Shown in pieces: positions 1 to 64,000 of a stretch of 64,000 nucleotides of DNA. The stretch comes from Armatimonadota bacterium (GTDB lineage Bacteria > Armatimonadota > HRBIN16), in NCBI GenBank assembly GCA_026003195.1, contig BPGU01000003.1, forward strand, positions 124,001 through 188,000, read 5' to 3'. How positions within the stretch are numbered: the first letter of the stretch is position 1; each line of letters begins with the position of its first letter. The notes below the pieces were generated by a model that had not been told where the DNA came from, did not search any database, and worked only from the letters and a program-made list of their open reading frames with translations. Made by a program: the position numbers and the translations under genes.

Positions 1-326
1 AGAATACTGTCGCCCTGCTCCAGAACGTGTAAACAGTCCCCCTGTTTTAGCAATGAGCACACATGGCAATGGAGATAGTACCAAGATTACACAAGACATA
101 GACAGAGATGGCTATAGCCGTTCCCTACCAAACGAACCCCTGTCTTCGCAGGGTTATCAGCCAGTACAAGCTGACCCCATCTGGTAGGGAGCGGCTTTAG
201 CTACAGGTACTTCGCTGTCGAGACCTTGCCATACATCTTAACGAAAGCGGTGGTGCGTCCAGGCTGATTGTTCTGTGAGTAGCAAGATAGCAACGCCATT
301 CGTGTCATTCTGAACTTGACGCACTA
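1..326. other. Gene-free stretch at window start
   Basis: No coding frame here has a convincing start, ribosome site or recognisable product. Apart from the inverted-repeat element at 111-201, I see only unstructured sequence. A short TGTCATTCTGA stretch near 302-312 resembles the start of a common dispersed intergenic repeat. The window edge may hide a gene to the left. Confidence 0.5.
111..201. other. Candidate structured RNA or MITE-like element with three-way junction
   Basis: Two 20-base arms (111-130 and 182-201) are inverted copies. They pair along their whole length except for one T-T mismatch (115/197) and one G-T wobble (121/191). Between them lie two further hairpins: 135-142 with 149-155 (AACCC against GGGTT, extended by TG/CA, with C140 bulged), and 157-161 with 170-174 (TCAGC against GCTGA, 8-base loop). 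The fold is therefore a closing helix around two arms. It lies downstream of the minus-strand secretin operon and no plus-strand gene follows it, so a cis-riboswitch is not obvious. It matches no RNA family I recognise. A small non-autonomous mobile element is the main alternative. Confidence 0.45.
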
Positions 327-1979
327 CTATGGCGTTTTCGGAAGCATCCTCTCGCGGATGCGTTGTTCCGTCGCTTCGTCTTTCAGTCTGCCGCTATCGG
401 TCAGAATATGCGGCGTGACGAAGATGAGCAGCTCCGAGTTGATGCGGCTGGTCTTCGTGCCCTGGAACAGCGTGCCCAGTATCGGGATGTCGCCCAGAAG
501 AGGTATCTTCGTGCGCGTTTTGTACTCCTGCTGTTGAGTCAACCCGCCGATGACGATGGTCTCGCCGTCTTTCACGCGCACGGTGGTCTGAGCGCGGCGT
601 GTGGAGAGCACGGGCATACCCGTCTCGCGGTCCAGCTCGCTGATGTTGCTCACTTCGGGCTCGATGGTCAGTGTGATTTCGCCGTTGCCACCTGTCCACG
701 GTCGCACGGAGAGCTTCACGCCCACATCCACTCCCTGAATACGCTCCTGTTTACCGCCGTACGAGGTCACTTCCACCTTGATGAACTTGGTCTGTCCGAT
801 GAAGATGTCGGCGTCCTGCCCGTTCACCGCTGCCATGCGCGGGTTCGCCCGCACACGCGCTTTGCCCTGTGCCTCCAGCGCATTCAGCTTCGCCCGAAAG
901 TCTTCGGGCAGAGTGCCTATGGTGCGATACAGGAAATCACCGGTGCCCGAATCGGAGGAGGCGGTGATCCAGCTGTCTGTAAAAGATAGCCCGAGCGAGG
1001 CATCCAGGTCCTCGGTGGAGGCTATCTCCACCGCCAGCGCCTCTATCATAATCTGCGGCGGGGGCAGGTCAATCTTCTGGAAGTCGGCGCGGATTTTCTC
1101 CAGCATCTGCGTGGGAGCGGTGACCACCACGGCGTTCTGTGCCTCGTTCACGTGCAGGTAGCTGTACAGGAAGGTGGGCAGCAAGCCCGACGCCACCTGT
1201 GCCTTGATGTATTTCATGCGGAACGACTCCGTGCCCGACAGCCGGTACGGGGCAAGGTCGGTAGGCACGCCATCGCTCACCATGTATACCCCGTTCACCT
1301 GCGAGAGAGCCAGTCCGTAGGCGCTCGCGATGCCGCGTATCATCTCGTCCACAGGCAGGTTCTCCACCGACATAGACACCTCGCGGTTGCGTACCGAGTC
1401 GTCGACCGCGATGTTGACCCCCGTCTTGCGGGCGATTTCCGCCAGAAGCAGGTACAGCCGCGTTTTGACGCTGTGGATGGACAGCAAGCCGTTTTCGTAT
1501 TCCACCTGTAGCTGGGTGGTGGCTTCGGTGCGGGTGGTATCGTTGTTGGCGCTCTGCCTGCCTACCAGCGTGCGCTCGCTGCTGACGGTGATGATGACGC
1601 TTTGCTGGTCGTTACTGCGTTCCACGTTCACCCGCGACGGCTCGAAAAGCGCCACTACCATCAACACCCCGACGCCTTCTACCGCGTTCTGCGGGACAGA
1701 GAGCTGGATGTAGCTGACAGGGAATTTGCTGACGTCGATGAAGTTCTTGCCGATTTGCGATTTGGCATTGTTAAAGCGGAGGGTGATCCGATTACGCCGC
1801 CCCCAAAGCCCACCTTCCGCCTGCCATTCCAGCACGCCGTCGGCTCGCACGGTAATCTGCACGCCGTTGCTCAGCTGGTCGGCGCGGATGTCGGTGATAT
1901 TGCAGTACGCGGTAGTCTGCGCCAGCGACGGCAGAGCCAGAACCAGGCTCAACAGGATAAGGAGTATGTGACGTTTCAT
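327..1979 (-). CDS. Secretin/PilQ-like outer-membrane protein (paralogue 1)
   Basis: This is the last of three tandem secretin-family proteins (550 aa). A signal peptide (about residues 1-20, ending SLAQ) is followed by an AMIN-like beta domain (NGVQITVRADG). Next come a secretin N0/STN-type domain around 155-235 (GVNIAVDDSV, NGVYMVSDG) and an N1-like segment (NEAQNAVVVTAPTQ). The C-terminal secretin core has GKARVRANPRMAAVNGQ, TTVRVKDGETIVIGGL and KIPLLGDIPILGTLF. Secretins form gated outer-membrane channels for type II secretion or type IV pilus export, which fits a diderm cell. The ATG overlaps the stop of paralogue 2 (ATGA), so translation is probably coupled. No GspE, PilT or inner-membrane platform genes lie nearby, so the system it serves cannot be named. 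Confidence 0.85.
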   Translation of the reverse strand: MKRHILLILLSLVLALPSLAQTTAYCNITDIRADQLSNGVQITVRADGVLEWQAEGGLWGRRNRITLRFNNAKSQIGKNFIDVSKFPVSYIQLSVPQNAVEGVGVLMVVALFEPSRVNVERSNDQQSVIITVSSERTLVGRQSANNDTTRTEATTQLQVEYENGLLSIHSVKTRLYLLLAEIARKTGVNIAVDDSVRNREVSMSVENLPVDEMIRGIASAYGLALSQVNGVYMVSDGVPTDLAPYRLSGTESFRMKYIKAQVASGLLPTFLYSYLHVNEAQNAVVVTAPTQMLEKIRADFQKIDLPPPQIMIEALAVEIASTEDLDASLGLSFTDSWITASSDSGTGDFLYRTIGTLPEDFRAKLNALEAQGKARVRANPRMAAVNGQDADIFIGQTKFIKVEVTSYGGKQERIQGVDVGVKLSVRPWTGGNGEITLTIEPEVSNISELDRETGMPVLSTRRAQTTVRVKDGETIVIGGLTQQQEYKTRTKIPLLGDIPILGTLFQGTKTSRINSELLIFVTPHILTDSGRLKDEATEQRIRERMLPKTP

Positions 1980-3805
1980 CGAATGCTGCTAACCTCCCTG
2001 TGCGGTGATGTCACGATACGCGGTGTGATGAAAACGGCTAACTCTGTTGTGGTGCGACGCCCTGTTCTCGCGCGAAACAGTCCACCAATCAGGGGCAGGT
2101 CGCCCAGTAGGGGCACTTTGCGCGTGATGGTGTCCTGCTGTTGCAGTTTCAGCCCGCCGATGAACAGCGTTTCGCCGTCACGCAACAGCAGGGTGGTTTC
2201 GGCGCGACGGGTGGAGACGGTGGGTAGACCGGTGACGACATCCAGCTCCGCCACGGCGGTCACCTGCGGTATCACGGTTGCCAGTATGACTCCCTCCGCG
2301 CCCACCCAGCAGTTCATTTCCAGGCTTACCCCCACATCCACCGGAATAACGCGCGTGATGAACGCCTGTGACCACTCCTCAAAGTAGTCCGCTTTGATGT
2401 AGCGTTGCTGTCCGCTGAAGATGCGCGCGCTTTGCCCGTTGAGGGCAACGGCGGTAGGAGTGGCGCGAATGCGCACTTTGCCTTCTGCTGCCAGCGCGCG
2501 CAGTCGGGCTTCGATATCCGTGCGCGGTGCACCGAATATCTGATAGGAGACATCGCCAGTTCCTGTGTTCATCCTCACGGTGTTGTGTGCATCGGCTGCG
2601 ACAAGTCGCAAGACGTTTTCGCTCTCCTCGCTATCGGTTATCTCCACAATGAGAGCATCTATCTGCACGTGGGGCACAGGCTGGTCTATCTTGCGGATGT
2701 CCTCGCGCACCTTCTGCACCAGCGGCGCAGGTCCCACCACCGTCAGCGCGTTCTCACTGGCGTTCACGCGCAGGTATTTGAGCAGAAACTCCGGCAGACT
2801 GTTTCGGGCAGAGGCTGCGCTGATATAACTGAGAGGGATTTTCTCCAGCGAGCTTTCCAGATAGGTGATCATCGTGCTGATCGCTCCTTCTCCCAAAGCC
2901 CACGCGCCGTCGGTGCGTCCCAGCTCCAGCCCATATCCTGTCGCGATAGCGTGCAACGCTTCCTCAGGAGTGACTTCCTGCAGGCACAGGCTCACTGCCC
3001 GTTCCAGGTCGGGGTCTACCAGCACTTTCTGCCCGGTCTGTCGGGTCAACTCGCGGAGCAGTTCGCGCAGGTCGGCATTGAGGGCGAAGATACTCACGGT
3101 GTCGCCGTCATATTCTACCAGCAGTTCGGAAGGAGTTGCCTCGCCCGGTTTGCGTCGTTGCACGGGGGGCAGCGTACGTCTGTCACTGGTGACCAGAATG
3201 ATCAGCGAACGCTGGTCCTGGGTTTGCTGTACGCTGAAGGTGGGACCGGCGTAAGGGATTCCGCTGAAGTCCACCTCATCGCCGCCCACCCGTCCCGAAC
3301 GGATTACCGCCGGAGCAAACAGCACCACCTTCACGTCCACGCCCAGCCCGTCCGGCGTGTCGGCGGGCAGGGAGACCTCCACATGGCTGACGGGATAGAT
3401 GCCCACGTCCACGAAGCTGCTCACCTGCGAGCGGGCGTTGGTCACGCGGAAGGGGATTTCCAGCACCGGTTTGCGAGGGTCGCTGACGCCTTCCTGCTGG
3501 GCGCGGGCGGTGTCCACGTAGCGTTCAGGGTCAAACTGCAAGCGCATCAGCCCATCGGCACGGATGGTCACCTGCACCGCATTGCCCACGCGCTGGCTCT
3601 CCACCGCTACGATGTTACAGAAGGGGACACGGCGTTGCTGGGCGTGAGCGGGGAGAAGAGTGAACAGGAGGAGCACAAAGCACGAGAGAGCCAAACCCAC
3701 CCCCAGCCTCTCTCCCACAGGGAGAGGAGAACCTTTCTCTCTTCCCTTGCAGGCAAAGAGGGACAGGAGAGCAGGCTTTTTCACAGAGGCTCTACTTGCG
3801 CTCAC
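1976..3805 (-). CDS. Secretin/PilQ-like protein (paralogue 2), palindrome in signal region
   Basis: The 609-aa middle paralogue has the same AMIN, N0, N1 and secretin order (DGETLFIGGL, VPLLGDLPLIGGLF near the C-terminus) but is the most diverged of the three. I take GTG 3805 as start because AGAGGAT lies 5-6 bases upstream. It overlaps the 3' end of paralogue 3 by 14 bases. The N-terminus is unusual: about 35 residues, including SPLPVGERLGVG, precede the hydrophobic core (LALSCFVLLLFTLLPAHAQ). This extra stretch is encoded by a short palindromic intergenic-type repeat (3710-3726 and flanks) sitting in frame. The long n-region may still be exported. Otherwise an internal start downstream of the repeat would be needed, and none with a good ribosome site is seen. 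Confidence 0.8.
   Translation of the reverse strand: MSASRASVKKPALLSLFACKGREKGSPLPVGERLGVGLALSCFVLLLFTLLPAHAQQRRVPFCNIVAVESQRVGNAVQVTIRADGLMRLQFDPERYVDTARAQQEGVSDPRKPVLEIPFRVTNARSQVSSFVDVGIYPVSHVEVSLPADTPDGLGVDVKVVLFAPAVIRSGRVGGDEVDFSGIPYAGPTFSVQQTQDQRSLIILVTSDRRTLPPVQRRKPGEATPSELLVEYDGDTVSIFALNADLRELLRELTRQTGQKVLVDPDLERAVSLCLQEVTPEEALHAIATGYGLELGRTDGAWALGEGAISTMITYLESSLEKIPLSYISAASARNSLPEFLLKYLRVNASENALTVVGPAPLVQKVREDIRKIDQPVPHVQIDALIVEITDSEESENVLRLVAADAHNTVRMNTGTGDVSYQIFGAPRTDIEARLRALAAEGKVRIRATPTAVALNGQSARIFSGQQRYIKADYFEEWSQAFITRVIPVDVGVSLEMNCWVGAEGVILATVIPQVTAVAELDVVTGLPTVSTRRAETTLLLRDGETLFIGGLKLQQQDTITRKVPLLGDLPLIGGLFRARTGRRTTTELAVFITPRIVTSPHREVSSIR
3710..3726. repeat. Short palindromic repeat within coding sequence
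   Basis: CTCTCCC (3710-3716), ACA, GGGAGAG (3720-3726) is a perfect 7-bp inverted repeat. It lies in a cassette resembling the widespread intergenic palindromes that translate as SPLPVGERLGVG. Here it lies inside the 5' end of secretin paralogue 2, in frame and downstream of the ribosome site. Confidence 0.6.
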
Positions 3806-5159
3806 GGCTATCCTCTTGCAGGAAGCGTTTCTTGAGAGCCTCCTCCTGCTCGGCGGGCAGATGACCGGTCTGCGACAGGATGCGTGGGGTGATGAATATC
3901 GCCATCTCCGTCACCGTCTCTTTGGTATCCTCGGAGCGGAAGAACTGTCCGAGCAGGGGGATGTCGCCCAGGATGGGCACTTTGGTCTTCGTGGACATCA
4001 GCTCGCGCTGCACCAGTCCACCGATGATGATGGTCTCACCGTCACGCACGCGTACAGTGGTGTTGGCGCGGCGGGTGCTTTTGTCGGGCAAGCCTGTCTT
4101 GGGGTCGGGTGCGCTCAGCACGCTGATTTCGGGTTGCACATCCACGATGATCTCGCCCTCACCACCTGTCCAGGGGGTGATATTCAGGCGCACGCCCGCG
4201 TCGATAAAGTTGGTCTGTCGGAAGAAGTAGTCGCCTTCCCCACGCCCTCCGCCGATGCTGACAGGGGTGCTGAGATAGCGCTGCTTGCCGATGAAGATAC
4301 TCGCCCGCTGTCCGCTGACGGTAGCGATACGCGGGTTGGCATGTACTCGCGCTTTGCCCTGTGTGACCAGCGCACGCAGGCTGGTGAAGAACTCGGTGGG
4401 CAGGGTAGTTACCGAGCGGAAAACAACCTGCCCCAGAGGCGAGTCGACAGTGAGGCTGCGTCCGTCATTACTCCAGCCCCACTGTGCGCGGAACTCGCGC
4501 GCGGCGGAGTCGGTAAACTCCACCATCAGCACGTCTATCATCATCTGCGCTGCGGGGATGTCGAACTGCTGGATATCCTCCCGGAACTTTTTGAGCACCT
4601 CCGGCGGCGCGGAAAGGATCACCGCGTTCTGCTCGGCGTTGGTCTTCACGTGGTCTTGCAGGAAGACGGGCAACAGAGACTTGGCGTTGGGCGCCAGCAC
4701 ATACTGCGTGGTGATGGTATCGATATCGCTCAGCAGGTAAGAGGACGGACTGCGCGGGATGCCCTCGCTGAGCATAAAGATGCCGTTCACCTCACGGTAT
4801 GATAACCCGTATGCCGCGGCGATAATCTCCAGAATGCGCGTCACGGGCATATTCACCAGGTTGATAGTGACCGTGCGCCGCACGGTATCATCCACGATGA
4901 GGCGAATGCCCGTCTCTTTGGCAAGTCGGGTGAGCAGCTCCTGTGCATCTACACCGACCGCGAAGACCGAAACCCCTTCCGGTCCGATAGTGACTTCCAG
5001 CGAAGGTTGCTGTTGTCCGTTGTTTTGCGCCGGCGTGGGCTGAGTAGCGACCGGAGCGGGGGAGTTGCCGCGACGCGGCGTGCTCTCTTGTGCTTGCAGG
5101 TGCAGGGTCAGCCCGACGATGAGCGATGCGACTACGAAAAGGCGAATCCGAGTGCACAT
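3792..5159 (-). CDS. Secretin/PilQ-like protein (paralogue 3, first of operon)
   Basis: This 455-aa protein is the promoter-proximal member. It has a signal peptide (VGLTLHLQAQ), a proline/glutamine-rich linker, then an N0/STN domain (LLTRLAKETGIRLIVDDTV, NGIFMLSEG). An N1-like domain (NAEQNAVILSAPPEV) and a full secretin core (GKARVHANPRIATVSGQ, VRDGETIIIGGLV, VPILGDIPLLGQFF) follow. Unlike paralogues 1 and 2 it lacks an AMIN domain, so it may not bind peptidoglycan the same way. It is followed by paralogues 2 and 1 with overlaps of 14 and 4 bases, indicating one transcript. Functional assignment beyond secretin family is inference. Confidence 0.85.
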   Translation of the reverse strand: MCTRIRLFVVASLIVGLTLHLQAQESTPRRGNSPAPVATQPTPAQNNGQQQPSLEVTIGPEGVSVFAVGVDAQELLTRLAKETGIRLIVDDTVRRTVTINLVNMPVTRILEIIAAAYGLSYREVNGIFMLSEGIPRSPSSYLLSDIDTITTQYVLAPNAKSLLPVFLQDHVKTNAEQNAVILSAPPEVLKKFREDIQQFDIPAAQMMIDVLMVEFTDSAAREFRAQWGWSNDGRSLTVDSPLGQVVFRSVTTLPTEFFTSLRALVTQGKARVHANPRIATVSGQRASIFIGKQRYLSTPVSIGGGRGEGDYFFRQTNFIDAGVRLNITPWTGGEGEIIVDVQPEISVLSAPDPKTGLPDKSTRRANTTVRVRDGETIIIGGLVQRELMSTKTKVPILGDIPLLGQFFRSEDTKETVTEMAIFITPRILSQTGHLPAEQEEALKKRFLQEDSRERK

Positions 5160-5197
5160 GCCACAGTACCCCTTCTGCGAAATACGGAATTAGATTT

Positions 5198-5222
5198 AGC
5201 CTGTGCAGGCTCTGATGCCTGC
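5198..5222. promoter_or_regulatory. Interlocking inverted repeats upstream of secretin operon
   Basis: AGCCTG-TG-CAGGCT (5198-5211) overlaps a second inverted repeat, GCAGGC-N6-GCCTGC (5205-5222). The two share the central CAGGC arm, so only one can form at a time. They lie 40-60 bases upstream of the first secretin start. They could be a repressor operator or alternative leader hairpins. Confidence 0.35.
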
Positions 5223-5250
5223 TTGCTGTGGCGGAACTGCTGTATATAAT
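5223..5250 (+). promoter_or_regulatory. Candidate antisense promoter facing aldolase 3' end
   Basis: TTGCTG (5223-5228), 16 bases, TATAAT (5245-5250) on the plus strand. No plus-strand gene follows; a transcript would run antisense into the aldolase gene. Confidence 0.3.
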
Positions 5251-5277
5251 GACGCGAGGGAAGGGGCAGAGTTTCAG

Positions 5278-6102
5278 CTAAAACACCTTCTGCTCAATCC
5301 CCAGCCGCTGGCACAGGCGCAAAATCTCCTCGTGGGTTAAGCCTTCGCCCTGTTCACCGCAGAGAAGGTTCAGATACTCGTAGCGTGCGCCCGTCTCAGC
5401 ATATTCAATGCGGTCCAGAGCGCGCTTTACCGAAGCGTCGGAGCGTGCCATCACGCCGTGCTTTGCCCACACCACCACGCGGTGCTGACGCAGCTTCTCC
5501 ATAGTGGCTTGCATGAGCTCCTCCGAGCCGGGCAACAGGAACGGCACTAGACCGACGCCCTCCGGCAGCTGCACGACGCTCTCCGGTTGCCAGCGCAGGA
5601 TGTGCTGGTTCAGGTAACGCTCGTCCTGATAGCGCGGGATGTGGCTGAGGTAGGTAAGGTGCAACGGCTGGGCATGGATGAGTGCATGGAAGTTGGTGCC
5701 TGTGCGCACCACCTGGTCGCGATGTACCGCCAGGTGGGAGTTGAACTCGCTGGTGAGGCGCTCAAACAGGCGTTTGGGGGAGGTGTAGAGCGTGGCGGAG
5801 CATCCGTCGGGGTTTACTCTCACCGCACCAAGGTTGGCTTCGGGGTCGGTGCCGATTTCGCGCAGTCGCCGTCCGGAGCCTGTGACCAGGAACAGCCCAT
5901 CCGCCAACTCGGGTACAGGCGTGGGGACGGAGATTGTTTCCTGCATCGGAAACTGCCTGCGCGGGTCGATGCTCCAGCCGATGTACACCGAGATATTGCC
6001 CGCCGCACCCTCGCTGGCTTCGATTTCGGCGAGACGTCGCCCCGCCTCGCCGATTAAGCCCATGATTTCCGTCAGGGTGGGAAAAGGTGGTGATACTGGC
6101 AT
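5278..6102 (-). CDS. rhaD: Class II aldolase, rhamnulose-1-phosphate aldolase-like
   Basis: This 274-aa protein matches the usual length of RhaD, the zinc enzyme that splits L-rhamnulose-1-phosphate into DHAP and L-lactaldehyde. The class II aldolase pattern is visible: EGAAGNIS for the phosphate loop, LIHAQPLHLTYL with the two metal-site histidines, GLVPFLLPGSEEL, and VVVWAKHGVMA with the third histidine. The similarity to enterobacterial RhaD is strongest in the PGSEELMQATMEKL region. The start has GAGGTAA close upstream. It is preceded by a nuclease-like gene 11 bases away and no rhaA or rhaB is adjacent. Because a GH78 rhamnosidase lies in the window, rhamnose use is plausible, but other class II aldolase substrates (fuculose-P, for example) cannot be excluded. 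Confidence 0.75.
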   Translation of the reverse strand: MPVSPPFPTLTEIMGLIGEAGRRLAEIEASEGAAGNISVYIGWSIDPRRQFPMQETISVPTPVPELADGLFLVTGSGRRLREIGTDPEANLGAVRVNPDGCSATLYTSPKRLFERLTSEFNSHLAVHRDQVVRTGTNFHALIHAQPLHLTYLSHIPRYQDERYLNQHILRWQPESVVQLPEGVGLVPFLLPGSEELMQATMEKLRQHRVVVWAKHGVMARSDASVKRALDRIEYAETGARYEYLNLLCGEQGEGLTHEEILRLCQRLGIEQKVF

Positions 6103-6113
6103 AGCGCGTTACC

Positions 6114-6968
6114 TCACGCAAACCTGCCTAACCTTTTGTAGAAAGCCGTCTCCCAGCCGGTGAGGTCGCCGTCTACCGCCACGGCGACGCCCAATTCCCG
6201 TGCCGTTTCCTCTACACCCGGGTCTATTTGCTCCCCCCCTACCGCAGGAACACACGGCAATCCCGCTTTGCTCAACAGGTCGGCGCGACGGCTGGCGCGA
6301 GTGACATCGTTGCGCTCGATGCGTCCCGAGACTTCCATCAGCAGGTACACCTCCTGTTGTGGATCCGAGCGCAGTCTCGCTTGAAAAATCAGGTCGGCGC
6401 GGGACACGTCCTTAACCTCTTCTCGGGTCAACTTGGCGGTAATCGTCTCGTAGATTTGCTCGGGGTCGGCGCGTCTGATGCTGCGCAGGTATGTGCCGAA
6501 GTAGGCGTAAGCCCACTTCGCGTAGTTCTCTTCCAGCCGCCAGCCTACCAGTCGCCCCAAACGGTCTTCGATACGCTGTAGCCTCTGCTCTGCCAGCACC
6601 TGCCACTCGGTCAGGCGGCGAATAGACTCGGCAGTCTCCTCCGCCAGATCCTTGACGGTCTGTCGCAGTTCGGCAACGGATGCGCGCAGTTCGGCGACCG
6701 AGGCGCGTAACTCCTCTTGCCCCTGTGCCAGCGCAGCAACCGTCTGGCGCAGACCGTTGACCGCCTCTACCAGCTGTTCCACCACCCGTTCCAGCCGGGC
6801 AATGCGTTCTGACTGCTCCGCTTGGGCAGCAGCCAGCTGCTCCACGCGCAGCGGAAGGGCGAGGAACTCTTGAGGCAGCAGCGCAGCCAGCAGCCTGCGG
6901 CGGACATCGTCGTCGTTGCGCAGACGCTCTATCAGCGCATCGATATCTATCGGTTCAGAGGTCATCAT
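6114..6968 (-). CDS. Coiled-coil DUF3782-like protein with nuclease-like C-terminus
   Basis: This 284-aa protein has a long central coiled coil (about 40-140), including a seven-residue direct repeat (RASVAEL twice). After it comes a globular domain whose layout (DLIFQARLRSD, then VYLLMEVSGRIERNDVTRASRRADLL) resembles the DUF3782-type PD-(D/E)XK-like fold. The usual ExK is replaced by EVS, so nuclease activity is doubtful. Such proteins are common in Armatimonadota and cyanobacteria and have no firm function. It ends 11 bases before the aldolase gene and probably shares its transcript. The ribosome site is a modest AGGAAG. Confidence 0.6.
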   Translation of the reverse strand: MMTSEPIDIDALIERLRNDDDVRRRLLAALLPQEFLALPLRVEQLAAAQAEQSERIARLERVVEQLVEAVNGLRQTVAALAQGQEELRASVAELRASVAELRQTVKDLAEETAESIRRLTEWQVLAEQRLQRIEDRLGRLVGWRLEENYAKWAYAYFGTYLRSIRRADPEQIYETITAKLTREEVKDVSRADLIFQARLRSDPQQEVYLLMEVSGRIERNDVTRASRRADLLSKAGLPCVPAVGGEQIDPGVEETARELGVAVAVDGDLTGWETAFYKRLGRFA

Positions 6969-6995
6969 GTGCGTTCTTCCTACGCCATTATACCA

Positions 6996-8360
6996 CTACA
7001 GACGGTTGTCTGCCAGCTCGCCGACAAAGCCCCACAGGTGCCCTTCCACCGCGCGCACGCGCACGGTCTGACCGATCAGCTCACGCGAACCCTCGAAGTT
7101 CACCGTCTTGTTCTGTCGGGTCAACCCGGTCAGTTTGGTGGGGTCTTTGGGGCTGGGACCCTCTACCAGCACTTCATACACGTTGCCTACCTGCGACTGA
7201 TTAATCTCGCAGGTGATGCGGTTTTGCAGCTCGATCAGCCTCTGCAGTCGCTCCATCTTCACCGCGCGAGGTATCTGGTCTTCACGCTCGGCGGCTTTGG
7301 TGCCGGGGCGCGGGCTGTAGGCGAACATAAAGGCGGAGTCGAAGCGGATGCGCTCTACGAACTGCAGGGTGTGTTCGAACTGTTCCTCCGTTTCGCCCGG
7401 AAAGCCGATCATCAGGTCGGTGGTGATGGCGATGTCAGGCATGGCGGAGCGCAGTTTATGCACGATGGATTGGTACTGCTCCACGGTGTAGCCTCGTTTC
7501 ATCTCGCGCAGCAGGTCGTTGTCCGCTACTTGCAAGGGCAGGTGCACATGCTCGCACACCTTGGGCAGCTCTGCCATGGTCTCGATGAGTTCGTCGGTGA
7601 AGTCGCGCGGGTAGGGCGAGGTGAATCGGATGCGCTCGATGCCCGGAATGTCGTTAATCAGGCGCAAGAGTTTGGCGAAAGGAACCTTCCCCTCCAGCAG
7701 GTTCTTGCCGTAGGAGTTCACCGTCTGCCCCAGCAGGGTGACCTCTTTGGTGCCGTGCTCGGCAAGGTAACGGATTTCCTGCAAGATGTCTTCTGTGGGG
7801 CGGCTGCGCTCGCGCCCGCGCGTCAGCGGTACCACGCAGAAGGTGCAGAACTTGTCACAGCCGTACATGATGGGCACGAAGGCGCGCAGCTTGGGCTTGC
7901 GCTGGGTGATGCGCTGCGGGATGTCGGTGACGATAGCCCCTTTGCGAGGGGGCAGCTCCAGCGCAGTCATCAGCTTGCGGGAACGACGCACCTCCTGCAC
8001 CAGTTCGGGGATGCGCGCGATGTTCGCCGTGCCGACGATGAAATCCACATGCGGAGCCTCCTTGCGCAACTCCTCCGAGCGCACCTGCACCATGCATCCA
8101 CATACCCCAAGGATGCCGTTGGGATGTCGCTCCTTCCACTTGCGCAGCTCGCCCAGCAGGCTGAACACCTTGTCCTCCGGCTTGCGTCGCACCGAGCAGG
8201 TGTTCAGCAAAATGACCTCTGCCTCCTCGTCCTCCTGCACGGGGCGGTATCCGAGCCTCTCCAGATACAGCCCCATCTGCTCGGAGTCCTCTTCGTTCAT
8301 CTGGCATCCCCAGGTGTATATCTTGTAGCCCGGTCTGGTCTTCTCCAGCACCTGCGACAT
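6996..8360 (-). CDS. miaB: tRNA-2-methylthio-N6-dimethylallyladenosine synthase MiaB
   Basis: MiaB is a radical SAM methylthiotransferase that adds a methylthio group to i6A37 of tRNAs reading U-starting codons. I set the start at 8360 (MSQVLEK), giving 454 aa, because the frame upstream is non-homologous and AAAGGGG precedes this ATG. The N-terminal cluster cysteines are C19, C55 and C89, with an extra C87 in GVCGCMVQ. The radical SAM motif is C168-x3-C172-x2-C175 in YGCDKFCTFCVVP. The C-terminus is a TRAM domain (VYEVLVEGPSPKD to VRAVEGHLWGF). A TATAAT box on the minus strand at 8395-8400 may be its -10. It diverges from a small cysteine-motif gene. Confidence 0.93.
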   Translation of the reverse strand: MSQVLEKTRPGYKIYTWGCQMNEEDSEQMGLYLERLGYRPVQEDEEAEVILLNTCSVRRKPEDKVFSLLGELRKWKERHPNGILGVCGCMVQVRSEELRKEAPHVDFIVGTANIARIPELVQEVRRSRKLMTALELPPRKGAIVTDIPQRITQRKPKLRAFVPIMYGCDKFCTFCVVPLTRGRERSRPTEDILQEIRYLAEHGTKEVTLLGQTVNSYGKNLLEGKVPFAKLLRLINDIPGIERIRFTSPYPRDFTDELIETMAELPKVCEHVHLPLQVADNDLLREMKRGYTVEQYQSIVHKLRSAMPDIAITTDLMIGFPGETEEQFEHTLQFVERIRFDSAFMFAYSPRPGTKAAEREDQIPRAVKMERLQRLIELQNRITCEINQSQVGNVYEVLVEGPSPKDPTKLTGLTRQNKTVNFEGSRELIGQTVRVRAVEGHLWGFVGELADNRL

Positions 8361-8394
8361 CGCTGCAACCCCTTTTTCTTTCTTCTGCAAAAAT

Positions 8395-8438
8395 ATTATA
8401 GCACAGGGGAACCGAAAAGGATATTTAGTGTGTATAAT
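8395..8438. promoter_or_regulatory. Divergent -10 boxes between miaB and a small secreted protein gene
   Basis: TATAAT occurs on the minus strand at 8395-8400 (towards miaB) and on the plus strand at 8433-8438 (towards the gene at 8490). No strong -35 is seen for either, so they rest on the -10 and the AT-rich setting. Confidence 0.4.
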
Positions 8439-8489
8439 AGAATGTACTCTCGGCAGTTCCTTAATGACAAACAAACAGGGAGGCAAATC

Positions 8490-8936
8490 ATGCACAAGCG
8501 TTTGATGGCGACGGTCGCGGTGCTGGCATTGGGAGTCGCTACCGTGCTCTGGGTATCCGCGAATCCGCAGGAAAAGACATCGGTGAAGCCCGCGGTGATG
8601 AAGTCGGGTAGCTCCTGTTGTGCGCACGAGGGTGCAGCGAAAGCTGCTGCGGCGCAGACCAAGAGCGATGTGAAACCCGTCGTGATGAAGGAAGGCAAGG
8701 GCGAGTGCCCCTACATGGCGGGCAAGACGAAGGCGGTAGCAGCCAACGGCAAGAAGGACTGTGCGAATTGCCCTGAGACGAAGGCAACCCTGGCGGCAAA
8801 AGAGGGAAGCAAGGATTGCAGTGGTTGCCCGTATATGAAAGCGAACGATAAGGCGGCTACCGCGAAGGCAAAGCCTACCCCAAAGGCAACTCAGGCCAAA
8901 GCAACGAACGCCCAAAAGACGGGGAATAAACTGTAA
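8490..8936 (+). CDS. Small secreted lysine/alanine-rich protein with CPYM/CxxC motifs
   Basis: This 148-aa protein begins at ATG 8490 after AGGGAGGCAAATC; the open frame upstream is only the antisense of miaB. A signal peptide (about 1-25, VATVLWVSANP) is followed by two VKPxVMKxG units. Four cysteine motifs follow: CCAHEG, CPYMAG, CANCPET and CSGCPYM, separated by Lys/Ala-rich linkers. The tail is a low-complexity basic Lys/Ala/Thr segment. I do not recognise the family. Paired cysteines with Met and His in an exported protein suggest metal (Cu or Zn) or haem-free thiol binding, but this is inference. It has its own TATAAT-type promoter and a strong hairpin downstream, so it is probably monocistronic. 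Confidence 0.75.
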   Translation: MHKRLMATVAVLALGVATVLWVSANPQEKTSVKPAVMKSGSSCCAHEGAAKAAAAQTKSDVKPVVMKEGKGECPYMAGKTKAVAANGKKDCANCPETKATLAAKEGSKDCSGCPYMKANDKAATAKAKPTPKATQAKATNAQKTGNKL

Positions 8937-8968
8937 AAACGCCAAACCAGCCTTTGCTCTTGGAACGT

Positions 8969-8990
8969 CGGGAGGGAGATACCCCTCCCG
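8969..8990. terminator. Bidirectional hairpin between convergent genes
   Basis: CGGGAGGG (8969-8976) pairs perfectly with CCCTCCCG (8983-8990) around a 6-base loop. It lies between the stop of the cysteine-motif gene and the stop of the dead HtrA-like gene. There is no long T-tract on either side. Confidence 0.5.
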
Positions 8991-8992
8991 TA

Positions 8993-9907
8993 TCACTTTC
9001 CGCTGCCTTTCGGCTTCGCAGGTTGCGTGGGCGCGCTCGTTTTGGGTGCTTCTTCTTTCTTCCGCGCACGTTCCTTCGCCAGTTCCGCCGCCCGTCGGCT
9101 TGCCTGTTCCACCAGCGGTTTCACCTGTTGTGCCGGGATGACGAACACCCCGCCGGTGCCGGAGCTGCCACCGCCGGAGAGCAGGCGCATAACCATGGTG
9201 AAGCCCATGGTGTCACCGCCTTCGTCCTTCACCTCCGGGGCGATGGTGGTTAGCACACCCACCAGTTCGCCGTTGAGGGTGAACACCGGCAAACCGAGTT
9301 GAGAGATGTCCCCCAAAAGCATCCACGCCCGGCGTGGCTTGGCGATCTCACCGCAAATCTGCCCCAGCGCGAAGTAGGGTGCGTAGTCGTAGCCTTTGGT
9401 CAGGCGCGAGATGGCGATCACCTGTTGTCCCATCTGGACGTCCACGCCGCTGCTGAAATCTACCGGCGTTAGCTGCCTGTCGCCCAGCCCTTCTACCTGG
9501 ATAAAGGCGAGGTCCAGTCTGGTATCAGTGGCAGCGAGGAAAGCATCATACTCCTTGTCCTCATTGCCGAAGACCACCTTGATAGAGGTCGGGGTCATCT
9601 TGTAGTCCATGCCTGCGGGCATCGCCTCGCCTGCCAGCATCTCCATCATCCGCTTGGGGGAGAACGGGGAGTTCGAAACCATCATCAGTCCGTCGGGCGT
9701 CACCACCACGCCCTGCAGGCTCATTTTGGTCTCTTCCTCCATGCTCTCGCCACCCATCTTCATGGTGGTCTTCAACACCACTTTCAGCGTCGCGATGGAA
9801 GGTGCTACCTTCTCCACTACCGACGACACGCCCGCGATGTCGTTTTGTGCGTAGCATGTGCCAAACAGCACGAGGCTGATGACAACAGCCCAGAAGCGTC
9901 GATTCAT
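8993..9907 (-). CDS. HtrA-like serine protease homologue lacking catalytic residues
   Basis: The start is ATG 9907 (MNRRFW), after AAGGAGGATAG, giving 304 aa; the longer frame runs back into htrA. A signal peptide (VLFGTCYAQ) leads into a chymotrypsin-like barrel. GVVVTPDGLMMVSNSPF stands where proteases have a TNxHV histidine. TRLDLAFIQVE keeps the Asp region. SQLGLPVFTLNGELVGVL replaces the usual GNSGGP serine loop. Both His and Ser are gone, so it should be proteolytically inactive. A basic Lys/Ala/Pro tail ends the protein and no PDZ is evident. It follows the active HtrA-like gene by 22 bases, suggesting a regulatory, scaffolding or substrate-binding partner. Confidence 0.8.
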   Translation of the reverse strand: MNRRFWAVVISLVLFGTCYAQNDIAGVSSVVEKVAPSIATLKVVLKTTMKMGGESMEEETKMSLQGVVVTPDGLMMVSNSPFSPKRMMEMLAGEAMPAGMDYKMTPTSIKVVFGNEDKEYDAFLAATDTRLDLAFIQVEGLGDRQLTPVDFSSGVDVQMGQQVIAISRLTKGYDYAPYFALGQICGEIAKPRRAWMLLGDISQLGLPVFTLNGELVGVLTTIAPEVKDEGGDTMGFTMVMRLLSGGGSSGTGGVFVIPAQQVKPLVEQASRRAAELAKERARKKEEAPKTSAPTQPAKPKGSGK

Positions 9908-9929
9908 CTTTTCTATCCTCCTTGCCAGT

Positions 9930-11984
9930 TCATTGCGGCAAAAGCTTCGCCCAATCGGGCTCGATGAACACAAAATGCGTGCGACCATCGCGCCGCAGGA
10001 AGATGCGGGTAACCTTCGGACGCTCCCGCACAATGCGAGCCATGACCTGCTCGAAGGCATGCGTATCGGCAATGGGTATACCGTTGATGCTCAGTATCAG
10101 GTCGTCCGCACGCAGCCCAGCCAGGTTTGCCCATCCGCCCATCGTACACTCGACCACCAGTACGCCTTTCTGGTCCCGGTTCCAGCGGTTTTCCATGCGG
10201 TCCATTGGCGTGATGTCCCGCACCACAAACTCCAGTTCTTTCTGGCGCACCCGCCGGGCGGTCTCGGCAGAGGCTGGTGTCTCTTCCAGCATGACGGCTA
10301 TCTTCTGCGCCTTTCCCCCGCGCAGGATGGTGAGTGCCACCTGCTCGCCGACGGACATCTCCTCGATAACCCGTTGCAGCTCGTCTGCGTCCTGTGGGCG
10401 CGAGGCTTCCAGCTCGGTATCGTTCACGGCAAGGATGATGTCGCCTGTGCGCAATCCCGCCTTGCCTGCTTCGGTCCAGGGATACACCTCCGTGATGCGG
10501 AAGCCGCGCGCATCCTCCACGCCGACCGCTTTGGCGACCTCGGGGGTCACCACCTGTGTCTTGACACCCAACCAGGGCTTTGCCAGCTCGCCGCCCATGG
10601 TATCCGGGGGTGGTTCGGTCAGTTTCGCTATGGTGATCAGGTGCTCTTCACCTCGACGGAAGTGCACGACCGCTTCTCCACCCTTCTGTATCGCCATGAT
10701 AATCGCCTTGCGCAAAGCGGTCAAGTGGGGAGTGGCGACGCCGTTGACCGAGGTGATAATATCGTTGCGCTTCAGGTTGGGACGCGCGTTATCGAACGGA
10801 TAGCCGGGGCGCACGCCGGTTACCAGCACACCCTGCTGGGTGGGCAGTTTCCGCGCCACCATCATCGCGCGTGTGATGTTTTGCGCGGTAATGCCCGCCT
10901 CGCGGAACTCCTCTTCTTCGCCCCGAGAACGTTCCCACAGCGCGGTGGTGGCGGTCACGGTACGCTCTTTACCACCGCGTAGCAAACGGATGGTTACTTT
11001 CTTTCCTGCCGGCAGAGAAGCAATCTTCTGGTGGAAGAGGGGTATCTCTTCGAAGAAGCGGGCGTTGACAGGCGTCCCATCGATAGACAGGATGATGTCG
11101 CCGGGCTGGATACCTGCTTTGTGCGCGGGCGAGCCGGGGAATACGGAGGAGACCAGCACACCCGTTTGGCGTCCCAGCTTTTCCACCGGCAGCACCGTGA
11201 CGCCCAGCCATCCACGCTGGATGCGCCCCGTTTTCAATACCTGCTGCAGCACCTGCCGGGCAAGGTTAGACGGGATGGCGAAACCCATACCGTTGCCACC
11301 CAGCTCGTTAATGCCGACTACTTCACCGTTCAGATTCACCAGCGGTCCGCCGGAGTTGCCCGGCAGTATCAGCGCGTCGTGCTGAATCCAGCGGGTGAGC
11401 AAACCGGTGCCCTCGCCCTCGTCCAGCTCTATCTCTTCAATCTCCGTTTGGGTGAAGTCGGTGAAGACGCGCCGTGTGTTCGAGACGATGCCCAGTGTGG
11501 CAGAGGAGGAGAGCATGAGTGGATTACCCATCGCCAGCACATACTCGCCCACCTTCAGCGCGTCGGAGTTTCCCAGAGCCGCATAAGGGAAACGGCGTTT
11601 GGGGTCAGCGCGCAGTTTGAGGATGCTCAGGTCGGTCAGCGGGTCGTGTGCCACCACAGTAGCTTCCAGCGTTTCGCCTGTGGTCAGCGAGCAGGTGATG
11701 CGGGTAGAGTTGCCCGCTACGTGATAGTTGGTGAGTACGTGCCCCTGCGGCGTGACGATCACCCCGCTTCCCCCGGAGGGCGAACGCTGAGCACGCCCCT
11801 CGCTGAAGTAGCGCGTGACCGCCAGAATGTTCACTACTGCGGGGTACACCTTATCGCGGGCGCGCTCGATATCGCGCCGGAGAGCATCGGGGTATGCCCG
11901 CTGGGCTGTGGCGACAGGTAACCAACAGGTAAAACAGGCGAGCAATATAAGAACTGTTGCTACACGGCAGGTGACCACAGGCAT
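9930..11984 (-). CDS. HtrA/DegP-type periplasmic serine protease with four PDZ domains
   Basis: This 684-aa protein has a signal peptide (LACFTCWLPVATAQ) and a complete protease triad: His88 in LTNYHVAG, Asp118 in DPLTDLSILKL and Ser211 in LPGNSGGPLVNLNG. At least four PDZ modules follow: GWLGVTVLP...AGIQPGDIILSIDG, GVLVTGVRPGYP...NDIITSVNG, PWLGVKTQVV...AGLRTGDIILAVND, and GVLVVECTMGG...DDLILSING. Most DegP or DegQ proteins carry one or two PDZ domains, so this is a long version. It should act in envelope protein quality control. The ribosome site GGGGAGGATATGG supports the ATG at 11984. The dead homologue downstream is probably cotranscribed. Confidence 0.88.
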   Translation of the reverse strand: MPVVTCRVATVLILLACFTCWLPVATAQRAYPDALRRDIERARDKVYPAVVNILAVTRYFSEGRAQRSPSGGSGVIVTPQGHVLTNYHVAGNSTRITCSLTTGETLEATVVAHDPLTDLSILKLRADPKRRFPYAALGNSDALKVGEYVLAMGNPLMLSSSATLGIVSNTRRVFTDFTQTEIEEIELDEGEGTGLLTRWIQHDALILPGNSGGPLVNLNGEVVGINELGGNGMGFAIPSNLARQVLQQVLKTGRIQRGWLGVTVLPVEKLGRQTGVLVSSVFPGSPAHKAGIQPGDIILSIDGTPVNARFFEEIPLFHQKIASLPAGKKVTIRLLRGGKERTVTATTALWERSRGEEEEFREAGITAQNITRAMMVARKLPTQQGVLVTGVRPGYPFDNARPNLKRNDIITSVNGVATPHLTALRKAIIMAIQKGGEAVVHFRRGEEHLITIAKLTEPPPDTMGGELAKPWLGVKTQVVTPEVAKAVGVEDARGFRITEVYPWTEAGKAGLRTGDIILAVNDTELEASRPQDADELQRVIEEMSVGEQVALTILRGGKAQKIAVMLEETPASAETARRVRQKELEFVVRDITPMDRMENRWNRDQKGVLVVECTMGGWANLAGLRADDLILSINGIPIADTHAFEQVMARIVRERPKVTRIFLRRDGRTHFVFIEPDWAKLLPQ

Positions 11985-12121
11985 CCATATCCTCCCCGCT
12001 TCTCTGAGGCTATGCTGGGATATTCCATTCGCTTCTGTCTCGTTCGTTTCCTTTTCTCGTAAAGGATTCCGCCCGTTGCTGCGCTAAGCGTGAAGAAAAG
12101 CGACAACCGCAGGAGGCAAAG

Positions 12122-13174
12122 ATGGAGTTCGACCTGTTGAAACGGCTTTGTGAGACACCAGGCATTCCTGGCAAGGAAGACCCTATCCGCGAGGCGGTCA
12201 AACAGACGCTGGCTCCGCTGGTAGATAGCATCGAAGTGGACGTGATGGGCAACGTGGTAGGCATCAAGCGGGGCAACGGCGCGCGCAAGGTGATGCTGGC
12301 GGCGCATATGGACGAAATCGGCTTCATGGTGCGATACATCGACGATAAGGGTTTTGTGCGCCTGCAGCCGCTGGGAGGGTTTGACGCCCGTCAGCTGTTC
12401 GCGCAGCGCGTGCTGGTGCATACCCGTCAAGGCGAGGTGCTGCGCGGCGTGCTGGCATACTCCACCAAACCCGCGCACATGCTCACGCCCGAAGAGATGA
12501 ACAGGGCGCCGCAGATAGAGAGCTTCTTCGTGGACCTGGGCATGACCGCCGAGCAGGTGAAGGAAAAGGTCTCTGTGGGCGATATGGTCACTATGGACCG
12601 CACCACCGAATCGTGCGGAGACACCTTCTTTGGCAAGGCGATGGACGACCGCGTGGGCGTCTTTGTGATGATAGAAGCCCTGCGCCTGCTGAAGGACAAG
12701 CGTACGGAGGTGGACATCTACGCGGTGGCTACGGCGCAGGAGGAGGTGGGTTTGCGTGGTGCGACCACCGCCGCTTACGCGATAGAACCCGATATCGGCA
12801 TCGCGCTGGATGTGACGCTGGCGAACGACTATCCGGGGCCCTCCGACACCGAGACGGTCACGAAGCTCGGACAGGGGGTTGCTATCAAGATTATGGACGG
12901 CAGCCTGATATGCCATCCGAAGCTGGTGGAGCACTTCCGCGAGATTGCCGAGCGCGAGCAAATCCCTTACCAGATGGAGATTCTACCTCGCGGTGGCACC
13001 GACGCGGGCGCACTGCAGCGCAGCCGTTCGGGTACGGTGAGCATCACTATCAGCGTACCTACGCGCTATGTGCATACGGTGAACGAGATGGTGCACCGCA
13101 AAGATGTGGAAGCGGCAGCCACGCTGGTAGCACGCTATCTCGAGGAGGCGCATACCAGGGACTACCGATTCTGA
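12122..13174 (+). CDS. M42 family metallo-aminopeptidase
   Basis: This 350-aa protein belongs to the M42 (FrvX/glutamyl-aminopeptidase/TET) family of dinuclear cytosolic peptidases. Expected metal and catalytic residues are visible: H62 and D64 in AAHMDEIG, D175 in KAMDDRVG, E207-E208 in AQEEVGLRG, D230 in IALDVT and H318 in TRYVHT. The GGTDAGALQ motif is present. The start follows CAGGAGGCAAAG. It is transcribed divergently from the HtrA gene and converges on the DUF438 gene with only 9 bases between stops. A peptide-trimming role is likely; annotation as endoglucanase, sometimes seen for this family, is not supported. Confidence 0.92.
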   Translation: MEFDLLKRLCETPGIPGKEDPIREAVKQTLAPLVDSIEVDVMGNVVGIKRGNGARKVMLAAHMDEIGFMVRYIDDKGFVRLQPLGGFDARQLFAQRVLVHTRQGEVLRGVLAYSTKPAHMLTPEEMNRAPQIESFFVDLGMTAEQVKEKVSVGDMVTMDRTTESCGDTFFGKAMDDRVGVFVMIEALRLLKDKRTEVDIYAVATAQEEVGLRGATTAAYAIEPDIGIALDVTLANDYPGPSDTETVTKLGQGVAIKIMDGSLICHPKLVEHFREIAEREQIPYQMEILPRGGTDAGALQRSRSGTVSITISVPTRYVHTVNEMVHRKDVEAAATLVARYLEEAHTRDYRF

Positions 13175-13183
13175 AACCGATCA

Positions 13184-14443
13184 TCACCGGGATGAATCCG
13201 CCTGCTGGTCGTCGTACATCAGCAGGCGGCGCTCGCCCTCCAGAGAGCGCACCTCGGTCAGGTCCTGGGTGACTTCCAGGGTGCCCAGGTACTCACCCTG
13301 CTCGTTCCTGACGGCATAGTAGCAGATGTACACCAGCCTTCCATGCAGGTGAATCCAGAACCGGGCGCGGTCTTGCTTGCCCGACTTGAAGTCATTCAGT
13401 ATCTGGTCGACGATGTGAACGCTCTTCGGGGGATGGCAATACTGCACTTTGCGCCCGAGGACGGCTTTGGAACGGCTGAAGATGCGCTCTTTGCCCGGGC
13501 TGAAGTAGCGCACTGTGTCGTCTTTGTCGACGAAGGTGAGGTCAAAGGGAAGAGTGCCCGCCAGTGCGATGAGTTCTTCCAGAGTCAGGCTTCCTGTGGG
13601 CATGCGAATACGTCCCCCTGAGGCTGTCGGCTGGCGAATCTGCATCTGAACGCCGCCTTCGGGTACCCACTCTCTTTCGGGGGAGTACAGGCAGTAGCCG
13701 TATTCGTCGCTCTGCAGGTAGATTTCATACCAGTCTTGCTCTGTCAGCAGGCTGAGAGCAACGGGGAACAGTATCTTCTCCTCTTTGTAAATCATCTCCT
13801 CGACGGCTTCTATGGCGGGCAGAACTGCCTGACGAACATGCTCTTTTGCCTCCGCTGCCGTGAAAGCGCGCTGGCTTTGCAACCGAGAGATGGCTTCACG
13901 CAAGAGGTGACGCGCTTCATCATGCTTGCCCCACATCACGGTCGGCGGTCCCATCAGGTTGTTCTTCTCAAAGTAGGGGAAGAGCAGATACTCCTTGCGC
14001 AGGTAATGCTTGTGGACATCGGTCAGTTCGTTCATCAGCTTCTGGATGGCGTGTACCTGTTCGGTGGCGTCTTGCTCATCGGGTAGAGTCTCTAACTGCT
14101 GTACCAGATGACGAATCTGTGCAGTCACACGACGCAGCTCGCGATTCTCCTGCAAGAAGGTATGCAACGGATGTCCCACAGGCACTTCTATTGCCTGCTG
14201 TCTGTCCAGCTGTGCTCGAAGCACGCGCGTGTGGGCATCGCACAACTGCTGGATGCTCTGCGGGGGAATACCCTCCTGAATCAGCTGCATCTCGGCGGTG
14301 AACACGTCGCTGTAGTCGAGGTCGGGAAGTAACTGTTCTATTTTCGCCCGAACCTCCGTTTCTTCCTCGCCCTGGTGGAGCTGCCGAATCAGCTGTTTGA
14401 GTATCTCGATCCGTTTCTGACGGTTGTTTATCAGCTCGCTCAC
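13184..14443 (-). CDS. DUF438 / hemerythrin / PAS domain protein
   Basis: This 419-aa protein has the architecture of the DUF438-HHE-PAS family. An N-terminal helical DUF438 region (to about residue 95) comes first. A hemerythrin-like domain has HKHYLRKEYLLFPYFEK, WGKHDEARHLL and IYKEEKILFPVAL. A C-terminal PAS domain (about 290-410) follows, with DLTFVDKDDTVRYFS, CHPPKSVHIVDQILNDF and EYLGTLEVTQDLTEV. Relatives are proposed to sense oxygen or NO through a di-iron centre, or signals through the PAS pocket, but no output domain is present. Translation starts at GTG 14443 after CAGGAGGAT. The upstream 80 bases are strikingly AT-rich with TTGACA on the minus strand. It appears to be monocistronic. 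Confidence 0.85.
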   Translation of the reverse strand: MSELINNRQKRIEILKQLIRQLHQGEEETEVRAKIEQLLPDLDYSDVFTAEMQLIQEGIPPQSIQQLCDAHTRVLRAQLDRQQAIEVPVGHPLHTFLQENRELRRVTAQIRHLVQQLETLPDEQDATEQVHAIQKLMNELTDVHKHYLRKEYLLFPYFEKNNLMGPPTVMWGKHDEARHLLREAISRLQSQRAFTAAEAKEHVRQAVLPAIEAVEEMIYKEEKILFPVALSLLTEQDWYEIYLQSDEYGYCLYSPEREWVPEGGVQMQIRQPTASGGRIRMPTGSLTLEELIALAGTLPFDLTFVDKDDTVRYFSPGKERIFSRSKAVLGRKVQYCHPPKSVHIVDQILNDFKSGKQDRARFWIHLHGRLVYICYYAVRNEQGEYLGTLEVTQDLTEVRSLEGERRLLMYDDQQADSSR

Positions 14444-14649
14444 GGTTGTATCCTCCTGAGTCTAATGAGTTATTCAGATAAAGAGATATTTTTGTCAATT
14501 ATTAGCATACCACGAAAGACGGCAAAAGTCAATGGGTGAGGAATGCGGAATGCGTCCGAGAAATACAGGCGCATCCAGGTTTGCGAACACCCTCAGAGGG
14601 ACGAGCGTTGTCAGGCGGTATACCCATGCCTAGATTGGGCAATCGCGGA
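14444..14649 (-). promoter_or_regulatory. AT-rich promoter region of DUF438 gene plus spacer
   Basis: A minus-strand TTGACA lies at 14493-14498 with AATAAC-like sequence about 18 bases downstream, inside a conspicuously AT-rich 60-base stretch. The rest of the interval, to the RNase HI stop, shows no gene and no strong hairpin. Confidence 0.4.
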
Positions 14650-15063
14650 TCAAACCCCGGCAGGCGATATTTTGTTGCCGGCTGCAGCCGCCTTCGCCAG
14701 CCTGTCCGCAATCTGGTTCCGTGAACGGGGGATATGTTGCACGCTCGCGCTCTTGAACAGCCTCAGCAGTGCTCTGGCGCGGTGGAAAAGGGGTTGCAGG
14801 TGGGAGGAGTGCACGCCGTACAGCCCGTTGATCTGGCGCGCCAGCAGCTCGCTGTCGGTGTACACCTCTACGGCATCTGCACCCAACGCACGTGCCTCCT
14901 CCAGCGCGCGAATCAGCGCACGGTATTCAGCAACGTTGTTGGTGGTCTCCCCGATGGATTCGCTAATCTCTTTCAGCGGTTCGCCAGTGTCGTTGCACAG
15001 CAGCACGCCGATACCCGCCTTGCCCGGGTTGCCCCGCGATGCGCCGTCGATATACAGTTTCAT
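14650..15063 (-). CDS. Ribonuclease HI family protein
   Basis: This 137-aa RNase H-fold protein of the bacterial/archaeal RNase HI (RnhA-like, reverse-transcriptase-like) family cleaves RNA in RNA-DNA hybrids. The four acidic catalytic residues are in place: D6 (YIDGASRGN), E46 (NNVAEYRAL), D70 (VYTDSELL) and D120 (NQIADRLA). It lacks the basic handle region of E. coli RnhA, typical for this shorter group. Its ATG overlaps the stop of the HD-domain gene by four bases, so the two are probably translated from one mRNA. Confidence 0.9.
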   Translation of the reverse strand: MKLYIDGASRGNPGKAGIGVLLCNDTGEPLKEISESIGETTNNVAEYRALIRALEEARALGADAVEVYTDSELLARQINGLYGVHSSHLQPLFHRARALLRLFKSASVQHIPRSRNQIADRLAKAAAAGNKISPAGV

Positions 15064-15611
15064 AGTCCCAGCTCGTCCGCGATAGTAGACATGGCGTGGA
15101 TGACGTTTTGCACGTGCTCGTCGAATGGCACGCCAATCTCCTCTGCCCCTTTGAGCAACTCCTCGCGGCTGACCGCGCGCGCAAAGGCTTTATCTTTCAT
15201 CTTCTTGCGCACCGCCGCCACATCTACCTCTGCCAGCTTCTTGTTCGGGCGCACCAGAGCGACCGCCGTCACGAAACCCGTCAGCTCATCGCAGGCGAAA
15301 AGAGTGTGTTCCATGCGCGTCTGGCGCGGAATGCCTGTGTGGTCGGCGTGTGCCCCGACGGCGCGAACCACCTCTTCCGGGTAGCCTTTCTGCCTCAATA
15401 TCTCCATGCCCACGAAGGGATGCTCCTCTAGCGAAGGGTGCTGTTCATAGTCCAGGTCGTGCAGCAGCCCGGTGATGCCCCACAGTTGCTCGTCCTCGCC
15501 CCAGAGCCGGGCGTAGTAGCGCATACACGCCTCCACCGCCAGTGCATGGCGGCGCAGGTTTTCGGATGGGGTGTACTCGCAGAGTAAAGCCCATGCTTGT
15601 TCGCGATTCAC
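15060..15611 (-). CDS. HD domain phosphohydrolase-like protein
   Basis: This 183-aa HD-superfamily protein follows the pattern LRRHALAVEA, LLHDLDYEQHP, GAHADHTG and LFACDELTG, as in the HDIG family of metal-dependent phosphohydrolases. I chose GTG 15611 because AAGGAGGT lies 6 bases upstream; an earlier TTG (15635) would put that ribosome site inside the gene. The substrate is unknown. Small HD proteins of this kind act on nucleotides or remain uncharacterised. It is coupled to the RNase HI gene by a 4-base overlap. Confidence 0.8.
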   Translation of the reverse strand: MNREQAWALLCEYTPSENLRRHALAVEACMRYYARLWGEDEQLWGITGLLHDLDYEQHPSLEEHPFVGMEILRQKGYPEEVVRAVGAHADHTGIPRQTRMEHTLFACDELTGFVTAVALVRPNKKLAEVDVAAVRKKMKDKAFARAVSREELLKGAEEIGVPFDEHVQNVIHAMSTIADELGL

Positions 15612-15653
15612 GGTGTACCTCCTTCGGCTGAACAAACTCCGCGCATGCCAAGT

Positions 15654-18600
15654 TTACTCTATCCTGACCTCACCCCAGTGCGCCCAGTCCCAGCCGTAGT
15701 TGCCCAGGGAATCGGTGGCCAGGTACAGCAACACCGTCTGCCCTGCCCACGGCGCGAGGGAGACCTCGAACGGTATCCATCCCTCGCCGGCGTTTACGGT
15801 TCGGTTCCACACTTCCCTGCCGTTTACCTCCACGCTGAAGCGCACGCCATCCGATTTGCCCTCCGCCCCGTCACGGATGCCGGCGCAGCCGCGCAGCGAC
15901 GCACCCTGCTGGGGCAGCCGAAGCAAGAAAGCAAGGAAGGTTTTGCCATTGGGTGGGGGATGGGCAGAGAAGCCCTGTTGACGGACCCCACCGCATACTC
16001 CGGTGTCCACACTGGCGCGCAGGTCATCTACCGGTTCCTGCAGCATGCCGCCCCGCTCCAGCCCTGTGCGAAACCCCATCTGAGTCAGGTCTACCGGTGG
16101 GTTCACTGGTGCGCCCTGTGCGTAGAGCAAGGTGAGTATGGATGTGGTGGCAGGAAGAGTGAGACGGTAGCGATGGGGCGCGACCACTCGCCACGTCACC
16201 GCCGAGCCGTTCACAGATGCCCATGCAGGCAGATGCGGGGAGTAAACCTCCACCGGCATATCTTGTGCCTGATTCGCTACCACGCGCGGTCGGCTCCAAA
16301 AGCTCCAGTCAAAATCGGGCGAGGCGTTCGGACCCGGGTGCGCTTCCAGACGGAGGCGGATGCGTCGCCCACGAAACGCACCTAAATCCAGAGCGATGTG
16401 CTCCGGCGTTTTGCCGCGTACATGCCGAGTTGCCGACACGGAGGTGTTTTGCGCGAAGGCGGTGACGGTAAAGGTTACCCCGTCGCTTTTGTCGGCTGCT
16501 TCGGGCGAGGTGAAGCCCAGCCCGCTGCGGAACTCGCAGAGGCGATCGGCAGGGAGGGTAAGGGTGAACTCCAGCCAGACTCTGCCTCCAGCCTTCGTGC
16601 GCCAGGGAGGGTGCATGAAGATGCCGTCGCTGGAAGGACGCGCCACTGCACCTGTCTCATGTTCCACGAGGTATCCTGGCATCCGCTTGCCCAGTCCCTG
16701 TCTATCCACCACACAGTGGCTCACGTTGCCCCGCTGTTTCCACAGTTCAGCAATCACCACCTCGCGCGGTTCAAAGACGAAGCGCGCCCATTCCCCTTCC
16801 TGCACGCCCGCGGCGGTGACCATCACCGTGTCGGGTAGCGCGTGCAGGTGCAGGGCATCCATCTTCGGTGGTTCCGGCAGCCAGGGGTAGCTGCTCATCG
16901 GGTTCAGCCCCAGTATCTGCCTGCCGTTGTAGGCGAGCCAGCCGGGTATGGAGCCGCCCACCTGCGCCCGCGTCACGCCCTCGATGCGCCGATAGACCGT
17001 TACCCAGCTGGAACCTGTCTGCGCTTCCAGACACACCCCGCTCTTCTCCTGCCGGTAGCGGGCGAGGCGACCATCGGCTGTGCGATAAAGAAAGAGCGTA
17101 CTTTTATCCCACAGGGCAGGGGAGAAATCGGGCAGGGGGCGGTTTGCCTGAAACCACTGCATCTCCTTCCACAGCGTCCGCATCGTCGCGTTGGGCTGCG
17201 ATATCTGCTGTGACCAGGGTCCCGCCAGAGTAGGGAGCACCCCCGTTCGCTCGTACGCGGTGCGCCAGGCGACATAGTAGTCCCACATCACCGGATTGGT
17301 CATGCCCAGGTAGCCGTATAGCATCGTATGCGGGGTCAGCAGCGAAGAACTCACCGGATGCGCCATACGCACGGCATCCATATCCCACTGGGTGTCGGCG
17401 TGGTTGATTCCCCAAACGTGGCGCTGTGCGAAGCTCTCGTAGCGGAAGGAGATTTCGTTCAGCCCCTCGCCGGAGAGTGCCACATCGGGCAGTGCCTCAA
17501 CCAGCTCACGGTGCAGGGCGATGTTTCCTTGCATACTGTTCATGCCGTCTATCAATCCGTTGGCATCGTTGTAAATGCACAGGGTCTGGTCCAAGTGCAG
17601 AGCGTCGGGCTTCAGCTGGCGACACAGCTCCACCATCCTCTGCACGAACAGCCTGCGCCACGCCCTTGCAGCGGGATTGATGTAGGCGAACTTGATGGGC
17701 GGGTCGGCGCGTTGCCAGTCCCAGTACATGGGCTGCTTGCTGAACGGGTCGCGGAAGTGGTACTGCTTCAGATGTTCGTAATCAGGGTTTTCGGGCGTAC
17801 AGCCGAAATAGTTGACGTGCAGCATGATGCGGAATCCCAATCGGCGCGCCGCCTCCATCTGTTCGGCGAAGCCCTCGCGTGGGGTGTAATCGGGGTAGTT
17901 GCGGTCGTAGCCGTCCTTGCGCCAGTCGGGCACGTAGAGAAGAGTCTGGCGCGGGTTTAGCCGCTTCGCCAGAGCCTGCAGCATCTCCTGGTTATCCAGA
18001 CCGGTGATGACCACCGTCTGTATCTCGCGTACCCATGCGGGCTGTGTTTGACGCAAGGCGGCGAGTCCAAACGCTTTTTCCGCCCATTCTCGGTACATTG
18101 CCGCGCCGTGCAGCCAGCTGCCTGCGTAGGGACGGATGCGCCAGCGCACCGATTCCGCCTGTTGCACCTTCTCGAAGGGGGCAGTGCACCATGTTTCGAA
18201 GCCTATCCAGAACTGCCCTTCGCGGTGTTGCACGAAAAGGCGTTTGAATCGTTGCGCGTTGTCTTCGGCATGGATCAGCACCCCACCACGCTTGCCCTGT
18301 ATCAGCACAAACTGCGCTTCCCAGGTCATCGGGTAGTCGAACTGCATTGGCTGGTAATTGCTCTCCTTGCTGAAGCGCAAACCGCTGTAGCCCGGCACCA
18401 GCAGCTCCACCTCATCGGGTACGACCATACCCCATTGCAAGCCCACCAGCCCGGGCGATGCACACTGTGCTTGCTGTGTGACCAGCGCGTCTCCGTTCGG
18501 CAGTGCAGTCAGGCGTGTGTGTAGAGCGTGTGTACCGAGCTGACTGCGCCACCGAAGGGCGATGGTAACCTCCTGCGTTGAGGCTTTTTGTTGTACCTGG

Positions 18601-18824
18601 GCGCGGTCATTCCACAGGTCGCCGCTCTGCTGATGGCGGATGCCCGTCAGGGGCGGTACGCTCTTTACCGCAAAAGTCTCACCCGTCAGGCGGTTGACAA
18701 AGCGGGTGATGACTCCGCTTCGCACCTCCACCAGCATCTGCGGGGTGCTCAGGGTGGAAGGCGCAGCACAGACAAAGCCGGGCAGCATTATCAGCAAGAG
18801 TATTTCGATGCCAACGGTGCGCAT
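15654..18824 (-). CDS. Secreted DUF6259-type glycoside hydrolase-like protein
   Basis: This 1056-aa protein has a signal peptide (LLLIMLPGFVCAAP). An N-terminal beta-sandwich (about 25-250) precedes a TIM-barrel-like centre (about 270-560) with LLYVPDWRKDGYDRNYPDY, GFRIMLHVNYFG, DALHLDQTLCIYND and ALSGEGLNE. The Asp and Glu in the last two are candidate catalytic acids. The C-terminal 350 residues hold two similar beta domains of NPCBM/galactose-binding type (GFTSPEAADKSDGVTF and GIRDGAEGKSDGVRF), likely for sugar binding. The family is close to DUF6259 (GH-like); the substrate is unknown. It is divergent from the rhamnosidase gene with a repeat between them, and AAGAGGT precedes the ATG. Confidence 0.65.
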   Translation of the reverse strand: MRTVGIEILLLIMLPGFVCAAPSTLSTPQMLVEVRSGVITRFVNRLTGETFAVKSVPPLTGIRHQQSGDLWNDRAQVQQKASTQEVTIALRWRSQLGTHALHTRLTALPNGDALVTQQAQCASPGLVGLQWGMVVPDEVELLVPGYSGLRFSKESNYQPMQFDYPMTWEAQFVLIQGKRGGVLIHAEDNAQRFKRLFVQHREGQFWIGFETWCTAPFEKVQQAESVRWRIRPYAGSWLHGAAMYREWAEKAFGLAALRQTQPAWVREIQTVVITGLDNQEMLQALAKRLNPRQTLLYVPDWRKDGYDRNYPDYTPREGFAEQMEAARRLGFRIMLHVNYFGCTPENPDYEHLKQYHFRDPFSKQPMYWDWQRADPPIKFAYINPAARAWRRLFVQRMVELCRQLKPDALHLDQTLCIYNDANGLIDGMNSMQGNIALHRELVEALPDVALSGEGLNEISFRYESFAQRHVWGINHADTQWDMDAVRMAHPVSSSLLTPHTMLYGYLGMTNPVMWDYYVAWRTAYERTGVLPTLAGPWSQQISQPNATMRTLWKEMQWFQANRPLPDFSPALWDKSTLFLYRTADGRLARYRQEKSGVCLEAQTGSSWVTVYRRIEGVTRAQVGGSIPGWLAYNGRQILGLNPMSSYPWLPEPPKMDALHLHALPDTVMVTAAGVQEGEWARFVFEPREVVIAELWKQRGNVSHCVVDRQGLGKRMPGYLVEHETGAVARPSSDGIFMHPPWRTKAGGRVWLEFTLTLPADRLCEFRSGLGFTSPEAADKSDGVTFTVTAFAQNTSVSATRHVRGKTPEHIALDLGAFRGRRIRLRLEAHPGPNASPDFDWSFWSRPRVVANQAQDMPVEVYSPHLPAWASVNGSAVTWRVVAPHRYRLTLPATTSILTLLYAQGAPVNPPVDLTQMGFRTGLERGGMLQEPVDDLRASVDTGVCGGVRQQGFSAHPPPNGKTFLAFLLRLPQQGASLRGCAGIRDGAEGKSDGVRFSVEVNGREVWNRTVNAGEGWIPFEVSLAPWAGQTVLLYLATDSLGNYGWDWAHWGEVRIE

Positions 18825-18850
18825 GATCCGACCTCTTTTCTTTCAGATGT

Positions 18851-18924
18851 TCACCGCAGCGGGCGCGGAGAACGCAGAGAGAATGTTCTGAACCCCTCGG
18901 CGTCCCCTGCGTGCTCCGCGGTGC
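18851..18924. repeat. Dispersed GCAGAG-type intergenic repeat
   Basis: On the minus strand this reads CACCGCGGAGCACGCAGGGG, then GACGCCGAGG, a spacer, and CTCTGCGTTCTCCGCG...GCGGTGA. The ends are partly complementary. It belongs by appearance to the common bacterial repeat built from CTCTGCG/CGCAGAG words. It lies between two divergent genes. Confidence 0.45.
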
Positions 18925-19042
18925 ATTTCGTTACAGACAGCCACCTTCCTGCTTGGGTTTTCACGCGCCCTAGCACAAAAGGAGCCGTGATGCCCAGACG
19001 CGAAATAGGGTTCTCAGACGTTACGGAAAGGGGTATGCAACG

Positions 19043-21826
19043 ATGAACTGGCAGGCGAAATGGATATGGCACCCGGGCGAAGAGGCGCCGCGCAACTTCT
19101 TCTGGGCAGCGCGAAAGAGCTTTGCCCTCCCTGCGCGTTTCGAGAAGGTGACCCTGCACATCACCGCCGATTCCCGCTATTCCGTGTGGATCAACGGCAG
19201 GTACATCGGTCATGGTCCGGTACGCGCCTTCCCGCACCGCTGGCGGTATGATACTTATGACATTACTCCCCATGTCTGCTCGGGCGAGAACGTGGTGGCG
19301 GTGCTGGTGCATCACTTCGGGCATAGCACCTTCCAGTATCTGCAGGCGCGCGGTGGCTTGCTGGCGCAGGTGGAATGTGACGGACAAGTGGTCACCGCTA
19401 CCGACGACACGTGGAAAGGCACCGAGCACCCCGCATACGAGCGACGGATGCCACGCATGGCGTGCCAGCAGGCATGGGCAGAGATGTACGATGCCCGCAA
19501 AGCGCCGGCACACTGGACGCTGGCTGGCTTCGACGACAACGGCTGGCAGAACGCAGTGGTGGTTGGTGAGGTAGGGTGTGCACCGTGGAAAGAGGTGCTT
19601 CCGCGGGATATTCCCTTCCTGACGCAGGAACCCGTGCAGCCGGTGCGTGTGATGCGCATTCAGGCAGTGCGCCCGCCGAAGCAGGTGTGGACGTTTGACC
19701 TCAAGCCGAACTTCCTGCCGGGCGACCTCACCGCCAACCCGCGCGGATTTGTGGGGCTGGTGGCGACGGTGCTCCGTTGCTCTCAACCGATGCAGGTGCG
19801 CCTGCATTCGGTGTTCAACGGTTTCCGTGCGGTGCACATCGGCGGGCAGGAGTACACGCCTCAGCAGGCGGCGGAGGGTATCCCCCTGTCGGCAGGTGAG
19901 CACCTGTTAGTGGCGAACGTGTCGGCTTCCTTCTACCACGAGTGGTTCTTCGGCTTTGTCTTGGACTACGAGCAGGGGGAGCTGCAGCTGCGTTCGCCCC
20001 TGGGTGATCACAGCGACTATCCCTTTGTGAGCGTGGGACCCTTTCCTTCCCAGGAGGATACGCTCTTCGTGTCGGCGTGGCAGGCAAAAAGCCCAGAGCA
20101 AATCGCCAGCCATCCCGCCGTGCAGCCCATCCGCTGGGAGCACACCGCCGCCGCCAACGTGTTCGCGGAGACGGTTTTTGCCAGACCGGTGGACGTACCC
20201 CTGCACGTGGAGCAGCCGTATCACCTGGTCTCCGCAAACCCCGATGATACGGTAATCTATCCCCCCGCGGACGGCGATGTGGAGCTGCTGATAGACTTCG
20301 GCAAGGAGCTGGTGGGGTTCTTCGAGATAGACCTCTGCGCCCTTGAAGGTACGGTGATAGACCTCAACGCCTTCGAGTATATGGAAGACGGGCGCATCCA
20401 GTGGACATACGGACTGCACAACACCTTCCGCTATATCGCGCGGGAGGGCTGGCAGAGCTGGCGGTCGGTGATGCGACGTGGTTTCCGTTACGCAACGCTG
20501 ACCGTGCGCTTCCCACAAGGAGCGAAGGAGCCAGTACGCCTGCGGTCGCTGCGTTGTCATCTGAACACATACCCCTACGCTTATCAGGCGCAGTTCCAGT
20601 GCAGCGATGCCCTGCTCAACGACATCTGGGAGATTTCACGCCATACGGTGCGCCTGTGCAGCGAGGACACCTTTGTAGACTGTCCCTCCTACGAGCAGAC
20701 CTTCTGGGTGGGCGACGCCCGCAACGAGAGCCTGTTCAGCTATACTGCCTTCGGGGATGCTCGTCTGGCGAGAAGATGCCTGCTGCTGGCGGGCGAGTCG
20801 TTGTGGCGGTCACCACTGGTGGAGAGTCAGGTGCCCAGCGGCTGGGAGGACATCCTGACCGCATGGAGCCTGTTATGGACTATCGCCTGCGAGGAGTACT
20901 ATCGCTTCACTGGCGACCGGGCGTTCTTGGAAGAGGTGTACCCCGCCGTGCGCCAGCAGAACCAGAACATCCACGAGCGGTTCATCAACGCGCAGGGCTT
21001 GCTGGAGATAGAGGCGTGGAACATGCTGGACTGGGCGCCGATGGATACACCCCGAACGGGCGTGGTGACGCACCAGAACATGTGGCTGGTGGAGGCATGG
21101 CGTCGCAGCGCGAAGATGGCGCGCATTCTGGGCAAAGATGCTGAGGCGGACCTGTATCTGCGCTGGGCGGAGGAGCTGAAACGGGCGATTCACACGCACC
21201 TGTGGGACGAAGAGAAACAGGCGTATATCGACTGCATCCATGCCGACGGACGGCGCAGCACGGTCATCAGCCAGCAGACACAGACGGTAGCCTACCTGTG
21301 TGACATCGTGCCCGACGACAAGCGCGCCCTGTTCGAGAAGTACCTCACCGACGTGCCCGAAGGCTGGGTGCGCGTGGGTAGTCCCTTCATGATGGCGTTC
21401 ACCATCGAGGCGCTGGAAAAAGCGGGCGATATCGCGCGTATCGTGCAGCTGATACGCCGATGGTGGGGCATGATGGTACACGCAGGAGCCACTTCCTGCT
21501 GGGAGACCTTCCCGGGTTACCTGAGCCAGGAGTGGCCCACACGCAGTCACTGCCACGCCTGGAGCGCAGCACCGGTGTTCGCCCTGCCCTCGTACGTCAT
21601 CGGTGTGCGCCCGCTGGAGCCGGGCTTTGCACGCTTCGAGGTGCGCCCGTTCCTGGGTGACCTGGAGTGGGCGAAGGGTATCGTACCCACGCCTCGTGGT
21701 GAGATACATGTTGCCCTACGCCGCGAAGGGGAGCGGATACTCGCGCAGGTCACCGTACCACCGGGCACGGTTGCGGTGATTGGCGGTCAAGAGTACGCCG
21801 AGGGGAGGCATGAGGTCACGGTGTAG
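19043..21826 (+). CDS. Alpha-L-rhamnosidase (GH78 family)
   Basis: This 927-aa protein shows the GH78 arrangement. N-terminal beta-sandwich domains (AKWIWHPGEEAPRNFFWAAR, VWINGRYIGHGPVRAFPH) lead to a large (alpha/alpha)6 catalytic barrel from about residue 500. The hallmark is DTFVDCPSYEQTFWVGDARN, equivalent to the acidic DCP-x-RE-x-x-G-W-x-GD active-site block, and HCHAWSAAP sits late in the barrel. A C-terminal beta domain (FARFEVRPFLGDL, GEIHVALRREGERI) closes it. The enzyme would release terminal L-rhamnose from glycans or glycosides. No signal peptide is evident, so it may act inside the cell on imported oligosaccharides. The start follows GAAAGGGG. Confidence 0.85.
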   Translation: MNWQAKWIWHPGEEAPRNFFWAARKSFALPARFEKVTLHITADSRYSVWINGRYIGHGPVRAFPHRWRYDTYDITPHVCSGENVVAVLVHHFGHSTFQYLQARGGLLAQVECDGQVVTATDDTWKGTEHPAYERRMPRMACQQAWAEMYDARKAPAHWTLAGFDDNGWQNAVVVGEVGCAPWKEVLPRDIPFLTQEPVQPVRVMRIQAVRPPKQVWTFDLKPNFLPGDLTANPRGFVGLVATVLRCSQPMQVRLHSVFNGFRAVHIGGQEYTPQQAAEGIPLSAGEHLLVANVSASFYHEWFFGFVLDYEQGELQLRSPLGDHSDYPFVSVGPFPSQEDTLFVSAWQAKSPEQIASHPAVQPIRWEHTAAANVFAETVFARPVDVPLHVEQPYHLVSANPDDTVIYPPADGDVELLIDFGKELVGFFEIDLCALEGTVIDLNAFEYMEDGRIQWTYGLHNTFRYIAREGWQSWRSVMRRGFRYATLTVRFPQGAKEPVRLRSLRCHLNTYPYAYQAQFQCSDALLNDIWEISRHTVRLCSEDTFVDCPSYEQTFWVGDARNESLFSYTAFGDARLARRCLLLAGESLWRSPLVESQVPSGWEDILTAWSLLWTIACEEYYRFTGDRAFLEEVYPAVRQQNQNIHERFINAQGLLEIEAWNMLDWAPMDTPRTGVVTHQNMWLVEAWRRSAKMARILGKDAEADLYLRWAEELKRAIHTHLWDEEKQAYIDCIHADGRRSTVISQQTQTVAYLCDIVPDDKRALFEKYLTDVPEGWVRVGSPFMMAFTIEALEKAGDIARIVQLIRRWWGMMVHAGATSCWETFPGYLSQEWPTRSHCHAWSAAPVFALPSYVIGVRPLEPGFARFEVRPFLGDLEWAKGIVPTPRGEIHVALRREGERILAQVTVPPGTVAVIGGQEYAEGRHEVTV

Positions 21827-21831
21827 CCTGT

Positions 21832-21906
21832 ACCTGGAGGGCGAGGTTCCCGCCGAGCCGTTGCGGGAAGTGATGTTCGGCTCACTCGGAGGCTCGCCCT
21901 CCAGGT
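21832..21906. repeat. Dispersed repeat with inverted ends
   Basis: CCTGGAGGGCGAG (from 21834) and CTCGCCCTCCAGG (ending at 21905) are inverted copies flanking an arm that includes GTTCCCGCCGAGCC. Related copies occur near 49328-49352 (opposite orientation, GGAGGGCGAGGCTCC) and 62567-62588 (GGCGAGGTGCCCGCCGAG). Confidence 0.55.
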
Positions 21907-21929
21907 GAAGTTTGTGGAGGAGGTGCAAT

Positions 21930-24900
21930 GTGAACTATCTGACTTGGGCGATTATCATGATGTCTGTCTCGGCAGTGGTATCGGCTGCGCCCACTATCGG
22001 CGTGCTGCAATGGGGCGGGCGGCAAGCGACCGCTTTACAGAACGCCATTCGCCGGGCGGAACCTGGCGTGCAGGTGGTGCTGGTATCGGTGGAGGACTTC
22101 GCAGGCGGACGCCTGCCTCAGGGGGTGTCGCTGCTGGTGGTGCCGGAGGCAGATCGCCTGCCCGCAACGGTTGGCGAACCCCTGCAGAGGTGGGTGCACT
22201 CCCGGAAAGAGGTGCTTTTCATCAGCAATGAGCCGCCGCTGGGCACGTGGCTCTACCGCGCAGGAGAGCGATGGCTGGAGCGGCAACAGGCTCTGCACAT
22301 GAACGGCTCCTGGCGCGCCCTGTGGCAGGGACAACCTGCTGCTGCAAACGCCTGGCGGCGTGCCACCAACGCCCCGGAGATAGATACCTCGTGGTCGGTG
22401 GTAGATACCCCACACGGCAAGGGCTACCGCTTGAGTGTGCCCAGGCTCACCGGCTGGTGTACCTACGACCTGCGCCTCGACCAGCCCTTCCGCCGGGGCG
22501 AGACGCTGATGCGCTTCTGGGCGAAGGGCGATAAGAACACCCGCGCCCTTTCCATCGAATGGCGCGAACGCGATGGCTCGCGCTGGGTGGCGACGGTGCC
22601 GTTGAACGAGGGATGGAAACATTACGCGCTGGAGCCATCGGACTTCCGCTACTGGCGGGATAACCCCTCACAGGGGCGTGGAGGTGCGGGCGACCTTCTG
22701 AAGCCAGAGAACGCGGTGGAACTTTCCATCGGTCTGGCACACAGTTTCGCCTCCTATCCTGCCAATACTCCGCTGGAAGCCACCATTGCCGACATGCAGG
22801 TTGGCAGGCTCTTGCAGGCTCTACCCTCCGTGCCCTCGTTCCGGCTGGAGGGTATCGCTCCGTGGTACAAGTTCTATCGGGACTCGCGCGGGCGCTGGTG
22901 CAGCGTGATGCGCCATCGTGGGGTGGGCATCGGGGGGCAGGCTTCGGGCAGGCGTATCGTGCTGCCCCTGGGCGAGCGGGCGTGCCTGTTCCTCAGTGCG
23001 AAAGGCGACACGGAGGGCAGTGTGTGGGCATGGCTGCCGACCGCCGAGGCGAACACTCCAAGCCTCTCCGCGTTGCTACAGCCGATGCGGCGCGGCTGGC
23101 ATCTGCTCCGAGCGGGCACAGAGCGGTTTGGCATCTGGAAAGAGCAGAAGATAGCATACGGCGCGGAAGTGGTGAACTGGCGAGGCGAACCCGTCACATT
23201 GCGCCTGAATGCTGAACTCTCTGCGCCGGGTAAACCGGGTGTCTCACAGCAGATGTCGGTACGCTTGCAGCCCGGTGAAAGGCAGCGGGTGCTCTTCCCG
23301 GAAGCCGATCTGTCCGAGGGGGAATGGCGCATCCGTATCACTGCGCACGCAACCGACGGCACACGCGATGAGCTGGAGCACCTCTTCCACGTCATCGGCA
23401 AACCGGCGGCAATGCCCCCCATGCGTGTGCGAGGCGGGCAATTCGTGCAGGGCGATAAGCCCTTCTACGCGCACGGCATCAACTTCTGGCCGTTGTGGAT
23501 AGCTGGTCAGGAGCCGGACGAGTACTGGGGACACTGGCTCGGTCCGGAACAGTACGACCCTCACGAGGTAGAACGTGCCCTGCGCATCGCGAAGCAGGTG
23601 GGGTTCAACGTGCTGTCCATCCAGTACACCAGCCTCTCGCACGCGCCGCAGCTGGTGGACTTTTTAGAGCGGGCGCGTCGCCACGGGATGTACATCAACC
23701 TGTTCATCACCGCCGCGCACCCGTTTGGCTTTGACCCGCCCTTGCTGCGCCAGCTGATAGAGGCGGCGCGCATCCCGCAGTGGGATAACATCTTCGCCTA
23801 CGACATCGCGTGGGAGCCTGTGTGGGGCAACCATGCCGAGCGCAAACGGTTTGACTCTGCCTGGCGCGAGTGGATTATCGAGCAGTATGGTTCCATCGAG
23901 AACGCTGAGCGCGATTGGGGCTACAGCCTGCCTCGTGAGGAGGGTGAGGTCACCAACCCCACCGATGAGCAGATACTGAACGATGGCGAATGGCGACGTA
24001 TGGTGGCAGCCTACCGTCGCTTTCAGGACGACTACGTGAACCGCGCCTACTGGCGGGTGGTGCGCTTCATCCGCAGTCTGGATGACCGTCACCTGATAGG
24101 CGTGCGTACGGGATGGGGAGGGAACGGTAACCCGTGGGGGGACTGGCGGATGCCCTACGACCTGCTGGCGGGCGCGCCGTTTCTGGATTTCGTCTCACCA
24201 GAGGGCTATTCGCTGGACCAGAACTGGCAGAACTTCCGCGCGGGAGGATTCATCACCGCCTACGCCCGCTGGGCAGGCAACGGCAAGCCCGTCTTCTGGG
24301 CGGAGTTCGGCGCAACCATCTACCCCAACACCACCGCCGAACGCATCGCCTACCAGCGCAACGTGTACGAATGGATGTATCGCATGATTGAGGAATCGCG
24401 GGCAGACGGTAGCGCAGGCTGGTGGTTCCCCGGAGGCTACCGCACCACCGAGGATAGCGATTACGGCATCATCCATCCCGACGGCACGCTGCGTCCCGCC
24501 GCGCAGGTGGCGCAACGGTGGGCGAGCCGTCTGGCGCAACTGCCCGCCACACCCGATGAGCGTGAGATACACACCATTACCTTTGACCGTGACCTGCATC
24601 CGCGTGGCTTCTCGCAGGTGTGGGCACGCCATCGCGACGAATATCTGAAGGCAGTGGAATCGGGCAAACGGGTGGAACTGCGCACCGAGGGCACTGGCAC
24701 CACTAGCGAGAACGTGCCGCTCGTGGCGGTGGGCAACGTGCCCTGCAACGGCAACAACCCGCCAAAGTACCTGAACGCGCAGATTCTGCGAGTGGAGGCG
24801 GTGAGGGCGGATGGCGGAGCCAGCGAGATAGAGCCTGACCAGCCCCTGCCGCCCGATACCGTGCGCCTGCGCGTGACGGTGATGAACACGGGCGAGGCGA

Positions 24901-25121
24901 CGTGGGTGCCTGCTGGCAGACGGCGCATCGAGCTGGCAACCTCTTGGGGTGAGCACAAAGTGCTGGAGCAGCCTGTGGCACGCTACGAGACGACCGTGGT
25001 GGAGGTGCCATGTGTGGTCGCGCAACTCCGTGCGCCTGAGCAGCCCGCGTCGATACGCCTGCAGCTGGTCACCGAAGAGGGTAAACTCGTGCCCTTTGGG
25101 GAGCGACGCCTCTTGAAATAG
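21930..25121 (+). CDS. Large secreted clan-A glycoside hydrolase-like protein
   Basis: I place the start at GTG 21930, because GGAGGAGGTG lies just upstream and the next residues form a signal peptide (IIMMSVSAVVSAAP); this gives 1063 aa. The N-terminal half contains beta-rich domains. From about residue 500 a (beta/alpha)8 barrel resembles GH5/GH42-type enzymes: FYAHGINFWPLW, then YDIAWEPVWGN with the probable acid/base Glu, FVSPEGYS, and VFWAEFGATIYP with the probable nucleophile Glu. A C-terminal Ig-like domain (LRLRVTVMNTGEATW) ends it. The specificity cannot be read. It follows the rhamnosidase by 103 bases, so the pair may be one operon. Confidence 0.75.
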   Translation: MNYLTWAIIMMSVSAVVSAAPTIGVLQWGGRQATALQNAIRRAEPGVQVVLVSVEDFAGGRLPQGVSLLVVPEADRLPATVGEPLQRWVHSRKEVLFISNEPPLGTWLYRAGERWLERQQALHMNGSWRALWQGQPAAANAWRRATNAPEIDTSWSVVDTPHGKGYRLSVPRLTGWCTYDLRLDQPFRRGETLMRFWAKGDKNTRALSIEWRERDGSRWVATVPLNEGWKHYALEPSDFRYWRDNPSQGRGGAGDLLKPENAVELSIGLAHSFASYPANTPLEATIADMQVGRLLQALPSVPSFRLEGIAPWYKFYRDSRGRWCSVMRHRGVGIGGQASGRRIVLPLGERACLFLSAKGDTEGSVWAWLPTAEANTPSLSALLQPMRRGWHLLRAGTERFGIWKEQKIAYGAEVVNWRGEPVTLRLNAELSAPGKPGVSQQMSVRLQPGERQRVLFPEADLSEGEWRIRITAHATDGTRDELEHLFHVIGKPAAMPPMRVRGGQFVQGDKPFYAHGINFWPLWIAGQEPDEYWGHWLGPEQYDPHEVERALRIAKQVGFNVLSIQYTSLSHAPQLVDFLERARRHGMYINLFITAAHPFGFDPPLLRQLIEAARIPQWDNIFAYDIAWEPVWGNHAERKRFDSAWREWIIEQYGSIENAERDWGYSLPREEGEVTNPTDEQILNDGEWRRMVAAYRRFQDDYVNRAYWRVVRFIRSLDDRHLIGVRTGWGGNGNPWGDWRMPYDLLAGAPFLDFVSPEGYSLDQNWQNFRAGGFITAYARWAGNGKPVFWAEFGATIYPNTTAERIAYQRNVYEWMYRMIEESRADGSAGWWFPGGYRTTEDSDYGIIHPDGTLRPAAQVAQRWASRLAQLPATPDEREIHTITFDRDLHPRGFSQVWARHRDEYLKAVESGKRVELRTEGTGTTSENVPLVAVGNVPCNGNNPPKYLNAQILRVEAVRADGGASEIEPDQPLPPDTVRLRVTVMNTGEATWVPAGRRRIELATSWGEHKVLEQPVARYETTVVEVPCVVAQLRAPEQPASIRLQLVTEEGKLVPFGERRLLK

Positions 25122-25141
25122 TATACAAAATATGGTATAAT
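25113..25141 (+). promoter_or_regulatory. Sigma70-type promoter with structured leader
   Basis: TTGAAA (25113-25118), 17 bases, TATAAT (25136-25141). The leader to the ATG at 25265 holds CCTGTGC (25143-25149) paired with GCACAGG (25172-25178), and GGGGC (25196-25200) paired with GCCCC (25216-25220). The -35 overlaps the end of the preceding glycosidase gene. Confidence 0.65.
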
Positions 25142-25264
25142 TCCTGTGCTATGGCACGTGGTCATGCCCAGGCACAGGTGTGGTTCTCCGGCTGCGGGGC
25201 GTCACCGTGGTGGGTGCCCCGCTGGGGAGGGTTGTTCAGCTTCATGCAGGAGGGAGAAACAACG

Positions 25265-25786
25265 ATGCCGTTCAACTTTAAGCGCTATCTGATCAAGGTG
25301 CAGGGTGGGCGTTACTACCTGCCTGTGGCGGCACGGCTGGTGTGGTTCCGCGAGGAGCATCCCGGCTGGCGCATTGAAACGGAGCCTCTGGAGATCGATG
25401 AAGAGCGTGGCGTCGCCATCTTCCGCGCGCGCGTCCTCGATGAAGACGGTAACGTGATTGCTACTGGTACCAAGATGGAGACGCGCGAGGGCTTCGCGGA
25501 CTTCGTCGAGAAAGCGGAGACCGGAGCCATCGGTCGTGCGTTAGCGGTGGCGGGTTTCGGCACGCAGTTTGCGCCGGAGCTGTCGGAGGGCGGGGTAGTG
25601 CATCCGGTAGACGCTCCTGTGACGGCGTTGCGCGAGCGCGAGGAGGCAACCCGCGAGCTGCGCTGTTCTGACTGCGGCGCCGCCATCACCGAGGGCGTGT
25701 ATAAGCTCTCCGAGAACCGCTACGGTCGTCCGCTATGCGCCAGCTGCCAGAAGAAGCACACCCCGCTTGCCCAGCCGAAGGCGTAG
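25265..25786 (+). CDS. Single-strand-annealing-like (Rad52/Erf-type) protein with zinc ribbon
   Basis: ATG 25265 follows AGGAGGGAGAAAC and gives 173 aa. The first 115 residues include GGRYYLPVAARLVWFREEHP, IFRARVLDEDGNVIATGTK and the diagnostic KAETGAIGRALAVAGFGTQF. This pattern appears in phage and plasmid proteins of the Rad52/Erf/DUF1071-like ssDNA-annealing group. A C-terminal zinc ribbon follows, with two CxxC pairs (CSDCG and CASCQ). No phage genes lie nearby, so it seems a chromosomal, perhaps domesticated, version. It has its own promoter and 120-base leader. The DNA-annealing role is inferred from the motif only. Confidence 0.6.
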   Translation: MPFNFKRYLIKVQGGRYYLPVAARLVWFREEHPGWRIETEPLEIDEERGVAIFRARVLDEDGNVIATGTKMETREGFADFVEKAETGAIGRALAVAGFGTQFAPELSEGGVVHPVDAPVTALREREEATRELRCSDCGAAITEGVYKLSENRYGRPLCASCQKKHTPLAQPKA

Positions 25787-25834
25787 GGAGCAGATGGCAC
25801 ATAGAGTGACAATACTGTTCTCATGCTGGACGAA

Positions 25835-26242
25835 CTACTTGCGCAGGTGCGTTTTCGCCACCACCATAATGCACGGTCCGCCGTGCACGACCGTTGCGCC
25901 TGCCTGCTGCGCCTGCTGGATGGCTTCCTCGTGTTCGGAGCCGGGTTGCATCCAGATTTTGCGAACGCCTGCCGCCAGCGCATCGGCAACCACTGTTCTG
26001 GTAACCTCCGGCGGCACAACGGTCACTATCGCCTCCGGCGTTTCGGGCAGTGCCAGCAGGTTCGGATAGACCGGGTCACCATCCACCTCATCCGCGCGAG
26101 GGTTGATGGCGAACACCCGCAACCCCTTTTCTTTCAGCGTCTTGTATACCTTATAGCCATACTTCTCGGGATCTCGCGACACACCAAACACCGCCAGCGA
26201 CCGCGCGCCGAGGAAAGCGTGAATAGTCTCTTCAGAAAGCAC
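25835..26242 (-). CDS. CoA-binding domain protein (YccU-like)
   Basis: This 135-aa single-domain CoA-binding/Rossmann protein shows LAVFGVSRDPEKYGYKV, LRVFAINPRADEVDG, VTVVPPEVTRTVVADALAAG and the terminal KIWMQPGSEHEEA with HGGPCIMV. This matches the stand-alone YccU-type family, which resembles the CoA-binding half of succinyl-CoA synthetase. The substrate and pathway are unknown. It converges on the annealing-like gene with 48 bases between stops and no clear hairpin. Confidence 0.85.
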   Translation of the reverse strand: MLSEETIHAFLGARSLAVFGVSRDPEKYGYKVYKTLKEKGLRVFAINPRADEVDGDPVYPNLLALPETPEAIVTVVPPEVTRTVVADALAAGVRKIWMQPGSEHEEAIQQAQQAGATVVHGGPCIMVVAKTHLRK

Positions 26243-26305
26243 TCCACCACCTCCCAGTAGTCTGTTTCGCGTGTTTTCTCCACCACCTCTATTTTACCTG
26301 AGCCT

Positions 26306-28633
26306 CTACTCCGGTGGTGTTGTGCGAACGGGTATCTGCAGGGGACGTCCCACGCCGTCGGTAAAGCGCACCGCCAGGTTCCAGAGATTACCGTGATTGA
26401 TCACCTGGACCACCAGCAGATGCCACTGCTCTCCACCCCCGGCTACCGAGACGCGGTCCTGGTCGGGCTGGAAGCCCCGAGGTACGTCTGCCACCAGTAT
26501 CGGCTTGCCATCCAGCCACACCGCCGCGCCGTCGTTGCTGCCTACCCTCAGGCTGATAGCGGCGGGTCCGGGCAGTTTGACCCAGCAGGCGGCGTATGCG
26601 CTCACCCAGGGGTCTTTAGAGAACAGCTGGCGCAGATCGAGTAGCCCGAATGGGTGGCTTACACTCACCTTTCGCCAGCCTGCTTCCCCGGACAGCGTGG
26701 AAAACCGTTGGGACAGGTTCACCGTGTCGATAGGGATGTCCGGTTTGTCCAGCTCGCCTGGGTAGCAACGGAAGGGTCCCACCACCTGCCACTCGGTGAT
26801 GAAGCCCAGCTTGCGGGCGAACGCTGCACCCTCCGTTTGTGCTTCGCGCCATGCCTGCTCGCGCGCTTCAGTAGTAGCGTAGCCTGCATTTGCCAGCAGT
26901 TCCACGTACGCCTGCGCCTCGCTGCCTCGTTCCTGAGACTCGTGACGCGCCAGCCACATATCGATGATGTCGTGCTGACCGCTGTTCTGCAACTCCTGCA
27001 CCATCTGCGCAAACTTTACATCCGCCTCGCGAGCGCGCATCAGGTCGCCAGCACGTCGGGCGGACGCCGCCTGCCATTGCACAGTGTAGACGCGATGCCC
27101 TATTTGCAGCTTGCGCACACGCTGTTTTACCGCCTCGGAACGTGCCTTCCTCCACGCCTCCTCCAGCAGCTGGCGACCCTGCTCCATCGCTTCCGCCGAT
27201 GGATAAACCCACCAGTCCTCGTGGTTCTTCGCCTCTAGAGGCATACTTGCCATCAGGTTCTCGTACAGGGTGAAGTAACGGTATACCGGCTCAGCGGATT
27301 CGGCGAACAGGTGCTGGCAAAACTGGCGTATCAGCGCGTCGGTATCGAGTTGCGGGTTCCACACCAGCTTCACCGCCGCGAGTATGTTGAGTGGCTGCGT
27401 CCACCAGTCGTCGTGTGTCTCGCTGTTCAGGTGTTCAATGCCCACCTTCGCATAGAAGGGAATGTCCACCTTCAGCGTGTGCACCAGCGGCCACTGCCCA
27501 AACCACTGCCAGTGCCCATAGTAGTCGTAGATACCCACATGAGGACACAGCTCGCGCCAGCGCAGCACAATCTGCCGAAAGCGTTTGCAAGGGGCGCAGT
27601 CGGCGGTGATAGGATGGGCGTGGCAGAACTCCCAAGGTGTGTGACAAATCACCGGCATCAGGTTGGGATGGGGCTTGACCTTCTGGGGTGGGTCGGTGTG
27701 CGTGAGGTAGGCGTAAAAGCAGAGTATCTTGTCCGGGTAGCGCTTTGCCACCTCTTCCGCAATCTGGTTGAAGAACACCAGCAGGCGGTCGGTAAACTGC
27801 CCACCGGGTGCGAAGGGGTCTACTCCCAACTCTCGGTCCAGCGCACGGCAACGCTCGCACTGACAGAACTTGCCGAAATCGTTGGGCGATAGAGAGAAAG
27901 TTTTCGCCTGCGGGTTCTTTTCGAAATAGTCCAGCACTTTTTGGATGGCGATCCGGATGACCTCAGGGTGGGTGGTGCACAACTGCATCTGCCGTCGTCC
28001 GTCGATGAGCGCGAACCATTCAGGATGCTGCTCCACCTCCTTCAGCGAGATGATGCCCTCCCAGTGATGGCTGTGCCAGTATGGCTGAAAACCCGATAGC
28101 CGGTTGCGTCGCTTCCACTCTGCGCCTTTGGGTGGGTCTGCCTGATAGCCGCCGAAGCCCGTAACGCTGGGGATGGCTGGTTCGCGCGTCTCATCCAGCG
28201 CAGGCACGGTGACGGTTTTCCGTCGCGGCACATACTCACCCATTTCGCCCGGGATATACCAGTGCACGCCCAGATGGTCTTCCAGCAAGCCGTAAATGCC
28301 GTTCACCACACCCGCTTCGGTTGCCCCTTCGATGAAGAGACGGTTGCCCTCTACTCGCAGACGGTACCCGACTTCCGACAGCCCCTGCACACCGACGCGC
28401 AACACCACAGCCGTGCGGTTCGCAGGCGGTTCCGCGACCACAGGCAGGCGTGCACCGGACATCTTCTGGAGATAAACCTGCAGGTCGCTGATTGCCGCAG
28501 CGAGATCAGCCTGTGCTCCAGATGGCGCCACGATAACCGCCTGCGGGTTTCCATTGCGCACCAGCATCAGTGAAGGAGCTGCGTTCACGGGAGCCATAGC
28601 CAGCAACACACTGAGAAAGCAAAACCCTGTCAT
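26306..28633 (-). CDS. Secreted DUF4838 domain protein (glycosidase-like)
   Basis: This 775-aa protein has a signal peptide (LSVLLAMAPVNAAP). Its first domain (about 25-135) resembles the alpha/beta N-terminal domain of GH20/GH67-type enzymes (AISDLQVYLQKMSGARLPVV, NGIYGLLEDHLGVHWYIPG). A DUF4838 barrel region (about 150-480) follows, with FQPYWHSHHWEGII, FSLSPNDFGKFCQCERCRALD, ILCFYAYL and VGIYDYYGHW. The C-terminal part is helical, then ends with a beta-sandwich (SLRVGSNDGAAVWLDGKP) typical of carbohydrate-binding modules. Function within polysaccharide breakdown is inferred from these similarities. The start follows GGGGGAGGT. Confidence 0.75.
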   Translation of the reverse strand: MTGFCFLSVLLAMAPVNAAPSLMLVRNGNPQAVIVAPSGAQADLAAAISDLQVYLQKMSGARLPVVAEPPANRTAVVLRVGVQGLSEVGYRLRVEGNRLFIEGATEAGVVNGIYGLLEDHLGVHWYIPGEMGEYVPRRKTVTVPALDETREPAIPSVTGFGGYQADPPKGAEWKRRNRLSGFQPYWHSHHWEGIISLKEVEQHPEWFALIDGRRQMQLCTTHPEVIRIAIQKVLDYFEKNPQAKTFSLSPNDFGKFCQCERCRALDRELGVDPFAPGGQFTDRLLVFFNQIAEEVAKRYPDKILCFYAYLTHTDPPQKVKPHPNLMPVICHTPWEFCHAHPITADCAPCKRFRQIVLRWRELCPHVGIYDYYGHWQWFGQWPLVHTLKVDIPFYAKVGIEHLNSETHDDWWTQPLNILAAVKLVWNPQLDTDALIRQFCQHLFAESAEPVYRYFTLYENLMASMPLEAKNHEDWWVYPSAEAMEQGRQLLEEAWRKARSEAVKQRVRKLQIGHRVYTVQWQAASARRAGDLMRAREADVKFAQMVQELQNSGQHDIIDMWLARHESQERGSEAQAYVELLANAGYATTEAREQAWREAQTEGAAFARKLGFITEWQVVGPFRCYPGELDKPDIPIDTVNLSQRFSTLSGEAGWRKVSVSHPFGLLDLRQLFSKDPWVSAYAACWVKLPGPAAISLRVGSNDGAAVWLDGKPILVADVPRGFQPDQDRVSVAGGGEQWHLLVVQVINHGNLWNLAVRFTDGVGRPLQIPVRTTPPE

Positions 28634-28757
28634 CAGATATACCTCCCCCTGTGTTTACGGCTAGAATTTCTCAGCGGATGAGGATTTGCCTGCAAACCCC
28701 GCGGTGAGCCTGAGCTGATTCCTTATCAGCAGCAGCGTGTTTGCCCCCTCTTGCGGC
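28634..28757 (-). other. Spacer between leuD and the DUF4838 gene
   Basis: This 124-base interval between two minus-strand genes must carry the promoter and leader of the DUF4838 gene and the 3' end of the leu transcript. I see no strong -35/-10 pair and no stable hairpin with a T-tract. Confidence 0.3.
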
Positions 28758-29375
28758 TCACCTGCTCGCTATTGCTGCCTGCCAGGGTTCGCGGTGCGTG
28801 GCTTCATAAGCGGCAATCTTGTGCTCATGCTGCAGGGTCAAGCCGATGTCGTCCAGTCCCTCCAGCAGGCACTTCTTGCGGAAGGGGTCTATCTCGAACC
28901 GGCAGACGAAACCATCACTGCCGGTGAGTGTCTGCGCCTCCAGGTCTACGGTCATCTGGTAGCCTTCCTGCGCGTTGACGCGGCGGAACAGGTCCTCCAC
29001 CACCTCCGACGGCAGTTCCACCGGCAGGATACCGTTCTGGAAACAGTTCGTCCTGAAGATATCGGCGAAGGAGGGAGCGATAATTACCCGAAAGCCGTAG
29101 TCCAGCAGTGCCCAGGGAGCATGTTCTCGGCTGGAGCCACAGCCAAAGTTCTCACGAGCGAGCAGAATCTGTGCTCCCTGATAGCGCGGCTGATTCAGCA
29201 CAAACTCGGGATTGGGCGAGCCGTCGGGTAAAAACCGCCAGTCATAGAAGAGGAACTGCCCAAAGCCGGTGCGCTCCACCCGTTTCAAAAACTGCTTGGG
29301 CACAATCTGGTCGGTGTCCACATTCGGTTGATCCAGTGGAGCCACCAGCGCGGTCATCTTTTCAAACGGTTTCAT
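28758..29375 (-). CDS. leuD: 3-isopropylmalate dehydratase small subunit
   Basis: This 205-aa protein is the swivel (small) subunit of isopropylmalate isomerase, partner of LeuC in leucine biosynthesis. Key family features are [31 protein letters not shown] and [19 protein letters not shown]. The length fits bacterial LeuD. Its ATG overlaps the leuC stop by four bases (ATGA), giving a coupled leuC-leuD operon. The closely related homoaconitase small subunit is a lesser alternative. Confidence 0.93.
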
Positions 29376-30802
29376 CGGCGCAGTACCTCCTCGGCGATTT
29401 TACCTTCGCGATACCACTCGCGGATGTCTACAAAGTGCCCGGCGATAGCGGCAGCGGCTGCCATTTCGGGGCTGACCAGATGCGTGCGCCCACCACGCCC
29501 CTGTCTGCCTTCGAAATTGCGGTTGCTGGTGGAAGCAGAACGCTCACCGGGTTGCAGGATGTCCGGGTTCATACCCAGGCACATGCTGCAGCCCGACTCG
29601 CGCCACTCGAAGCCCGCCTCGATGAAGATGCGATGCAAGCCTTCCTCTTCCGCCAGCCGCTTGACACGCTGCGAGCCGGGAACCACCATCGCCCGCACAT
29701 GCGGAGCTACCTTCTTGCCCTTCACGACCGCTGCCGCCGCACGCAGGTCATTCAAACGACCGTTCGTGCAGGAACCGATGAACACTCTGTCCACCGCAAT
29801 CTCTTGAATGGGCGTGCCCGGTTTCAGCCCCATATACTGCAGGGCGCGCTCCGCCGCTTTTGCCTTCGTCTCGTCGGTGAAGGAAGCGGGATCGGGCACG
29901 CGGTCGGTCACATCCACGACCTGCTCAGGACTGGTACCCCAGGTGACCTGCGGGGCGAAAGTGGACACATCGAACCGCACCTCGCGGTCGAACCGCGCAT
30001 CGGGGTCGGAGGGTAGGGTTTGCCAGTAGGCGACTGCCCGTTCGAACTGCTTGCCCTGTGGAGCGTAACGCCTGCCTTCTAGATAGGCGAAGGTGGTCTC
30101 ATCAGGCGCAATCATGCCAGCGCGCGCGCCCGCCTCGATGGACATGTTGCATATCGTCAACCGCTCCTCCATACTCAGCGCGCGTATGGCCTCACCCATG
30201 TATTCTATCACACAGCCCGTGCCGCCCCCGGCGCCAATACGCCCGATGATAGTCAGAATAATGTCTTTAGCGGTAACACCCAGCGGGAGTTTACCCTCCA
30301 GCCGAATCGCCATCGTGCGAGGCTTCGTCTGGGGCAGAGTCTGCGTCGCCAGCACGTGCTCCACTTCGGAGGTGCCGATGCCAAACGCCAGCGCACCAAA
30401 CGCGCCGTGTGTGGAGGTGTGGCTGTCGCCGCACACGATGGTCAGCCCGGGCAGGGTGATGCCCAGTTCAGGACCGATGACGTGCACGATGCCGTTGTCC
30501 TCACTATCAAGGTCAAACAGGGTAATACCGAACTCTTCGCAGTTGCGCCGGAGGGTTTCAATCTGTTTGCGCGAAATGGGGTCAGCAATCACCAGACGGT
30601 TGTCTGTCGGCACGTTATGGTCCATCGTGGCGAAGGTGAGGTCGGGACGGCGCACCCTGCGCCCCGCCTCGCGCAAGCCGTCAAACGCCTGTGGTGAGGT
30701 GACTTCGTGGACGAAGTGACGGTCGATGTATAGTAAAGCAGGTCGTCCCGGTTCCTCGTGGACGACATGCGCATCCCAGATTTTCTCGAACAAAGTGGGC
30801 AT
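29372..30802 (-). CDS. leuC: 3-isopropylmalate dehydratase large subunit
   Basis: The start is ATG 30802 (MPTLFEK) after AAAGGAGG, giving 476 aa. LeuC carries the 4Fe-4S cluster that isomerises 2- to 3-isopropylmalate. The cluster cysteines lie in [11 protein letters not shown] and [29 protein letters not shown] and [13 protein letters not shown] are conserved active-site regions. A minus-strand TATAAT at 30828-30833 is the likely -10, only about 25 bases upstream of the start, so the leader is short. leuA and leuB are not in the window. Confidence 0.94.
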
Positions 30803-30924
30803 AGGCAGCTTCCTCCTTTGGGTTATTATTATACCATGTACGGCATGTAGAGGCACACCTATGCAAGTTTCCCAGCCTGCGCCATCATTTTGGGGGAATT
30901 CTTACTGTGGGTACGGTTCACCTA

Positions 30925-30953
30925 TTGACTCTTTTGGAAAACTTGCGTATACT
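30925..30953 (+). promoter_or_regulatory. Promoter of first DUF1559 prepilin gene
   Basis: TTGACT (30925-30930), 17 bases, TATACT (30948-30953). It leaves a leader of about 105-110 bases before ATG 31068. The second prepilin gene uses the same -35 hexamer and spacing. Confidence 0.65.
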
Positions 30954-31067
30954 GAAGAGTAGAATACTTAATCGTTTGATGACAGCCGTGTTCGCCATTC
31001 TCCGGTAGTTTCCGCTGAAAGTCAGGGGCACATTGACAAAAAGATTTCACACGGAAGGAGGTCTCCC

Positions 31068-31829
31068 ATGAAAAGCGGAAGGGCTTTCACCCTCATCGAG
31101 TTGCTCGTCGTGATCGCGATTATCGCGATACTGGCAGCGATTCTGTTCCCTGTGTTCTCGCAAGCACGCGAGAAGGCACGACAGACAACCTGCCTTTCCA
31201 ACAACAAACAAATCGGTCTGGCGTGCATGATGTACATTCAGGACTATGACGAAGTCATGCCGCCGGGCTACGATTACCGACAGGGAGGCGACACCACTGT
31301 CTGGTACATGCAGCTACTTTATCCGTACATGAAGGACTTGAACGAGGGCGGTATTCGCACTTGCCCCTCTGCAACCTATCGTCACGCCTGGGCGTACGCC
31401 TATAATGACGTGGTCAACTATAAGTCGCAGGCGGCGATACCACGCCCTGCCGAGACCATCCTGCAGGGCGATACCGGACAGGTACCCGAATGGGGCGGTT
31501 ACTGCTCCTCCACCTTCTGGAACTGGTGGACGCCGGAAGTGTGGCAGGACCCCGCTACGGGTCAGGTGCCGCCGCCCAACTACTGGGACGATAACCAGGT
31601 GAACCCGCAGTCGGTGCTGCTGTGGAAGCTGCCCGACGGCACCAATATCGACGACGACGCGCCCAACCCCATCCAGATTTGGAGCGCGGTCGGCAAGGTG
31701 GGTAACCTGCGCTATCGCCATAACGAGGGTGCCAACGTCACCTTCGCCGATGGTCATGCCAAGTGGGTGAAGCGCGGTGGCACGGTGAAGCTGTACCACT
31801 TCCGCTTCAACCTGCAAAACCGGCTGTAG
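31068..31829 (+). CDS. Prepilin-type DUF1559 protein (1)
   Basis: This 253-aa protein starts after GGAAGGAGGTCTCCC. A short basic leader (MKSGRA) precedes the class III signal [18 protein letters not shown], cleaved by prepilin peptidase and methylated at Phe. [12 protein letters not shown] and [13 protein letters not shown] are typical of Armatimonadota DUF1559/type II pseudopilin proteins. The C-terminus has [18 protein letters not shown], the H-X9-DG motif. Such proteins occur in large families in this phylum and are thought to be pseudopilins or surface filaments. It is monocistronic, ended by a strong hairpin at 31860-31881. Confidence 0.9.
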
Positions 31830-31859
31830 CGCGGCTCGGCACACGGCTGTCATGAACGG

Positions 31860-31881
31860 GGGGGAGCCCAAAGGCTCCCCC
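31860..31881. terminator. Bidirectional hairpin between convergent genes
   Basis: GGGGGAGCC (31860-31868) pairs perfectly with GGCTCCCCC (31873-31881) around CAAA. It lies between the prepilin stop and the ADP-ribosylglycohydrolase stop codon (31882-31884). Confidence 0.65.
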
Positions 31882-33519
31882 TTAACGTATTTCCAGCTCT
31901 ATCTGCGCCCAGTAGGCAGCCTCCCAGGACCACCCGCTTGGCTCGTTCAATAACTCCAGGCGAACATTTTGCCCTGCGTAACGCGAAAGGTCTACGGTCA
32001 CATCCAGCCAGCCGCTTCGCGCCGTTGTCTCCCCCACTGTCTGCCTGAGTAGTTCTGCCCCGTTTGCCCGTATCACCAGCGTCCAGTCGCCCTGCGGATG
32101 ATGCCCCACCGTGAGCCGAAGCAGAGCGCTCTTACCAGCAGGAAGTTGCACCGTACGCGCCATGAAGCAAGGGGTCTGCCTGTTCAGCGGATGCGTCATA
32201 AACACGTTTTGCCTGCCGTTCCACGAAGGGCGCAAACCGGGGTCCATGTCCTCACCGCAATCGTGCAACGTCCAGCCCGGCGCCCAATGCTCGAAGCTCC
32301 TCGCCAGTGCCTGTTTCCACGGTAGCTCACGGATACGCGCCATTTCGCGCGGCGAATAGCGAACACCCCTTGCAGGCTCAGGCGACCACGACTGCACAAA
32401 CCGCGAGGGATGTGGAGCCTTCACAGCGATATGCCACATTTCCTTGCCACTCGCATCACGTTCTACCCTGCCTCCATAACGCACCACCACCTGCCGCGCC
32501 AGTTTCACACACACATCCACCAACCGCTCAAAAGTGTAGTCACTGTACGCGAACGTCGCTTTGGTGTCCAGATGGGAGGTAAACCGTTCCGGCAGGCGCA
32601 AGTAGCCGAGAGTGGTAAACAGGATGCCCGCGGCGTTGGAGGGGTTGCAATCCGAGTCCTGTCCGCAGCGCATGGAAATCATGATGGTGCGCTCGATATC
32701 GCCCTGCCCATACAGCAAACCCATCACCACATACGCCCCGTTCAGCTTGGCGTCGATGTTGAAGTCGCCCTGGGTGCAGGAAAAGCGGCGGAAACCGGGG
32801 TTGCGGTTGTATTTCCGTTCCACCAGATCCCAAGTGCGTTGCCAGTCGTCCGGATATTGCCGATACCAGCGCAGCACATCGCGAACGGTTTGTGCGTACT
32901 GGCTCTGCGAGGGGATACATTGCAGACCGGCTTCTACGATTTTCACCGGGTTCCTCTCGAAGAAGGCAGCGGAGTACATTCCGCCCACAAACTGTCCACC
33001 ATACACGCCGTCGCCGTAGTTCATCAACCTGCCGAAGACTTCTCCGAGGTCTATTGCTGCCTGCGGGACGCCGGGAGCGATCAGACCGGAGAAATCCGCC
33101 TCGATCTGGTAGTCAATGTCGTCGGCGTGCGGGTTGAATTGGGGATGCCCCGAATCCGGCGGGGCAATGCCGCGGCGCAGGTTCTCGCGCCCCTGTCTGT
33201 TGGCGTGCCAGAGGGAGTAGCGGCTATTAGCGAAATCGATGCCCGTCTGCCGAATGCTCACACCCAACCCGTGCTGTTCCAGCGTACGCAGAAAGGTCAT
33301 CTCCACGTACAGATCGTCCTGCCAAAACTGGTTGACCATCTCCGGCCGCCAGGCAGGCACCTCTTTCTCGGGGATGATAGAACCGACGTAACGGAACTCG
33401 GTGGACGCGCCCCATCCCACACCCACCATCTGCCCCAGCCAGCCCGCCTTCAACCGGTCTATATACTCCTCGGCGGACAGGCACAACCATCGGGCTGGCG
33501 CATTCCACAGGATACTCAT
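31882..33519 (-). CDS. ADP-ribosylglycohydrolase family protein
   Basis: This 545-aa protein has the helical ADP-ribosylglycohydrolase fold (LKAGWLGQMVGVGWGAS near the N-terminus, QDDLYVEMTFL, NGAYVVMGLLYG, and CGQDSDCNPSNAAGIL). The acidic clusters correspond to the di-magnesium site of ARH/DraG enzymes. The C-terminal 130 residues form a beta-sandwich-like domain (RLTVGHHPQGDWTLVIRANG) found in carbohydrate-related proteins. In this phylum such fusions may act on sugars rather than ADP-ribose, which is inference. The ATG overlaps the stop of the small upstream gene by four bases. Confidence 0.82.
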   Translation of the reverse strand: MSILWNAPARWLCLSAEEYIDRLKAGWLGQMVGVGWGASTEFRYVGSIIPEKEVPAWRPEMVNQFWQDDLYVEMTFLRTLEQHGLGVSIRQTGIDFANSRYSLWHANRQGRENLRRGIAPPDSGHPQFNPHADDIDYQIEADFSGLIAPGVPQAAIDLGEVFGRLMNYGDGVYGGQFVGGMYSAAFFERNPVKIVEAGLQCIPSQSQYAQTVRDVLRWYRQYPDDWQRTWDLVERKYNRNPGFRRFSCTQGDFNIDAKLNGAYVVMGLLYGQGDIERTIMISMRCGQDSDCNPSNAAGILFTTLGYLRLPERFTSHLDTKATFAYSDYTFERLVDVCVKLARQVVVRYGGRVERDASGKEMWHIAVKAPHPSRFVQSWSPEPARGVRYSPREMARIRELPWKQALARSFEHWAPGWTLHDCGEDMDPGLRPSWNGRQNVFMTHPLNRQTPCFMARTVQLPAGKSALLRLTVGHHPQGDWTLVIRANGAELLRQTVGETTARSGWLDVTVDLSRYAGQNVRLELLNEPSGWSWEAAYWAQIELEIR

Positions 33520-33833
33520 TGGTTCTTGTCGGCTTCCTCCGAAAGGTTCTGTGCGTCGATTTTCGCTTTCAGTTTGCCGTCTGTACCGTAGAATATCACA
33601 CTCTGCGTGCCGACAAGGGTGCGAAGCCTACCCTGTGCGTCATACAGCACCAGCAGAGTATCCTCTCCAGAGGTCTTCAACTCGGCGCGGATTCTGCCGT
33701 CCTTATCCACCAGTTCGATACGTTGCGTGCGCGTGGTCGCAGTGGTCGGTATCTTCGATTGCGCCCACAAGGCTCCAATGGTCAGCATCAACGCCACACC
33801 CAGCCACAGGATGATCCAGCCCCCCGTCTTCAT
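33516..33833 (-). CDS. Small membrane-anchored or secreted protein with DGxx repeats
   Basis: ATG 33833 (MKTGGWI) follows GGAGGCGAAAGG, giving 105 aa. A transmembrane or signal segment (about 4-24, IILWLGVALMLTIGALWAQ) leads into three short repeats: VDKDGRIRAEL, YDAQGRLRTLV and YGTDGKLKAKID. These look like beta-hairpin units of a small beta structure. I do not recognise a function. It overlaps the ADP-ribosylglycohydrolase gene (ATGA), so the two are translated together. Confidence 0.7.
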   Translation of the reverse strand: MKTGGWIILWLGVALMLTIGALWAQSKIPTTATTRTQRIELVDKDGRIRAELKTSGEDTLLVLYDAQGRLRTLVGTQSVIFYGTDGKLKAKIDAQNLSEEADKNQ

Positions 33834-34013
33834 CCTTTCGCCTCCTTTGCCGATTTGTTTCACCATAACATATTCTACGCACCGGAGGCAAGATACAGGA
33901 AGAGAATCTCTCTTCCGCGAAGTGCTGAATACACAGGTTGATGGCTGGGAGTCGCGTAACCCTGTGTAGCCATGATGGGACGACGGCTTTCGGAGATATG
34001 GAGGAAAGGAACC

Positions 34014-34772
34014 ATGCTCAGGGCAGGAGTATGTTCGGTCACCTTTCGGAAGTTATCCGCACAGGAAGTGATTCGTCTGGCGGCACAGGCTGGTCTGCAG
34101 GGCATCGAATGGGGCGGCGATATCCATGTTCCGCACGGCGACCTGCAAACAGCCCGCGAGGTCGCACGCCAAACGCAAGAGGCAGGGCTGGCGGTCAGCT
34201 CCTACGGCTCTTACTACCGCGCAGGGCACGGGGATGAGCTGCCCTTTGAGAAAGTGCTGGCAACGGCGAAAGAGCTGGGCGCGCCCGTCGTCCGCGTGTG
34301 GGCGGGCAAACGAGGCACGAAAGACGCCACATCCGACTACTGGAAGCAGGTTGTGGATGACTCGCGACGCATCGCCGAGATGGCTTCTCGCGAAGGCATC
34401 ACCCTCTGCTACGAATTTCACAGCGGCACACTCACCGACAGCGCAGACTCGGCAAAGCGGCTGCTGGAATCGGTGAACCATCCTGCAATGCGCACTTACT
34501 GGCAACCACGAGTAGAGCAAACCGCCCTGCGCAACCTGCGCGACCTGCGCACTGTCCTGCCCTGGCTGGTGAACGTGCATGCCTTCTGGTGGAGCAGCGC
34601 CGGTGAACGCCGCCCCCTGCAGGAAGGGGAAAAGGCATGGAGCCGTTTCCTGCAGGTGATCCACCTGTCCCAGCGGGAACACTGGATACTGCTGGAGTTC
34701 GTGCGTGCCGATTCCCCAGAGGCGTTTCTGCAGGACGCACTGACTTTGCAAGAGTGGTTGAAAACGGGATAG
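34014..34772 (+). CDS. Sugar phosphate isomerase/epimerase (AP endonuclease 2 fold)
   Basis: ATG 34014 (MLRAGV) follows GGAGGAAAGGAACC, giving 252 aa; the upstream ATG at 33972 lacks a good site. It has the xylose isomerase-like TIM barrel: AGLQGIEWGGDIHVPHGD, VVRVWAGKRG, ITLCYEFHSGTLTD, LPWLVNVHAFWW and WILLEFVRA. Glu and His at the strand ends form the usual metal site. Family members isomerise or epimerise sugars and polyols; the substrate here is unknown. It is followed after 76 bases by a membrane protein gene. Confidence 0.8.
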   Translation: MLRAGVCSVTFRKLSAQEVIRLAAQAGLQGIEWGGDIHVPHGDLQTAREVARQTQEAGLAVSSYGSYYRAGHGDELPFEKVLATAKELGAPVVRVWAGKRGTKDATSDYWKQVVDDSRRIAEMASREGITLCYEFHSGTLTDSADSAKRLLESVNHPAMRTYWQPRVEQTALRNLRDLRTVLPWLVNVHAFWWSSAGERRPLQEGEKAWSRFLQVIHLSQREHWILLEFVRADSPEAFLQDALTLQEWLKTG

Positions 34773-34848
34773 GAGCTGTTTTGCAGGTTCATGGGAGGAA
34801 AACTTTTTGTTTGCGCGAGCGTCTATGATGAGAGTGAGGTGATTCGAG

Positions 34849-35373
34849 ATGACAACGATTGGCGACGTTCTCGCGGTGATCGGCATCGTGACGGTGACAG
34901 TGCTCTCCCTGTGGGCGCTGGTGATGGCGGTATCGGTGCTGTTCGGAGAGCGCACCGCGCGTGCCCGCGAGCGGCTGGAACATTCACCTGGGAAGGTCAC
35001 TCTGCTTGGCGCGGTAATCGGGCTGGTACTGGGCGTTATTGTCGTGGCGCTCCTCAACCAGCCCGCTCCTGTGCTGAAACTCGTCGGCTGGATCATCTAC
35101 CTGCTGATGCTGGTGGTAGGAGCCGTTGGCTTCAGCGGGATAGCGACACTGGTGGCGCACCGTCTGGCAGAGATCGAACCTGCCCTGACGCCGTACAGCG
35201 CCCTGTCGCGAGGCGCGCTGCTTTGTGTGCTGGCAACGCTGGTGCCGATACTGGGGTGGTTTGTAGTGGGTCCGCTCATGGGTTTCGCGTCGCTGGGCGC
35301 TGGCGTGGAAGCTCTGTTTGCCCGTTCGCACGCGGTAGCGCCTTCCCAGCCTGCCAACACCCCAGCCTCCTAG
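34849..35373 (+). CDS. Four-helix inner-membrane protein of unknown function
   Basis: This 174-aa protein starts after GAGGTGATTCGAG. Four hydrophobic segments are clear: about 5-33, 48-68, 76-100 and 122-150. A short cytoplasmic basic loop (GERTARARERLEH) follows the first, and the tail is Pro/Ala-rich. No family is recognised. It lies between the sugar isomerase-like gene and the DUF1800 gene, with 10 bases to the latter, and is probably cotranscribed with it. Confidence 0.75.
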   Translation: MTTIGDVLAVIGIVTVTVLSLWALVMAVSVLFGERTARARERLEHSPGKVTLLGAVIGLVLGVIVVALLNQPAPVLKLVGWIIYLLMLVVGAVGFSGIATLVAHRLAEIEPALTPYSALSRGALLCVLATLVPILGWFVVGPLMGFASLGAGVEALFARSHAVAPSQPANTPAS

Positions 35374-35383
35374 CCGAAAGAAG

Positions 35384-36835
35384 GTGAAGACGGTGCAACT
35401 GAGCCGCAGAGAGTGCCTGCGTCTTGCGCTGGCGGCAGGAGCGGGCTTGCTCACCGGCTGCCAGTCGGCTCTGCGTCGGGCGATGGCTCCGCCCCCGCTT
35501 GTTGCCGGACTGGCGATGCGCAAGGGGCTCCCGGACGATACCATCTGGCTCAATCGCGTCACCTTCGGTGTGACGCTTACGGAGCTGGACCGTCTGGCGG
35601 AGATGGGCAAGATTGCCTATCTCGAACACCAGCTGCATCCCAACGAAGAGGGCGAGGAATGGCTGGTGCGGCTGCGATGGCGAGGCTTCGAGATCTTTCA
35701 GACCGTGCCCGCCGAACTGGGCGACCTGCCCATCGCCGAAGTGCTGCGTCAGCTGCAGCAACACGCCATCCTGCGCGCCGTCTACAGCCGCTACCAGCTG
35801 CAAGAGCGCATGGTGGACTTCTGGCGCGACCACTTCAACGTCTACGCCCGCAAAGGGCTATGCGCCTACTACCTGCCCCAGTATGAGCGCGACGTGCTGC
35901 GCAAACACGCGCTGGGCAAGTTCCCTGACTTGCTGAAGGCAACCGCCCGCAGCCCCGCGATGCTCCTGTATCTGGATAACCACCTTAACCGTCGGGGGGT
36001 GCCGAACGAAAACTATGCCCGCGAGCTGATGGAGCTGCATACGCTGGGCGTGCATGGCGGCTATACCCAGAAAGATGTGCAGGAGGTCGCCCGCTGCTTC
36101 ACCGGGTGGATGATAGAGCAACGCTTCCTGCGCCCGAAAGGCACGTTCCGCTTCGATCCCTTCCAGCACGACGACGGTGAGAAGCAGGTACTGACGCATC
36201 GTATCCCCGCTGGCGGAGGCATAGAAGACGGTGAGCAGGTGCTGGAATTCCTCGCAATGCACCCTTCTACCGCAAAACATCTCTGCCAGAAGCTGTGCGT
36301 GCACTTTATGGGACACGCGCCTGAAACCACCGTGCGTCGCCTGAGCGAGGTGTATCGGAGCACCGGCGGCGATATCGGCGAGGTACTGCGCGAGTTGCTG
36401 CTCTCGGAAGAGTTTCTGCAGTCACCGCCCGACTTCAAGCGTCCGTTCGACTTCATGGTATCCGCCCTGCGTGCGCTGTACGCCCTGACCGACGGCAACC
36501 GCCCCCTGCAGGAGTATCTGGAAAAGATGGGGCAACCACTCTACCAGTGGCCCCTGCCCGATGGCTATCCGTATGGCGAAGAGGCGTGGAAAGGAACTCT
36601 GCTGGCGAGGTGGAACTTTGCCATGGCGTTGTGCGCTAATGAGATACGGGGGACATCCGTAGACCTGCCTGCGCTGGTCGGCAAGAGGTCTGCCAGCGAG
36701 GCGTTGCTGCAGACCATCTTCTGCCTGCCGCCGGATGCGCCCTCGCTGCGCCCCCTGCGCGAGAGGTTGCGGGGTAGTCTGGCACAGCAGGCGGCGTTGA
36801 TTCTGGCGTCACCGCAGTTCCAGTGGCGATACTGA
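35384..36835 (+). CDS. DUF1800 domain protein with Tat-lipoprotein signal
   Basis: This 483-aa protein (484 with GTG 35384; GTG 35393 has the better-spaced GAAGGTG) has SRRECLRLALAAGAGLLTGC. That is a twin-arginine motif followed by a lipobox, suggesting Tat export as a lipoprotein. The DUF1800 body is recognised by LNRVTFGVT, FWRDHFNVYARKG, LLYLDNHLNRRGVPNENYARELMELHTLG, YTQKDVQEVARCFTGW and HPSTAKHLCQKLC, quoted here in parts of the conserved block. DUF1800 genes are almost always followed by DUF1501 genes, as here. Their joint function is unknown; folded export suggests a cofactor or early folding. Confidence 0.87.
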   Translation: MKTVQLSRRECLRLALAAGAGLLTGCQSALRRAMAPPPLVAGLAMRKGLPDDTIWLNRVTFGVTLTELDRLAEMGKIAYLEHQLHPNEEGEEWLVRLRWRGFEIFQTVPAELGDLPIAEVLRQLQQHAILRAVYSRYQLQERMVDFWRDHFNVYARKGLCAYYLPQYERDVLRKHALGKFPDLLKATARSPAMLLYLDNHLNRRGVPNENYARELMELHTLGVHGGYTQKDVQEVARCFTGWMIEQRFLRPKGTFRFDPFQHDDGEKQVLTHRIPAGGGIEDGEQVLEFLAMHPSTAKHLCQKLCVHFMGHAPETTVRRLSEVYRSTGGDIGEVLRELLLSEEFLQSPPDFKRPFDFMVSALRALYALTDGNRPLQEYLEKMGQPLYQWPLPDGYPYGEEAWKGTLLARWNFAMALCANEIRGTSVDLPALVGKRSASEALLQTIFCLPPDAPSLRPLRERLRGSLAQQAALILASPQFQWRY

Positions 36836-36871
36836 CGTTTTCCAGTGAGACAAATGCATGGAGGGCAAAAT

Positions 36872-38179
36872 ATGGGAAGGTACCTCGGCGAGGAAGAGCA
36901 TTCTCCCATCAGACGCCAAATACTGCTTGGCGGCGTCTCTGCGATGCTGGGATGGTTCTTGGGCGGAGGGAGCGCACTGGCGCAAATCGTGCTGAACCCT
37001 CCTCGCACAGAGAGAAAGGGCGATGTGCTGGTATGCCTGTTCCTGCGCGGCGGCGCTGATGGTCTGAACATGGTCATTCCTTACGCCGAGGACGCCTACT
37101 ACCGCAACCGTCCGTCACTGGCAATCCCCGCTCCCAAAGACCGTCGTCGCAGCGTCGGCGAACGTGCCATCGCGCTCAACGACCTTTTTGCTTTGCATCC
37201 CGCGATGAAACCGCTCTATCCGTTGTACACGGAAGGCAAGCTGGCGCTCGTGCACGCTTGCGGTTCGATGGAAAAATCGCGTTCGCACTTCGAAGCGATG
37301 TCCGCTATGGAACGCGGCGTTGCCGAGGCGAAGTCGAGCATCCACAACGGCTGGATCGCCCGCCATTTGCTGAGTGCGCCACGCTCACACTCTTCCCCGC
37401 TGCGAGCAGTTGCCTTCAGCAATGTCCTGCCCGAATCGCTGCGCGGTAGCACCGATGCGGTCGTGTTGCACACCCTCTCCGATTTTCGTCTCGCCATGCC
37501 CAAGACGATGGGGGTCACACAGGCAGAGGAGATGCAACATCTCCTGCGCGAAATGTACGCGCAAGCCGGGCGACACGCGGTGAGCCAGACCGCTCAGGAC
37601 ACCCTGCAGGTGCTACAAGCGCTGCAACGTGTAGACCCCATGCGTTATCAACCGTCGCGCGGAGTCGTCTATCCCAACAGTGATCTCGGGCAAGGTTTGA
37701 AGCAGGTCGCAGCGCTGATCAAAGCGCAGGTGGGGCTGGAAGTTGCGTGCCTGGATAAAGGAGGATGGGATACGCATGTGGCGCAGGGCAGTACCACCGG
37801 CTGGATGGCAGCGAATCTGGCGGACCTTGCCCAGAGCCTCTCCGCCTTTGCGAGGGATATGGGAGAGCAGATGCGACACGTGACCCTGGTAGCGATGACC
37901 GAGTTCGGCAGGCGCGTGCGCGAGAACAGCGGTCTGGGCACCGACCACGGACGTGCCGGGGTGATGCTGGTGCTGGGTGGAGGCACACGGGGTGGCAAGG
38001 TGTACGCTCGCTGGCACGGTCTGGAACCACACCAGCTGGAAGAACCGGGCGATTTGAAAGTCACCACCGATTACCGCGAGGTGCTGGCGGAGATAGTGTC
38101 TCAACGCCTGGGCAACCCCTACGTGGCAAAGGTGTTTCCGGGCTTTCGTGCGCGGGGCGTGGGTGTTGTCGGAGCATGA
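36872..38179 (+). CDS. DUF1501 domain protein with Tat signal
   Basis: ATG 36872 (MGRYLG) follows GGAGGGCAAAAT, giving 435 aa. SPIRRQILLGGVSAMLGW is a Tat-type signal. The DUF1501 (sulfatase-like) fold shows LVCLFLRGGADGLNMVIPY, YYRNRPSLAIP, SHFEAMSAMERG, LDKGGWDTHVAQG, VTLVAMTEFGRRVREN and TDHGRAGVMLVLGG. These Asp/His/Arg positions resemble the alkaline phosphatase superfamily metal site. The pair with DUF1800 is widespread in Planctomycetes and Armatimonadota; the activity is not established. Confidence 0.87.
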   Translation: MGRYLGEEEHSPIRRQILLGGVSAMLGWFLGGGSALAQIVLNPPRTERKGDVLVCLFLRGGADGLNMVIPYAEDAYYRNRPSLAIPAPKDRRRSVGERAIALNDLFALHPAMKPLYPLYTEGKLALVHACGSMEKSRSHFEAMSAMERGVAEAKSSIHNGWIARHLLSAPRSHSSPLRAVAFSNVLPESLRGSTDAVVLHTLSDFRLAMPKTMGVTQAEEMQHLLREMYAQAGRHAVSQTAQDTLQVLQALQRVDPMRYQPSRGVVYPNSDLGQGLKQVAALIKAQVGLEVACLDKGGWDTHVAQGSTTGWMAANLADLAQSLSAFARDMGEQMRHVTLVAMTEFGRRVRENSGLGTDHGRAGVMLVLGGGTRGGKVYARWHGLEPHQLEEPGDLKVTTDYREVLAEIVSQRLGNPYVAKVFPGFRARGVGVVGA

Positions 38180-38250
38180 CATGAGGGCGAGCGAATAGCT
38201 CTCAGCAAACCAGGAGAAACCGTAGCCGTTGCGGAGCCCCTGCCGCTTGA

Positions 38251-38282
38251 GGAATCTTTTCCCGGGGTGCCGTGTATCTAAC
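38251..38282 (+). promoter_or_regulatory. Candidate ECF sigma-type promoter
   Basis: GGAATCTT (38251-38258) and TCTAAC (38277-38282) with an 18-base spacer. This resembles the GAACTT/TCTAA pattern read by ECF (sigmaE-like) factors rather than sigma70. It lies 33 bases upstream of the glutaredoxin start. Confidence 0.4.
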
Positions 38283-38315
38283 TCTGTGGAAAAACGCACA
38301 GAGGACAGAGGGACT

Positions 38316-38561
38316 ATGAGCAACCAGCCACGAGTGATTGTTTTCTCAACGCCGAACTGCCCGTACTGCAACATGGCAAAACGCTACCTGCGGGAGCGAG
38401 GTATTCGATTCCGCGACGTGGACGTGAGCCGCGACCCGGCTGCAGCGCGCGATATGGTGCGTCGGTCGGGGCAGCAGGGCGTGCCCGTTATCGATATCAA
38501 CGGCAAGATCGTGGTCGGTTTTGACCGCAACAAAATCAACCAGCTGCTAGGACTAAAATAA
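38316..38561 (+). CDS. Glutaredoxin-like protein
   Basis: ATG 38316 (MSNQPR) gives 81 aa; the ribosome site is GAGGGACT. The thioredoxin fold is complete: VIVFSTPNCPYCNMAKRYL with the dithiol CPYC (C15, C18), QGVPVIDINGKI with the cis-proline, and VGFDRNKINQLLG. It reduces disulfides, probably at the expense of the thioredoxin reductase encoded two genes downstream, as in NrdH-type systems. The operon sits behind an ECF-like promoter, suggesting oxidative or envelope stress control. Confidence 0.85.
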   Translation: MSNQPRVIVFSTPNCPYCNMAKRYLRERGIRFRDVDVSRDPAAARDMVRRSGQQGVPVIDINGKIVVGFDRNKINQLLGLK

Positions 38562-38582
38562 ACGTTCTCAGGAGGAGAGAAG

Positions 38583-38862
38583 ATGAGTCACACCACCGAT
38601 TCAGCCACTGGGTTCGCGCGTGCTGGTGCAACCGATAGAAGAGGAATCGCGCACGGCAGGCGGCATCTTCCTGCCCGATACCGCCAAGGAGAAACCGCAG
38701 CTCGGTCTGGTGGTTGCGGTTGGCGATGATGAAGAGATCAAGGTGCAGGCGGGAGACAAAATCATCTTCCCCAAATACACCGGCACCGAGTTTCGCTACA
38801 ACGGCATCGACTATCTGATTATGGAATCGAGTGACATCCTGGCGAAGCTCACAGAGGGATAG
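38583..38862 (+). CDS. groES: Co-chaperonin GroES with apparent one-base frameshift near start
   Basis: From 38620 the frame encodes GroES: VLVQPIEEESRTAGGIFLPD, the mobile loop, VVAVGDDEEIKVQAGDKIIF, YTGTEFRYNGIDYLIM and ILAKL. The only ATG with a ribosome site (CAGGAGGAGAAG) is 38583, one base out of frame. Removing a single base near 38598 restores MSHTTIQPLGSR in front of VLVQP, which matches the usual GroES N-terminus (TTIKPLGDRVLV). So there is either a sequence error, a real lesion or a recoded start. A GTG at 38620 could give an 80-aa protein lacking strand one. No groEL follows, which is unusual. Confidence 0.85.
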
Positions 38863-38874
38863 GGAGGTGAGACG

Positions 38875-39861
38875 ATGGATTTCAACATCTCGCTAAGCCC
38901 CTCTCTCCCAGAGCACGAGCAAGTGTACGATGTAGCGATTATCGGCGGTGGTCCTGCGGGCACCACCGCCGCCATCTACACTGCCCGCGCGAACCTGAAG
39001 ACACTGGTGATCGACAAAGGCATCGCCAACGGTGCGCTGGGCATCACCAGCAAAATCGCCAACTATCCGGGCATCCCGGAGGAGATCAGCGGCGAGGAAC
39101 TGCTGCGGCGAATGCGCCAGCAGGCGGAATCCTTTGGAGCCATCTTCGTGCAAGACCGCATTCAAGCCACCGACCTGCTCAGTGATCCGAAGGCGCTGTT
39201 CGGCAACAATGGAACCTATATGGCAAAGGCAGTGATCATTGCCACCGGCTCCATGGGGCGGGGCAATCGCGTACTCGGTGAAGACCGCCTGTTAGGACGA
39301 GGGGTATCGTATTGCGCCACGTGCGATGCCGCCTTCTTCCGCGATGCGGAGGTCGCCGTGGTAGGCAGCAGCGAAGAGGCGGTGGAAGAAGCGCTATTCC
39401 TCACTCAGTTCGCCAGCAAGGTGCACTTCCTGTCGCCCAAGAAGGAAATCCACGCCGACCCCGAACTAGTGAAGGAGCTCACCGAGCACCCGAAGGTCAC
39501 CATGTACTGGGGAGTGGCTCTGCGCGAGGTGCTGGGTGAGGAGAAAGTGGAAGCCATCCGCTACCGCACGCCCATCGGCACGGAAGAAACCCTGCCCGTT
39601 GCGGGCGTGTTCATTTATCTACAGGGGGGACACCCCATCACCGACTTCCTCGGTGGGCAGTTGCCGCTCCACGAAGGCGGATGTGTGATGGTGGACTCGG
39701 AATATCAGACCGCTATTCCGGGTGTGTACGCGGTGGGCGACGTCCTGTGCAACCACATCAAGCAAGCGGTCGTGGCTGCAGCGGAAGGAGCCATCGCCGC
39801 GATGGCGGTGGAGAAACAGCTGCGCGGACGCAAGAAACTGGTGGTGGACTGGTCAAAGTAA
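38875..39861 (+). CDS. Thioredoxin reductase-like flavoprotein with atypical NADPH motifs
   Basis: This 328-aa protein has the FAD-binding GGGPAG (24-29), the redox-active C147-A-T-C150 and a C-terminal FAD motif (GVYAVGDV). It is clearly of the low-molecular-weight TrxR family. In the second nucleotide domain, GGGxSA is replaced by GSSEEA (164-169), and the HRRxxxR motif that grips the NADPH phosphate by SPKKEIH (187-193). Loss of both motifs is a feature of ferredoxin-dependent or deep-rooted reductases (FFTR/DFTR types). Electron donor assignment is inference. It ends the glutaredoxin-GroES operon, with GGGAGGTGAGACG upstream and a strong hairpin after. Confidence 0.85.
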   Translation: MDFNISLSPSLPEHEQVYDVAIIGGGPAGTTAAIYTARANLKTLVIDKGIANGALGITSKIANYPGIPEEISGEELLRRMRQQAESFGAIFVQDRIQATDLLSDPKALFGNNGTYMAKAVIIATGSMGRGNRVLGEDRLLGRGVSYCATCDAAFFRDAEVAVVGSSEEAVEEALFLTQFASKVHFLSPKKEIHADPELVKELTEHPKVTMYWGVALREVLGEEKVEAIRYRTPIGTEETLPVAGVFIYLQGGHPITDFLGGQLPLHEGGCVMVDSEYQTAIPGVYAVGDVLCNHIKQAVVAAAEGAIAAMAVEKQLRGRKKLVVDWSK

Positions 39862-39862
39862 A

Positions 39863-39888
39863 GGGCATCGCGGGTTCCCGCGATGCCC
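39863..39888. terminator. Strong hairpin between convergent genes
   Basis: GGGCATCGCGGG (39863-39874) pairs perfectly over 12 bases with CCCGCGATGCCC (39877-39888). A short loop lies between, and the next plus-strand bases are CGTTCTC. It separates the reductase gene from the convergent DUF6259-type gene. Confidence 0.65.
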
Positions 39889-39893
39889 CGTTC

Positions 39894-42800
39894 TCACCAT
39901 TCTACCTCCCACACAACTGCCTGATACGGAGCAATGCTCAACCTGCGCTCGAAGCGAGAGGGAACAGTGACCGTCTTGCCCGAATCGCTCTCCCCTTGCT
40001 TCTCTGTGAGCTGCAGTTGCTTCGCGCGGATGCCGTAGGACGATGGGCTGAAGCGCATCGTCGCCGTTACCGGCTCCTCCGCCACATTGATAAAGAACAG
40101 CACCAGCCTCTTCTTCTCAGGCAGCTGCCAGGCACCGGTGTACACGGCAGGCGCACTCACCCACCATTCGCCCTCCCACTGCCAGTCGGCGCGCACGGTG
40201 GGAATGTTGCCTTCCAGCCTGGGCGGACGCGCCATCTCGCCGTGCGTGAAGAAATCGCGATACCGCCAGCGTAGCCGCACTATCTGCCTCAGGAATCGGG
40301 CGTTGCCCTCTTCACGAATGATATTCGGGTCTATCCAGCCAATCTGCTCGCCGAAGGTGAGCTGCTGCGCTGCCTTCATCCGCAAGGCAAGGTCTTTGGT
40401 GTTGCCACCTCGATATGCCCGCCCGAACATCTGGATAGCCTGCGAGTACACGGCAGGAAAAACGGGAACCTGCCCTTCGTGCTGCCAGTGCCACGTCAGA
40501 TAGCCGTCAAACCATGCTACAAATGGCTCGGCGTTGCACTCGGTAGTGAGGGCACGGTCGGCAGGCATCTCGCTGCGAAGGCGCTCTAACATCCGCCAGT
40601 AGCCCTCGTTCCACCAGTGCCCCCCGCCCAGCGGGTGCCCGTGCGAAGCGTCAAAGCACAGTACCGGCGGCGCAGCAGCGACCTGATCAATGTACACCGC
40701 GTTCACCCCGTACTCGCCAAACAGGCGCATCACTATCTCGCGCACCTTGTTCTGCCACAGCTCGGTCGTGGGACACATCACCGCCAGACGCACCGGGCTG
40801 CCGTCCGCCTCCTTGCTACCGTATATCTCGGTGTATGGGTTGCCGTTCTCGTCTTTGGTAGCCGCAGGTTTAGCGACCGCGCTGAACTGGAAGTCCTCCA
40901 TCCCCTTATCGCGCGTGTCCCACAGCCTGCCGTTGATATAGGGCATCACAAACACCCCTGCCTCTTTCAGGCGCTTTACCCCGTCGGCGAAGCCCTCTTT
41001 GACAGGGAAGTAGTGGGGGTAGTCGTTGTCAAAGGGTATCTGGTGCCAGTAGTACCAGTGGAATCCCACCGGCACGCCACAGTATTTCGCGAACTCCTCC
41101 ACGGGCGGCACCACCTCCTGCGCCCCACCGCTTGCCAGCGACCAGGCGGGCAGGTCTCGCATCCACTCGCGAAACGTCTTCAGAGGGCGCGGTGCGGTCC
41201 ATGCGCTGACGTTGCCCAGACGCGGAGCGGCATTGCTTCCGCGCGGATACCATTGCGCCTCTTGCATCACCCACCGACGATAGATTCGCGCTGCGTCGTA
41301 CCAGTCGCCACGCAGCAGCTGCCATACTGCCTGCCCACTGAGGGTGAAGGAGTTTCCTGCTTTGCCCATGTTGGGCACGGGGTGGTCGTAGAACAGCCGC
41401 ACGCTGCGACCGGCAGGGTTGCTCTGTACGCCGATGTCTTTGGTGCTGCCCATCGGGTCGTGCAGGGCGAAGTACAGCCCCACCGGACGCGGGCGCTGCG
41501 CATACACTGCCAGCAGCTGCATACTGCACCAGCCGTTGGGGTAAGTGCTGCGATAGCCGAACTGGCTTCGCCACACCCCTTGCTGGATTTCGCCCGGACC
41601 GCGCGGGAACAGTACGGTGGCATCGTCGCCCGGCTCGGCAACCGCTATCTGCGGGAAAGTGACGCGCCAGAGGCTCCAGCGCTTGCTGGTGTTGTGCACC
41701 TGCAGGTTCCAGTGCAAGGCATGCTGCCGGCTATCGGTGCGTGCCTGTGCAGTTACGCTGACTCCTGCGAAGCGTTCGTCGCGAGGCTGGCTCCACTGCA
41801 GCACAAAACCGCCGCGTCGCCTCTCCAACGACACCTTTCGCCATCCCCTGTCCGCACCCAGAGTGAGCAGCTCGTGCGTTTCGGTATCTCGCAGGCTCAG
41901 GGTGAACAGCGGCGGATTATCTGCAGCAAGCAGCTCGCGCTCGCGCAGCAGGTCGTACAGGCTCTGCAAACGAATCCCCTCGTCCGTTTGCTCGATCAGA
42001 ACGCCCAGTTCCCCTGCAGAGAACCGATGCCACCCTGAGGGCATCTGTCCGCTCAGCATCCTCTCTGCCCCGGCAAAATCTCCCAGTGCTTCCCGCCGCT
42101 CCGCCAGCGCAGCTGCCCAGAGCGACATCTGTCGCTCGCGCCCACGCAGGGACGATGCCTTTTGCCGAAAAGCCTCTAGACGCTGACGCAATGCGGGCGT
42201 GGTGACTACTGTGAACACGGGAAGCCCATATGCCTGAGACGCCTGCCTCACGGCGTTCACGGGGTCCTTCGCCGTACCTACCCACAACCAGGTGGACACC
42301 TGCAGAGCGGTGGCCTCCCAGCTCTGCCAGGTGGAGTGCAGGTAGGTACCGTATGCTCCTCGCCCATCGTGGATGATGAGAGGCTGTCCCCACATGCCGA
42401 TAGCGTTCTGCTCGTTCAGCAGGGCACCCCACTGGTTGAATCGCACGCTTCCCCCGTCTGCAACCAGCGGCTCCTGGCGTATCGGCTCGCCGCCTGCCCA
42501 GCGGGTCAAGCTGGTGTCGGGGAAGTTGAACTCCAGGAAGTGAAACTCGTCCCATGCAAAGGGTTGCTTCTGCTCCGCCCGCGCCGTCACGTAAACCAGC
42601 GGCAACCGCTTGAACAGGAACCAGTGATACACCGCCCGGGGTTCCGAAGGGGGACGTTTGCCGTCCTGCTGGCAATAGCGTGCCCGTACGCGCACCACCG
42701 TACATATCTCTCCATCCGAGACCACCTCCGCACGCGCTTCGGGGTCGAAACGCAGGTGAAAGCTGCCCAGTGTGCGGTGGTGCACTCTGTCGTTCCAAAC

Positions 42801-43223
42801 GAAGGTTTCCAAACGCTTGCCCGTTGCCCGGAACAGAATGGCTGAGGGGTAGCCTGCCTTTCGGGAATCGGTAAAGAGCATCTCGTAGTGCTCGGTAGAG
42901 ACAACACCTGCCGGCTTGGCAGTGGACTTCCCACTCGCTTCTATCTGCAATTGCACCTTCCAGTCTCCAGCCCCCGGCAGCTGTGCCACCAGCACACCTT
43001 CGCCATCCGGCACAAACTGCACGGGAACCGGCTTTTTATCGGGCAGAGTGAAAGCGGTCACCGAAGGCGCTTCCGACCGCCCGACAAAAGACTGCAGGTT
43101 GACCGGAGCGACCACCAGTCCATGCGAGGGGACACCACGAGCTATCCACAATGCTTCTTTGGCAAAAGCGACACCCATTCCAACCTCCAGGAGAATCGTC
43201 AGGATAAGAAACCGACCTGCCAT
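39894..43223 (-). CDS. Secreted DUF6259-type glycoside hydrolase-like protein (2)
   Basis: I take ATG 43223 (MAGRFLILTILLEVG), giving 1109 aa, because a signal peptide starts there (ending GVAFAKE) with AAGGAGG and AAGGA upstream. Earlier ATGs add a non-hydrophobic tail. The N-terminal third is beta-rich. The barrel region (about 690-980) holds GFHWYYWHQIPFDNDYPHYF, VFVMPYINGRLWD, AVYIDQVAAAPPVLCFDASH and LTTECNAEPFVAWFDGY. The Asp of YIDQ and Glu of TTECNAE are candidate catalytic acids. A C-terminal beta domain ends the protein. It is distinct from, but the same broad class as, the protein at 15654-18824. Substrate unknown. Confidence 0.65.
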   Translation of the reverse strand: MAGRFLILTILLEVGMGVAFAKEALWIARGVPSHGLVVAPVNLQSFVGRSEAPSVTAFTLPDKKPVPVQFVPDGEGVLVAQLPGAGDWKVQLQIEASGKSTAKPAGVVSTEHYEMLFTDSRKAGYPSAILFRATGKRLETFVWNDRVHHRTLGSFHLRFDPEARAEVVSDGEICTVVRVRARYCQQDGKRPPSEPRAVYHWFLFKRLPLVYVTARAEQKQPFAWDEFHFLEFNFPDTSLTRWAGGEPIRQEPLVADGGSVRFNQWGALLNEQNAIGMWGQPLIIHDGRGAYGTYLHSTWQSWEATALQVSTWLWVGTAKDPVNAVRQASQAYGLPVFTVVTTPALRQRLEAFRQKASSLRGRERQMSLWAAALAERREALGDFAGAERMLSGQMPSGWHRFSAGELGVLIEQTDEGIRLQSLYDLLRERELLAADNPPLFTLSLRDTETHELLTLGADRGWRKVSLERRRGGFVLQWSQPRDERFAGVSVTAQARTDSRQHALHWNLQVHNTSKRWSLWRVTFPQIAVAEPGDDATVLFPRGPGEIQQGVWRSQFGYRSTYPNGWCSMQLLAVYAQRPRPVGLYFALHDPMGSTKDIGVQSNPAGRSVRLFYDHPVPNMGKAGNSFTLSGQAVWQLLRGDWYDAARIYRRWVMQEAQWYPRGSNAAPRLGNVSAWTAPRPLKTFREWMRDLPAWSLASGGAQEVVPPVEEFAKYCGVPVGFHWYYWHQIPFDNDYPHYFPVKEGFADGVKRLKEAGVFVMPYINGRLWDTRDKGMEDFQFSAVAKPAATKDENGNPYTEIYGSKEADGSPVRLAVMCPTTELWQNKVREIVMRLFGEYGVNAVYIDQVAAAPPVLCFDASHGHPLGGGHWWNEGYWRMLERLRSEMPADRALTTECNAEPFVAWFDGYLTWHWQHEGQVPVFPAVYSQAIQMFGRAYRGGNTKDLALRMKAAQQLTFGEQIGWIDPNIIREEGNARFLRQIVRLRWRYRDFFTHGEMARPPRLEGNIPTVRADWQWEGEWWVSAPAVYTGAWQLPEKKRLVLFFINVAEEPVTATMRFSPSSYGIRAKQLQLTEKQGESDSGKTVTVPSRFERRLSIAPYQAVVWEVEW

Positions 43224-43525
43224 CGCTTCCTTAGCCTCCTTCCCAAGCAGATTCAACATGATTTTCGCGCGAAGAGGGGTACATCCTGTCATCAGGAGCC
43301 CTTCCCTATCCAGAGGGACGTTGCCGGGTGGGGTTCAGTGGTTTTTCCGGCGTGACCAAACGGCGCGCATTTACCGAGCACCTGCTGGGAGCTACCATTA
43401 GAGGGAGCATGACTGGCAGCAAAAAGGAGATGGAACACCACCCCTGTGCTGGGTCTCTATTTGCCTCAGCGCTGCCAGTCTATGCACCCAGAAACTCGTG
43501 CGCAGATTCTTCCTGTCGCACGTTT
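43224..43525 (-). other. Gene-free stretch upstream of DUF6259-type gene
   Basis: No convincing gene is seen in these 302 bases. The one structural item is a perfect 10-base inverted repeat, GACTGGCAGC (43413-43422) and GCTGCCAGTC (43471-43480), 48 bases apart. It could be a regulatory site or a loose hairpin. Confidence 0.35.
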
Positions 43526-43741
43526 CTAGCGTACTCCGGGTTGCGCTGGTTGTCCCGGCGTGCCAGCACGAGGCTGCATCTGAGGTGTCAAGCTGGCGCC
43601 GGGTGGAGGCATCCTGTATTCACCGTGCAGCCGCTGCTGCTTTTCACGATAGTAGCCCAATGCCTGCCATAAAACTAGCACAATCGCAAGGACGAACAGG
43701 ACGATGTGCCAGGGCTTGATCTGACCGCTGTTCTTCATCAT
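43526..43741 (-). CDS. Small single-span membrane protein with Pro-rich tail
   Basis: This 71-aa protein starts at 43741 or 43738 (MM), after AAAGGGGATTGGA. One transmembrane helix (about 12-29, HIVLFVLAIVLVLWQALGYY) is followed by a basic stretch (REKQQR) and a proline/glutamine/glycine-rich tail. I do not recognise a family. It lies directly downstream of the second DUF1559 prepilin gene, separated by a hairpin, and may be made from read-through transcripts of that gene. Confidence 0.6.
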   Translation of the reverse strand: MMKNSGQIKPWHIVLFVLAIVLVLWQALGYYREKQQRLHGEYRMPPPGASLTPQMQPRAGTPGQPAQPGVR

Positions 43742-43764
43742 TCCAATCCCCTTTGTTCCGATTC

Positions 43765-43791
43765 ACGCCCCTGTCTTTACGACAGGGGCGT
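43765..43791 (-). terminator. Hairpin downstream of second prepilin gene
   Basis: ACGCCCCTGTC (43765-43775) pairs perfectly with GACAGGGGCGT (43781-43791) around a 5-base loop. There is no T-run, so it may be a partial terminator or an mRNA end stabiliser between the prepilin gene and the small membrane protein gene. Confidence 0.5.
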
Positions 43792-43802
43792 CTCTTCTCT
43801 CG

Positions 43803-44654
43803 CTAATCGGCATAGCGTGTCCACATGTTGGGGCGTGTCTGACGCAGGTACTTCACATGTCCATCCGCAAAAGCGTGATTCGCCCCCCGGTTATGGCGCT
43901 TGTCCACGTTGCCCTCTTTCTCACCCTGTATGTAACATCCCCAAGCGTACTCGTTGCCGTAAGCGTCGTACTCCACATCTTCATCCACAGGGTGCACGTA
44001 AATGGCTACCAGGTCTGTTTCCGTGTAGATGCGATCACACCAGAGTGCGGCATCCGAAAGCGCAATGGTGTTCGCTGGCTCCTCCACAGCAGCCATCGAA
44101 GCACCTACGTCCACCTCTCCTCCCTGAGGGGTGGGGATTCCGGTACTCACCATCCCGTGATAGCAGTTCAGTCCCGAATTGCAATCGCACCGGCTACAGA
44201 ACTGGTTCTGATTGTTGTAGGCTTCGTTGTAGAAGTACCCAAGCCCCCAGGGTCTTGCGGAGGTGCCCAACTCCTGTCCCACCGCAGTGCCATACAGTGA
44301 TGCAATGGGTGGGCAATTCAGGCGCCCATAGTCGCGTATGAAGACCTGCTGGGTGCGGCTGGGGCAGCTGAACATCTGCTGATTCTTGATGTAGGGGTAA
44401 ATCATATCCTGCCAGACGAACATCGGGCACTGCCCCCAACCGTTTGGGTAGAAGTAGGAGCCCGGGTAAATCTCGTCATAGTCCTGAGCATACATCTGCA
44501 GCGCAAGAGCCAGCTGTTTCATGTTGCTCAGGCAGGATGCCGCACGTGCCTTTTCCCGTGCTTGAGCAAATACGGGGAACAGGATCGCTGCCAGTATCGC
44601 GATAATCGCGATAACTACCAGCAACTCGATAAGCGTAAAGGCGCGATGTCTCAT
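43803..44654 (-). CDS. Prepilin-type DUF1559 protein (2)
   Basis: ATG 44654 (MRHRAF) follows GAGGAGGAAAGAACG, giving 283 aa. It has the class III prepilin signal [18 protein letters not shown] after a short basic leader, then [20 protein letters not shown] and [14 protein letters not shown] cysteine-rich loop ([16 protein letters not shown]) is not present in the first prepilin and suggests disulfides or a metal site. The C-terminus carries [19 protein letters not shown]. It is likely a pseudopilin or filament subunit. Transcription comes from a strong promoter in an AT-rich region. Confidence 0.9.
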
Positions 44655-44720
44655 CGTTCTTTCCTCCTCGAATATGGTTTGCACCCCTACGGATAGGATG
44701 CACTGCAAGCCTCTACTTTC

Positions 44721-44749
44721 ATTCTATAAAATTTGATATAAAAAGTCAA
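44721..44749 (-). promoter_or_regulatory. Promoter of second DUF1559 prepilin gene
   Basis: On the minus strand TTGACT (44744-44749), 17 bases, TAGAAT (44721-44726). The leader of about 60 bases contains an imperfect hairpin around 44681-44702. The surroundings are extremely AT-rich compared with the rest of the window. Confidence 0.65.
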
Positions 44750-45288
44750 TACGATTCAATACAAAAAAGATTATTAAGTTGTTGAGTGGATATATTTGTG
44801 TTTAGTGATAATTAGTACCTTCTAAAATAAATAAATACAATATTTCGTTTAGCTGATGAAACACGGCATACGAGGCAGCAGGAGGATCACGCATTCGGAA
44901 AGTGCTTCGTAGCCCCGCGGCAATCCGGAACACAGCAACGTTCACACTTTATGGCAACAACGATTTCGCCCTCACTCAAAAGCATACAGAGTTCGAAAAC
45001 TGCATGCGTTTTGTGTTCTATCACGGGGTTGCGTCCAAGAGCCCGGAAGAAGCCTCTTCCTGCGGCTAGCAGTTCGTCGAGGCTGTAGATTGCAATACCG
45101 ATGTTGCTTTTTCAACTACTTTTGTCATGCTGAGGTCAGTGCAGCATCTCAGGCTGTCGCTACAGTGAGGTTCTTCGTTTGTGTTCAGAAGGACACGGTT
45201 GGCATTTCCCTCCTGCCAGCATCAGAACAATCAGGCTTGACGCACTGCCAGTCCTCAGAGAGAAGCCCACTTTTTGACAGACTGCCTG
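44750..45288. other. Gene-free region, AT-rich then mixed
   Basis: No gene is convincing here. About 44720-44855 is an AT-rich island. Around 45115-45180 the sequence contains TGTCATGCTGAGG, GCAGCATCTCAGG and GTGAGGTTCTTCG, words typical of a common dispersed repeat. No structured RNA or tRNA was recognised. Confidence 0.4.
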
Positions 45289-45846
45289 CTACTTGCTCAA
45301 CCGAATCGCATCCAGAGAGATCTCGCCAGAAGGTTGCTCAGCATACCACATCAGCTCAGTGACCGCCGACAGGTCCATCTTACCCCTCAGCGAAGGGATG
45401 TCATACTCCAGCGTGTTGGCACCGGGTGTGATCCGCTTGTTCCATACCCAGTGCCGCCTCTGGTGTACGTCGGTAATGCGCAGGTTCAGCGACAGAGGCG
45501 CGCCTTCTCGGTAAACATCCACCTTCAGCACCCGCCATCCGCGCCAGTCCAAGGGGAAACCGCCGGAGTCGATGATGACGGTTTCGTTTCCGGGAGAGAG
45601 ATTCAGGCGCAGGGAACGTTTTCCATCTGTAGCATGTTCGGTGACGAGAGCACGTGGTGCGGTACCGCCTACCATCGGTAGCATCGTCGGACGTTCGAAG
45701 GAGAAGAGCAGCCGCTCCGCAGCCGAGGGTTTTATCGGCTGCAACACTCTGCCGCATCCCGACGGCAACCAGAATATCACAATAGCTACCCCAACTGTCC
45801 ACAGGCGCAGGTGCACAACGCGCAAGGGGAAAAGCATGTTCGCCAT
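45289..45846 (-). CDS. Lipoprotein with carbohydrate-binding-like beta-sandwich
   Basis: This 185-aa protein has a lipoprotein signal (VGVAIVIFWLPSGC, Cys about residue 31). The mature part (LLFSFERPTMLP, RSLRLNLSPGNETVIIDSG, WRVLKVDVYREGAPLSLNLRI, GANTLEYDI and GEISLDAIRL) looks like a single galactose-binding or CBM-type jelly roll. Such domains usually occur attached to glycosidases; here it stands alone on a lipid anchor. The start could be 45846 or 45837. It is the last gene of the minus-strand run starting at hisF or HNH, 17 bases after the Uma2 gene. Confidence 0.65.
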   Translation of the reverse strand: MANMLFPLRVVHLRLWTVGVAIVIFWLPSGCGRVLQPIKPSAAERLLFSFERPTMLPMVGGTAPRALVTEHATDGKRSLRLNLSPGNETVIIDSGGFPLDWRGWRVLKVDVYREGAPLSLNLRITDVHQRRHWVWNKRITPGANTLEYDIPSLRGKMDLSAVTELMWYAEQPSGEISLDAIRLSK

Positions 45847-45863
45847 ACCGTCGTCTTCGTATT

Positions 45864-46577
45864 TTACACCTGTTCAGGGTCAATGCCCAGTTCGCGTAGT
45901 TTAGCGGCAAGGCGTTCCGCACGTTCTCGCTCCGCTTCCGCCTTACGCTGCGCCCGCTCTGCCCGTTGTCGCTCCGCTTCGGCTTCACGCTGCGCCCGCT
46001 CTGCCATCTGGGCTATCTCCAGAAAGCTCCACATCCGCCTGCCATCAGGCAACTGCAGTCCTAGCTCGGTCTCCATCCCCTTGCCAAAGCGGATGCCAAG
46101 ACGCGGGCTGACCCAGCCATCCATCTGCTCTATTGGCACAAAGTGTTCTCCCTCGCGCCGCCAGCCGTCCCATTCGCCGCTCTCCGGGTAGTAAATATAG
46201 TACTCCTCCACCCCATACCGCTCGTAGAAGCGCATCTTCTCTTCCATCCTGGAGAAGCGGTTGCCCGGTGACCATATCTCAAAGACCACCTGCGGGGGGA
46301 TGTTGTCCTCCTCCCACTGCTTGTAGGACCCGCGATGCCCCTTCGGTCTTCCGAACACCACCATTGTATCGGGTGCTTGACGAATATCCGGTCTTCCTTC
46401 CACAGGATACCAGAGTAAGTCGCCCGCGACGAACACTTGCGGATCGTCGGCAAAGAGGAGCTCCAGGTTTCCTTTGAGGGTCACCATGCATTCAGACTGA
46501 ATCGTATGGTCTGCCATCGGCTGCCCATCCGAGTCAGGATAGTGAACGCGCTGTTGAACCGCCGGGGAGACCGCCAT
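45864..46577 (-). CDS. Uma2 family (DUF820) restriction endonuclease-like protein
   Basis: ATG 46577 (MAVSPA) follows GAGGGGGTG, giving 237 aa. The Uma2 core is PD-(D/E)XK-like: VFVAGDLLWYPVEG, RQAPDTMVVFG, PPQVVFEIWSPGNR, EEKMRFYERYGVEEYYIY and DGWVSPRLGIRF. The Asp/Glu set of the nuclease-like site is present, but no activity is known for the family. The last 50 residues are a charged coiled coil made of 14-residue repeats (AERAQREAEAERQR-like), reflected in a 42-base DNA repeat at about 45910-46005. Confidence 0.85.
   Translation of the reverse strand: MAVSPAVQQRVHYPDSDGQPMADHTIQSECMVTLKGNLELLFADDPQVFVAGDLLWYPVEGRPDIRQAPDTMVVFGRPKGHRGSYKQWEEDNIPPQVVFEIWSPGNRFSRMEEKMRFYERYGVEEYYIYYPESGEWDGWRREGEHFVPIEQMDGWVSPRLGIRFGKGMETELGLQLPDGRRMWSFLEIAQMAERAQREAEAERQRAERAQRKAEAERERAERLAAKLRELGIDPEQV
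45910..46005 (-). repeat. 42-base coding tandem repeat
   Basis: About two imperfect copies of a 42-base unit encode AERAQREAEAERQR, AERAQRKAEAERER and a partial third. They form the coiled-coil tail of the Uma2 protein. Confidence 0.55.
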
Positions 46578-46638
46578 ATCACACACCCCCTCTCGTTGTG
46601 CGTGCACACATTATACCCAATCCGAGAGGCATCCCCTA

Positions 46639-47247
46639 CTATCCTCTCGGTGTGTTCAACGCCTCTTGCAACATGCGTGCGCTCTCCACGTGCCAGATGG
46701 GCTGGATTTCGAACTCGGTGACGTTCAGCGGCGTCTCTATCTCCACGCGCGCCACGTAGCGATCGCCGACGGCGATGACCAGTGTGCGCCCCACGTTCTT
46801 CGAAGAGAACTTCCACAGCCTGCGTCGCCCCTCCTCGGTCAAACGCACCTTGACAATCCCGTAGTCGCCTGTCAATGGGGGTGGAGCGGGGGCGGTACGC
46901 AGCTCCGCATCAGGTTCAAACTGCGCTTCGGTCAATACGATGGGCGCACGCTCTAGCAGCTGCTCCACCATAATCGCTTTCGCGCCCGGGCGGATAGCGG
47001 GTTCCTCGCCTGCAGAGAAAGACTTCGCCTGCACGTCCCCCTTGCGATACACGTATACCGTTTTGTTTGCCACAATTGCCGTTAAGTCGTCGGGCAGAGC
47101 GATAAACATCACGCGCGATCGCTGCAGCGGGTTCTCCTCAATACGTTGCAGCTGCCACTGCGTGAAAAAATAGCTCCCGACGAACCACAGCGCAATTAGC
47201 AGGATAACCGGTATCACAAAGCGCAGCGACGGTAAAGCACGGAACAT
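46639..47247 (-). CDS. Membrane-anchored SecD P1-head-like protein
   Basis: This 202-aa protein has one N-terminal transmembrane helix (about 9-28, FVIPVILLIALWFVGSYFF) followed by a periplasmic domain. The segment VRLTEEGRRRLWKFSSKNVGRTLVIAVGDRYV resembles the P1 head of SecD, where FTxEGAxxFxxxTxxNxGxxLAIxLDxxV is conserved. It has no other SecDF transmembrane helices. It may be a stand-alone SecD-P1-like module of unknown function. It sits between the radical SAM gene and the Uma2 gene. Confidence 0.6.
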   Translation of the reverse strand: MFRALPSLRFVIPVILLIALWFVGSYFFTQWQLQRIEENPLQRSRVMFIALPDDLTAIVANKTVYVYRKGDVQAKSFSAGEEPAIRPGAKAIMVEQLLERAPIVLTEAQFEPDAELRTAPAPPPLTGDYGIVKVRLTEEGRRRLWKFSSKNVGRTLVIAVGDRYVARVEIETPLNVTEFEIQPIWHVESARMLQEALNTPRG

Positions 47248-47271
47248 CTCTTTGTATCCCCTTCTCTTGCG

Positions 47272-48543
47272 TTAGTAAACGAACTCCCGAATGTCGTAGG
47301 TGGCACGTTGCACGCCAGCTGGCAGATGCAACAACGATTCTATCTCGCGCCGTTGATCGCGCATCTGTTCGGGCGAAAGAGGCTGAATCCCTGCCTCTTG
47401 CGCCAGGTGTGTATATTCACCAGCGAACGGTTCTACCAGTTCTGAGAAATACAGAATGTCTCCTGCGCTCCACGGCAGGCGGTTTAACAGAGCAACCGTC
47501 TCTGTTACATGTGCGCGTGCAGAGTAGTCGCCGCCTGCCCCCAGCAAGATAATGATGCCCACACCCACACCAGCCTCTTTGAGAGTGCACACCAGTTGCA
47601 ACACCTCTTCGTTGGTCTGCGGTTTGCGCAGGAAGCGCAGCAGTTCTTCACAGCCGGTTTCCACTCCTATATACACCCGGCGCACGCCCAGTTGTTGCAA
47701 TTGCCTCCACTCAGCGACTGTTTTCCGATACCCCGTGAAGGCGTCTACGAACGAGTATAAGCCGTCGAAGCGGATGGGATGTTGTTCTCGCCACCGCTGC
47801 AGCTGCTCTGGCGAGAGGTCGCTGGGTTCTATCGGAAATGCCTCGCGTATCACCTGTAGCAGTGGAACCAGCATCTTCTGCGGAGCCACCAGCGCGTTCG
47901 CATCGGCTAAGAAGATACGGTTGCGCAGGCGCAGTGTGTCGCCGAAGTACTCCTGCACCCCAGCGATATGCTCGCGCAGTTGCTCGGGCGTTTGGATAGC
48001 GAAAGGGCGGTCGCGGTAGAAATCACAGAAGGTGCAACGGTTCCAGTGACAGCCCTGCGTGACCTGCAGCACCAGGGCGAGGTATTGGTCGGGCGGGAGG
48101 ATGCTGACCGGCTTGTACACCTGCAGGAATCGTTGTGCGTCGCGACGGTGTGCTTCTACATCCCATCGGCAGGCACTCTCCAGTGCTGACCTGCAGGCAG
48201 GATCGCCCTCCGCCGGGAAGAACTCCAGCGCCTGGCTGGCCATCTGATGTGCCCACCGCAGGATGCTATCCGATTCCTCCGGGCTTAAACGGCGCAGGTG
48301 CCTGGTGTTATCGGCTGTCACCCATTTGCATACCATGCGTCCGTCCAGCCCACGCTTGTAGTTCACCTCCTCGATATAAGCCATCCAGAGCCTGCCCACC
48401 GGGTCAAAGGTGTACACCTCACGCTGGTCCAGCATCAGCGAGAGGGCATGTCGCTTCACCCCCACCCACACGCGCTCTGCCAGAGGCGGGGCAGGATACT
48501 CGATATGGTGCAGCAGGCTGGGCGAAAGAGTCTGCACGGACAT
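47272..48543 (-). CDS. Radical SAM protein (Elp3/HemN-like)
   Basis: This 423-aa protein has the 4Fe-4S motif in VTQGCHWNRCTFCDFYRDRP (C-x4-C-x2-C), as in the GCPWNxCTFC group. Barrel signatures follow: IFLADANALVAP, RVYIGVETGCEELL and EAGVGVGIIILLGAGG. An N-terminal extension of about 150 residues (RVWVGVKRHALSLMLDQREV) precedes the barrel and is not recognised. The substrate is unknown. It starts 6 bases after the hisF stop, so it is probably cotranscribed, though no link to histidine synthesis is evident. Confidence 0.85.
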   Translation of the reverse strand: MSVQTLSPSLLHHIEYPAPPLAERVWVGVKRHALSLMLDQREVYTFDPVGRLWMAYIEEVNYKRGLDGRMVCKWVTADNTRHLRRLSPEESDSILRWAHQMASQALEFFPAEGDPACRSALESACRWDVEAHRRDAQRFLQVYKPVSILPPDQYLALVLQVTQGCHWNRCTFCDFYRDRPFAIQTPEQLREHIAGVQEYFGDTLRLRNRIFLADANALVAPQKMLVPLLQVIREAFPIEPSDLSPEQLQRWREQHPIRFDGLYSFVDAFTGYRKTVAEWRQLQQLGVRRVYIGVETGCEELLRFLRKPQTNEEVLQLVCTLKEAGVGVGIIILLGAGGDYSARAHVTETVALLNRLPWSAGDILYFSELVEPFAGEYTHLAQEAGIQPLSPEQMRDQRREIESLLHLPAGVQRATYDIREFVY

Positions 48544-48549
48544 CGCTCG

Positions 48550-49326
48550 TTATGTCAACCTCACCGGCACGCCTCGCTCGTGCAAATATCGCTTGAGTTG
48601 CGCAATCGTGTAATGCCCATCATGGACGATGCTGGCAATCAGCGCCGCATCTGCCATACCCTCGGTGAGGGCGTCGTACAGGTGCTCGGGCTTGCCTGCA
48701 CCGCCGGAGGCGATGACAGGAATACTCACCGCCTGCGCCACCGCCCGTGTCAGTTCGATGTCATAGCCGATTTGCGTGCCATCGCGGTCCATGCTGGTCA
48801 ACAGGATTTCGCCCGCTCCCAGTTCCTCCACCCGCTGCGCCCACTCGATGGCATCCAGTCCGGTGGGTTTTCGACCGCCATGCGTGTACACCTCCCAGCG
48901 CGGTGTGCCGTCCGGCTTCGTGCCGACCCGACGGGGGTCTATTGCCACCACCACGCACTGGCTGCCGAACCGTTCTGATGCCTCACGGATAAGGTCGGGG
49001 TTTTGTACGGCGGCGGTATTGATGCTGATTTTGTCCGCGCCCGCCTTCAGAATGCGTCGGAAATCCTCCACCGTACGGATACCGCCTCCAACGGTAAAAG
49101 GAATGAACACCTGTTCCGCCACGCGCGCTGCCATCTCCGCCACGATGTCGCGCTGTTCATGGCTGGCAGTGATGTCCAGAAACACCAGCTCGTCCGCCCC
49201 CTGCGCATCGTACAGTGCGCCCAGCTCCACCGGGTCGCCTGCGTCGCGCAGGTTCACGAAGTTCACCCCTTTGACCACCCTGCCGTCCTTCACATCCAGG
49301 CAGGGTATGATACGCTTGACCAGCAT
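48550..49326 (-). CDS. hisF: Imidazole glycerol phosphate synthase cyclase subunit HisF
   Basis: ATG 49326 (MLVKRIIPC) gives 258 aa; the upstream in-frame codons come from a dispersed repeat. HisF closes the imidazole ring using ammonia from HisH in histidine and purine (AICAR) metabolism. Catalytic Asp11 ([12 protein letters not shown]) and the Asp of [11 protein letters not shown] are present, with [11 protein letters not shown] and [12 protein letters not shown] as phosphate loops. hisH and other his genes are not in the window. The ribosome site GAGGAG lies in or beside the repeat. Confidence 0.95.
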
Positions 49327-49355
49327 AGCACTCTCCTCAGGAGCCTCGCCCTCCA
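49327..49355 (-). repeat. Copy of dispersed GGAGGGCGAGG repeat at hisF start
   Basis: On the minus strand CTGGAGGGCGAGGCTCC leads directly into TGAGGAG and the hisF ATG. It is the same family as the element at 21832-21906. Confidence 0.45.
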
Positions 49356-49405
49356 GAGGTGGGGGCAAGAATCATGCGAAAGGGGACTGCCCCCTTGTGC
49401 AGAGG

Positions 49406-49948
49406 TCAGTCCTGCGAGGGGGTCACATCGCTGAAGAACGGCAGATAGTTGCGCCACACCTCGTTCTTCGTGCCTTCGATATACTTGCTGAGGCTGATGT
49501 AGGGCACGTAGCGCGGTCGGCGCGGCTGCCTCAGCAGGGTCATCCCCGTCTGGTGCAACGGTTTATCGCCCTTCTTCAAGTTGCACTTGCGGCAACAGGT
49601 CACCAGGTTCTCCCAGTCATCGCTCCCACCGAGGCGACGCGGCACCACATGGTCCACCGTGAGGTCTTTCCCACGGTAACCACAGTACTGGCAGGTGTAG
49701 TCGTCGCGGGCGAAGATGGTGCGCCGTGTGAGTTTGAGCTCCGGCAACGGGCGCTTCACGTGATAGCGCAGCTTCACCACCGACGGCACCTGAATGACCC
49801 TGTCCACCGTGCGCAGTCGAACGCCGTCGGCGTGCAGCACTTCCGCCTTGCCCAGCAGTACGAGCACCAGCGCGCGCCGCACGTTGCATACGTTCAACGG
49901 CTCGTAGTCGTTGTTCAGCACCAGAACCTGTCTGTCCGTCTCCAACAT
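49406..49948 (-). CDS. HNH endonuclease family protein
   Basis: This 180-aa protein starts at ATG 49948 after AGGAAGGGATCG. The N-terminal half ([33 protein letters not shown]) and the HNH zinc finger ([43 protein letters not shown], in segments) match a compact HNH family. It is widespread in cyanobacteria, Chloroflexi and Deinococcus-Thermus. The four cysteines and the DHV histidine are intact. Its biological role is not established. Upstream lies a strong promoter followed by a structured terminated RNA (49975-50190), so expression may need read-through. Confidence 0.87.
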
Positions 49949-49974
49949 CGATCCCTTCCTGTTGACGGGTAACG

Positions 49975-50006
49975 AAAAAGCCCACTGCGGACACGGCAGC
50001 GGGCTT
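49975..50006 (-). terminator. Intrinsic terminator of structured leader/ncRNA
   Basis: On the minus strand AAGCCC-G-CTGC pairs with GCAG-T-GGGCTT (plus 49978-49988 with 49996-50006, one mismatch, 7-base loop), followed by a T-run (plus-strand A run ending at 49979). It lies 27 bases upstream of the HNH start codon. Confidence 0.75.
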
Positions 50007-50178
50007 GACCGACTAGCTATATCGGATACGCATCACGTGTCCGAAGCGATGAGAGCGCCAGTGTCTATCCTGCTGCACTGGCATTCCCCACCGACGCCAC
50101 CGCCTGGCGATACGCAGACCAATCCTGTTGTGTTGTCGGAACTGGAGTGGCAACACTTCACCTCATAGAAAATATAGC
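49975..50178 (-). ncRNA. Putative structured ncRNA or attenuator leader upstream of HNH gene
   Basis: A transcript from the promoter at 50185-50214 would start near 50178. Its first bases GCUAUAU (50172-50178) pair with AUAUAGC (50016-50022) just before the terminator, closing the molecule. Inside are hairpins GTGTTG/CAACAC (50151-50156 with 50130-50135), CGCCA/TGGCG (50095-50099 with 50105-50109) and GCCAGTG/CACTGGC (50057-50063 with 50076-50082). No protein frame on this strand is convincing. It could be an independent small RNA or a riboswitch-like leader controlling HNH. It does not match 6S, SRP, tmRNA or B12 patterns that I can recognise. Confidence 0.55.
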
Positions 50179-50184
50179 AATGGT

Positions 50185-50214
50185 ATTATAGCCACAATCT
50201 GGCGTTCTTGTCAA
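50185..50214 (-). promoter_or_regulatory. Strong minus-strand promoter for structured RNA/HNH
   Basis: TTGACA (50209-50214) and TATAAT (50185-50190) with an 18-base spacer, both perfect consensus hexamers on the minus strand. Confidence 0.8.
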
Positions 50215-50221
50215 GAGACAC

Positions 50222-51342
<1,121 letters not shown>

Positions 51343-51356
51343 CCACCCTACAATCA

Positions 51357-51379
51357 GGGCGGGGCAACCCGCCCTTTTT
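51357..51379 (+). terminator. Intrinsic terminator between gap and pgk
   Basis: GGGCGGG (51357-51363), loop GCAA, CCCGCCC (51368-51374), then five T. It should end part of the gap transcripts, making gap more abundant than pgk unless a separate pgk promoter exists. Confidence 0.75.
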
Positions 51380-51404
51380 GATGTCCAGCACGGGAGGTGC
51401 AACG

Positions 51405-52601
51405 ATGAACAAGAAGACCATTGAAGATATCGACGTGAAGGGCAAGCGCGTGCTGGTGCGCGTGGACTTCAATGTGCCACAGGATGAAACCGGCAAAATC
51501 ACCGATGACCGACGCATCCGTGCTGCCCTGCCTACCATCCAGTACCTGATGCGTCAGGGGGCGAAAACTATCCTTGTTTCGCACCTCGGACGTCCCAAAG
51601 GCAAACCGGAAGACAGGGAAAAGTTCACCCTCAAACCCGTTGCCGAGCGATTGAGCGAGCTGCTGGGCAAGCCGGTGCCTCTCGCTCCCGATTGCGTGGG
51701 ACCGGAAGTGGAGAAGATGGTGCAGGCGATGCAGGATGGCGACGTGCTGTTGCTGGAGAATGTACGCTTCCATCCTGAAGAAGAGAAAAACGACCCTGAA
51801 TTCGCCAAACAGCTCGCCTCTTTGGCGGAGTTGTACGTGAACGACGCCTTCGGCACCGCACACCGCGCCCACGCCTCCACGGAGGGCGTGACGAAATACC
51901 TGCCGGGCGTCGCCGGATACCTGATGCAGAAGGAGATTGAATACCTGGGTGGCGCGCTGGCAAACCCGAAGCGGCCGTTCATCGCGGTGCTGGGAGGCGC
52001 GAAGGTGAAAGACAAAATCCCCGTCATCGAGAACCTCGTGAGCAAAGTGGACAAACTTATCATCGGTGGGGGGATGGCGTATACCTTCCTGAAAGCGCAG
52101 GGGAAGGAGATCGGGCAGTCTCTGCTGGACGCCGACTCGCTGGACTTCTGCCGCGAGATGCTGGCGAAGGCAGGCGATAAAATCCTGCTGCCCTTAGACG
52201 TGGTAGTTGCCGACGGCAACCCCTTCGAAAAGGGACCCGACGCGGTACAAACGAAGGTAGTATCGGTCGATGCCATTCCCGCCGACTGGCAGGGGGTGGA
52301 CATCGGTCCCGAGACGCAGAAGCTGTTCGCGGAGGCGGTGAAAGGCGCGGGAACGGTCGTGTGGAACGGACCGATGGGCATTTTTGAGTTCGACCAGTTC
52401 GCCGTCGGCACGCGCGCGATGGCACAGGCACTGGCGGATTCGGGCGCGGTGACCATCGTGGGCGGTGGGGACTCTGCTGCCGCAGTAGAGCAACTGGGCT
52501 TCGCCGACAAGATGACGCATATCTCTACTGGCGGAGGCGCGTCGCTGGAGTTTCTGGAAGGCAAAGTACTGCCCGGCGTGGCGGCGCTGCAGGATAAGTA
52601 A
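51405..52601 (+). CDS. pgk: Phosphoglycerate kinase
   Basis: ATG 51405 (MNKKTI) follows GGGAGGTGC, giving 398 aa, the normal length. [12 protein letters not shown] is the family signature near the N-terminus. [24 protein letters not shown] and [10 protein letters not shown], with late [16 protein letters not shown], mark the nucleotide domain. PGK transfers phosphate from 1,3-bisphosphoglycerate to ADP. tpiA and eno are not in the window. A 12-base hairpin follows. Confidence 0.96.
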
Positions 52602-52634
52602 AGCCTGTATGATGGCTCTTTCTCAGCAACCTCT

Positions 52635-52662
52635 GTCCCCCTTCCTCCACAGGAAGGGGGAC
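52635..52662. terminator. Hairpin after pgk, between convergent genes
   Basis: GTCCCCCTTCCT (52635-52646) pairs perfectly with AGGAAGGGGGAC (52651-52662) around CCAC, followed by GATATTTTCTC. It also resembles a common short palindromic intergenic repeat. Confidence 0.65.
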
Positions 52663-52678
52663 GATATTTTCTCTCGCT

Positions 52679-53404
52679 TCACAGCTCATGCGTTTTCGCT
52701 AGAGGCAGGGTCTCATCCTTGACGATGCGTCCATCTTCCAGCACCACCACGCGGTCTGCCTCTTGCGCCAGCCGTTCGTCGTGGGTGACCACCACGAAGG
52801 CGGTGCCCGTCTGGCGATTCATGAACCGCATCATCTCGAACACAGCAAAACCGTTTTTGCTGTCCAGGTTACCCGTCGGCTCGTCTGCCAGCACCAGCTC
52901 GGGATTGTTCGCCAGGGCGCGCACAATCGCTACCCGCTGTTGCTGACCGCCCGAGAGCTGCGAAGGGCGATACTTCAAACGGTCGCCCAGCCCTACTCGC
53001 TCCAGCAGATCCTTCACACGCTCGCGGTTCTGCTCCACCATCGCCTTGCTCACAATCTGGCAGGGCAGCAACGCATTCTCCATCACGGTGAACTCGGGCA
53101 GCAGGTAGTGAAACTGGAACACAAAGCCCATGTAGCGACTGCGCAGGGCGGCACGCTCCTCCTCGGAGAGCTCGGCGGCGTTCCTGCCAGCCAGCCATAC
53201 CTGTCCGGAGGTAGGTGTATCGAGCAGACCGATCACATTCAGCAGCGTGGTTTTGCCTGACCCCGACGCGCCTAACACCACCAGAAACTCCCCACGTCGT
53301 ACCTGCAGGTTGATGTCCAGCAAGGCTGGGGTGGGCACTGCTCCCAGGTAGATTTTGTCCACATGACGCAGCTCGCAGACGATCTCTCCGTTCTTCGCTT
53401 CCAC
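52679..53404 (-). CDS. ABC transporter ATP-binding protein (LolD/MacB-type)
   Basis: This 241-aa ATPase has Walker A GASGSGKT (45-52), Q-loop Gln97, signature LSGGQQQRVAI (150-160) and Walker B LVLADEPTGNLDS (170-182). The NLDS ending and short length place it with LolD/MacB/FtsE exporters, which work by mechanotransmission. It lies 1 base after the permease stop and forms an operon with the permease and the membrane-fusion protein upstream. Confidence 0.93.
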   Translation of the reverse strand: MEAKNGEIVCELRHVDKIYLGAVPTPALLDINLQVRRGEFLVVLGASGSGKTTLLNVIGLLDTPTSGQVWLAGRNAAELSEEERAALRSRYMGFVFQFHYLLPEFTVMENALLPCQIVSKAMVEQNRERVKDLLERVGLGDRLKYRPSQLSGGQQQRVAIVRALANNPELVLADEPTGNLDSKNGFAVFEMMRFMNRQTGTAFVVVTHDERLAQEADRVVVLEDGRIVKDETLPLAKTHEL

Positions 53405-53405
53405 T

Positions 53406-54659
53406 CTACACCCCCCGAATCACCTCTATGGCATTCACCCGCGCCGCCCGCCACGAAGGATACCACGATGCCGCCAGTCCCACCAGCACCGCGATCACAA
53501 TCGCACGGATGACCAGGTCAGGTGTCAGGTCGAAGGGGAACACTTCAGCAGTACGCCCCGTCTCACTCACCTGCGTGCGGAGGCTGTAAAGGGCGAGGCT
53601 CAACGCAATGCCCTGTATCGCGCCTGCGATGGCTCCGAAGAACGCCAGCAGTGTGCCCTCAATGGCGAAAATCTGCAATATCTGGCGATTGGTGGCGCCA
53701 ATGGCTTTCAGGATGCCGATTTCGCGCAGCCGGGTGACCACCGATGTAATCATGATGCTGGCGATACCAAAGCCCGCTGCAATAGTGGTGAACACCAGAA
53801 TCAGGTTGGAAGATTGCGACTGCGCTCGCAGACCGCTCAGCAGTTGCTGGTTGTCCTCCATCCATGACCGTGCCTCGTAGGGCACCTGCAGGGCAATTTG
53901 CTGTGCCAGGTCTTTTGCCTCAAAGATGCGTTTCAGCTTCAAGCCAATGGTGGTCACCGCGTTGCCCACGCCGAACAGGCTCTGCGCGTCACGCAGAGGC
54001 ACAAACACCGTCGCGCTGTCTACCAGATTGAACCCTGTGTCGAAGATACCCGCCACCGTATAGTTTGCCACGTTACCCTCTGGGCTGACGACGCGAATTT
54101 TGTCGCCCAAGCCCAACGCGAACTCATCCGCCAGCTTGAAACCAATGACCGCCTCGCCGCCGTTGAGACCAAAGAAGCGTCCCCGCACGAGTTTGGACTG
54201 GATGTCTACCACCTCGTTATGCTTCTCAGGAAACATGCCGACGACGGTCACCGCCTTCCGCTTCTCATTACGGCTTACGAAAGCCTGCCCTTCTACCACA
54301 GGGGATACCGCGCGGATGTTCTCGCTGAAAGAGGGCAGGCGTTGCTCCCACGTTTGCCAGTCCTCTATCTTGCGCTTCTGCTGCTGCAGTTTCACACGTG
54401 CGCCCAGATACAACTTGCCATCCCCCGCCGCCGCTACCTCCCATGCCGCGATCGGCTCGCGCTCGGGCTGGCGGATGACCACATGCGGTATCGCGCCCGT
54501 CACACTGCTGATGAGACGCTTCTGCAAGCCACCAATCAGTGCGCCCAGAAAGATGATCAACGTCACACTGACCGCCACCACGCCCATCGTCAGCAGCGTT
54601 TGTCCTTTGTAATACAACAGGTGACGTATCGCCACGCTCAGGGAGAAACGGTCTATCAT
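53406..54659 (-). CDS. ABC transporter permease (MacB/LolC family)
   Basis: This 417-aa protein has one N-terminal transmembrane helix (LLTMGVVAVSVTLIIFLGAL). A large periplasmic MacB_PCD domain (about 45-265) follows, then three C-terminal helices of the FtsX fold (LILVFTTIAAGFGIASIMIT, REIGILKAIGATNRQI, LAFFGAIAGAIQGIALSL, WYPSWRAARVNAIEVIRG). With its ATPase and adaptor it should move lipoproteins, peptides or small molecules out of the inner membrane. Its start overlaps the adaptor stop by four bases. Confidence 0.9.
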   Translation of the reverse strand: MIDRFSLSVAIRHLLYYKGQTLLTMGVVAVSVTLIIFLGALIGGLQKRLISSVTGAIPHVVIRQPEREPIAAWEVAAAGDGKLYLGARVKLQQQKRKIEDWQTWEQRLPSFSENIRAVSPVVEGQAFVSRNEKRKAVTVVGMFPEKHNEVVDIQSKLVRGRFFGLNGGEAVIGFKLADEFALGLGDKIRVVSPEGNVANYTVAGIFDTGFNLVDSATVFVPLRDAQSLFGVGNAVTTIGLKLKRIFEAKDLAQQIALQVPYEARSWMEDNQQLLSGLRAQSQSSNLILVFTTIAAGFGIASIMITSVVTRLREIGILKAIGATNRQILQIFAIEGTLLAFFGAIAGAIQGIALSLALYSLRTQVSETGRTAEVFPFDLTPDLVIRAIVIAVLVGLAASWYPSWRAARVNAIEVIRGV

Positions 54660-56107
54660 CGGCTGCCTCCTGATACCAGCTGTGGGACGGCTTTCTGTCC
54701 TTCCCGCACCCGCAACGCTTGCTTCACCACCAGGTCCTGTGTGCTTACTCCCTCTACGGCGACCACATCTTCACCGCGCACCAGCACCTTCACCGGTTTG
54801 GCACGCACCCTGCCACCTTCTAATACGAACACTGTCTCGCCACTTCGTGCGAGAACCGCGCTGACGGGCACGGTGATGGCGCCAGCACGCTTCTGCACCT
54901 CCACGCTCACATCGACCGTCATGTCGGGGCGCAAGAAGGAGGGTATCTGCTCAGGCTTCAGCCGTACGGTCACCACACCTCGCTGGCTATCGATCTCGGG
55001 ACCGACCTGTGTTACCCTTGCCCGAAACGGTTTGTCCCGATAGGCGGGCACCACCACCAATGCCGATTGCCCTGCAGACAACTTGGGGATGTTCGCTTCG
55101 TCGGTCTCCATCAGGATTTCCACGCGGCTCATGTCAGCGAGGGACAACAGGCTCTGTCCGGGCAGAATGCTCTGCCCCGGCTCCACATTGCGTCGGATGA
55201 CGATTCCCCTCTGTGGTGCCATCACATCCCGCTGACGCAGCTGTTCCTCCACCAGACGGACGTTCGCCTCCGCCTGTTGCAGACGTGCTCGCGCGACCTC
55301 TACCTCCTCACGCAGGGGCTTGCGCCACAGCAACTGCAGATTCGCCCGCGCCGCCTTCACCGACTGCTCGTAGCTGGCGCGAGCCGATTGCACCTCCGCG
55401 CGTGCTGCCTCTATCTCCTCACTGCGAGCCGGTTGACGCGCCAGAGCCAGCTGTGCCCTGGCACTCTCCTCGGCGGCACGCGCCGCATCCAGAGCGGTCT
55501 CCGCCTTTTCCAGGTCCGCACGGCTCAATGCGCCCGCCTCATACAGCTGGCGGGTACGGCGCAGGTCTGACTCCGCCTGCTTGCGTCGCGACTCGGCTTC
55601 GGAAAGTGCCGCCTGTGCACGAGCAACCTCCTCTGGACGTCCCCCTGCCTCCAGTTGCTTCAGCCGTTGCATCGCTGCCTCCAGACGAGCACGTCCGACT
55701 TGTTCCGCCTGTTCGAGCTCCGCGCGGGCTCGGGCAACCTCCTCAGCGAGACTACCCCGAGATACCTGTTGCAGCTCACGTCGGGCGGTTTCTACGGCGG
55801 CACGAGCAGCGTTCATCTGCTCCAGAAGCTCCTCACGGCGCAAACGAGCTACTACCTGACCCGCCTGCACCGGGTCACCCTCGCGCACCAGCACACTTTC
55901 CACCACGCCACCTGTTTCGCTACCCACTTCACTCTGCACCAGCGCGCGTACCCGCCCCGTCGCCACCACGACCTCCACCACATCTTGTGACGTGGGGCGT
56001 ATGACCTCCACTTTGGGGGTGGACAGGGCGTAGCGTGCGGCGAAGCCCGCTACCAGAAGTACCGCTATCAGCAGCAACGCCATCAGCTTTTTGCCCGGGC
56101 GTCTCAT
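54656..56107 (-). CDS. Periplasmic adaptor (MacA/HlyD-type membrane fusion protein)
   Basis: This 483-aa protein has an N-terminal signal-anchor ([19 protein letters not shown]). A biotinyl-lipoyl half ([23 protein letters not shown]) follows, then a long coiled coil rich in Ala/Glu/Arg (about 110-290), a second lipoyl half ([21 protein letters not shown]) and C-terminal beta-barrel domains. The coiled coil is about twice the usual MacA length and may reach further towards an outer-membrane partner. No TolC gene is adjacent. It is first in the adaptor-permease-ATPase operon; the start follows GAGGTGAGGA. Confidence 0.9.
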
Positions 56108-56197
56108 TCCTCACCTCTACCGTGTGTTTTCGCTATAAAAATGATACCTGTTGTTACGACACAGTGGTATGGCTACCATTTCGCAGTGCGGACGTGT

Positions 56198-56203
56198 TAC
56201 AAT
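56198..56203 (+). promoter_or_regulatory. Extended -10 box upstream of asnS
   Basis: TACAAT at 56198-56203 preceded by TGT (extended -10). It lies 24 bases before ATG 56228. The -35 is weak. Confidence 0.4.
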
Positions 56204-56227
56204 AAGTCCTGGAGGTGGCTGGTTCTT

Positions 56228-57616
<1,389 letters not shown>

Positions 57617-57645
57617 TCTCAGGTTTGTTCTACAGGAGGCGTCCG

Positions 57646-57861
57646 ATGTCTAAGCTGGAAGTAGACTTACCAGTAACCGTCTCAGAGGATGAAGCCCGGT
57701 TGCTGCTCGCCATCAAACTGTATGAGGCAGGACGAGTGTCTCTCGGTAAGGCGGCGGAAATAGCAGGGTATTCCGTTCGGACGTTTATCGAACTACTCGG
57801 TCACTACAAAGTACCGATAGTTTGCTACCCGCCCGAGGAGTTACATAGAGAAGTCGAATGA
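57646..57861 (+). CDS. UPF0175 family antitoxin-like protein
   Basis: ATG 57646 (MSKLEVDLP) follows ACAGGAGGCGTCCG, giving 71 aa. The UPF0175 pattern is clear: SEDEARLLLAIKLYEAGRVSLGKAAEIAG (in parts), then YSVRTFIELLGHYKVPIVCYPPEEL. The central helix-turn-helix suggests DNA binding. The family is paired with DUF3368 PIN toxins, and here it overlaps the next gene by four bases (ATGA). It probably represses its own operon and neutralises the toxin. Confidence 0.88.
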   Translation: MSKLEVDLPVTVSEDEARLLLAIKLYEAGRVSLGKAAEIAGYSVRTFIELLGHYKVPIVCYPPEELHREVE

Positions 57862-58316
57862 TGAGCAAGGTCGGCGTGGTAGACTCGAGCTGTCTTATTG
57901 GGCTCTGGAAGATAGGGCAAATTCACCTTCTGCAACAGCTGTTTGCACGGGTCGTCGTACCCGATTCGGTACAGCAAGAGTCCGACATCTTTCTAGACTG
58001 GTTTGAGGTCAGATCTCCACAGAACGAACAGTTAGTTCTTAGCTTGTGTGCGTATCTGGGCAAGGGGGAATCTGATGTTATGGCGCCGGGTGTGGAAATT
58101 GGAGAGTGTGAGGTGCTCCTCGACGACAGGAAAGCACGTAAAACAGCAGGATACCTGGGCTTAAAAGTGGTAGGCACGGTGGGCATTTTGCTCCGAGCGA
58201 AACGACAGGGTTACCTGACACACGTGAAGCCTTTTGGGGACAGGTTGACATCCGAGGGATTCTGTGTCTCACAGGAGATATACACGAAGGCTCTGGAGAT
58301 AGCGGGAGAAGCATGA
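57858..58316 (+). CDS. DUF3368 PIN-domain toxin-like protein
   Basis: This 152-aa PIN-like protein has VVDSSCLIGLWKIG near the N-terminus (first catalytic Asp), LGKGESDVMAPGVEIG with the central Glu/Asp, and LLDDRKARKTAGYLGLKVVGTVGIL with the third acidic pair. That is the DUF3368 signature. PIN toxins cleave RNA when free of antitoxin. It is translationally coupled to the UPF0175 gene before it and to the metallophosphoesterase gene after it (both ATGA). Confidence 0.87.
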   Translation: MMSKVGVVDSSCLIGLWKIGQIHLLQQLFARVVVPDSVQQESDIFLDWFEVRSPQNEQLVLSLCAYLGKGESDVMAPGVEIGECEVLLDDRKARKTAGYLGLKVVGTVGILLRAKRQGYLTHVKPFGDRLTSEGFCVSQEIYTKALEIAGEA

Positions 58317-59302
58317 AAGAAAAACATGGTGGCAATAAAATCGCAATGGAAGCGCAAATAGCTGCTCTCAAGGCATTGCTCAAAGCCAAAAGGGCACAGC
58401 TAATGCGTCCAGTAAGCACGAATGTCCGGAATCTTACCCGTTATCAGTGGGTTCTCCTGCTTTTGCTATTGGTTGTCGCCCCTTTGCTCACTGGCGTCTG
58501 GTGGGGCAACCGTATCGAAGTGGCCCGTATCCACGTTCCCGTAGAGGGAGCCGGTGAACCCTTTCGCCTGGCGGTGCTGAGCGATATCCACATCGGTGCA
58601 GGGGGCTATGGTATGGAGCACTGGCGCAGGGCGATCGCTCTGATAGAACAGGAACAGCCCGACGCCATCCTGTTGCTGGGCGATTACATCACCTCTCACG
58701 TCGGTATCCCCGCCCTGAAAGAGGCGTTGAGTGGCATCCATGCGCCACTGGGTGTGTATGCAGTGCTGGGCAATCACGACCACTGGGCGGGGAGTAAAGC
58801 GATCGTGCGTATTCTGGAAGAACAGGGCATTCAGACGCTTACCAATCGTGCAGTGAGGCTGCGCCAGGGAAACAGCGAACTGTGGCTGGTGGGCATCGAT
58901 GACCTGTGGTCGGGCAAGCCCGACTGGCAGAAGGCGTTTCGTCACGTGCCGCGCAACGCCCCCGTCGTCCTGCTCTCGCACAATCCTGACGCTGCCCTCT
59001 CTCCCTATCGTGAGCGAGCCAACCTGATCGTATCGGGACACACGCATGGTGGGCAAATGTGGCTGCCGTTAGCCCGCGTGCTGGCGCGAATGTTTGGGAT
59101 CGCTCTCATCCCGCACAGCGAGTACGGCAGCCGTTATCCACACGGCTTGCGACAGGAAGGACGGACATGGGTCTACGTGACCAAAGGCGTGACCGCTGGC
59201 AACCGCCTGCCTCGCTGGTTCAATGCGCGGGAGGTGGTCCTCATCGAGATTCGACCGGTTACCCGACGCTTATCGTCCGCGTGGCTGCGTCCCACTCGAT
59301 AG
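58313..59302 (+). CDS. Membrane-anchored metallophosphoesterase (YkuE/YaeI-like)
   Basis: This 329-aa calcineurin-like phosphoesterase has the full metal-site series: LAVLSDIHIG, LLLGDYIT, LGNHDHW, LLSHNPD and SGHTHGGQM. An N-terminal helix (about 43-65, WVLLLLLLVVAPLLTGVWW) anchors it, preceded by a 40-residue Lys/Ala-rich cytoplasmic segment. Relatives act on UDP-diacylglucosamine or other phosphoesters. The start overlaps the toxin gene by four bases, though an internal ATG near 58403 (MRPVSTN) would give a more standard protein. Its 3' end overlaps the convergent amidase gene by 44 bases. Confidence 0.85.
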   Translation: MKEKHGGNKIAMEAQIAALKALLKAKRAQLMRPVSTNVRNLTRYQWVLLLLLLVVAPLLTGVWWGNRIEVARIHVPVEGAGEPFRLAVLSDIHIGAGGYGMEHWRRAIALIEQEQPDAILLLGDYITSHVGIPALKEALSGIHAPLGVYAVLGNHDHWAGSKAIVRILEEQGIQTLTNRAVRLRQGNSELWLVGIDDLWSGKPDWQKAFRHVPRNAPVVLLSHNPDAALSPYRERANLIVSGHTHGGQMWLPLARVLARMFGIALIPHSEYGSRYPHGLRQEGRTWVYVTKGVTAGNRLPRWFNAREVVLIEIRPVTRRLSSAWLRPTR

Positions 59303-60077
59303 GTAGCTGCAGCGCATTCGCCAGTTCACAACACGCCACATGCCCTTTGCCGCCGACCAGCGTGCTTGCCAGGGTCAGCGTCTTCCCTTCGGCGTGGACC
59401 TTCACCTGCCCGCCCGATGCGCTGCCGATAGTCCATCCCAGAGCGTCCGCCAGAGGACGTATCGCCACGTAAGCCGATTCGTTCAACAACACCACAGGAA
59501 ATCTCTTGCCGCCGATGGATAGTGTTGCTGCCGAAGGCTGTTCCCGGGGTGCCTCACCCCTCATCGCCTGTTGCACCAGCGCACGCAGATGATGGCCGAC
59601 CTGCGTCCTGCTCATCTCGGGCGCCCAGGGCAGTACCATCGGGTCCCATTTGCCATGCTGCGGTATGCCCAGGTAGGTTTCCACCTCGCCATGCCCCAGC
59701 ACCGTCTGCGGGGTCACGGGTATCTGGTAGAACTGGCACAGCTCTGCCACCACTTTCGCCATCGTTTCCCACTGCTTGCGGGTCATCGGGTAAGGTCCCG
59801 GCTGAAATGGCGAAGCCTGCGCCCCACTCATACAACACACCGACACACCGATAGAGCCGGTGTTACACCTTGCAGTGTGCGCCGCATAAACACCGTCGGC
59901 GGTAGAAACGTTATCGGCGATGCTGTGGGTGCCGCGAATCAGGTTGCCGTCGTCTTCGATGAGGAGATGGTAGTGGGCGCGGTCGAGGGAAGTGGCTTTG
60001 TAACCGCCTGCCGTCCAGTGGCAGATGATACGTTTCATGCTACACGCAGGTAGCCATTCCTTGGGTATCAGGGTCAT
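59259..60077 (-). CDS. N-acetylmuramoyl-L-alanine amidase with stalk-type C-terminal domain
   Basis: ATG 60077 follows GAAGGAGGTTCGTG, giving 272 aa. The Amidase_2/PGRP fold is seen in ICHWTAGG (metal His), AHYHLLIEDDGN, AAHTARCN (second His), IGVSVCCMSG and GHGEVETYLGIPQHGKWDP (third metal position and Lys). The C-terminal 90 residues (LSIGGKRFPVVLLNESAYV, IRPLADALGW, HVACCELANALQLPIEWD) resemble the copper-amine-oxidase-N/stalk domain. There is no signal peptide, as in phage endolysins, so release may need lysis or a holin. No phage genes flank it. Confidence 0.8.
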   Translation of the reverse strand: MTLIPKEWLPACSMKRIICHWTAGGYKATSLDRAHYHLLIEDDGNLIRGTHSIADNVSTADGVYAAHTARCNTGSIGVSVCCMSGAQASPFQPGPYPMTRKQWETMAKVVAELCQFYQIPVTPQTVLGHGEVETYLGIPQHGKWDPMVLPWAPEMSRTQVGHHLRALVQQAMRGEAPREQPSAATLSIGGKRFPVVLLNESAYVAIRPLADALGWTIGSASGGQVKVHAEGKTLTLASTLVGGKGHVACCELANALQLPIEWDAATRTISVG

Positions 60078-60200
60078 CACGAACCTCCTTCCTTGCTAGA
60101 TTGTAGCACACCTTCCTACCTCAGAGCTCCTGCAGGATTTCCCTTCCCCACCCCGAACTTTAGTGAAGCGAATAATCATCTTTCCAAAGGAGGAGAAATC

Positions 60201-62057
60201 ATGGTACTGCTGAGTGTCGCCGCTACACTGACCCTTTCGCCATACTTCCAGCTCATCTCGCACCAGTATACCACGCGGCACGGCTTGCCAGAGCAACCGG
60301 TGATCGCCATCAAAGTACACGAGAGCAGAGTGTACTGCCTCGCAGGAGAGGTGTACGCGCTGGAGGGTGAACGCTGGCAAAAGGTGAACAATCCGCCGCT
60401 CACTGCGCAACAGCTGCTGCCCGAACCACCGCCGAAGCTGCAGTACCCCAAACGTTTCTATCCACACCAACAGATACCTAACTTCGACGGCGTGCCACAG
60501 TGCGCCTCGCGTGACGCCGCAGGACACTGGTGGATCGGCACCTCACGCGAACTGATTGTGACCAATCTGGACGATTACCTGCTGCCCATCAAGCCGGAGC
60601 CGGGTGGGTTACCTTACTTCAATGTGACCGCTGTTGCCTGTGACCACCAGACGGGCTGGGTATGGGTCGGCTTCAGCGAGGGGGCAGCAGTGCTACAAGA
60701 AGGCAAATGGCGATACTTCTGGGGGCGACGCTGGCTGCCGGGCAACCGCGTGTACGCCATCGCACTGGATGGAGCAGGCGGCGCATGGTTGGCTACCGAC
60801 AAGGGAGTAGCACACATCGAGGCACGCAAGATGCGCTTGAGGGATAAAGCAGCGCACTATGAGCAAATCAACGCCGCCCGCCACAACCGCTACGGCTTCA
60901 CCGCCGATTGCCAGCTGCTGGACCCCGAAGACCCCAGCAAGTTCCGCTATAACGCCACCGATAATGACGGGCTGTGGACATCCATCACCGTCGCCGCGCA
61001 GGCTTTCCGCTATGCGACCACGAAGGAACCCGAAGCGCGTGAACTGGCACGCAAAAGTATGCGTGCGATGCTGGAACTGGTGTACAAGACCGGCTCGCCG
61101 GGCTTCGTGGCGCGCGCCATCGCCCGTGAGGACGAGCAGAATGTGAACCTGTCGGACTTCAGCCCGGAAAACTGGAAGCCCTCGCCGGAAAAAGGCTGGC
61201 TGTGGAAGACCGACACCAGCTCCGACGAGATAGACGGTCACTACTTCGCCTGGTACATCTACTACGAGCTGGTTGCAGATGAACAGGAGCGCAAAGAGAT
61301 TGCGGAGGTGTGCCGTGCGGTCACCAACCGCATCCTCAACGACAACTTGCTGCTAATCCGCCCCGACGGCAAGCGTACCACGTGGGGCGTATGGTCACCG
61401 GAATACCTGAACGACAACCCCTGGTGGTGGCAGGAGCGCGCGCTGAACGCCATGGAGATCCTCTCGCACCTGAAAGTGGCTATCCACCTCTGCGGTGACC
61501 AGCGGTTCAAGGACAAGTACGAGGAGCTCATCACCAAACACCATTACCTGCTCAACGCGGCGGAAGGGCGCGTCATCGACCCGCCGGAAGCCATCAATCA
61601 CTCCGACGACGAACTGTGGTTCCTTGCCTACTACCCTATCGTCATGCTGGAGAAGGAACCGTCGCGTCGTGCACTGATACAGCTCAGCATCGAGCGGTCA
61701 TGGCGTACCATCCGCCCCGAGCGCAGCCCACTGTATAACTTCATCTACGGACTGGCAACCGGCAAGCCCTGCGACGTGGAGGAGGCGGTACAAACTCTTC
61801 AACGCTGGCCCTGGGACCTGCGCGGCTGGGAGGTACGCAACAGCCACCGCACCGACCTGGTGATTTCGCAGTCGCGCAGCCGGTTTGGCGAGTGGATTTC
61901 CACTACCCCCCTGCCTCCTGATGAACGACAGGGTTTGAAGTGGAACGCCAACCCCTATCGCATGGACTGGGGGGGCAGCGGACACTCGGAAGAGTACGGC
62001 GGCGCGTTCCTTATCGCCTACTGGCTGGGCAGATATCACCGGTTCATTGAGGAGTAA
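60201..62057 (+). CDS. Fusion of propeller-like repeats and alpha-barrel domain
   Basis: ATG 60201 (MVLLSVAATL) follows AAAGGAGGAGAAATC, giving 618 aa. Residues about 20-240 contain repeats like those of two-component-regulator propellers (DAAGHWWIGTSRELIVTN, QTGWVWVGFSEGAAVL, DGAGGAWLATDKGVAHIE). From about 250 a helical region (DNDGLWTSITVAAQAFRYA, TDTSSDEIDGHYFAWYIYYEL, WSPEYLNDNPWWWQERALNAMEIL, in parts) looks like an (alpha/alpha)6 barrel of sugar lyases or hydrolases. Too few propeller blades are visible for a full propeller. No family name is assigned. A very short hydrophobic N-terminus is a weak signal peptide at best. Confidence 0.6.
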   Translation: MVLLSVAATLTLSPYFQLISHQYTTRHGLPEQPVIAIKVHESRVYCLAGEVYALEGERWQKVNNPPLTAQQLLPEPPPKLQYPKRFYPHQQIPNFDGVPQCASRDAAGHWWIGTSRELIVTNLDDYLLPIKPEPGGLPYFNVTAVACDHQTGWVWVGFSEGAAVLQEGKWRYFWGRRWLPGNRVYAIALDGAGGAWLATDKGVAHIEARKMRLRDKAAHYEQINAARHNRYGFTADCQLLDPEDPSKFRYNATDNDGLWTSITVAAQAFRYATTKEPEARELARKSMRAMLELVYKTGSPGFVARAIAREDEQNVNLSDFSPENWKPSPEKGWLWKTDTSSDEIDGHYFAWYIYYELVADEQERKEIAEVCRAVTNRILNDNLLLIRPDGKRTTWGVWSPEYLNDNPWWWQERALNAMEILSHLKVAIHLCGDQRFKDKYEELITKHHYLLNAAEGRVIDPPEAINHSDDELWFLAYYPIVMLEKEPSRRALIQLSIERSWRTIRPERSPLYNFIYGLATGKPCDVEEAVQTLQRWPWDLRGWEVRNSHRTDLVISQSRSRFGEWISTTPLPPDERQGLKWNANPYRMDWGGSGHSEEYGGAFLIAYWLGRYHRFIEE

Positions 62058-62149
62058 ACAAGACAAAGGGATGCAGATGCCGAAACGTCTTTCCATCCCT
62101 TCACCCGGATTCGACACAACCGGCACAAAAGTCAACCTGAGGAGGCGAG

Positions 62150-62503
62150 ATGAACGTCCTGTTGATTATCCACGAATCGCCATACGGCTCTGAGCGGGCA
62201 TGGAACGCCCTGCGGCTCGCTACCGCTCTGCAACAGGAGGCTCCCCAAACGCAGATACGCATCTTCCTGCTCTCAGATGGTGTATACGGCGCACTGCCAG
62301 AACATCACCGCCCGGAGGGCAATTATAACATCGGGCAGATGCTTGCCAACCTCATTGCCAATGGTGCGGAGGTGCTGGCATGTGTCACCTGTACCGATCA
62401 GCGCGGACTGTGGGCGTCCCGATTAGTGGAAGGTGTGCAGCTGGGCTCGATGGTAGAACTGGCGCACTGGACGGTGGAAGCGGATAAGGTGATAGTCTTT
62501 TAG
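62150..62503 (+). CDS. DsrE/DsrF-like family protein
   Basis: This 117-aa protein starts after GAGGAGGCGAG. The fold is the small DsrE type: MNVLLIIHESPYGSERAWNAL, IRIFLLSDGVYGAL, NIGQMLANLIANGAEVLACVTCTDQRG and SMVELAHWTVEADKVIVF. A conserved-position cysteine pair (CVTC) could carry sulfur as in TusD or DsrE persulfide relays. No sulfur-oxidation genes are near, so a general sulfur-handling role is all that can be said. Confidence 0.87.
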   Translation: MNVLLIIHESPYGSERAWNALRLATALQQEAPQTQIRIFLLSDGVYGALPEHHRPEGNYNIGQMLANLIANGAEVLACVTCTDQRGLWASRLVEGVQLGSMVELAHWTVEADKVIVF

Positions 62504-62638
62504 TGCTCGTCAAGCGTCGTTCTTCTGGTGGGGCACATTGCGCTAGGACACTGTTGGACGCGACGGGGCGGCGAGGTGCCCGCCGAGTCTTGGGGGAGAC
62601 GCTCTGTCTCTCCAATCGTTCGGAAAAGGTGGAACAAA
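62504..62638. repeat. Repeat-bearing spacer between convergent genes
   Basis: Contains GGCGAGGTGCCCGCCGAG (about 62570-62587), a copy of the dispersed repeat, followed by GGGGAGAC and GTCTCTCC, which form a hairpin with a 5-base loop. No gene is seen. Confidence 0.45.
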
Positions 62639-64000
62639 CTACCGGGGTGGACGTTGGATCACGTATTCGCCCGGTTTCAGCAACCAGCCGCCCATCACCT
62701 TCGGCAGGGGAACGGCGCTGCCTTTAGCGAAACACTGCGCCTCCTGCCAGCCTTCCATCTTGAACCGGAACAGGTGAGGTTGCTCCTTCAGCTCCGCTAC
62801 CGGCGCGGCAAAACTGCCCCGCAAACTGTTGCCCACCAGCACCGCATCGGGGTTCAGCAGTAACGAGAAGGTGCGTTCATCCTCCTGCCGCAGGAGATAC
62901 AGCCCACTTCCGGTATACTCCACAAGCGGCGAGCTGCCCGTCCCCACAATCCGCCTAGGCGATTTCGGCAGATTCAGCGGTCGCCACTCGTCGATGCCTC
63001 GCGCGTACATTAAGGTATCTTCGGTCACCAGCACACTCTGGTTGTGTGCGAACGAGGTCGCCATCAGTTCGGGCAGAACCAGCTCGGTGGTGGGTCGCTC
63101 ATATCGGACGCCGCGTGGCAGGCGACGGAAGATTTCTCCAGCCAGCATGTAGCTGACCACCTTAGAAGGGGTGTACAGCCAGTTCAGCCAGTGCGCTTGC
63201 CAATCGGTGTTCCAGCGAGCGGTGCTCACGCTGTCGTACTGGAACTGACAAGCCACCTGCACCTCCCCGCTACGAAAACGCGCCGCCAGCGCGGGATACA
63301 GGTAGCAACTCACGTTGGTGGCTGGCGTGTCGAACTCGTACTCTAACCTTGCCTTGCGAGCGAATTCAACGGGCAACTCCATCGGTGCGGCTTCCGGCAA
63401 CAGGTTGAATCCGTCGTTCACCCGTTCCCAGCCGCCCGGGTACTCCGCAGGGATGGTGATAGCATCGCACTCGGAATCGCCGATAGCCTGCACCAGCTCT
63501 CTGTCCGCTGCTCCGAAAAAGGCAATTGCCACCGGCTGTTTTGCCCCTGTAGAACGTATCGCCTCCACCATCTCGCGGATGTACTGGCGCATCAGCTCGT
63601 AGCGGAATAACGGAAAATAGGCAGGCGATTCGGCAAGCCCCCTTGTGCTGCACCACTCTTGCCACAGCCTGCGGAAGGTCGCTCGGTCACGCTCTATCAC
63701 CTCAGGCCGCTCGCCCTGAGGGGTATAACTGCGCGTGAAAAGGTCTTGATACACGAAATAAGCGGGCTCGTTCATCACTTCCAGCAGCACGAGGCACGGT
63801 TCCTCGTGGTATGCCCGCCCGGTGTAGCGATTGACATGGCTCAGGAACTGCCGAAGGTAGTTCGCGGCGGCGCGTTTGGCTTCGGGCACGAACATCATGC
63901 CCGGCTTGCTGGTGTTGGCGGAGAAGGAGTCTGCTCGCTCATCCGGACCGCCCCACCACGCGATGGGCGTCAACATGAGGTAGATGCCCCGTCGGCTGCA
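62639..64000 (-). CDS. GH5-like glycoside hydrolase (5' end beyond window)
   Basis: The minus-strand frame is open through the window end (RGIYLMLTPIAWWGGPDE is still mid-barrel), so the N-terminus is missing. At least 453 codons are present. LVLLEVMNEPAYF contains the NEP acid/base Glu of clan-A/GH5 enzymes. Further barrel features are ITIPAEYPGGW, VSCYLYPALAARF and VACQFQYDSVS. A C-terminal beta domain (GLYLLRQEDERTFSLLLNPD, ELKEQPHLFRFKMEGW) ends it. The target polysaccharide is not readable. Together with the other glycosidases it supports a polysaccharide-degrading lifestyle. Confidence 0.75.
   Translation of the reverse strand, partial: CSRRGIYLMLTPIAWWGGPDERADSFSANTSKPGMMFVPEAKRAAANYLRQFLSHVNRYTGRAYHEEPCLVLLEVMNEPAYFVYQDLFTRSYTPQGERPEVIERDRATFRRLWQEWCSTRGLAESPAYFPLFRYELMRQYIREMVEAIRSTGAKQPVAIAFFGAADRELVQAIGDSECDAITIPAEYPGGWERVNDGFNLLPEAAPMELPVEFARKARLEYEFDTPATNVSCYLYPALAARFRSGEVQVACQFQYDSVSTARWNTDWQAHWLNWLYTPSKVVSYMLAGEIFRRLPRGVRYERPTTELVLPELMATSFAHNQSVLVTEDTLMYARGIDEWRPLNLPKSPRRIVGTGSSPLVEYTGSGLYLLRQEDERTFSLLLNPDAVLVGNSLRGSFAAPVAELKEQPHLFRFKMEGWQEAQCFAKGSAVPLPKVMGGWLLKPGEYVIQRPPR

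Follow-up and report, generated by a model that had tools for sequence, protein, structure and literature searches.

Most of what is known of Rad52-type proteins comes from eukaryotes and phages, and to our knowledge DdrA of Deinococcus, a genus whose damage genes are reportedly controlled by DdrO/IrrE, is the studied case among bacterial chromosomes. DdrA is also the closest precedent for the gene described here, which lies in a 64,000-nucleotide stretch of Armatimonadota DNA (the window). In the sections of its description drawn on here, DdrA is a chromosomal, Rad52-like and damage-induced protein that bound ssDNA ends, annealing not being detected, and that acts partly beside RecA, a double mutant being more sensitive than either single mutant (PMC515370). 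The gene in the window is like that of DdrA, a protein tied in the same sections to survival of DNA damage (PMC515370), in that its product is apparently a bacterial relative of the Rad52 superfamily, and in being chromosomal and vertically kept, as judged by synteny, presence in the genus, gene neighbourhoods and dN/dS. It is unlike DdrA in that PF04098 is absent from the Pfam matches listed, a C-terminal ribbon is present and, in some relatives, the gene lies behind recA with a LexA-type box. The comparison with phage single-strand annealing proteins (SSAPs) is similarly mixed; the core of the predicted model matches the solved 80alpha Sak and Red-beta structures and the phage relatives lie in recombination/replication modules, but there is no sequence-level membership with Sak, Erf, Red-beta or RecT, and in cells the main lineage is a resident one that in many cases has the ribbon. 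Yeast mitochondrial Mgm101 has a similar fold (Z 7.2) and one phage relative is annotated mgM101-like, but the present protein is bacterial, has the ribbon and has no sequence match to it. PHROG families 27776, 11717 and 23738 are homologous to its N-terminal domain, but are phage proteins without assigned function. In the open-access literature searched we found no paper on Armatimonadetes and Rad52, no Rad52-type single-strand annealing protein in a recA operon, no Thermus-phage Rad52-type annealing protein and no report linking this gene to recA or lexA.

The gene occupies an open frame at 25265-25786 of the window (confirmed by ORF and translation check) and encodes a 173-amino-acid protein. 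The features of the locus are the following.

25113..25141, + strand: sigma70-type promoter by consensus, with -35 box TTGAAA at 25113-25118, a 17-bp spacer and extended -10 box TATAAT at 25136-25141
25117..25788, + strand: 672-bp unit duplicated at C3:123.3 kb, 96.4% identical
25121..25139, + strand: candidate operator GTATACAAAATATGGTATA, a rare 19-bp element common to the lexA and, more weakly, the recA promoters of the genus (pattern partly post hoc)
25148..25264, + strand: leader, its start placed from the -10 box, without supported RNA structure
25248..25253, + strand: ribosome-binding site AGGAGG, identical in nine aligned sequences from eight species
25265..25786, + strand: coding sequence of a Rad52-like predicted ssDNA protein with a C-terminal ribbon, dN/dS 0.022-0.045 between species
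25265..25576, + strand: N-terminal Rad52-like domain, amino acids 1-104 (AlphaFold2 model, PDB matches)
25511..25567, + strand: family motif KAETGAIGRALAVAGFGTQ, amino acids 83-101, near-invariant in 24 family members
25664..25747, + strand: four-cysteine zinc-ribbon-like segment (Cys 134, 137, 158 and 161), cysteines constant in nine genus sequences

The ATG at 25265 is the better-supported start, given the AGGAGG upstream at 25248 that is identical in the nine genus sequences. An alternative in-frame start at 25151 would give 211 amino acids; this extension was rejected as coding, since it has an in-frame stop in genome G018, is missing from G054 and shows no concentration of its substitutions at third positions. 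Across the first 110 codons the dN/dS ratio is 0.022-0.045 in six between-species pairs, which indicates strong purifying selection, and two copies in the window's own genome differ with dN 0 and dS 0.065. The original prediction had started from a KAETGAIGRALAxxGFGTQ-type motif, and this is indeed present in the open frame as KAETGAIGRALAVAGFGTQ.

By sequence the protein belongs to none of the curated SSAP families (Rad52_Rad22, Erf, RecT and others). A Pfam scan to E 10 gave no curated SSAP family and no Rad52_Rad22 (PF04098) for the window protein, nothing in Pfam or NCBIfam was above cut-off for it, and for 24 family members NCBIfam gave no SSAP family and Pfam, to E 1, gave neither an SSAP family nor PF04098 among the matches listed (25 of 27 families). 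A PDB sequence search returned 0 matches at E<=10, so the link to solved SSAPs is structural only. An AlphaFold2 model built from a 24-sequence alignment has a mean pLDDT of 80.5, with blocks of 93-98 over amino acids 21-90, 89 over 91-100 and values below 50 at residues 105-129; it contains a RAD52-type core of strands 36-45, 50-58 and 64-73 followed by a helix at 80-95. Human RAD52 is the first Foldseek match in the PDB (E 1.5e-3, probability 1.00), and rows 1-8 of the VIA realignment are all RAD52, with Z 7.5-8.8, rmsd 2.8-4.3 A and 79-104 residues aligned; the top Z of 8.8, over 104 residues, is middling, and the model is a predicted one. After RAD52 come a dsRNA-binding domain (Z 7.2, row 9), yeast Mgm101 (7.2) and phage 80alpha Sak (6.8), with Red-beta at 5.7; VIA Z scores of 7-9 are middling, and the tool warns that values below 8 may reflect just a common arrangement.

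The PHROG homologies to the N-terminal domain are at the level of sequence, with E 3.8e-18, 1.8e-15 and 2.6e-6 for families 27776, 11717 and 23738, respectively. Among viral structure models the best matches are mostly unnamed phage proteins, and the named relatives there include a 405-amino-acid protein called exodeoxyribonuclease 8 and others called ERF or Rad52/59/22. The likeness to annealing proteins proposed from the sequence is thus borne out at the level of predicted fold by RAD52, Mgm101 and Sak, and the protein probably resembles a Rad52-superfamily annealing or end-binding protein, although it is in none of the curated SSAP sequence families tested. In the part of it considered here, a structural survey of 117.5 million unannotated proteins puts the number of SSAP candidates in the thousands (PMC11783212); the fold assignment is therefore perhaps not new in itself.

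The C-terminal segment has the arrangement CxxC...CxxC, in agreement with the two-CxxC ribbon originally described as fused to an annealing-like protein. Its Pfam matches to zf-dskA_traR and Zn_ribbon are below cut-off, and against PHROGs the C-terminal match to phrog_13782 has E 4.3e-9 and that to the DksA-like phrog_54 E 0.0019. A ribbon is present in 39 of 63 Armatimonadota sequences, some of which are cut by contig ends. By a loose pattern, a four-cysteine ribbon-like segment is also found in 8 of 82 non-redundant viral relatives (IMG/VR loci L073, L075, L081, L082, L101, L115, L119 and L122), and the ribbon may therefore predate domestication, having arisen in phages.

Homologues of the gene are present in eight of the ten genomes of the window's genus, including seven of the seven high-quality ones. 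The two without a match are G087, which is 80% complete, and G080, in which the promoter element lies some 100 bp short of the end of a contig, where we infer that the gene is cut. The upstream gene, of a 1069-amino-acid type, is common to six of the seven other genus genomes that have the gene, and in the seventh, G072, a short contig aligned solely over the unit itself. Pfam assigns eight of nine neighbouring proteins in the window to ordinary metabolic or surface families, gives none for the 1069-amino-acid protein, and finds no phage family among the nine. The gene had been described as sitting away from phage genes, and genus synteny and this neighbour scan agree for the window copy. The check that had been proposed, for prophage genes around the relatives' copies, gave ordinary chromosomal settings instead, and phage genes do not adjoin the gene in the window genome and its relatives.

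More widely, 64 of 291 Armatimonadota genomes match, about 60 of them with the main domain (in G021, G035, G056 and G254 the match, as read, is weak or mostly confined to the ribbon, and they are left out of this count). In a midpoint-rooted FastTree tree of 151 sequences, 45 of the 61 Armatimonadota sequences fall with two viral tips in a clade of 47 (support 93) that covers families f1, f2, f3, f5, f11, f13, f22, f31, f36 and f39, and a second set of 16 (12 from f24, four from f13) forms a separate group with one viral tip (support 92). This grouping points to one main cellular lineage and probably to more than one entry. Ktedonobacteria sequences nest among viral ones in the tree. A ribbon-less relative has the same place in the chromosome at six Ktedonobacteria loci (L018-L023), near a gene named by eye as enolase-like; this phage family seems to have settled there independently.

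Neighbourhoods were examined at 64 loci; L219 has no usable match, which leaves 63 with the gene. Ordinary neighbours are frequent among these, namely ksgA at 16, a cell-wall-binding-type gene at 19 and purA at 10 (one member was checked for ksgA and one for the wall gene, and purA was named by eye), and a pseudouridine-synthase-type gene, checked in one case, lies beside the gene at nine f39 loci. In six genomes of three families, however, recA is directly upstream on the same strand with gaps of 54-120 bp: G134 (f36), G123, G052 and G133 (f22), and G111 and G143 (f13). Five of these come from the 64-locus survey and the sixth, G133 (L296), was found separately; two scanned recA neighbours are RecA by NCBIfam, above cut-off (E 3.8e-168 and 4.1e-165). 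At four f22 loci lexA follows about 1.3 kb downstream of the matched domain, one of them confirmed by NCBIfam, and one scanned member of the genes lying between is yneA-like, below cut-off. In the window's own genome recA and lexA are on other contigs and in its genus the gene is far from both, so any link to DNA damage there rests on the promoter element described below.

The f22 lexA promoter contains CAAAC-N4-GTTTG, exact at three loci and with one mismatch at a fourth, which we take to resemble the Bacillus-type box. CRAAC-N4-GTTTG is found 5' of the gene or of the recA pair in six of seven f22 genomes (G086 lacks it), starting 56-78 nt upstream of the gene (G027, G062 and G138) or 29-38 nt upstream of the recA start as read (G133, G123 and G052). 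From a count of 7-22 distinct sites per genome, the expectation for any one stretch of 300 bp is about 0.0006-0.0014 sites; the genomes represent five genera, four with the box, and are not independent. There is no genome-wide excess of CRAAC-N4-GTTTG, with 141 matches against 134 for the control on both strands of the seven genomes. Upstream of recA, the f13 genomes G111 and G143 have box variants that differ at one or two positions, and G134 of f36 has only a poor match. Across all families, 10 of 63 upstream regions match CAAAC-N4-GTTTG with no more than two mismatches, of which L195 and L222 are artefacts of genes cut by contig ends and were dropped; at seven loci of the window's genus the box is absent within 250 bp upstream with up to two mismatches allowed. 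In six of seven f22 genomes the promoter of the gene or its operon carries a LexA-type box, a predicted LexA site.

The promoter in the window matches the consensus at 11 of 12 positions and has TG before the -10 box, whereas shuffled sequences average 0.1 sites, and it is kept across the genus in an alignment of nine sequences from eight species. It deserves the description "near-consensus" that it had been given. The genus lexA promoter is near-invariant and in most species has GTAGACCAATTGTAGTATA, where the window promoter has GTATACAAAATATGGTATA. In 122,581 bases of the window's own genome GTAKACMAAW occurs only at lexA and at two copies of the gene. When GTAKACMAAW-N4-KTATA was sought with up to one mismatch in ten genomes, 38 sites were found against five for the reversed control: ten at lexA, eight at recA, nine at this gene (including two own-genome copies and G080), three between gap-type and HNH genes and eight elsewhere. 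Because the pattern itself comes from the promoters of lexA and of the gene, one letter having been relaxed to take in recA, the 38-site result is only partly independent. The looser GTAKAC-N8-KTATA has 43 sites in the ten genomes against 13 in the control, but it was chosen post hoc and its TATA overlaps -10 boxes, which leaves the genus operator suggestive only. A matrix made from the ten lexA promoters alone, run over about 119 kb on both strands, scored the gene copies at 19.0, tied second, at the best of 13 offsets, behind a site at window position 50171 and with recA weak at 9.0; at other offsets the copies are fourth or lower, or not listed. Genome G032 has a 1-nt deletion within the element. 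These sequence comparisons suggest that a genus promoter element, a candidate operator, links the gene to lexA and, more weakly, to recA. The window's genus and f22 are not alike in the recognition region of LexA, and a difference in operators would be in keeping with this. TTGAAA...GTATAC...TATAAT was also tried as the operator and dropped; it finds only two gene copies and is uninformative on a regulon.

Database searches gave 24 phage records, none covering more than 80% of the query, and an IMG/VR profile search gave 197 encoding stretches, of which 80 were kept; plasmid relatives amount to two weak matches. A relative in a Thermus P23-45-like phage is annotated as an ssDNA binding protein and is followed by helicase, resolvase and primase genes; we found no experiment on this relative in the part of the phage's description consulted (PMC11437467). 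A Caudoviricetes relative, the one named mgM101-like, is followed by an exonuclease and SSB, and Lactobacillus phage LL-Ku has SSB and resolvase genes near its homologue. On one IMG/VR contig Gam-like, replication-initiator and DnaB-like genes come after the relative, and on another SSB and a resolvase-like gene are close to it. Phage relatives are thus found beside exonuclease, SSB or other recombination genes.

We consider it reasonably likely, with a probability of roughly two-thirds, that the gene encodes a domesticated phage Rad52-superfamily protein that is induced by DNA damage through LexA and binds or anneals ssDNA beside RecA. Its computed basis is the resemblance in fold, the purifying selection, the gene's residence in the chromosome, its adjacency to recA outside the window's family and the f22 LexA-type boxes, and from these we infer the annealing activity, the damage induction, the partnership with RecA and a role for the ribbon. 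A phage-derived gene would have become a resident Armatimonadota DNA-repair gene, and damage would lead, through LexA control, to production of the protein, in some families from the second gene behind recA and elsewhere, as in the window's genus, from a promoter of the gene's own. Bound to the ssDNA of damaged ends or gaps, the protein would either anneal complementary strands without RecA or help RecA to load, with the ribbon perhaps adding a DNA or protein contact. The "housekeeping" function first suggested for it stands in that the gene is a resident chromosomal one, and may be refined to recA/lexA-linked repair of DNA damage; the competence-related role offered beside it finds no support in these results. 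A more specific history, to which we would give somewhat less than even odds, makes the protein an SOS-controlled RecA partner whose gene was originally the second one of a recA operon near lexA and afterwards moved away under a LexA-controlled promoter of its own, with a change of operator as the DNA specificity of LexA changed; if true, this would be an SOS-controlled bacterial counterpart of the Rad52-Rad51 pair.

The same fold would also suit a resident protein that binds ssDNA or protects ends, does not anneal and is independent of RecA and SOS, the nearness to recA being historical. The Rad52-like fold without a sequence match, the precedent of DdrA, for which the sections cited report that annealing was not detected (PMC515370), and the other neighbours at most loci (ksgA at 16 of 63, purA at 10 of 63, the pseudouridine-synthase-type gene at nine f39 loci) are consistent with this, but recA adjacency in three families and the f22 boxes that precede the gene even where recA is not adjacent (G062, G138 and G027) argue for a connection with SOS and make such a protein unlikely. 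The conserved position in the genus, the dN/dS of 0.022-0.045, the absence of phage Pfam families among nine window neighbours and the clustering of 45 of the 61 Armatimonadota sequences in a clade with just two viral members (support 93) are likewise hard to reconcile with a phage recombination gene captured only recently, or the remnant of a prophage, that still serves phages. The many viral relatives (197 IMG/VR stretches and 24 phage records), the grouping with phages of a degenerate own-genome relative on contig C5 that lies in a RecA-like/PolI-family block, and the mobility suggested by three near-identical copies in one genome speak for a gene of that kind, which is already disfavoured for the window copy and seems to us quite improbable. 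It is very improbable, finally, that the N-terminal domain functions otherwise, for example in RNA binding or as a SnoaL-like fold, its Rad52 likeness being a common alpha-beta arrangement. SnoaL-like proteins are among the first Foldseek matches and dsRNA-binding domains reach VIA Z 5.5-7.2, but the latter mostly cover 65-80 residues against about 100 for RAD52, Mgm101 and Sak, and both the phage and the cellular gene neighbourhoods point to DNA recombination.

Returning to the LexA-linked repair protein, the position behind recA in three families and the LexA-type boxes in one suggest that bacteria can keep a Rad52-like protein alongside RecA. The route by which annealing proteins of phages turn into repair genes of the cell can be tested on this model, which also offers a role for a large family of phage proteins at present labelled "unknown function" (phrog_27776 and its relatives).

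The window's own genome has three copies of the gene, where genus relatives have one each. Copy 1, in the window, has a left flank common to the genus relatives. Copy 2 (C3:123318-123836, 99% identical), 165 bp beyond the left edge of the window, consists of the bare 672-bp unit, with part of the -35 box lost. Copy 3 (C3:768019-768474, 95%) lies 580 kb to the right, has its N-terminus replaced and a right flank like that of G044, and is joined to pieces of the window copy's upstream gene. A mobile cassette was considered and rejected, the relatives being single-copy and the site behind the 1069-amino-acid gene being the genus-wide one; no terminal repeats were seen by eye at the ends of the 672-bp unit, and its second copy reads better as a duplication in a rearranged genome than as a mobile element. 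We also note a degenerate relative with one stop at G000:C5:19687-19974 (L004, L070), in a phage-like replication block whose genes, all on one strand, include one of the PolI family and a RecA-like one that scores below the RecA cut-off; this is the C5 sequence mentioned above, and it groups with two phages in the FastTree tree (support 97).

A leader with two hairpins and a possible autoregulation through it had also been predicted, and neither is supported. In single-sequence folding the leader is no more stable than its shuffles (z = 0.36, 124 of 200 at least as stable), the RNAalifold covariation term of -0.17 is negligible, pair changes are within the shuffle range (the observed values are reached by 44 to 119 of 500 shuffles), Rfam has no match at E<=1, and most of the leader is absent in G054.

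In three genus members (L289, L290 and L293) a site like the recA element lies between two genes named by eye as HNH-endonuclease-type and gap-type, and the window has a similar site at about 50171; the HNH gene is perhaps another candidate for the damage response. The GC-rich part of the leader (25196-25233), which contains a stop in G018 and is absent in G054, is well conserved as DNA in seven of eight species, and in most species reads in frame as CGASPWWVPRWGG or close to it.

What the first reader, a model, noticed from the sequence alone, without database searches (positions are those of the whole stretch)
49975..50214. Strongly promoted, terminated structured RNA upstream of an HNH endonuclease
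Perfect TTGACA-N18-TATAAT drives roughly 170-200 nt that begin with GCUAUAU, close with AUAUAGC, contain at least three perfect hairpins and end in an intrinsic terminator 27 bases before the HNH start codon. It is either a new small RNA or a riboswitch-like attenuator for a nuclease of unknown role. An RNA-guided partnership is a speculative but testable idea.
Basis: partly seen in the sequence, partly recalled or inferred. Interest (0 to 1): 0.62.

Follow-up and report, generated by a model that had tools for sequence, protein, structure and literature searches.

The report
Leader-ORF attenuator before HNH nuclease gene
What looked like a new structured RNA is a short messenger for a 47-residue leader peptide that ends at a transcription terminator just before a core nuclease gene, an arrangement found through much of the phylum Armatimonadota, where translation of the small ORF most likely decides whether the nuclease is made.

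Summary
They lie on the minus strand, 50214 to 49973, directly before the HNH gene (49948-49406). The claim of a structured non-coding RNA is not supported. Without the terminator the RNA folds no better than shuffles (z -0.43), and the GCUAUAU/AUAUAGC helix is not kept in relatives. Instead a small ORF fills the transcript: GTG at 50156, TAG at 50015-50013, 47 codons, preceded by GAGGTGA. It is present in all eight congeners that have the HNH gene, with a coding signature: variable sites 8/6/18 by codon position, pN/pS 0.27 over the last 24 codons. The architecture recurs across Armatimonadota. A strong terminator just before HNH occurs in 96 of 119 orthologs examined, against roughly 1-15% of other genes. 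Leader ORFs often end exactly at the terminator stem (27/55 loci, 2/56 control terminators) or run through it. No trp-like antiterminator is general. I conclude it is a leader-ORF (uORF) transcription attenuator of pyrBI type: ribosomes at the ORF's end block the terminator and allow HNH read-through. Coding and architecture are shown by sequence comparison; mechanism and signal are inferred. A functional small protein is the main rival.

The parts
50185..50214 (-). Consensus promoter TTGACA-N18-TATAAT
   Evidence: 12 of 12 match. The -35 TTGACA is invariant in 8 congeners and the -10 is TATAAT in 7 of 8.
50158..50164 (-). Shine-Dalgarno-like GAGGTGA of the leader ORF
   Evidence: (A/G)AGGTGA/GAGGTG-type sequence before the GTG in all 8 congeners.
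50013..50156 (-). Leader ORF, 47 codons plus TAG: MLPLQFRQHNRIGLRIARRWRRWGMPVQQDRHWRSHRFGHVMRIRYS
   Evidence: Frame kept in 8 of 8 congeners with in-frame length changes. Last 24 codons: variable sites 8/6/18 by codon position, pN/pS 0.27.
49973..50006 (-). Intrinsic terminator (11-bp stem, 7-nt loop, TTTTT), stem starting 6 nt after the leader ORF stop codon
   Evidence: dG -19.7. Helix 100% paired in 8 congeners with one compensatory change.
50036..50043 (-). CGGACACG inside the ORF (codons F-G-H-V), invariant; complementary to the terminator loop
   Evidence: Alignment A3. Possible RNA pairing, significance not established.
49988..49995 (-). CGTGTCCG in the terminator loop and first base of the 3' arm, invariant
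   Evidence: Alignment A3.
49406..49948 (-). Target gene: HNH endonuclease, 180 aa
   Evidence: PF01844 2.9e-16, PF14279 1.7e-14. Single-copy core gene of the phylum, 182 of 194 high-quality genomes.
48550..49368 (-). hisF, next gene on the same strand (neighbour of HNH only in this genus)
   Evidence: PF00977 3e-89; adjacency seen only in the genus.

Best explanation
The element is the 5' leader of the HNH mRNA, a uORF-controlled transcription attenuator. A strong sigma-70 promoter makes a ~205-nt leader carrying a 47-codon ORF whose stop codon lies 6 nt before an intrinsic terminator. HNH starts ~25 nt after the terminator and has no promoter of its own, so it is expressed only by read-through (shown by sequence; no transcripts seen). 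Inferred: when a ribosome closely follows RNA polymerase, or pauses near the end of the leader ORF, it covers the base of the terminator hairpin, the terminator fails and HNH is transcribed. When translation lags or is absent the terminator wins. This is pyrBI-type ribosome-coupled attenuation rather than the trp/his antiterminator type. The signal (translation stress, slowed polymerase, or a peptide-specific pause) is unknown.
For: Coding: frame kept in 8/8 congeners, third-position variation, pN/pS 0.27; coding-type substitutions in other families. Regulation of HNH: terminator dG below -12 just upstream of HNH in 83 of 90 orthologs of 20 families and 13 of 29 in more distant families; control genes with dG below -15: 6% in the own genome, 1-15% in four others. 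Consensus promoters and leader ORFs in most families. Geometry: a stop codon at exactly -1 of the stem in 27/55 non-redundant loci against 1.8% background and 2/56 control terminators (Fisher 1.6e-8); in f12/f31/f30 the ORF runs through the terminator towards the HNH start. Mechanism precedent: in E. coli a stop codon 5 bp before a terminator cuts termination from ~90% to below 10%, dependent on translation; the pyrBI terminator lies inside its leader ORF, whereas amino-acid attenuators keep >20 bp (PMC4824070). No general antiterminator.
Against: No expression data. If Armatimonadota transcription outruns ribosomes, nearness of stop and terminator would not matter. Peptide sequence is conserved in the C-terminal half, more than plain ribosome coupling requires. 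Peptide homology between this genus and other families is not significant. Several families lack the terminator. Orthologs in Chloroflexota mostly lack the layout.
Confidence: 0.6

Rival explanations
1. The ORF encodes a functional small basic protein, transcribed as its own short mRNA with its own terminator. HNH downstream gets a constant low dose by leaky termination; the protein may act with or on the nuclease.
For: Strong purifying selection on the last 24 residues, not only on codons useful for stalling. Single-copy and always next to HNH: all 30 profile hits at E<1e-3 are directly upstream of HNH. Strong promoter and own terminator.
Against: N-terminal half nearly unconstrained (pN/pS 0.72); sequence too divergent between families to be recognised; no match in Pfam or NCBIfam. 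Stop codon fused to, or beyond, the terminator in many families is unusual for ordinary genes here. ORFs running through the terminator do not fit a separate short mRNA.
Confidence: 0.2
2. Nascent-peptide sensor: the conserved C-terminal motif arrests the ribosome in response to a ligand or stress, and the arrested ribosome blocks the terminator.
For: Conserved C-terminal half with variable N-terminus, stop codon next to the terminator.
Against: In A4 the distance from the only invariant residue (Asp) to the stop varies between families; no recognisable arrest motif. Homology across families not significant. Not separable from plain ribosome coupling by sequence.
Confidence: 0.12
3. Structured non-coding RNA, riboswitch or guide RNA partner of HNH, as first proposed.
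For: Strong promoter, invariant terminator including its loop, and complementarity of CGGACACG to CGTGTCCG in the loop.
Against: Fold z -0.43 without terminator; covariation at shuffle level, closing helix 68% paired; codon-type substitution pattern; no Rfam match.
Confidence: 0.04
4. Histidine attenuator for HNH-hisF: the His-rich stretch HWRHHRFGH senses His-tRNA.
For: His-rich stretch in the ORF; hisF directly downstream of HNH in the window and in most congeners.
Against: The same leader layout precedes HNH in other families where hisF is not nearby, and several of those peptides have 0-2 His. No antiterminator. Invariant residues are not only His.
Confidence: 0.04

Closest known systems
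pyrBI attenuator of E. coli (pyrL leader peptide)
   Same: Strong promoter, ~44-codon leader ORF, intrinsic terminator reached by the leader ORF, structural gene shortly after, no antiterminator needed (PMC4824070 for terminator inside the leader ORF; the rest from general knowledge).
   Different: Different gene (nuclease instead of pyrimidine synthesis); UTP-dependent pausing not tested; here the stop codon usually sits at the stem base instead of beyond the terminator (except f12/f31/f30, some f7/f24/f6).
ilvB-II motif of Corynebacterium (PMC10272879)
   Same: A candidate structured RNA upstream of a gene that turned out to be a conserved uORF controlling transcription attenuation.
   Different: There the peptides are enriched in the regulated amino acids; here no such enrichment matches the target gene.
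uORF attenuation of a DUF1127 gene in Sinorhizobium meliloti (PMC12218461)
   Same: uORF translation sets premature termination before a gene; proposed to monitor translation.
   Different: No intrinsic terminator there (probably Rho); here a strong intrinsic terminator.
trp/his-type amino-acid attenuators
   Same: Leader peptide and terminator before the gene.
   Different: No general antiterminator (the f31 family is a possible exception) and no codon run for one amino acid; stop codon too close to the terminator.
IscB/IshB and omega-RNA (OMEGA) systems
   Same: The HNH domain resembles those of IscB and Cas9; size close to the RuvC-less IshB proteins (recalled).
   Different: No RuvC domain, no omega RNA, chromosomal single-copy core gene, and the upstream RNA is coding.

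Membership tests
Leader-ORF (uORF) transcription attenuator | Leader ORF that is really coding | tested here: met
Leader-ORF (uORF) transcription attenuator | Intrinsic terminator between promoter and regulated gene, with no room for another promoter | tested here: met
   in this genus; elsewhere.
Leader-ORF (uORF) transcription attenuator | Leader translation changes read-through | not testable with these tools
   Needs reporter assays.
pyrBI-type attenuator | Leader ORF reaches or overlaps the terminator | tested here: met
   Stem starts 6 nt after the stop here; stop at -1 in 27/55 loci; ORF through the terminator in f12/f31/f30.
pyrBI-type attenuator | Polymerase pausing controlled by UTP | not tested
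   No assay; no analysis of pause sites.
trp/his-type attenuator | Antiterminator pairing between leader and terminator 5' arm | tested here: not met
   Best duplexes no stronger than shuffles on average; f31 suggestive only.
trp/his-type attenuator | Leader codons for the amino acid made by the operon | tested here: not met
   hisF adjacency only in this genus; His count varies widely between families.
Riboswitch or structured sRNA (Rfam) | Conserved secondary structure with covariation | tested here: not met
   no Rfam family.
OMEGA (IscB/IsrB) RNA-guided system | omega RNA next to the gene | tested here: not met
   No Rfam match; the RNA is coding.
OMEGA (IscB/IsrB) RNA-guided system | RuvC domain in the nuclease | tested here: not met
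   Only HNH families found in a 180-aa protein.
IshB-like HNH protein | PLMP-like N-terminal domain plus HNH | tested here: inconclusive
   AlphaFold2 model pLDDT 89; Foldseek matches mostly the HNH part; weak longer matches to IscB (9k2z) and RuvC-only IsrB (8dmb, E 0.1).

The most novel reading that the evidence does not exclude
A fast-evolving family of arrest peptides or translation-sensing leader peptides, kept through much of the phylum Armatimonadota, that uses a stop codon fused to a terminator stem to switch on a core HNH nuclease under translation stress.
Probability: 0.2. Interest if true: 0.68.

Novelty: new member of a known kind. Interest (0 to 1): 0.48.

Why it matters
The HNH family is a core gene of unknown role in Armatimonadota (182 of 194 high-quality genomes) with relatives in Chloroflexota and other phyla. 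Finding that in Armatimonadota it sits behind a translation-dependent attenuator suggests it is normally held down and switched on by a change in translation or transcription, and gives a direct way to find its inducing condition. It also shows how a strongly promoted, terminated leader can pass for a non-coding RNA, and gives a sequence criterion (stop codon fused to the terminator stem) for finding pyrBI-type attenuators in uncultured phyla.

Tried and rejected
(1) 6S RNA or another Rfam RNA: no match. (2) Conserved RNA fold: z -0.43 without terminator, covariation at shuffle level. (3) His attenuator: hisF adjacency only in this genus. (4) General trp-like antiterminator: mean z about 0 in most families; f31 -1.07 with a tempting 1:2/2:3/3:4 arrangement, f38 -3.34 in one sequence. 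(5) One peptide family across the phylum: the core x-L-R-x-L-E-D-x looks shared in f17, f38, f39 and some others, but a profile without this genus does not find this genus's peptide, nor held-out members, so homology is not claimed. (6) Same layout in Chloroflexota/Eremiobacterota: mostly no terminator. (7) Known protein families for the peptide: none. (8) Literature on this leader or on Armatimonadota attenuators: no papers found; IshB primary paper not in the library.

Full report
What is there. On the minus strand, a consensus promoter TTGACA-N18-TATAAT (50214-50185) is followed by ~205 transcribed nucleotides that end in an 11-bp intrinsic terminator (stem 50006-49978, T-run to 49973). The HNH gene starts at 49948, about 25 nt later. 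The gap gene is divergent (50329, plus strand) and hisF follows HNH on the same strand.

It is not a structured RNA. Rfam finds nothing. With its terminator the RNA has a folding z of -1.77; without it -0.43, with 54 of 200 shuffles folding at least as well. Homologous DNA exists in 7 other genomes of the genus, always next to HNH; the two congeners without it are 77-80% complete and lack HNH too. On the alignment of eight (A3), the closing helix GCUAUAU/AUAUAGC forms in 68% of cells, and paired cells and covariation do not exceed column shuffles. The terminator alone is fully paired, with one compensatory change.

It is coding. All eight genomes have an ORF of about 46 codons beginning with GTG just after a GAGGTGA-like sequence and ending 6-7 nt before the terminator stem. 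Length differences are multiples of three. Over the last 24 codons, variable sites at codon positions 1/2/3 number 8/6/18 and pN/pS is 0.27; the N-terminal part is nearly unconstrained at 0.72. Fourteen residues are invariant (G, Q, D, HW, HRFGHVMR, R). No protein family matches it, and a profile of it finds clear matches only in this genus.

The architecture is widespread in the phylum. The genus belongs to Armatimonadota (HRbin16 group). HNH is a single-copy core gene: 254 of 291 genomes, 182 of 194 high-quality ones. In 83 of 90 orthologs from 20 families an intrinsic terminator with dG below -12 lies just before HNH (74 below -18). For other genes of the own genome the figure below -15 is 6%, and 1-15% in four other families. 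In a further 29 orthologs from more distant families 13 have it, so it is common but not universal. Most have a near-consensus promoter 150-270 nt upstream of the terminator, and leader ORFs with coding-type substitutions in several families. HNH orthologs of Chloroflexota and others mostly lack it.

Geometry points to ribosome control. Counting stop triplets without any ORF choice, a stop codon lies at exactly -1 of the first paired base of the stem in 27 of 55 non-redundant loci (background 1.8% per offset). Control terminators of ordinary genes show this in 2 of 56 (Fisher 1.6e-8). The frame ended by that stop is open for a median of 51 codons, against 28.5 in the other frames (p 0.02). In families f12, f31 and f30 the leader ORF runs through the terminator towards or into the HNH start. 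In E. coli a stop codon 5 bp before a terminator reduces termination from ~90% to below 10% in a translation-dependent way, the pyrBI terminator lies inside its leader ORF, and amino-acid attenuators instead keep more than 20 bp between the two (PMC4824070). A general antiterminator was looked for and not found. So pyrBI-type ribosome-coupled attenuation is the best-supported mechanism. The ribosome step is inference from this geometry and from E. coli; no expression data exist here.

What remains open. The signal, the direction of control in the cell, and whether the peptide itself matters are unknown. C-terminal conservation in this genus is stronger than plain coupling needs, which leaves room for a functional small protein or an arrest peptide. 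Resemblance of the peptide core between families (L-x-x-L-E-D) is clear only among a few families and not significant for this genus. The hit list of the combined profile (30 of 30 at E<1e-3 directly upstream of HNH) includes sequences used to build it, so it shows absence of other copies rather than independent discovery. The 119 orthologs examined were taken from ranked hit lists and chosen handles, not at random.

The HNH protein. Its HNH domain matches PF01844 and PF14279 and resembles those of IscB and Cas9, but no RuvC domain was found. A PLMP-like N-terminus, which would make it IshB-like, is only weakly suggested by the model. Nothing here supports an RNA-guided role.

Noticed in passing
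50036-50043 and 49988-49995 (minus strand): CGGACACG in the ORF and CGTGTCCG in the terminator loop are perfectly complementary and both invariant in 8 congeners; possibly a kissing interaction, not significant by the general duplex test.
   Followed up: partly
L111, L114, L118, L122 (family f31), about 60-100 nt upstream of the terminator T-run: TGGAGCACAGGCTCC before a terminator GGGGAGCCTG...GGCTCCCC gives a trp-like 1:2, 2:3, 3:4 arrangement inside a leader ORF with the conserved RWSTGSWFG motif.
   Followed up: partly
L114, L118, L121 (families f31 and f12): The leader ORF stop codon overlaps or abuts the HNH start codon, suggesting translational coupling.
   Followed up: no
window 49406-49948: The HNH protein's N-terminus ([13 protein letters not shown]...GKAEVL) resembles the PLMP domain of IscB by eye; it may be an IshB-like core gene of unknown role.
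   Followed up: partly
window 48550-49368: hisF directly follows HNH only in this genus; other families sampled do not have it within ~1.3 kb.
   Followed up: yes
L185, L187, L190, L191 (Balneola/Gracilimonas relatives): HNH orthologs in Balneolaceae also have a strong terminator ~90 nt upstream, without a recognised leader ORF; it may belong to the preceding gene.
   Followed up: no
L264, L265, L266, L251, L270, L250 (families f20, f45, f44, f26): Leader ORFs of distant families end with an FRI/FRV-like motif shortly before the terminator.
   Followed up: no
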